Of a stretch of 20,952 nucleotides of DNA, positions 1-20,952 are shown one piece after another. The position numbers were made by a program, and so were the translations under genes. Positions within the stretch are counted from its first letter, which is position 1. Each line of letters starts with the position of its first letter. Origin of the DNA: Chitinispirillales bacterium. Lineage in GTDB: Bacteria > Fibrobacterota > Chitinivibrionia > Chitinivibrionales > Chitinispirillaceae. The stretch spans positions 1 through 20,952 of the forward strand of contig JAIRUL010000119.1 of assembly GCA_031254445.1 (NCBI GenBank), written 5' to 3'. The notes under the pieces are model-generated. The model made no database searches and was not told where the DNA came from. It was given only the letters and a program-made list of their open reading frames with translations.

Positions 1-1252
1 TGATGTTTATGGCGACGTCGTTTATCCTTTTAAGCGCCGCGTAGAGCGTCGAGCTTTTGCCGCTGCCGGTCGGGCCCGTCACTAAGAGGATGCCGTCGGG
101 CTTCTCGATGGTCTCCTCGAACATATCTTTCGTCTTGGGCAGGAACCCCAGCATGTCGATAGAGATGTTCATCGACTGCGGGTCGAGTATTCGCATCACT
201 ATCTTTTCGTTGACGCCGCGCAGGCGCGTCATGACGGGGAACGACGATACGCGCAGGTCAATCTCGCGCCCGGACGCCCTTATCCTGAAGCGTCCGTCCT
301 GGGGCTTGCGTTTCTCGGCGATGTCCATGCCAGCCATGATCTTTAGGCGCGAGGTGATCTGCGCCCGCATCTGCACGGGGATGGGGTTCTGCTCCACGAG
401 GTCGCCGTCTATCCTGTAGCGCAGGCGCGTGTAGTTTTCTAACGGCTCGAGGTGTATGTCGGAGGCGCCGGAGGTGATGGCCTGCGTGACTATGAGGTTC
501 ACGAGCTTGACGACCTGCGCGCCCTCCTCGTCGGAGAGCGAGTCGGACTCCTCCTGCGACTTCACTATTTCGAGGTCGCCGCCCTGCGACGACGAGGCCA
601 CGCTGCTGAGGAGCTGGCTCATCTCCTCGCTCGCCGAGTGGTAGTTCTTCTCGATGGCCGACATGACGCTCTTCTCGGTGGCCAGCACCGGGTCTATTTC
701 GCGGCCCGTTTTGAACTTTAGGTGGTCTATGACGCGCAGGTTCGTGGGGTCGACCATTGCCACGGTGAGGACGCCGTTGCGCTCGAAGAGCGGGATCACC
801 TTGTACCGGCGCGCCATTTCTTCGGGGATGCTCTTTAAGAGGTGCGGCGAGAAGTTGAACTGCTGCAGCACCACGTGCTGTATGTCTAACTGCGCGCTAA
901 GCACGTCGATGAGCTTGGCCTCGCTGATAAAGCCGAGCTTAACGAGGCACGTCCCTAGGAGCGCCTTGCTCGAGCGCTGCTCGGAGAGCCCCTTGTCAAG
1001 CTGCTCTTGGGATATGAACCCCTGCTCGGTGAGAATCTCGCCGATGCGTTTTTTCTGCTGCAGGTGGATCTGCTCGCCCAAAACGGCGGTAAGGTCGTCG
1101 TTAGTAATAAACTTGAACTGCACGAGCGTCGAGCCGAGGCTCATGCCGTTGCGCCGGCACTCGCGCAGCGCGATCAGGAGCTGCTCCTCCGTAATCAGCC
1201 CCTGAGCGAGCAGCACCTCGCCCAGCTTCTTATAACGCTTTTCCGCCATCAT
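1..1252 (-). CDS. GspE/PilB-family secretion or pilus assembly ATPase, 3'-truncated by window edge
   Basis: This is a cytoplasmic ATPase that powers type II secretion or type IV pilus extension; the sequence does not decide between the two. About 417 codons are visible and the C-terminal part lies outside the window. Residues 9-121 hold four 24-residue repeats of the form (R/K/S/L)-(L/I)-G...G/K...L...L..(Q/C), arranged as two pairs with five-residue spacers (9-32/38-61 and 69-92/98-121), matching the MshEN c-di-GMP-binding pattern. A typical T2SSE_N region follows, then the ATPase core with SDIHLEP near residue 275 and a Walker A GPTGSGKS at 393-400. Two ATG codons are adjacent; I took the upstream one (1252). 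The reading frame stays open to base 1. A near-consensus promoter lies just upstream, so it is transcribed separately from the ATPase/DUF4276 pair behind it. Family assignment is firm. Confidence 0.93.
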   Translation of the reverse strand, partial: MMAEKRYKKLGEVLLAQGLITEEQLLIALRECRRNGMSLGSTLVQFKFITNDDLTAVLGEQIHLQQKKRIGEILTEQGFISQEQLDKGLSEQRSSKALLGTCLVKLGFISEAKLIDVLSAQLDIQHVVLQQFNFSPHLLKSIPEEMARRYKVIPLFERNGVLTVAMVDPTNLRVIDHLKFKTGREIDPVLATEKSVMSAIEKNYHSASEEMSQLLSSVASSSQGGDLEIVKSQEESDSLSDEEGAQVVKLVNLIVTQAITSGASDIHLEPLENYTRLRYRIDGDLVEQNPIPVQMRAQITSRLKIMAGMDIAEKRKPQDGRFRIRASGREIDLRVSSFPVMTRLRGVNEKIVMRILDPQSMNISIDMLGFLPKTKDMFEETIEKPDGILLVTGPTGSGKSSTLYAALKRINDVAINI

Positions 1253-1295
1253 AATTAGATTACGCGCGCCCTTTTGAAATAGTCATACCTATGAT

Positions 1296-1324
1296 AATAT
1301 ATATACTGCAAGGCGCAATGTCAA
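1296..1324 (-). promoter_or_regulatory. sigma70-type promoter of the GspE/PilB gene
   Basis: On the minus strand TTGACA (1324-1319) is followed by a 17-bp spacer and TATATT (1301-1296). The predicted transcript starts near 1289, giving a leader of about 37 nt before the ATG at 1252. The -35 is a perfect match and the spacing is optimal. Confidence 0.8.
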
Positions 1325-1405
1325 AAAAAATATTGTTTTTTGGGAGGAAAGGGGGGCGGAGCCGAAAAGCAAGATTTGGTGCTACGGGGGCCTATAACAA
1401 CGATT

Positions 1406-2086
1406 TTAAGCCGGTATGCTCCCGCCGCTTATAAATCCTTTCATATCTTCATAAAACTGGCCGAAGCTAATCGGGCATTGTTTCCTGACTACCTCAACAT
1501 CCATTTTTTCCGCTATATCGGCGCATATTTCCGCAGATGGGAGCATATGAAACTGTTCTAAAACGCGAGAAAGGTATTTTTTAGGGTGGGTATCGGTGCC
1601 TTTACCTCCCCATGTCTCCTCTGGCTTGTTCGGCAATTTGGGACTATCCGGTATTTTTGGAAATGCTCCGGCGTCCGACAATAACCAACTTTCCGTCATG
1701 TGCATCGGCACTATCGCTAAACAAGGCACCCCTTTTTCTTGCGCTGCCGTAAAATATTCAAGCACCTCGTCATATTTTGACTTAAAGCCTTTATTATCCT
1801 CATCGCGGTGGTATACAATATGGAGACAATCTTCTTGTTTCGCCATCTGAGCAAGTTTTATAGCCTTAGCATTTTTTGCATTTTGATATCCCTTGCGGGG
1901 AAGCGTTCCAATGTTTTTTAGATCAGAAGATTTTTTTACAACAAATGATAGATTAGTTCCGGCATCGCCGGCAAGTTTTTTGATAAGGACTTGCATTACC
2001 CCATCCGCATGAAAATATTCGCCGTGACTGCATTCATCGCGCCCGTACTCGGTAACGCCCTCGCCGCATAGCAGGATTTTAATCAT
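1406..2086 (-). CDS. DUF4276 (Toprim-like) protein, partner of the adjacent AAA ATPase
   Basis: This 226-residue protein shows the signature of the DUF4276 family, which is regarded as a divergent Toprim fold. An N-terminal strand runs into GEGVTE with acidic residues E9 and E13, an acidic D-x-D pair sits at D95/D97 (HRDED), and residues 128-138 (MHMTESWLLSD) match the family's conserved E-x-W-L-L-x-D segment. Toprim proteins of this type often act as metal-dependent nucleases paired with SMC/OLD-like ATPases; a nuclease role here is inference. The ATG overlaps the ATPase stop by 8 bases (ATGATTAA), so the pair is translationally coupled, and an AGGGG stands about 7 nt upstream. Base composition is A/T-richer than the flanking genes. 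I see no clear terminator downstream in 1253-1405. Confidence 0.8.
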   Translation of the reverse strand: MIKILLCGEGVTEYGRDECSHGEYFHADGVMQVLIKKLAGDAGTNLSFVVKKSSDLKNIGTLPRKGYQNAKNAKAIKLAQMAKQEDCLHIVYHRDEDNKGFKSKYDEVLEYFTAAQEKGVPCLAIVPMHMTESWLLSDAGAFPKIPDSPKLPNKPEETWGGKGTDTHPKKYLSRVLEQFHMLPSAEICADIAEKMDVEVVRKQCPISFGQFYEDMKGFISGGSIPA

Positions 2087-3287
2087 GCGCCGCCCCTGCG
2101 CCGTCTGCCGTGGAAAGCCTTTTAATGATATCGTCTTTCGTGTAATTTAGCCAAACTTCGCCCGGGTTTAGAAAATCTAATGTCTCCCTCATTTCTTTCG
2201 TTTGGAACAACGGCTTTGCATAAACTTTCCCTTTGGAATCGCGCCACATGAATTGGATACCATGTATATCAGAAAAATTTACCATTACAGGGCTGTGGCT
2301 AGTTATTATAACCTGCTTCCTAAATTTTAACGCCGCCTCTTTAAATTTATTAACAACGCTTTCGGAAAGGCTTGGGTGGATGCCGTCTTCGATTTCATCG
2401 AGCAATATTAAGCCTTTTGTCACACCGCGCTCTACCGGCTTGCTGTCCTGATTTACCAAAATAGCGGAGAACGCAATAATGCGGAGCAGTCCGTCGCTAA
2501 TATAGCGTTTTTTTACTTTTACGCCCTCCTTGCCCCATACTTCTTCTAAATACATTTCTACCCACCCGAACGACCTATTTTTAGCTGTTGTAACTTTCAC
2601 GTCATACCCGACAAACTCAGACACAATTTTGCTAAGGTCATTCTTTTGGGATACGGTCATGCCATGGATAAACGCCGCAAGCCTTTCGCCGCCCATTCCA
2701 ATATCGTTTGCTTGGCCGCGGCTGCCTTTGCTTCGCATCCTATCGGGAGAAAGCAGCTCAAAACTACTAGACGATGTCAGGAACAGCTTTAGCTTAAACA
2801 AAACATCGTCAAAGGGCCCTTTTTCTGAATTTTGCCGATCGGTATTAAGTATCTTTAGCACGGAAGATTGAATGTTAAACGAAGAAAAATTATTGGGGTA
2901 ACCGTCTTCTTTCTCCATTCCAAAAGAAAGGTAGAGTTTGCGCGTATTTTTATCAGCTATACGCTCCCGTACCAACCATTTTTTACCGCCATCGTTGTTG
3001 ATTGAGATTTCCCAAAACAGATTTTTACCATCAATGTCAATTTCGGCCTCAAAGCTTATACTATCATCTTTAGAGGCAAATTGTGACCTAATATCGTCAA
3101 ATTCCCACTCGCGGTCATTAAGATATTCACCTATGTCCCGCGATACGGCCGAGCATAGAAAATCCAGCGCTTGCAAAACGGTGCTTTTGCCGCAAGAGTT
3201 TTCTCCTATCAATATAGTCAGCGGCGTCAACTTAATTGATAAGTTGCTGATAGCTTTGAAGTTTCTTATAGTAAGTTTCGTAATCAA
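2079..3287 (-). CDS. OLD/AAA_21-type ATPase of a two-gene module
   Basis: This is an ABC/SMC-like AAA ATPase of the OLD/AAA_15/AAA_21 group, usually the sensor or motor subunit of phage-defence or DNA-processing modules. From the TTG start it has 402 residues. The N-terminus TKLTIRNFKAISNL is typical of the family, Walker A GENSCGKST is at 28-36, Walker B LILLDEIEDGIHP at 293-305 with catalytic D297/E298, and an H-loop ITSHSP with H331. No Toprim domain is fused; that function seems to lie in the overlapping downstream gene. An ATG in the same frame at 3329 would overlap the end of the ppiD-like gene by 26 bases. I prefer TTG at 3287 because it gives the family's usual N-terminus, has AGGCGG 7 nt upstream and removes the overlap. 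Hand counts of sample 60-base lines give 22-26 G/C here against 40-44 in the ppiD-like gene, suggesting acquisition from elsewhere. Confidence 0.85.
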   Translation of the reverse strand: MITKLTIRNFKAISNLSIKLTPLTILIGENSCGKSTVLQALDFLCSAVSRDIGEYLNDREWEFDDIRSQFASKDDSISFEAEIDIDGKNLFWEISINNDGGKKWLVRERIADKNTRKLYLSFGMEKEDGYPNNFSSFNIQSSVLKILNTDRQNSEKGPFDDVLFKLKLFLTSSSSFELLSPDRMRSKGSRGQANDIGMGGERLAAFIHGMTVSQKNDLSKIVSEFVGYDVKVTTAKNRSFGWVEMYLEEVWGKEGVKVKKRYISDGLLRIIAFSAILVNQDSKPVERGVTKGLILLDEIEDGIHPSLSESVVNKFKEAALKFRKQVIITSHSPVMVNFSDIHGIQFMWRDSKGKVYAKPLFQTKEMRETLDFLNPGEVWLNYTKDDIIKRLSTADGAGAAHD

Positions 3288-3303
3288 AAAGCTGCCGCCT
3301 CCG

Positions 3304-5136
3304 TCAATCCAAATAATACTTATCGACATTGTTGATTATCTTGGCGCGGTTGTGCAGCTCCTTGAACCACTCGCCGTAGGCCGCTTGGCGCCCCTGCGTC
3401 CTTGCCATATCCGCGGCCTGCATCGCCTGCGGGTTGTTATTTAAGTCGAAGGCAGCCGGCGCGTCTTTCTTTATGGTGCGGACTATGCCGTAGCCGTTTT
3501 TCTCCTCTATCAGGCCGGAGACAGCGCCCTCGGGCTGGCTCGCCGCCACCGCGGCGAGCTTTGACGCGGGGCCAAGCTGCGGTATGAAGCCGCCCACCGA
3601 CTGCTCCTCCGCGGCGCCGGCCACGATGTTCCTATCCATCTCCTTTATCTCGTCTAAGGCGGCGCCGCCCTTTACCCTTTCCAGCACTTTCTCGGCGTAC
3701 GCTTTCGCGCCGTTCATAGACATGGAATCTTTGAGCGCCTCTACAATCTGATCGCGCGCCGCCGAGAGCGGCTGCAAGCCTTTCTTCGTCTTCTCCTTGA
3801 TGGCAAGTATATAAAACGCGCTCTCGTTGTCAAGCACGTCGGAGACCTCGCCCGCCTTGCGGCTAAAGGCGAATGTGCCCGCGCCGGAGACGTACCCTAT
3901 TTTGGGGGGCAAGTCGCCCCTCTTGAAGAGCCCTGTCGAGTCGAGCGCGACGGTCGGGTCGCTTGCCGCGCCGTCAACGACGCCTTTGCCGGCCATAGCC
4001 CTTTTAATCTGCTCCGCTTTATCCGAAAGGGCGTCTATCGTCTCGTTTGAGGGGCCGTCCTTTATCAGGATGTGGCGCGCCCTCACCTTGAAATCGCCGC
4101 TGGAATCCGGCTCGCCGCGTTCCTCGAGCTTTATGATGTGGTATCCGAACGCCGTCCTCACCGGGTCGGATATGGCCCCGGGCTCTAAGGCGAACGCCGC
4201 AGCCTCGAACTCCGGCACCATCGCGCCCCTGCCGAACCAGCCTAAGTCCCCGCCGTTTTGGGAGGAGCCCTCGTCGTCCGACTCAAACTCCGCCTCGGCT
4301 TCAAAGGCGCTCTCGCCGGACTCCACTTTCCTCTTGATGTCTATGAGGTTCTGCCTGCTCATCTCTATGTCCTCCGCCGTCGCGGCCTTGGCTATTTTCA
4401 CGAAGTAGAGGTCGGCCTGCTCGTCGCGGCGGAAGAGGCTCTGGTGCGACGCGTAGTAGTCGCTGATCGCCTTGTCGGTGAACGCCGCCGTGTCGCTGCG
4501 GTGATCCTTGCTCATAATCTTGTAGTACTCGAAAGTGGACTTGTTGTTCCTCTGGGCGTACTCGTACTCGGCCTCGGAGGGCGAGACGAAGACGCCGGCC
4601 TTCAGGAGCGCGTCAAGCTTCATCCCGGGCAGTATCTGGCCGCTCACCTGGCGCTCGACCTCGACTAACCAGGGGTACATCCTGTACGTCTGCGGCGTAT
4701 TTAGCCACTGCACGTACTTGGTGGTGTCGAAGCGCCCGTCCGTTTGGAAGACAAACGCGGTGTCAAGCCCGGGGAGCGGGTTGCGCCTCATGTACTCGAA
4801 GACCTCGTTTTCGGACGGCTCAAGCCTCATAGACTTGACCGCCTTGTCCAAGAGAATCCTATTGACCTCCTGATTCCACACCTGCGAGGGCACCATGCGG
4901 TACTGCATGGGCGGCACGTCCCTGCCCCCCTCCTGCATCCTAGCGCGCTCCATGTCCACAAGCCTGACGAAGTGCTGAATCGGAATCTCTGTCCCGTCAA
5001 TCTTGCCGGCGAGAGACCTAGCGCCCCCCTGCCCCATTATGTTCATGCCCCAGTCTAAGAACAGGGTTCCGCCGACAAATGCCACAATGATGACAATCAT
5101 TATCATCGGCGCCATTTCACGCATTTTGCGAATCAT
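3304..5136 (-). CDS. ppiD: PpiD-like membrane-anchored peptidyl-prolyl isomerase/chaperone
   Basis: This 610-residue protein has the PpiD/SurA_N layout: a short basic N-terminus, one membrane segment (about 9-29), a SurA-type helical chaperone region (about 40-235), a parvulin domain (about 240-340) containing NGGDLGWFGRGAM and ending FGYHIIKLEER, then a second parvulin-like region opening with ARHILIK at about 353. The second copy lacks the usual GGxLG core and looks degenerate. Proteins of this type sit in the inner membrane facing the periplasm and help newly exported proteins fold. The ATG has GGAGG 9 nt upstream. The stop is 16 bases before the ATPase start, so that module may be read from the same transcript. 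The upstream gene on this strand is an S41 protease, another envelope quality-control factor. The symbol rests on domain layout, since length and the second domain vary between phyla. Confidence 0.85.
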   Translation of the reverse strand: MIRKMREMAPMIMIVIIVAFVGGTLFLDWGMNIMGQGGARSLAGKIDGTEIPIQHFVRLVDMERARMQEGGRDVPPMQYRMVPSQVWNQEVNRILLDKAVKSMRLEPSENEVFEYMRRNPLPGLDTAFVFQTDGRFDTTKYVQWLNTPQTYRMYPWLVEVERQVSGQILPGMKLDALLKAGVFVSPSEAEYEYAQRNNKSTFEYYKIMSKDHRSDTAAFTDKAISDYYASHQSLFRRDEQADLYFVKIAKAATAEDIEMSRQNLIDIKRKVESGESAFEAEAEFESDDEGSSQNGGDLGWFGRGAMVPEFEAAAFALEPGAISDPVRTAFGYHIIKLEERGEPDSSGDFKVRARHILIKDGPSNETIDALSDKAEQIKRAMAGKGVVDGAASDPTVALDSTGLFKRGDLPPKIGYVSGAGTFAFSRKAGEVSDVLDNESAFYILAIKEKTKKGLQPLSAARDQIVEALKDSMSMNGAKAYAEKVLERVKGGAALDEIKEMDRNIVAGAAEEQSVGGFIPQLGPASKLAAVAASQPEGAVSGLIEEKNGYGIVRTIKKDAPAAFDLNNNPQAMQAADMARTQGRQAAYGEWFKELHNRAKIINNVDKYYLD

Positions 5137-5228
5137 ACTTGCAAACCTCCGCTTTTACTGTTTTATCTTTAAAATCAAATCAATTTTTTCTTTTTAATCT
5201 TTTAAATCTTTTAAAATCAAATTCTTTA

Positions 5229-5294
5229 AAATCTTTTTCAGACGAAGCCTACGGCTTCATAACGTGTGGCGGCTAAAGCCGCCACACAAAGTCA
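5229..5294. repeat. 66-bp two-hairpin intergenic repeat, copy 1
   Basis: This copy is identical over 66 bp to 7371-7436. It contains two inverted repeats: GAAGCC-TAC-GGCTTC and GTGTGGCGGC-TAAA-GCCGCCACAC, the latter a perfect 10-bp stem with a 4-base loop. To its left (about 5193-5238) are A/T-rich repeats of AAATCTTTT type. To its right is a hexamer array. It lies 49 bases beyond the stop of the S41 protease gene, between that gene and the ppiD-like gene. There is no T-tract, so it is not a standard terminator; a REP/MITE-like element is the best description. Confidence 0.85.
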
Positions 5295-5341
5295 AAATCA
5301 AAGTCAAAGTCAAAATCAAAGTCAAAATCAAAGTCAACGTC
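5288..5341. repeat. hexamer tandem array (AAAGTC/AAAATC), about 9 units
   Basis: Nine consecutive six-base units read AAAGTC or AAAATC, the last AACGTC. The array begins inside the right end of the hairpin repeat and stops two bases before the S41 protease stop codon. On the minus strand the units read GACTTT/GATTTT, so the array presents many TTGACT/TTGATT words resembling -35 boxes. A shorter array follows the second repeat copy. Confidence 0.8.
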
Positions 5342-5343
5342 AA

Positions 5344-7251
5344 CTACTTCCCTTTCTTCTTATCCTGCCCCTTGCTATCCTTACCGTCGCCCCCGCCCCC
5401 CTTATTTGCCGACTGCACTTTAAGCAATCGGCTGTAGGCCGGTTTGTCCGCTAGAAGCTTGGCGGCGGCGGCGAACTGCTCGTCGCTCATTAGCTTTGAA
5501 CGGTAGACGGACTCGTGATCCTGGCCGAACTCCCTGACTAAAAGCGCGTCGCGGATTAGGCGCTTTATCTCCGGCTCGCTCTGCCTTATCGCCTGCTTGC
5601 TGTCCGCCGATAAAATCGAGTCAACGCGCTCCGACGCGGCCTTCAGGTTTTTGAACGCGGCGGCGTCTAGCTTGGGCGGCTCCAAGTACGGGTTCTTGTT
5701 GTCTTTGAGCAGCGTGTCCTCAACGATTCCGCTCCGCTTCTTGAACTCGTCGAATTGGAGCTGCGCTACGCTCTGGAACGTAAAGCCGACCGAGTCCAAG
5801 TGCGCGTAAAAGGCCTTCATCGTCGCCTCGTCCGGCTGGTAGTCGGGCGCGACCTTCACGCCGCGCTTCTGCAGCTTCACGTACTCGATGTTGGCGAACT
5901 GGAAAAACATATCTTTCAAGAACAGCGCGCGTATCGCGGCCTCCGGTATCTTGCGCGCCACCACAGTGTCGGGGACGATGCCGCCGCCGCCGTAGACTAA
6001 GCGCCCGCCTTTCGTGCGGTAGGTCGCGGTATCCGCTTTCGCCCGCTCTTTCTTCGCGTCCTTGCCCTTGCCGAGGGGCGCCGCCTCCGGCTCCTCCTCG
6101 TCCACCTCCTCCAAATCGTCGTCAAAATCGCCGCCCTTGCGCACAAAATTTTCGGGGCGGTTTATGCACCGGCCCGCCGGCGTGTAATAAAAAGCCGTCG
6201 TCAGTTTGATGTGGTTGACCGCGTCTAATTGCAAGACGGTCTGCACAGAACCCTTGCCGAACGTGGTGTCGCCCAAAATAATCCCCCGGTCCCAATCCTG
6301 CACCGCCCCGGCCACGATCTCCGACGCGCTCGCCGAGGCCCTGTCCACAAGCACCACCAGCGGCATGTCCATAGGCAGCACCGCCCCCGTGTTGGACAAA
6401 AACTCCTTGTTTTGGTTGCGCACGCGCCCGCGCGTGGAGACCACGAGGGACTTCTTCGGCAAAAACTTCTCCGATACCTCTATCGCCTGCGGCAGAAGCC
6501 CGCCCGGATTGTGGCGCCGGTCGAAAACGAACCCCTTTATATTCTTCTTCAGAAGCTCGCGGATGGCCTTCTCAACCTCCGCGCCGGCCTCCTGCGAGAA
6601 CTGCTGCAGCGTGACGTAGCCGATGCCGTTGTCGAGCGCACCGTAGTACGGCACTGACTTTATGTGTATAATGTCGCGGCGTATCACGTACTCCAGGTCC
6701 TGCGCCTCGCCCCGCCGGCGGATGAGGAGCTTGACGTCCGTCCCGGGCTCGCCGCGCAGCTTCGTCACCGCCTTGTCGGTGGTGTACCCGCGCGTGGAAA
6801 CCCCGTCTATCCTTATAATTTGGTCGCCCGACTGGATACCCGCGCGGTGCGCCGGCGTGCCCGAAATCGGGGTCATCACCGTCAAAACCTTGTCGCGGAT
6901 CGATATCTGTATCCCAAGCCCCCCGAACTTGCCCTCCGTCTGCATCCGCAGGTCCTCGTACTCTTTCGCCTCGAAGTAGGAGGTGTGCGGGTCGAGGATC
7001 TGCGTCATCCCCTTGATGGCGTTGTCCACCAAGTCCTTGGAGGAGACGTCCTCCACGTAGTTCTGGTGTATCTTGGCGGCCACGTTGTCCATGCGGACCA
7101 CGTCGGCAAAGAAGTTGTCCTCCTTCGCGCCGATAGTATCCACAGCGAAGCCGACAAAAACCACTATCAGCACCGCCACGCCCAAAACGGGAACCCCGCC
7201 GAAAAACCGGCGGTCGGCATTGTTGCCATTGTTTCCAGATAAATCGCCCAT
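5344..7251 (-). CDS. S41-family C-terminal processing protease (CtpA/Prc-like)
   Basis: This is a membrane-anchored serine protease that trims or degrades envelope proteins at their C-termini. From the ATG at 7251 it is 635 residues: a short N-tail, one membrane segment (about 17-40), a helical region ending DPHTSYF (87-93), a PDZ domain (about 105-190, with GGLGIQI and SGDQIIRIDG), and the tail-specific protease fold with NPGGLL (248-253). The Ser/Lys dyad is visible: SASAS at 306-310 (catalytic Ser likely S308) and FGKGSVQT with K333, 25 residues apart as in Prc. The usual D-L-R-x-N-P-G-G segment reads DRRHNPGG. A C-terminal extension of about 250 residues ends in a Gly/Lys-rich low-complexity tail. 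A GTG two codons upstream (7257) is the alternative start; AAGGGCGG precedes the ATG. The gene is bracketed by identical 66-bp repeats. Confidence 0.92.
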   Translation of the reverse strand: MGDLSGNNGNNADRRFFGGVPVLGVAVLIVVFVGFAVDTIGAKEDNFFADVVRMDNVAAKIHQNYVEDVSSKDLVDNAIKGMTQILDPHTSYFEAKEYEDLRMQTEGKFGGLGIQISIRDKVLTVMTPISGTPAHRAGIQSGDQIIRIDGVSTRGYTTDKAVTKLRGEPGTDVKLLIRRRGEAQDLEYVIRRDIIHIKSVPYYGALDNGIGYVTLQQFSQEAGAEVEKAIRELLKKNIKGFVFDRRHNPGGLLPQAIEVSEKFLPKKSLVVSTRGRVRNQNKEFLSNTGAVLPMDMPLVVLVDRASASASEIVAGAVQDWDRGIILGDTTFGKGSVQTVLQLDAVNHIKLTTAFYYTPAGRCINRPENFVRKGGDFDDDLEEVDEEEPEAAPLGKGKDAKKERAKADTATYRTKGGRLVYGGGGIVPDTVVARKIPEAAIRALFLKDMFFQFANIEYVKLQKRGVKVAPDYQPDEATMKAFYAHLDSVGFTFQSVAQLQFDEFKKRSGIVEDTLLKDNKNPYLEPPKLDAAAFKNLKAASERVDSILSADSKQAIRQSEPEIKRLIRDALLVREFGQDHESVYRSKLMSDEQFAAAAKLLADKPAYSRLLKVQSANKGGGGDGKDSKGQDKKKGK

Positions 7252-7370
7252 CGTCACCGCCCTTGGCTCTAGCCCGGCCTTTTTGCTTTGGCGGGGCTAT
7301 TGCGTAAAATAGGGTTAAAATGCGCAAAATGATAAATATATATTATGGGATGGAGATATTAAAATCTTTT

Positions 7371-7436
7371 AAATCTTTTTCAGACGAAGCCTACGGCTTC
7401 ATAACGTGTGGCGGCTAAAGCCGCCACACAAAGTCA
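7371..7436. repeat. 66-bp two-hairpin intergenic repeat, copy 2
   Basis: This copy matches 5229-5294 in sequence and orientation, with the same two hairpins. It sits in the divergent space between the S41 protease and fabF genes (7252-7512). It is preceded by an AAATCTTTT array (about 7361-7380) and followed by a hexamer array. I saw no convincing promoter for either divergent gene in the rest of this space. Confidence 0.85.
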
Positions 7437-7456
7437 ACATCAACATCAACGCCAAC
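7430..7456. repeat. hexamer tandem array (AAAGTC/AACATC), about 4 units
   Basis: The units AAAGTC, AACATC, AACATC and AACGCC, then AAC, follow repeat copy 2. The array has the same phase and position relative to the hairpins as the nine-unit array at 5288-5341 but with fewer, partly different units, so unit number and sequence vary between copies. Confidence 0.7.
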
Positions 7457-7512
7457 AATTATATTTAATCTGAACGGTTATCAATGCAAAATCAACAAAA
7501 TCGGAACATTAT

Positions 7513-8766
7513 ATGAAAGAATTGCAGAAAGCCGTAATCACCGGCCTCGGCATGGTCTCGCCGGCGGGCAACACGGTCTTTGACTCTTGGGCGGCCCTGC
7601 TTTCGGGCAAAAGCGCGGCGGGGCCTATCACCCGGTTTGACTGCTCGCAGTTTCGGACGCGCTTCGCTTGCGAGGTTAAGGGGTTTGACGCGGGGGCGTA
7701 CTTCGACGCCAAGGAGGCGCGGGGGATGGACTTGTATACGCAGTACGCGGTCGCGGCGGCGGCTCAGGCGTTTGGCGACGCGGGGCTCGGCGCCGTTCCG
7801 GGCGACCCGTTTCGGCGCGGGGTGATTTTCGCCTCGGGGATAGGCGGGATCAATACGCTTCAGGAGGAGCTCTTCAAGTACGCGCAGGCGGGCGGCGGCA
7901 AGCCGCGCTTTTCGCCGTTTATGGTTCCGAAGATGATAAGCAACATCGCCGCGGGGGTCATCGCGCTAAAGTACGGGTTTCGCGGCGCGAACTACGCCAC
8001 GGTCAGCGCCTGCGCCTCGTCGTCGCACGCGCTGATAGACGCGCTGAACCTCGTCCGCCTCGGCAAAGCCGACGTGATAATCGCAGGCGGCTCCGAGGCG
8101 CCGATAAACGTTACGGGCGTCGGCGGGTTCGGGGCGCTGCGGGCGCTCTCGGAGAGGAACGGCGATCCGGCTACCGCGTCGCGGCCTTTCGACAAGGAGC
8201 GCGACGGATTTGTCCTCGGCGAGGGCGCGGCGGCGCTCGTCGTCGAGTCGCTCGCGCACGCAAAGGCCAGGGGCGCGCGCATCTACGCCGAGCTCGCGGG
8301 GGGCGGCATGACCGCCGACGCGTTCCACTCGACCCTGCCGCACCCCGACGGCGCGGCGGTCGAAAGGGCGATGGCGTTTGCGCTCGACGACGCGGGCGTG
8401 AACACGGAAGAGGTAGGGTACATCAACTTACACGCCACATCGACGCCGGCGGGCGACGGGCCGGAGATAGGCGCGGTCGGGAGGCTGTTCAAAAATTCGC
8501 TTGACAAACTCCACGTCAGCGGGACAAAGTCCATGACCGGGCACTTGCTCGGCGGCGTCGGGGCGCTGGAGGCGGCGATTACGGTTTTGTCAATATACAA
8601 GGGGATGATTCCTCCGACAATCAACACAGTAAACGTCGACCCGGAATTGGATGTCCGCGTTGACTTGACGCTAGGGAAGGCTGTCGAGAAAGTGGTTGGC
8701 GTCGCGATGACTAATAGCTTTGGGTTCGGCGGGCAGAATGCTTGCATTGTTTTTAGGCGTACGTAA
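7513..8766 (+). CDS. fabF: beta-ketoacyl-ACP synthase II (FabF)
   Basis: FabF catalyses the decarboxylative condensation of malonyl-ACP with acyl-ACP in fatty acid elongation, in the cytoplasm. The 417-residue length is normal for the family. The thiolase-fold catalytic triad is complete: C167 in SACASSSHA, H308 in LHATSTPAGD and H344 in GTKSMTGHLLGGVGA. The N-terminus (VITGLGMVSPAGN) and the C-terminus (NSFGFGGQNACIVF) are both typical, so the ORF is intact. The start has only a weak GGA about 7 nt upstream. No acyl carrier protein or other fab gene lies beside it; murG follows after 14 bases and is probably cotranscribed. A KAS domain from a secondary-metabolite cluster is unlikely given its ordinary length and motifs. 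Confidence 0.95.
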   Translation: MKELQKAVITGLGMVSPAGNTVFDSWAALLSGKSAAGPITRFDCSQFRTRFACEVKGFDAGAYFDAKEARGMDLYTQYAVAAAAQAFGDAGLGAVPGDPFRRGVIFASGIGGINTLQEELFKYAQAGGGKPRFSPFMVPKMISNIAAGVIALKYGFRGANYATVSACASSSHALIDALNLVRLGKADVIIAGGSEAPINVTGVGGFGALRALSERNGDPATASRPFDKERDGFVLGEGAAALVVESLAHAKARGARIYAELAGGGMTADAFHSTLPHPDGAAVERAMAFALDDAGVNTEEVGYINLHATSTPAGDGPEIGAVGRLFKNSLDKLHVSGTKSMTGHLLGGVGALEAAITVLSIYKGMIPPTINTVNVDPELDVRVDLTLGKAVEKVVGVAMTNSFGFGGQNACIVFRRT

Positions 8767-8780
8767 GGACTATTATATCT

Positions 8781-9842
8781 ATGAAAAAAATTTTGCTTAC
8801 AGGCGGCGGCACGGCTGGGCACGTCACACCGAACATCGCGCTTATCAGCGGGCTTATAGGCATGGGGTTTGAGGCGCATTACGTAGGCACTCGCGGGGGG
8901 ATGGAGCGCGGGCTTATTGACAAGGCGGGGATACCGTACCACTGCATAAGCGCGGGGAAGCTGCGGCGTTACTTTGATTTTAGGAATTTTACAGATATGT
9001 TTAGGATTGCGCTTGGATTCTTTCAGGCGCTCGCGCTTTTAATAAAGCTGCGCCCCAAAATCCTATTCAGCAAAGGCGGTTTCGTCTCCTGCCCCGTCGT
9101 TTGGGCGGCGTGGGTTTGCGGGGTGCCGGTTGTCATCCACGAATCCGACATCACCCCGGGGCTTGCCAATAGGCTATCCATACCGTTCGCGAAAAAGGTT
9201 TGCTTCAGCTTCCCCGAGACCGAGGCGCGCTTGCCTCCGCGCAAGCGCGTGATGACGGGGCTGCCGGTGCGGGAAGAGCTCTTTAGCGGCGACGCGGAGC
9301 GGGGCAGGGAGCTTTGCGGGTTTGACGACGGCAAGCCGGCAATCATGGTTATAGGCGGAAGCCTTGGCGCCCAAGCGGTGAACGAGGCGGTCCGCGGCGG
9401 GCTCGACATGCTGCTTAGCGATTTCAACATCTGCCACATCTGCGGCAAGGGCGGCAAGGCCCCAGGGGCGCGCAAGGGGTACTGCCAGTTCGAGTACGTC
9501 GGCGACGGGCTGCCGGACATCTTCGCCATGGCGGACATGGCCATATCGCGGGCGGGCGCGACGACCCTCTTCGAGCTTTTGGCCGCGGCAAAACCCGCGC
9601 TGCTCATCCCGCTTGGGACGGCGGCGAGCCGCGGCGACCAGATACTCAACGCGCGCTCGTTCGAGAAGCTCGGATACTGCAAGGTGCTGGCGCAAGAGGG
9701 GCTTAACGGGGCTATCCTCGCGGAAAATGTCAAGGCGTTGTGGGACGATAGGGAAAAGTGCGCCGGCGCGATGAAGCGGGCGGAGCCGGTCAAGGCGGTC
9801 GAGAGGGTTTTGGGGGTTATCGGGGAATTGGCCGGCGATTAG
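8781..9842 (+). CDS. murG: MurG, UDP-GlcNAc transferase forming lipid II
   Basis: MurG transfers GlcNAc from UDP-GlcNAc onto lipid I at the inner face of the cytoplasmic membrane to give lipid II for peptidoglycan. The 353 residues match the family. The N-terminal lipid-substrate motif GGGTAGHVTPN is at 8-18 (H14), followed by a membrane-associating hydrophobic stretch near residues 73-90, LFSKGGFVSCPVV, HESDITPGLANR, the second-domain loop GGSLGAQAVN and the sugar-nucleotide site RAGATTLFELLAAAKPALLIPL. By eye the N-terminal third looks more like Firmicutes/Treponema MurG than the E. coli type. It is encoded away from other division and wall (dcw) genes, directly behind fabF with a 14-base gap and an AAGGA about 11 nt before the ATG. 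Confidence 0.95.
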   Translation: MKKILLTGGGTAGHVTPNIALISGLIGMGFEAHYVGTRGGMERGLIDKAGIPYHCISAGKLRRYFDFRNFTDMFRIALGFFQALALLIKLRPKILFSKGGFVSCPVVWAAWVCGVPVVIHESDITPGLANRLSIPFAKKVCFSFPETEARLPPRKRVMTGLPVREELFSGDAERGRELCGFDDGKPAIMVIGGSLGAQAVNEAVRGGLDMLLSDFNICHICGKGGKAPGARKGYCQFEYVGDGLPDIFAMADMAISRAGATTLFELLAAAKPALLIPLGTAASRGDQILNARSFEKLGYCKVLAQEGLNGAILAENVKALWDDREKCAGAMKRAEPVKAVERVLGVIGELAGD

Positions 9843-9843
9843 C

Positions 9844-9867
9844 AGGGGCAAGGCGCGCCTTGCCCCT
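9844..9867. repeat. perfect 24-bp palindrome between convergent genes
   Basis: The arms AGGGGCAAGGCG and CGCCTTGCCCCT are exact reverse complements. The palindrome begins one base after the murG stop and lies between convergent murG and the VOC-protein gene. As RNA it would fold on both strands and could act as a bidirectional 3'-end hairpin, although no T-tract follows. Confidence 0.8.
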
Positions 9868-9902
9868 ACGTCTACGTCTACGCCCCTGCGGCGTTGAGCC
9901 GC
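9866..9902. repeat. CTACGT hexamer repeats plus second hairpin
   Basis: Three units CTACGT, CTACGT and CTACGC (9866-9883) continue from the palindrome, followed by a GCGGC-GTTGA-GCCGC hairpin (9888-9902) just before the stop of the minus-strand VOC gene. The order of hairpin, hexamer array and gene end recalls the element at 5229-5341, although the base sequence differs. Confidence 0.6.
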
Positions 9903-9905
9903 CGC

Positions 9906-11231
9906 CTACCAATCCGCCTCTACGTCTATGCCCACTATCTGCGAGCTGTCCGGCGTGTATTGGTGTATCTCGAAGCTGTTTCCGTCGGGGTCTTTCAGCC
10001 AAATTTGGTAAGTAGAGTCGCTGCCCAATTTTTTGGGCGTAAACTCTACCCCGCGGGCGGTCAGCGACTCCGTCGCGGCGTCGATGTCCGGCGTTTCGAG
10101 GCAGAAGTGGGCGAGTTTTCCCGGCGCCTCCGCGGAGCGCGACGCGTCTTCAAATATCTCTATGAAATTGCCGCCGCCGAACTCTAAGTATATGCCGAAG
10201 AGCTTGCCGTTTTTGTTGAAAGCGAAGCGCTTTTGGAAGCCGATTTTCGAATAGTACTCCACCGACCGTTCAAGGTTCTCCACGTAGATGCACACGTGCG
10301 CTATCTTTGTGAAGAGAGGCGGCGGGGGCAGCGGCTTCTCCTCCGCCTGCGGCGCGGCGGCGGATACGTCGAACTCAGCCTCGGCTGGGCTGCCATCCTC
10401 CGGCTCCCAACCTATCTCCCACTCCGCGCTTGCCGGTTCCTCCGCTTGGGGTTGGCTGATTTCAAAGACGCCCGAATCAGCGGCTGCGGGTTCGGCGGGG
10501 GAAGCGTTCAATTCAAAGACCCCTGAATCGGTGGCAGCGGGCTCTTCGGCGGGAACCGCCATCTCAAAAACCCCCGAATCGGTGATAACGGGCTCGCCGG
10601 GCGCGGACGGCTCCTCGGCGGGTTCCCCGGCGGGAACCGCCGTCTCAAACACCCCCGAAGCGGCGGCGACGGGCTCGTCGGGCATGGACGGCCCTTCGGC
10701 GGGCTCCCCGGCGGGAACCGCCATCTCAAAAACCCCCGAATCGGTGATAACGGGCTCGTCGGGCGCGGACGGCCCTTCGGCGGGTTTCCCGGCGGGAACC
10801 GTCATCTCAAAAACCCCCGAATCGGCGGCGACGGGCTCGTCGGGCGCGGACGAAGCTCTCGCGGCATCGTTATTCAGCAGCGAGCCGCCCGCCTGCTCTA
10901 CCTTGTCGGCTATTTTGCGGAACAATTTGGATAGGAACCCGCTCTTTTGCCCGGGGGCGCCGTCGCCGATATCGGCAAATTCGTCCGCAACCTCTTCTTG
11001 GGGCGATGGGCCGACGTCAAAATCATCCTCCGCGTCGTTTTGCGGCGACGGGCCAAAATCAAATTCGCCGACGTCCGCGCCGGCCGCCGCGTGCGGGTGC
11101 GCCATCGCTTGCCGCAGCGTTTCCGCAGGGTAGCTGTTGGTCTCCGTCTCTATGGGTTCTGTGGGCGGCGGGGTAACGGTCAGCTCAAATATATCGACTT
11201 CGCCGCTATTTTCGTTATCGCTACTGTGCAT
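9906..11231 (-). CDS. repeat-rich acidic protein with C-terminal glyoxalase/VOC domain
   Basis: From the ATG at 11231 this is a 441-residue two-part protein. Residues 1-305 are acidic, Pro/Ala/Glu-rich and probably disordered. They hold a possible amphipathic helix (FLSKLFRKIADKVEQ, 99-113), two F-D-x-G-P-S-P-Q units (57-64, 71-78) and six SGVFE motifs at 138, 165, 192, 219, 236 and 253. Residues 307-428 form a VOC/glyoxalase domain with the four usual metal-ligand positions kept: H312, E358, H375 and E421. VOC enzymes are metal-dependent isomerases, lyases or dioxygenases; the substrate here cannot be told. There is no signal peptide, so it is probably cytoplasmic. GGAGG lies 5 nt before the chosen ATG; a TTG four codons upstream would overlap that site and was rejected. 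It is convergent with murG and divergent from the HDOD operon. Confidence 0.85.
   Translation of the reverse strand: MHSSDNENSGEVDIFELTVTPPPTEPIETETNSYPAETLRQAMAHPHAAAGADVGEFDFGPSPQNDAEDDFDVGPSPQEEVADEFADIGDGAPGQKSGFLSKLFRKIADKVEQAGGSLLNNDAARASSAPDEPVAADSGVFEMTVPAGKPAEGPSAPDEPVITDSGVFEMAVPAGEPAEGPSMPDEPVAAASGVFETAVPAGEPAEEPSAPGEPVITDSGVFEMAVPAEEPAATDSGVFELNASPAEPAAADSGVFEISQPQAEEPASAEWEIGWEPEDGSPAEAEFDVSAAAPQAEEKPLPPPPLFTKIAHVCIYVENLERSVEYYSKIGFQKRFAFNKNGKLFGIYLEFGGGNFIEIFEDASRSAEAPGKLAHFCLETPDIDAATESLTARGVEFTPKKLGSDSTYQIWLKDPDGNSFEIHQYTPDSSQIVGIDVEADW
10452..10841 (-). repeat. in-frame tandem repeats encoding SGVFE units (81 bp, then 51 bp)
   Basis: Within the VOC gene the first four SGVFE motifs are spaced exactly 27 residues apart (81 bp) and the next two 17 residues apart (51 bp). 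The long unit reads roughly PDEPVxxDSGVFEMxVPAGxP followed by AEGPSA. DNA similarity between units is high enough to see by eye, so the region probably grew by recent tandem duplication and may vary in copy number between strains. Confidence 0.85.
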
Positions 11232-11360
11232 CAATACCTCCAATAATATCGCTAAGTACGGTTAGCCGCAAAATTTAATAATCTCCGGTACGGCGAGTAA
11301 ATTGCGGCGCTACATAACAATATATTAAATGTAATAATGAAAATCAACCAACAGCGGCTA

Positions 11361-11399
11361 TAAAATCAAATTCAAAAGATTTAAATTTTTTTGATTTTA
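11361..11399. promoter_or_regulatory. A/T-rich inverted repeat just upstream of the HDOD promoter
   Basis: TAAAATCAAA (11361-11370) and TTTGATTTTA (11390-11399) are exact reverse complements around an A/T-rich centre, ending 6 bases before the -35 box. Position and symmetry fit an operator or UP-like element. The word TAAAATCAAATTC (11361-11373) also occurs at 5212-5224 beside repeat copy 1, so this could instead be a relic of that repeat family. Confidence 0.45.
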
Positions 11400-11405
11400 A
11401 AGGTT

Positions 11406-11434
11406 TTGACTTTCCCCGCCCATGATTGTACAAT
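11406..11434 (+). promoter_or_regulatory. sigma70-type promoter of the HDOD-DRTGG-PHP operon
   Basis: TTGACT (11406-11411), a 17-bp spacer and TACAAT (11429-11434) form a near-consensus promoter. The predicted transcript starts near 11441 and carries a leader of about 78 nt before the HDOD ATG. Confidence 0.78.
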
Positions 11435-11518
11435 GAGTATGGACTATGGACGGTTGGCGTCTACCCCTCTAAAATTAATCGCAGAAATAAATAATAAAGG
11501 ATAAAAACCGGGCGCAAG

Positions 11519-12391
11519 ATGAACTATAATATAGAAGAGCTGCAGGACAAAATAAAAACTATCGCGAACCTGCCGACGCTGCCGCATATCGCCTCGCGGC
11601 TTATGCGGATAGTGAACTCGCCGACCACCTCCGCCGACACCGTTGCGACGCTTGTCTCTCAGGACATCTCTCTGAGCGCCAAGGTGCTGCGCCTCGCCAA
11701 CAGCGCGTTTTACGGCATACCGCGCAGCATAAACACGCTGAACAACGCGGTTATCATACTCGGCTTCAAGATTATACAGACAATGGTCTTGAGCCTGACG
11801 GTCTTTGACATGTTCAACAGCGACGACGACGACGCGCCGGCGGTTTTCGACCGAAACGCCTTTTGGAACCATTCGCTTAGGTGCGCGGTGATAGCGCGGC
11901 TGCTCGCGCACAAGCGGAAGCGGAACTACGCGCTCGACCCCGAGGAGGCTTTCTGCGCGGGGCTCCTGCACGACGTAGGGAAAGTGGTGATGGAGCAGTA
12001 CCTGAACCTAGACTTCCACAAGGCGCTGCACCACGCGCGGATGAACGGGATGTCGAGCTTTGAGGCGGAGAAGGAGGTTTTGGGCTACACGCACTGCGAC
12101 GTGGCGTCGTGGCTGACGGGCACATGGTCGCTGCCGGACGAAATAGAGCAGCCCCTTGTCTGCCACCACGAGCCGGAGGACGCGACAATCTGCGCCGACG
12201 CGGTGATGATATGCCACGCGGCGGACATCTTGAGCAAGATCGACGCCGACAGCCCCGCGGCGGCGGAGGCGGCGGTCGCGGAGCTGGACCCCAAGGCGAA
12301 GATGCTCGGGCTCGACGCGCGGGATTTGGCGGACGTGATAGGCGAGATACCTGCGGAGATGGAGCGGGCATCGATGCTTATAAAGAGGTAG
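11519..12391 (+). CDS. HDOD domain regulatory protein
   Basis: This 290-residue protein consists almost wholly of an HDOD domain. Its opening (IANLPTLPHIASRLMRIVNSP, starting at about residue 15), LSAKVLRLANSAFYG (52-66), INTLNNAVIILGF (71-83) and GLLHDVGK with H151/D152 are all family landmarks. HDOD proteins are relatives of HD phosphohydrolases, often catalytically silent, and serve as signalling or scaffold modules in c-di-GMP, motility and stress pathways. The C-terminal Ala/Asp-rich stretch shows no further domain. The start has only a weak purine-rich site (GCAAG) next to it, and AAAGGA is farther off. It is the first gene of an operon with DRTGG (30-base gap) and PHP genes, behind the promoter at 11406-11434. 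Confidence 0.9.
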   Translation: MNYNIEELQDKIKTIANLPTLPHIASRLMRIVNSPTTSADTVATLVSQDISLSAKVLRLANSAFYGIPRSINTLNNAVIILGFKIIQTMVLSLTVFDMFNSDDDDAPAVFDRNAFWNHSLRCAVIARLLAHKRKRNYALDPEEAFCAGLLHDVGKVVMEQYLNLDFHKALHHARMNGMSSFEAEKEVLGYTHCDVASWLTGTWSLPDEIEQPLVCHHEPEDATICADAVMICHAADILSKIDADSPAAAEAAVAELDPKAKMLGLDARDLADVIGEIPAEMERASMLIKR

Positions 12392-12421
12392 TTAGGGTCA
12401 AAACCACCGGAAAGGCGCAAC

Positions 12422-12754
12422 ATGAAAGCAAGCGAATTAGCCGCGGCCTTGGGCATGAAAATCGTCCAGCCAGCGGGCGCGGACGAGGAGGTCACCTCCG
12501 GCTACACGTCGGATCTCTTGAGCGACGTGATGGCCAACGCCTCGGACGGCTGCGCGCTCATCACCATCCAGGCGCACGTCAACACCATCGCGGTCGCCGC
12601 TTTGGCGGGGGTCTCGGCGGTGATAATCTGCAACGACCACCCGATCCCCGGCGACATGGTGGAGGCGGCCGAGCGGGAGGGGATCGCGGTGCTGCAAACG
12701 GAGAAGAACCAGTTCACGGCGTCGCACCTAGTGTACGCCAAGATTATGGGGTGA
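12422..12754 (+). CDS. DRTGG domain protein
   Basis: This small single-domain protein of 110 residues has the DRTGG fold pattern: an N-terminal helix (MKASELAAALGMKIV), a G-Y-T-S-D-L-L-S-D-V segment at about 27-36, ALITIQAHVNTIAVAALAGVSAVIIC at about 45-70, and a closing strand-helix GIAVLQTEKNQFTASHLVYA. Such domains occur as free-standing genes beside PHP and histidine-kinase genes in clusters linked to [FeFe] hydrogenases and NADH-binding subunits, mainly in anaerobes; their exact role is unsettled and probably regulatory. An AAAGG lies 6 nt before the ATG. The PHP gene starts 43 bases downstream, in keeping with that pairing, but no hydrogenase gene is visible in this window. Confidence 0.82.
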   Translation: MKASELAAALGMKIVQPAGADEEVTSGYTSDLLSDVMANASDGCALITIQAHVNTIAVAALAGVSAVIICNDHPIPGDMVEAAEREGIAVLQTEKNQFTASHLVYAKIMG

Positions 12755-12797
12755 CGTTCAACTAAACCTATCACCCTCAACCGCCGATTTTTAGACT

Positions 12798-13562
12798 ATG
12801 CTCTACCGCGCCGACCTGCACATCCACTCTTGCCTCTCCCCCTGCGGCTCCCTCGACATGTCGCCGCGGGCGATTGTCGAGCGGGCCGGGGAGGTGGGGG
12901 TGAACTGCCTCGCGCTCACCGACCACAACTCCGCCGGGAACTGCGCGGCCATGGCGCGCCTCTGCGAGCGCGCGGGCATACTGTTCTTCCCCGGGCTTGA
13001 GGTCACCACGGCGGAGGAGGCGCACATCGTCTGCCTCTTCGGAGGCGTCGACGCGGCGGCGGAGCTTGGCCGGATAGTGCGCGAGGCGCTGCCGCGCGTG
13101 GAGAACATCCCCGAAAAGTTCGGCGACCAAGCGCTCGTGAACGAGGAGGACGAAATAGAGGGCTTCGAGGAGCGGTATCTCGGGCTCGCCTGCGGGCTTA
13201 GCATAGACGAATTGCGCGTCCGGGTGGCGGCGTTAGGCGGGCTCTTTATAGCCGCGCACGTCGATAAGCCGCGCTTTAGCGTGATATCGCAGCTTGGTTT
13301 TTTGTCCGGGGAGTTTTCCGCGGCGGAGCTATCCCGCGCCGGGGCGATGCGTGAGGAGGCGCGGAAGCTCACTAAGGGGTACGCGGCGGTCAGCGCGTCG
13401 GACTCCCACTACCTTCACACCATCGGGAGCGCCTACGTCGAGTTCGAGTCCGGCAGCGCGGACATCGCTGGCTATGGGCAAGCGTTGCAAGAGAGGCGGG
13501 CAAAATTGGTTATTTTTGACCGCGCCTTCAGGACGGCGCCGGCGGCGCGCGGAGAGGCATAG
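12798..13562 (+). CDS. PHP domain phosphoesterase
   Basis: This 254-residue PHP protein is a predicted metal-dependent phosphoesterase. All motif positions are visible: DLHIHSCLSPCG with H8/H10, LTDHNS with D42/H43, the GLEVTT segment with E68, H76, IAAHVDKP with H154, and SASDSHYL with D202/H204. The layout resembles the free-standing YciV/TrpH-like PHP proteins that act on nucleotide 3',5'-bisphosphates or short RNA ends, but the DLHIHSxLSPCG variant is the one I associate with DRTGG/hydrogenase neighbourhoods, where the substrate is unknown. There is no good ribosome-binding site before the ATG, so it may depend on read-through or coupling from the DRTGG gene 43 bases upstream. It is convergent with the DUF2934 gene; a hairpin at 13578-13601 lies between them. 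Confidence 0.9.
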   Translation: MLYRADLHIHSCLSPCGSLDMSPRAIVERAGEVGVNCLALTDHNSAGNCAAMARLCERAGILFFPGLEVTTAEEAHIVCLFGGVDAAAELGRIVREALPRVENIPEKFGDQALVNEEDEIEGFEERYLGLACGLSIDELRVRVAALGGLFIAAHVDKPRFSVISQLGFLSGEFSAAELSRAGAMREEARKLTKGYAAVSASDSHYLHTIGSAYVEFESGSADIAGYGQALQERRAKLVIFDRAFRTAPAARGEA

Positions 13563-13577
13563 GGTACGGGCCGGCCG

Positions 13578-13601
13578 GCCTCCGCCTACGCGAACGGAGG
13601 C
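13578..13601. repeat. inverted repeat between convergent genes
   Basis: GCCTCCG (13578-13584) and CGGAGGC (13595-13601) form a perfect 7-bp stem with a 10-base loop, flanked by GGCCGGCC-like sequence. It lies in the 52-base space between the PHP and DUF2934 stops. No T-tract follows on either strand, so termination is only a guess. Confidence 0.5.
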
Positions 13602-13614
13602 TGCGGGCCGCGCA

Positions 13615-13956
13615 TTACCTTTTGACAGGGGCCTTTTTGACGACGACCTTTTTGGCCGGCGCGGCGGCGACCGGCGCGGGCGCGGCTACCTTGGGCGCGG
13701 GGGTCGGAGCGGCCTTGACCTCTACCTTAGGGGCAGGGGCGGCGGGCTTAACCTCCGCTTTGGGCGCGGTCGCGGCGACGACGGGCTTTATGTCGGGCGC
13801 CTTGGGCTTCGCGGCCTCCTTCTTCTTCAGCTCCGCCGTCACCTCTTTCTCGGCCTGAATCCAGTCCAACTGGGGATCGCCCGGTACGCGGCCACGCCTC
13901 TCATAGATCTCGTAGGCCTTTTCCTGAATAAGTTGTTCTATCGACTTATTCGACAC
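13615..13956 (-). CDS. DUF2934 protein with Lys/Ala/Pro-rich tail
   Basis: This protein has 113 residues. Residues 5-42 (IEQLIQEKAYEIYERRGRV onward, with DWIQAEKEV at 31-39) match the short DUF2934 helical domain, whose function is unknown. The rest is a low-complexity tail of K, A, P and V ending KKVVVKKAPVKR, similar in composition to histone H1-like bacterial tails and so possibly nucleic-acid binding. The start is GTG: AGGAGG sits 6 nt upstream, and the nearby ATG (13958) is in another frame and would not give this protein. It is divergent from the dynamin-like gene, with a 132-base space between them in which I see no clear promoter. Confidence 0.78.
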   Translation of the reverse strand: MSNKSIEQLIQEKAYEIYERRGRVPGDPQLDWIQAEKEVTAELKKKEAAKPKAPDIKPVVAATAPKAEVKPAAPAPKVEVKAAPTPAPKVAAPAPVAAAPAKKVVVKKAPVKR

Positions 13957-14088
13957 ATTAACCCTCCTTTCGGTATGGGGCTACAAAAATAATTTACGGA
14001 AATACACGCTAAGACGAAATATAATTTATGCGCCGCAAGAAATCAAAAAAAAATTTCATGGTTGTCATATTGTATATTTTAGATACCT

Positions 14089-15903
14089 ATGATAACGGCG
14101 AGCCCCGGCATCTACGAAACCAACACCGCCGCGCAGGCGCCCGCGGAGAGCGAGCCGCTCTCTTTCGACGAAACGGTCAGGCGCGCGCGGATTTTCTGCG
14201 AGTCGCTGCCGCCCGACTTCGCCCACTGCGCGCGCATGCTCGCGGAGCTGCAGACGCGCCTCTCCAAGGGGCGCCTGCACTTTGCCATCCTCGGCCAGTT
14301 CAACCGCGGCAAGAGCACGTTCATCAACGCGCTCCTGCGGATAAAGGCGCTGCCTACCTCCGTGCTGCCGCTCACTTCCGTCCCCACCATCATAGAATAC
14401 GGCGCTAAACAGACGTGCCGGATACGCTTCCTAGACGGGCTCGAAGACGTCATCGTCGCGGACTCCGCCGCCAAGATAGAGAGCGCCCTGCGGCAGTACG
14501 TCGCCGAGGAGAACAACCCCAAAAACCGCCTTCAGGTAAAGGACGCGACCATCACGTGCCCAAGCGACCTGCTCGCAAACGGAACGGCGCTCATCGACAC
14601 GCCCGGCTTCGGCTCCACGCACCTGCACAACACGCAGACCACGCTCGACCTCTTAGCCGAGTGCGACGCCGCGCTCTTCCTCCTCTCCGCCGACCCGCCC
14701 ATGACCCAGACGGAGATGGAGTTCCTGCGCCAAGTCAAGGAGCGCATCCCGAAACTCTTCTTCATCTTAAACAAGGTCGACCTCCTCTCCGAACCGGAAT
14801 TAGAAGAGGTGGACAGGTTCATCCGCGGCATCCTAAGCCGCGAGCTCGGCTTCGACAGCGGCACGGCCCTATACCGCACCTGCGCGATAAAGGGCGAGCG
14901 CGCCGCAAACGAGGAGATGGCCGACAAGGCGTGGGCGCAGAGCGGGCTTGACGCCGTCAAAAAAGAGGTGCTCGGCTTCATGGTGCGCGAGAAGTACTTC
15001 ACGCTCTCCGAGGCGCTCAGCGGCAAGTACCAAGAGATCATCGCCGGCGTAAGAGAGCGCTTAGAGAAAAAACTGAGCGGCAAGCTCACGCCCATAAACG
15101 CCGCGCAGCAGGAGGTGAGCGCCATCACCGGCGCCATCCAATCGCTGAGCTTAGAGCTCGAGTCGCAAGCCAGGAGGTGCGCCGAGGAGAAGGACGAGCT
15201 GATAGCGAAATTCGACGCGCAAGCGCGGGGCGACGCCGGCGGGCACAGCGCGCTCTCCATGGAAAAAGCCCTAAACGCGATACTGAACGGCAAGTACTTC
15301 CCCGAAGAGGCCGCGAGCATCGCCGCGACCATGCTGCCCAAACACGCCGCGGACGCCGGCGCGCGCCTCTTAGCCTCAATGGTAAACTCCGCAAACAAAT
15401 CCGTGCGAACGCTCGCCCTGCACCACACGCTCGCGCTGGCAAACCTGCAAAAGCGCTACGCGGAGCTCCTCGGCGGCGGCGACGGCAACGGGGCCAAACA
15501 ACAAGAGCCGAGCGCGGAAAAATTTATAGCGCAAATAGAGATAAACACGCCCGACGGCGGCGCAGCCTTCGGAAGCGCGGCGTGGGAGACCCCGCAGCCG
15601 CAGATGATGGACATCTTCAAAAAGAAGTCGGTCCGCTTAGACGCCATAAAAGAATTCTACGGGCCGCTCTGCTCCTCCTGCGTGTCCGCGAACATAGAAA
15701 AGGCCGCCAAAGAGGCGCGGGCGCTGGTAGACGCGGCTTGGGAGAAGATGCTGGCCTCGATCCGGGCTTCTTACCAAGAGATGATCGATACGCTCAGGGG
15801 AATACATAGGCAAAAACAAATGGCGGTCGAGAGGGAGAGGGAGGCGGTTAAGGAGGACGTAGCGTTTCTTAAAAAGAAGATTAAGGAGTGCCCCGGCGGC
15901 TGA
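14089..15903 (+). CDS. bacterial dynamin-like GTPase
   Basis: This is a large GTPase of the dynamin superfamily, 604 residues. The GTPase domain near the N-terminus has G1 GQFNRGKST (69-76), a G2 threonine region TSVLPLTSVPT (90-100), G3 DTPGFGS (170-176) and G4 NKVD (228-231). A long, mostly helical remainder follows, with probable coiled coils near 330-385 and at the C-terminus (about 560-600, basic and glutamate-rich). There is no obvious transmembrane segment, so membrane contact would be peripheral. Bacterial relatives remodel or protect membranes, and some take part in phage defence or vesicle release; the role here is not shown by context. The ATG has no recognisable ribosome-binding site. 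It is a single-gene unit: the stop codon lies in its own terminator and tRNA-fMet follows. Confidence 0.88.
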   Translation: MITASPGIYETNTAAQAPAESEPLSFDETVRRARIFCESLPPDFAHCARMLAELQTRLSKGRLHFAILGQFNRGKSTFINALLRIKALPTSVLPLTSVPTIIEYGAKQTCRIRFLDGLEDVIVADSAAKIESALRQYVAEENNPKNRLQVKDATITCPSDLLANGTALIDTPGFGSTHLHNTQTTLDLLAECDAALFLLSADPPMTQTEMEFLRQVKERIPKLFFILNKVDLLSEPELEEVDRFIRGILSRELGFDSGTALYRTCAIKGERAANEEMADKAWAQSGLDAVKKEVLGFMVREKYFTLSEALSGKYQEIIAGVRERLEKKLSGKLTPINAAQQEVSAITGAIQSLSLELESQARRCAEEKDELIAKFDAQARGDAGGHSALSMEKALNAILNGKYFPEEAASIAATMLPKHAADAGARLLASMVNSANKSVRTLALHHTLALANLQKRYAELLGGGDGNGAKQQEPSAEKFIAQIEINTPDGGAAFGSAAWETPQPQMMDIFKKKSVRLDAIKEFYGPLCSSCVSANIEKAAKEARALVDAAWEKMLASIRASYQEMIDTLRGIHRQKQMAVEREREAVKEDVAFLKKKIKECPGG

Positions 15904-15915
15904 CGCCGGGCTTTT
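15892..15915 (+). terminator. terminator of the dynamin-like gene, stop codon in the loop
   Basis: CCCGGCG (15892-15898) pairs with CGCCGGG (15904-15910) around a 5-base loop GCTGA, followed by CTTTT. The TGA stop (15901-15903) forms the end of the loop, so translating ribosomes would reach the hairpin itself. Confidence 0.75.
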
Positions 15916-16011
15916 ATCTTTTGGCTCTTGGCCCCGAGCTATTAATTTTAACGGCAAAATCGACAAAATAACCGAAAAATAAATAAAAAATACTTTTTTC
16001 TCATTAAACTA

Positions 16012-16040
16012 TTGACTTTCAACCAAAAATCACGTATATT
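16012..16040 (+). promoter_or_regulatory. sigma70-type promoter of tRNA-fMet
   Basis: TTGACT (16012-16017), a 17-bp spacer and TATATT (16035-16040) precede the tRNA by about 42 bases. The -35 and the spacing are the same as in the HDOD operon promoter. Confidence 0.8.
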
Positions 16041-16082
16041 TAAGTATCGTTTGGGCCTCAAACGCCCAAAAAGCAGATATAT

Positions 16083-16159
<77 letters not shown>

Positions 16160-16174
16160 ATATTTTGCAGTGCG

Positions 16175-16208
16175 GCGCGCCCCGGTGTCACCGGGGCGCG
16201 CTTTTTTT
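16175..16208 (+). terminator. rho-independent terminator of tRNA-fMet
   Basis: GCGCGCCCCGGTG (16175-16187) and CACCGGGGCGCGC (16189-16201) form a very strong G/C stem with a tight loop, followed at once by seven T (16202-16208). It separates the tRNA from the sensor kinase gene. Confidence 0.93.
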
Positions 16209-16326
16209 GTCGCCGGAAAAAATATCTTATACCGGCTCAGGGGAATTATTATCTTCATTATTATAGCTGCGCAGCCCAAAAAACAGCCCCAACTGCGTAA
16301 ATAAAAGATAACACGAGGTAACGCTA

Positions 16327-19300
16327 ATGCCCGTTTTTGCGCAAACTACCGCCTATACGCGCCCTGCGGCGGCGCGCTTTATGCGCGCGGCGCTTGCCGC
16401 CGCGCTCCTTATCGCGGCCGCGCCGCCCGCGCTCGAAACCTGCGCCGAGGGCGGCGGGCGCAAGCGCCACGCGCCCGAGTCGGAGGAGGGGGCTAAGCCC
16501 CCGTTTACAAGCTATAGGGAAATTCCCGGGGTAACCGAGGGCGAGGCCGCCGCCATCGCGGCGCTGCAGAATAAGTACAAAGACAGCGTCCTCGTCTACG
16601 GGATACTCGAGAGCATAGAGTCTTTCGTCGGGCAAAGCGGCGAGGTCACGGGGTTCGCCGCGCACGTGTGCGCCTATATGTCCACGCTCTTCGGCCTAAG
16701 CATTAAACCCGCCCTCTTAGAGTGGGGCGGCCTGATATCGGGGCTTGAGTCGGGCGCGGTGCTCTTCTCCGGCGACCCGGCGCCCACCGAGAAGCGCAAG
16801 GCGGTTTACCACATGACCTCCGCCATAACCAACCGCGCCATCGTCTACTACAGGCTCGAAGGCAGCGAACCCATATCCAAAATCGCCGCCGAGCGCCCGC
16901 TGCGCTACGGGTTTTTCGAGGGCGCTTCCACGCCCGAGGCGATCCACCAGCTATCGCAGGACGTTTTCGAATCCGCTTTCGCCACCGAGTTCAGCGACGC
17001 AAACGAAATGCTCAAAAGCGGGAAGATAGACGCCTTTTTCGAAGAGTACCCGGCCAAGCCCGTCTTCGACGCTTTCGGCGGCATAACGACCAACATGTTC
17101 CTGCCGCTCATATACGAGCCGGTCTCGCTCTGCACCCAGCTCTCGGATTTCATGCCCATCATCTCCGTCATGGACAAATTCTTGAGCAACGGCGGGCTGA
17201 ATTATTTCGTCAAACTTTACAATGTAGGGCTCGGCGAATACAGCAAGCACAAGATGCTCTCTATGCTGACCGACGAAGAGAAAGCCTACATTAAAAGCAA
17301 CCCGACCGTTGCCTACGCCGCCGAGTACGACAGCTACCCGTCCTCTTTCTACAACGCAAACGAGAAGCAGTGGCAGGGGATATCGCTTGACATCCTGCGC
17401 GAAATAGAGGCGCTCACCGGAATTACATTCAAGATTGCCAATAGCGAACACGCCGCGTTTTCGGAACTTATCGCCATGCTTGAGCGCGGGGAGGTCTCGC
17501 TCATCACCGACCTCGTGCGCACGAAAGAGCGCTTGGGCAGGTTCTTATGGCCGCAGACCACCATACTCCTGAACAGGTACGCGCTCATCTCTAAAGCCGG
17601 CCACCGCAACATCGGCATAAGCGAAGTCCCGAACACAAGCGTGGGCGTGCAAACCGGCACGGCCAACGAGGAGCTCTTTAAGATGTGGTTCCCCGGCCAC
17701 GCAAACGCCTTAGAGTACAAAAGCGCCAACGACCTCTACGACGCCTTAGACCGCGGCGACATAGATATGGCCATGTCGAGCCAAAACGAGGCGCTCGCGG
17801 TGACGAACTACTTAGAGCGCCCGGGGTACAAGGTAAACATCCTCTTCGACCACATCGCCGAATCCTCTTTCGGGTTTAACAAAGACGAGCGCGTGCTGTG
17901 CTCAATCATCGACAAGGCGCTCGGCGAAATAGAGCTCGCGCGCATCACCGACTTGTGGCTGCACAAGACCTACGACTACCGCGTAAAAATAGTGCAGTCG
18001 CGGCAGCCGTTCCTCATAAGCATCTCCGTCCTGCTGATGTGCGTCGTCGGCCTCATGTTCGTCCTGCTAAGGAAAACCCGCAGCACGGAGAAGCGCCTCG
18101 AAGCGCTCGTGGCGGAGCGCACCGTCAAGCTCCAAGACCAGAACAAGTTTATGGAGGCCGTCACCAAAAACTATAAGGGCGTGATATGGTCCGTGGCCGG
18201 GGACGGCTGCATCACGATGTTCAGCGGGCAATACCTCAAAACCATCGGTATCGAATCGTCGTTTCTCGTGGGGAAAAACTTAGACATCGCGCGGCAGAAG
18301 AATAGGCACTTAGACATCATAAGCAATGTGCAAAAGACGTTCAGCGAGGGCCCGCAAGACTGGATGAGCGTGCTTGACGGGCGCACATTCCACACCAACA
18401 CGATGCCCATATACGACGCCGACGGGAAAGTGGTAGGCGTTACCGGCACCACCGACGACATAACCGAAATGGTGAAGCTGAGCCAAGATCTCGAGGCGGC
18501 GCTTGAGGCGGCCAAGAGCGCGAACCGCGCGAAGTCGGCGTTTTTGGCCAACATGAGCCACGAGATACGGACGCCCATGAACAGCATCGTCGGGTTCTCG
18601 GAACTCGCGCTAGACTACGACCTCCCCGAGGAGCCGGCTGAATATTTGTGCAAGATAATGGAAAACTCTACGTGGCTCTTGCAAATAATAAACGACATAC
18701 TAGACGTCTCTAAGATAGAGGCGGGCAAGATGACGCTTGAAAACATCCCGTTCGACCTGCACGAGATGTTCGCGCTCTGCCGCACCGCGACCATGCCGAA
18801 AGCCATGGAGAAAGGGCTGCTCCTGCACTTCTACGCGGAGCCGTTCATCGGCAAGAGGCTCATCGGCGACCAGACGAGGCTTAGGCAGGTGTTCATCAAC
18901 CTCATCTCCAACGCGGTGAAGTTCACAAACATCGGCACGGTAAAGGTCTCGGCCACCATCCTATCGACAGGCGAAGAGGCCATAACCATGCACTTCGAGG
19001 TAAAAGACTCAGGCATCGGCATGACGCCGGAGGAGATGGAGAAAGTGCTCGAACCTTTCGCGCAGGCCGACTACAGCACCACGCGCAAGTACGGCGGCAC
19101 GGGGCTTGGGCTCTCCATCATCAAGAGCATAGTGGATCTCATGGGCGGCGAGCTCTACGTGGAGAGCACCCCCGGCATAGGCAGCAAGTTCAGCTTCGAC
19201 CTCAAGTTCCAAACGATTGACATAAGCGAGGACGACGGCGACGCGCCGGGGCTGTCTCTGAACGACATAGAGAAACCGGCGTTCGAGGGGGAGGTGCTAG

Positions 19301-20247
19301 CCTGCGAAGACAACTCCATGAACCAAGAGGTGATACGCAAGCACCTAGAAAGGGTCGGCCTGCGGCTTGCCGTGGCGGACAACGGCAAGGCGGGCGTAGA
19401 CATAGTTAGGAACCGCGCGGAGAACGGCGAAAGGCCGTTCGACCTGATATTCATGGACATAAACATGCCCATCATGGACGGGCTTGAGGCCGCGGCGCAG
19501 ATATTAGGCATGGGCGTGAAAACCCCCATCGTGGCCATGACCGCCAACGTGATGACAAACGAAAAAGAACTCTACGAAAAGAGCGGCATGCACGACTGCG
19601 TGGGCAAACCCTTTACATCGCAGGAACTGTGGCGCTGCCTGCTCAAGTACCTAAAGCCCACAAACAAGCCAACAAGCGGCGATGCCCCGCAAATCTACGA
19701 CAACGATTTGCTCTTAGAGATGCGCACTATATTCGTAAACGACAATCAGCACAAGTTTAAGGAATTTCAAGGCGCTTTGTCAGGCGGCGACATCCAGAAA
19801 GCGCACAGGATCGCGCACACGCTCAAAAGCAACGCCGGGACAATAGGCAAGCCCGCGCTGCAAGCCGCCGCCGCCGATGCGGAATTTTTCCTGAAAGACG
19901 GAAAAAACGCGCTCGCGCCCAAGCACGTTAGCGCCTTAGAAAAGGAACTTAGCGCGGCGCTTGAAGAGCTCGAACCGCTGCGCGCAAAGGAGCGCGGCAA
20001 CCCCCAAGGCGCAAGCGCCAAGACAGCGCCCCTATCTTCGGCGGCGGAAAACGAGCCTATCGAGTGGATGAACGAACTTGCGTCGCAGTTGCAACGCGGG
20101 AGCCCAAACTGCATGAAGCACAAGGACGCCCTCCGCAAAATCCAAGGCGCCGAAAAACTTATCAAGCAGATGGACGACTTCGATTTCGACGACGCGTTCA
20201 AAACATTCTCCGCCATAAGAGAAAAAATGGAGAGGCGCAATGGATGA
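16327..20247 (+). CDS. hybrid sensor histidine kinase with two periplasmic solute-binding-like domains, PAS, REC and HPt
   Basis: This 1306-residue membrane kinase holds a whole phosphorelay. In order: an export signal (hydrophobic segment about 19-36; a start at M19 is possible), a first divergent periplasmic binding-protein-like domain (about 60-310), a clearer SBP_bac_3 domain (about 320-555), a membrane segment (561-582), a PAS domain (about 610-710), a helical linker, HisKA with H745 in MSHEIRTPMNS, an HK ATPase domain (N862 of the N box, DSGIGM at 894-899, GGTGLGLS from 923), a receiver domain with D1044 in FMDINMP, and an HPt domain with H1164 in AHTLKSNAG. SBP_bac_3 domains usually bind amino acids or similar solutes, so a small soluble ligand is likely sensed. 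GAGG lies 8 nt before the ATG. The end overlaps the next gene by 8 bases, so the diguanylate cyclase is a natural output partner. Confidence 0.93.
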   Translation: MPVFAQTTAYTRPAAARFMRAALAAALLIAAAPPALETCAEGGGRKRHAPESEEGAKPPFTSYREIPGVTEGEAAAIAALQNKYKDSVLVYGILESIESFVGQSGEVTGFAAHVCAYMSTLFGLSIKPALLEWGGLISGLESGAVLFSGDPAPTEKRKAVYHMTSAITNRAIVYYRLEGSEPISKIAAERPLRYGFFEGASTPEAIHQLSQDVFESAFATEFSDANEMLKSGKIDAFFEEYPAKPVFDAFGGITTNMFLPLIYEPVSLCTQLSDFMPIISVMDKFLSNGGLNYFVKLYNVGLGEYSKHKMLSMLTDEEKAYIKSNPTVAYAAEYDSYPSSFYNANEKQWQGISLDILREIEALTGITFKIANSEHAAFSELIAMLERGEVSLITDLVRTKERLGRFLWPQTTILLNRYALISKAGHRNIGISEVPNTSVGVQTGTANEELFKMWFPGHANALEYKSANDLYDALDRGDIDMAMSSQNEALAVTNYLERPGYKVNILFDHIAESSFGFNKDERVLCSIIDKALGEIELARITDLWLHKTYDYRVKIVQSRQPFLISISVLLMCVVGLMFVLLRKTRSTEKRLEALVAERTVKLQDQNKFMEAVTKNYKGVIWSVAGDGCITMFSGQYLKTIGIESSFLVGKNLDIARQKNRHLDIISNVQKTFSEGPQDWMSVLDGRTFHTNTMPIYDADGKVVGVTGTTDDITEMVKLSQDLEAALEAAKSANRAKSAFLANMSHEIRTPMNSIVGFSELALDYDLPEEPAEYLCKIMENSTWLLQIINDILDVSKIEAGKMTLENIPFDLHEMFALCRTATMPKAMEKGLLLHFYAEPFIGKRLIGDQTRLRQVFINLISNAVKFTNIGTVKVSATILSTGEEAITMHFEVKDSGIGMTPEEMEKVLEPFAQADYSTTRKYGGTGLGLSIIKSIVDLMGGELYVESTPGIGSKFSFDLKFQTIDISEDDGDAPGLSLNDIEKPAFEGEVLACEDNSMNQEVIRKHLERVGLRLAVADNGKAGVDIVRNRAENGERPFDLIFMDINMPIMDGLEAAAQILGMGVKTPIVAMTANVMTNEKELYEKSGMHDCVGKPFTSQELWRCLLKYLKPTNKPTSGDAPQIYDNDLLLEMRTIFVNDNQHKFKEFQGALSGGDIQKAHRIAHTLKSNAGTIGKPALQAAAADAEFFLKDGKNALAPKHVSALEKELSAALEELEPLRAKERGNPQGASAKTAPLSSAAENEPIEWMNELASQLQRGSPNCMKHKDALRKIQGAEKLIKQMDDFDFDDAFKTFSAIREKMERRNG

Positions 20248-20952
20248 AATCGTCAAAAACAGCATTCTAATCGTAGACGACGAGAAAACCAACTTAATGA
20301 TACTGACCCGCATACTCGGCGAGAAGTACAACATATTCGCCGCAAAGGACGGGGCTTACGCCATCAAAAAGGCCGCGGAGCTTAAGCCCGACCTAATCAT
20401 GTTAGACATCGTCATGCCCGGCATGAGCGGGTACGAAGTGCTGGCCGCGCTGAAAAAACAAGACGCCACGCGCGAGATACCCGTCATATTCATAACCGGC
20501 CTAACCTCGGCGGAGGAGGAGGAAAAAGCGCTCTCCCTAAGCGCCGTAGACTACATAAACAAACCGTTTAGGCCAAACATCGTGATGCTTAGGGTGCGCA
20601 ACCAGATACGCAACATAAACCAGATACGCACCATAGAACGCCTGAGCATGATAGACCAATTGACCGAAATCGCCAACCGGCGCAGCTTCGACAACCGCCT
20701 AAACCAAGAGTGGCGCAGGGCCATCCGCGAAAAGACGCCGATAAGCCTGCTCATGCTCGACATCGACAAGTTCAAAACCTACAACGACACCTACGGGCAC
20801 CTGCAGGGCGACATAATCCTCCGCGCCGTGGCAAAAGAGATAGAGCGCTCCCTCAAACGCCCCGCCGACTTCGCGGCAAGATGGGGCGGCGAAGAGTTCG
20901 CCGCGCTCTTAGGCAACACCGACGCCCCCGGCGCGCTGAAAGTGGCGGAGCG
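20240..20952 (+). CDS. REC-GGDEF response regulator (diguanylate cyclase), 3'-truncated by window edge
   Basis: A PleD/WspR-like response regulator that makes c-di-GMP from GTP; about 237 residues are visible. The N-terminal receiver (about 8-125) has acidic D13/D14, phospho-acceptor D56 in MLDIVMPGMSG and a conserved lysine in YINKPF. The GGDEF domain follows with D-Q-L-T-E-I-A-N-R-R, LMLDIDKFKTYNDTYGH and an active-site GGEEF at 216-220. An RxxD inhibitory site (RPAD, 207-210) precedes GGEEF by exactly five residues, so product feedback inhibition is expected. The ATG overlaps the kinase gene's end by 8 bases in another frame (translational coupling); a second ATG four bases on is out of frame. 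Activation by phosphate from the kinase's HPt domain is inferred from gene order. Confidence 0.93.
   Translation, partial: MDEIVKNSILIVDDEKTNLMILTRILGEKYNIFAAKDGAYAIKKAAELKPDLIMLDIVMPGMSGYEVLAALKKQDATREIPVIFITGLTSAEEEEKALSLSAVDYINKPFRPNIVMLRVRNQIRNINQIRTIERLSMIDQLTEIANRRSFDNRLNQEWRRAIREKTPISLLMLDIDKFKTYNDTYGHLQGDIILRAVAKEIERSLKRPADFAARWGGEEFAALLGNTDAPGALKVAE

Follow-up and report, generated by a model that had tools for sequence, protein, structure and literature searches.

A candidate two-subunit immune cassette of an ABC ATPase and a Toprim-like DUF4276 protein behind ppiD in a Chitinispirillales bacterium

Introduction

Two A/T-rich genes, one for an ABC ATPase and one for a protein of the domain family of unknown function DUF4276, stand between ppiD and pilB/gspE in a Chitinispirillales bacterium, and the question that they raise is what such a pair does and how it came to be there. 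An earlier note, written from the sequence alone, had proposed a split OLD-like defence module that arrived by transfer and uses ppiD transcription. We have followed up this proposal computationally in the window, i.e., the whole stretch of 20,952 nucleotides, and in related loci of other genomes, phage and plasmid records, and viral contigs. The explanation that we consider likely is that of an immune cassette that was acquired horizontally and is complete in itself, its two subunits being a short OLD/Smc-type ABC ATPase (PDC-M25A) and a separate Toprim-like DUF4276 nuclease.

Layout and composition of the locus

The gene order on the minus strand of the window is ctp (S41 peptidase), ppiD, ATPase, DUF4276 and pilB/gspE, and the features are collected in Table 1. 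Both the 8-base overlap of the two genes and their site between ppiD and a separately promoted GspE/PilB gene were found as the earlier note had described them. The ATPase start was assigned to the TTG at 3287, because homologues begin at the same residue; the GGAGG lies 10 nt upstream of it, and the ORF list also holds a longer alternative frame with an ATG start, which reaches 3329 and overlaps the end of ppiD. The box of pilB/gspE reads TTGACA-17-TATATT (1324-1296) and matches the sigma-70-like consensus at 11 of 12 positions, and inspection by eye showed a similar box at the corresponding position in two genomes of the genus. A scan of positions 1000-3700 for promoter-like sites found none on the minus strand upstream of the ATPase start, so that read-through from ppiD is likely. 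The pair is thus probably in one operon with ppiD, expressed by read-through and translational coupling, which agrees with the use of ppiD transcription envisaged before. Elsewhere, the window codes for a bacterial dynamin-family GTPase (14089-15903; Dynamin_N, 93 bits) and for a hybrid histidine kinase with periplasmic binding, receiver and Hpt domains (16327-20950), followed by an overlapping, diguanylate cyclase-like response regulator (GGEEF motif by eye).

Table 1. Features of the ATPase-DUF4276 locus, in window coordinates; ATPase residues are numbered from the TTG.
Feature	Position	Strand	Basis or remark
pilB/gspE (T2SSE, MshEN), cut by window end; outside cassette	2..1252	-	domain match
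Sigma-70-like promoter of pilB/gspE, setting it apart from the pair	1296..1324	-	promoter scan
DUF4276 protein, Toprim-like putative nuclease	1406..2086	-	226 aa; PADLOC: weak PDC-M25B, then HEC-01B
E132 of ESWLLSD, invariant fourth acid	1691..1693	-	41-protein alignment; 34/34 diverse members
D95-E-D97, putative Toprim DxD after strand 3	1796..1804	-	conserved in 41; aligns with OLD
E9, putative Toprim metal-binding Glu after strand 1	2060..2062	-	41/41; 32/34 diverse members; aligns with OLD Glu
ATPase end/DUF4276 start overlap, 8 nt, ATGATTAA	2079..2086	-	ORF calls and sequence
OLD/Smc-type ABC ATPase (AAA_21/AAA_15; PADLOC PDC-M25A)	2079..3287	-	402 aa from TTG
H-loop H331 (TSHSP)	2295..2297	-	invariant in 48
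Walker B D297-E298	2394..2399	-	both invariant in 48
ABC-signature-like SDGLLR, residues 264-269	2481..2498	-	S264, G266, R269 invariant in 48
Walker A, GENSCGKST, residues 28-36	3180..3206	-	G28, N30, G33, K34 invariant, S35, T36 nearly (n=48)
GGAGG, probable RBS of ATPase, directly behind ppiD stop codon	3298..3302	-	sequence
ppiD stop codon	3304-3306	-	sequence
ppiD (PPIC-type/SurA_N chaperone), upstream gene; probable source of transcription	3304..5136	-	domain match

The pair is foreign by composition, and the A/T-richness noticed earlier in relation to both neighbours is borne out by the numbers. GC is 0.43 in the ATPase gene and 0.44 in the DUF4276 gene, against 0.58-0.66 in 12 other window genes, and GC3 is 0.47 and 0.42, against 0.73-0.88; codon fit, for which the same 12 window genes served as the reference, took negative values in the two genes of the pair and positive ones in every reference gene. 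The related pairs of Treponema (0.36 and 0.43, against 0.47-0.60 in most flanking ORFs) and Methylorubrum (0.49, against 0.63-0.71 in nearly all) are likewise A/T-richer than their flanks; that of the A/T-rich Clostridium is not.

It may be asked whether the juxtaposition in the window was created by assembly or binning. The bin comprises 301 contigs and is 70% complete, pilB was not behind ppiD in the relatives that were read, and the bin has a second ppiD (L072, contig C43, residues 214-610) that is 77% identical, is followed by other genes, and possibly comes from a contaminating sister species. Such an artefact is nonetheless very improbable, given that the ppiD and pilB genes beside the pair reach 72% and 90% identity, respectively, to same-genus genomes, that the ppiD stop codon, Shine-Dalgarno sequence and ATPase start join seamlessly, and that other genomes hold the pair as well.

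The ATPase and its ATP site

The larger protein is an OLD/Smc-type ABC ATPase with an intact ATP site. It matched Pfam AAA_21 at 101 bits, and in an alignment of 48 ATPases, the Walker A, the signature, the Walker B with its Glu, and the H-loop were all invariant or nearly so, as an OLD-type ABC ATPase should have them; the AAA_21-type assignment with intact motifs, made in the earlier note, therefore stands. Its predicted structure resembles the heads of Smc, Rad50 and PtuA, and there were weak matches to recf and recN (36 bits each, both far below cut-offs) and to SMC_N (43 bits). These weak matches, and the structural match to Smc/Rad50 heads, would also suit a module for DNA repair or the replication fork, in which a RecF-RecR-like combination of ABC ATPase and Toprim-like protein has a housekeeping role. 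We regard this as quite improbable, since the patchy occurrence, the foreign composition and the remnants described below argue against an essential repair role, as does the lack of a match in 7/7 same-genus relatives.

The DUF4276 protein and its acidic site

The smaller protein matched Pfam DUF4276 at 41 bits (cut-off 30) and, judging from its sequence, is probably a Toprim-like nuclease. The motifs listed in the earlier note are present as described, with E9, D95-x-D97 and E132 conserved across 41 aligned DUF4276 proteins. By conservation and predicted secondary-structure order, a Glu follows strand 1 and a DxD follows strand 3, which we take to be the places of the Toprim metal ligands. 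In 34 diverse members, position 95 is always D, and position 97 is occupied by D (23 members), Y (8) or E (3). It is to be noted that the D-x-Y sub-branch (L177-L184, e.g. VDYYGF) retains E9, D95 and E132.

In profile-profile comparison with hhalign, a deep DUF4276 profile matched the OLD Toprim at 74-86%, far above all shuffle nulls and at or above the level of the DUF4435 control. The OLD side was represented by 17 of 30 loci, which are for the most part nearly identical, and the control by 11 of 13 DUF4435 loci. In this comparison, E9 and D95-x-D97 aligned onto the OLD metal ligands. The narrow DUF4276 profile (A1) gave no signal against the OLD Toprim; the signal came with the deeper alignment, which was built without three loci that have internal stops (L185, L188, L189; 3 of the 25 DUF4276 loci surveyed below). 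Fold searches with the DUF4276 model (Foldseek, VIA-align; PDB and viral models) returned generic Rossmann-like matches, PDB sequence searches with DUF4276, single and profile, gave nothing convincing, and PHROGs held no family for the window protein. The Toprim-like nature of the partner, as proposed earlier, is thus supported by the controlled profile-profile match; the generic whole-fold matches speak neither for nor against a Toprim fold, so that the non-Toprim fold which the earlier note had named as a refutation was not observed.

The generic Rossmann-like matches, and the Y at position 97 in 8 of the 34 diverse members, may be read differently, namely that DUF4276 has a Rossmann-like fold without catalytic function and serves as an adaptor or a sensor, the effector being the ATPase itself. 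The degree of conservation (E9 32/34, D95 34/34, E132 34/34) and the alignment of the Glu and DxD with the OLD metal ligands, well above the null, speak against such a role, which we find unlikely; they indicate a catalytic acidic site.

Constant pairing of the two genes

When the Pfam model was run, as a separate survey, on 385 genomes from the class to which the Methylorubrum host belongs, 18 of them proved to hold DUF4276 loci, 25 in total, and an ABC ATPase gene was directly 5' on the same strand in all 25 (A2 profile, E 3e-7 or better), a count that includes the three loci with internal stops. An ABC ATPase was also directly 5' in 8/8 other non-remnant DUF4276 loci; the other paired loci are those of Treponema (L114), Clostridium hydrogenum (L115), Methylorubrum thiocyanatum (L116), and L117, L118, L119, L121 (one internal stop) and L122. 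Distances of ATPase and DUF4276 in 20 pairs, 15 of them matched only through an equal length of the longest contig, were correlated with r 0.77 (0/5000 permutations), and r was 0.46 (0/5000) when the three remotest pairs were removed. Two of the genomes carry several separate DUF4276-ATPase loci: G1014 has four (L181, L195, L198, L200), three of them within about 7.5 kb, and G1092 has five (L190, L196, L197, L199, L201).

Distribution, mobility and viral contigs

The A1 profile, which is blind to the Pfam-type branch, gave a strong match in the phylum (167 genomes, own included) in the own genome only, with distant DUF4276 loci in three others. Of the 195 genomes in the Treponema host's family, it matched seven (host included), four of them with remnants, and of the 391 in the Clostridium host's class, it matched the host alone. 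The Pfam model, for its part, missed the genome of the Methylorubrum L116 gene, so that each tally stands for its own branch only. None of the seven same-genus genomes had a match. The remnants (L123, L124, L125, L126) hold a short, broken or partial DUF4276, and one keeps a piece of the ATPase, which suggests repeated gain and loss. The relatives of the pair that Treponema, Clostridium and Methylorubrum carry are located at unrelated sites. Near the Clostridium pair (L115:7437-12566), two genes were recognized by eye, one of them NUDIX-like and the other long and helicase-like, its N-terminus resembling phospholipase D, and these surroundings are possibly a defence island. As a separate observation, 102 of the 167 phylum genomes code for OLD-like Toprim proteins; the own genome and 7/7 same-genus genomes are without a match.

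At 20 ppiD loci (19 relatives and the second ppiD of the bin; E 1e-8), three of which offer a visible downstream sequence of only 694-1479 nt, ppiD was followed by no match to the pair or to pilB. The pilB matches in relatives were on contigs other than that of ppiD, and the gene upstream of pilB varies, being PilM-like in L086 and radical-SAM in L085. No flanking repeats or transposon end framing the cassette were found. The earlier note had held that the presence of the pair at this locus in all relatives, with ordinary composition, would refute its proposal; the pair was seen there in none of those examined, and arrival by transfer is sustained by the foreign composition, the patchy distribution and this absence.

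The ATPase alignment also led to viral contigs, in which L127/L128 and L129 have a diverged ATPase gene overlapping a DUF4276-like gene by 4 nt. There were 19 loci of such ATPase relatives, of which five had their ORFs read and all were scanned with the A1 profile, which matched none of the viral-contig partners. The L127 pair scored 463 bits for PDC-M25A and 269 bits for PDC-M25B; with the Pfam DUF4276 model, the L127 partner gave no match and the L129 partner gave 18 bits, below cut-off. The L129 pair is flanked by antitermination protein Q and holin, and its ATPase may be broken, since the ORF list splits it into two frames. One more viral-contig relative of the ATPase (L130:3995-4891) is shorter in its middle part, and behind it no gene resembling DUF4276 was seen. 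As a direct query, the window DUF4276 found no match in phage records, plasmid records or viral contigs. Overall, the occurrence is patchy and horizontally moved, and related pairs are found in a prophage-like context; the pair behaves as a mobile cassette, horizontally acquired.

A mobile cassette of identical anatomy could also be a toxin-antitoxin-like or mobile-element maintenance module, in which the nuclease poisons, the ATPase restrains, and phage defence is a side effect at most. Pfam describes AAA_21 as putative AbiEii toxin/type IV TA, one AriA entry in PDB is named 'AriA antitoxin', and the remnants in the Treponema relatives fit loss of a module once it is no longer needed. However, no plasmid record contained a relative at E 1e-5, and the diverged viral-contig pair that has late regulation on one side and lysis on the other is more easily understood as a defence against competing phages, which leaves the maintenance module an outside chance in our estimate.

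Proposed function

The computed basis of the immune cassette consists of the ATPase family, the ATP site, the acidic site, the pairing, the patchiness, the composition, and the viral-contig pairs. By analogy with known split ATPase-nuclease defences, protection of the cell from phages is the most likely role of the pair. In such a scheme, expression would probably depend on ppiD read-through and translational coupling, and ATPase dimers would bind the DUF4276 protein and hold the nuclease off. A phage-borne trigger would then shift the nucleotide state and license the nuclease, which may cut by way of a divalent metal held by E9, D95 and D97, with E132. The substrate could be DNA, as for OLD and GajA, or tRNA, as for AriB, and the infection would be stopped, probably at the cost of the cell (abortive).

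A wider idea, which we put forward tentatively and hold at somewhat less than even chances, is that the entire DUF4276 family consists of Toprim-like effectors whose sole partners are OLD-type ABC ATPases. It would then make up a large class of split OLD systems next to PARIS, having a four-acid site of its own (E9, D95, D97, E132) and a cut chemistry or target (e.g. RNA) different from that of OLD and GajA. It is the extra invariant Glu (E132) and the D-x-Y sub-branch that point to this difference. The analysis suggests a function for DUF4276, maps its putative active site, and connects a PADLOC candidate that seems to be unpublished with the logic of split OLD and PARIS systems.

Comparison with known systems

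The best PADLOC model for the window ATPase was clearly PDC-M25A (262 bits, E 1.9e-78), followed by HEC-01A (120 bits), and the ATPases of L114, L115, L116 and L127 were likewise best for PDC-M25A; the two-gene order is also that of PDC-M25 and HEC-01, both of which PADLOC lists as candidate systems. The DUF4276 partner, in contrast, matched PDC-M25B weakly (39 bits, E 1.8e-10, against 269 and 339 bits in viral-contig pairs) and HEC-01B at 31 bits. Among its relatives, the Treponema partner (52% identical) matched HEC-01B models only, at E 1e-5, the Clostridium partner matched PDC-M25B and HEC-01B about equally, and the Methylorubrum partner matched PDC-M25B better. Since these relatives score for one model, the other or both, the window partner appears to be a diverged branch between the two. 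The abbreviation 'PDC' means phage defence candidate (PMC11514479). None of the papers searched mentions DUF4276, PF14103 or PDC-M25; the ABC-ATPase classification of Krishnan et al. 2020 may mention DUF4276.

The OLD family has classes 1-3, with GajA of Gabija in class 2 (PMC10568477). The window pair shares with these classes the ABC ATPase superfamily and the Toprim-type Glu and DxD, but its ATPase and Toprim-like protein are on separate chains, and its neighbours are ppiD and pilB, with no helicase or reverse transcriptase. Gabija was rejected on these grounds, the genes being separate and no GajB helicase lying beside them. The pair differs also from Septu and the retron PtuA-PtuB systems, because the effector partner in Septu is an HNH protein and the window partner is a Toprim-like DUF4276 protein. 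AbiL (AbiLi/AbiLii) is another two-gene combination of ATPase and effector, with a RloB-like partner; the AbiLi model matched the window ATPase at 75 bits, and AbiLii was not among the PADLOC matches listed for the window protein.

PARIS (AriA/AriB) is the nearest characterised kind. It is described as Class 4 OLD, with ATPase and Toprim as separate genes (PMC12796447), and AriB as a Toprim tRNase (PMC12409363). Like PARIS, the window has two adjacent genes for an OLD-type ABC ATPase and a separate, putative Toprim nuclease. Unlike PARIS, its partner is DUF4276 and not DUF4435, the family to which AriB belongs; DUF4435 was not found in the window partner up to E 1 or in 41 DUF4276 members up to E 10, AriB was absent from the eight PADLOC matches of the DUF4276 protein, and profiles of the two families hardly match each other (2-5% probability). 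AriA models, moreover, gave 99-107 bits on the window ATPase, against 262 for PDC-M25A. As the partner is not of the AriB type, identity with PARIS was rejected. In a recent survey, OLD-ABC ATPases pair with Toprim, HNH, PD-(D/E)XK and PIN nucleases, and the Toprim-linked pairs are attributed to earlier ABC-ATPase work (PMC12839542). The present pair extends, and does not overturn, the view given there of OLD-type ATPases paired with interchangeable nucleases.
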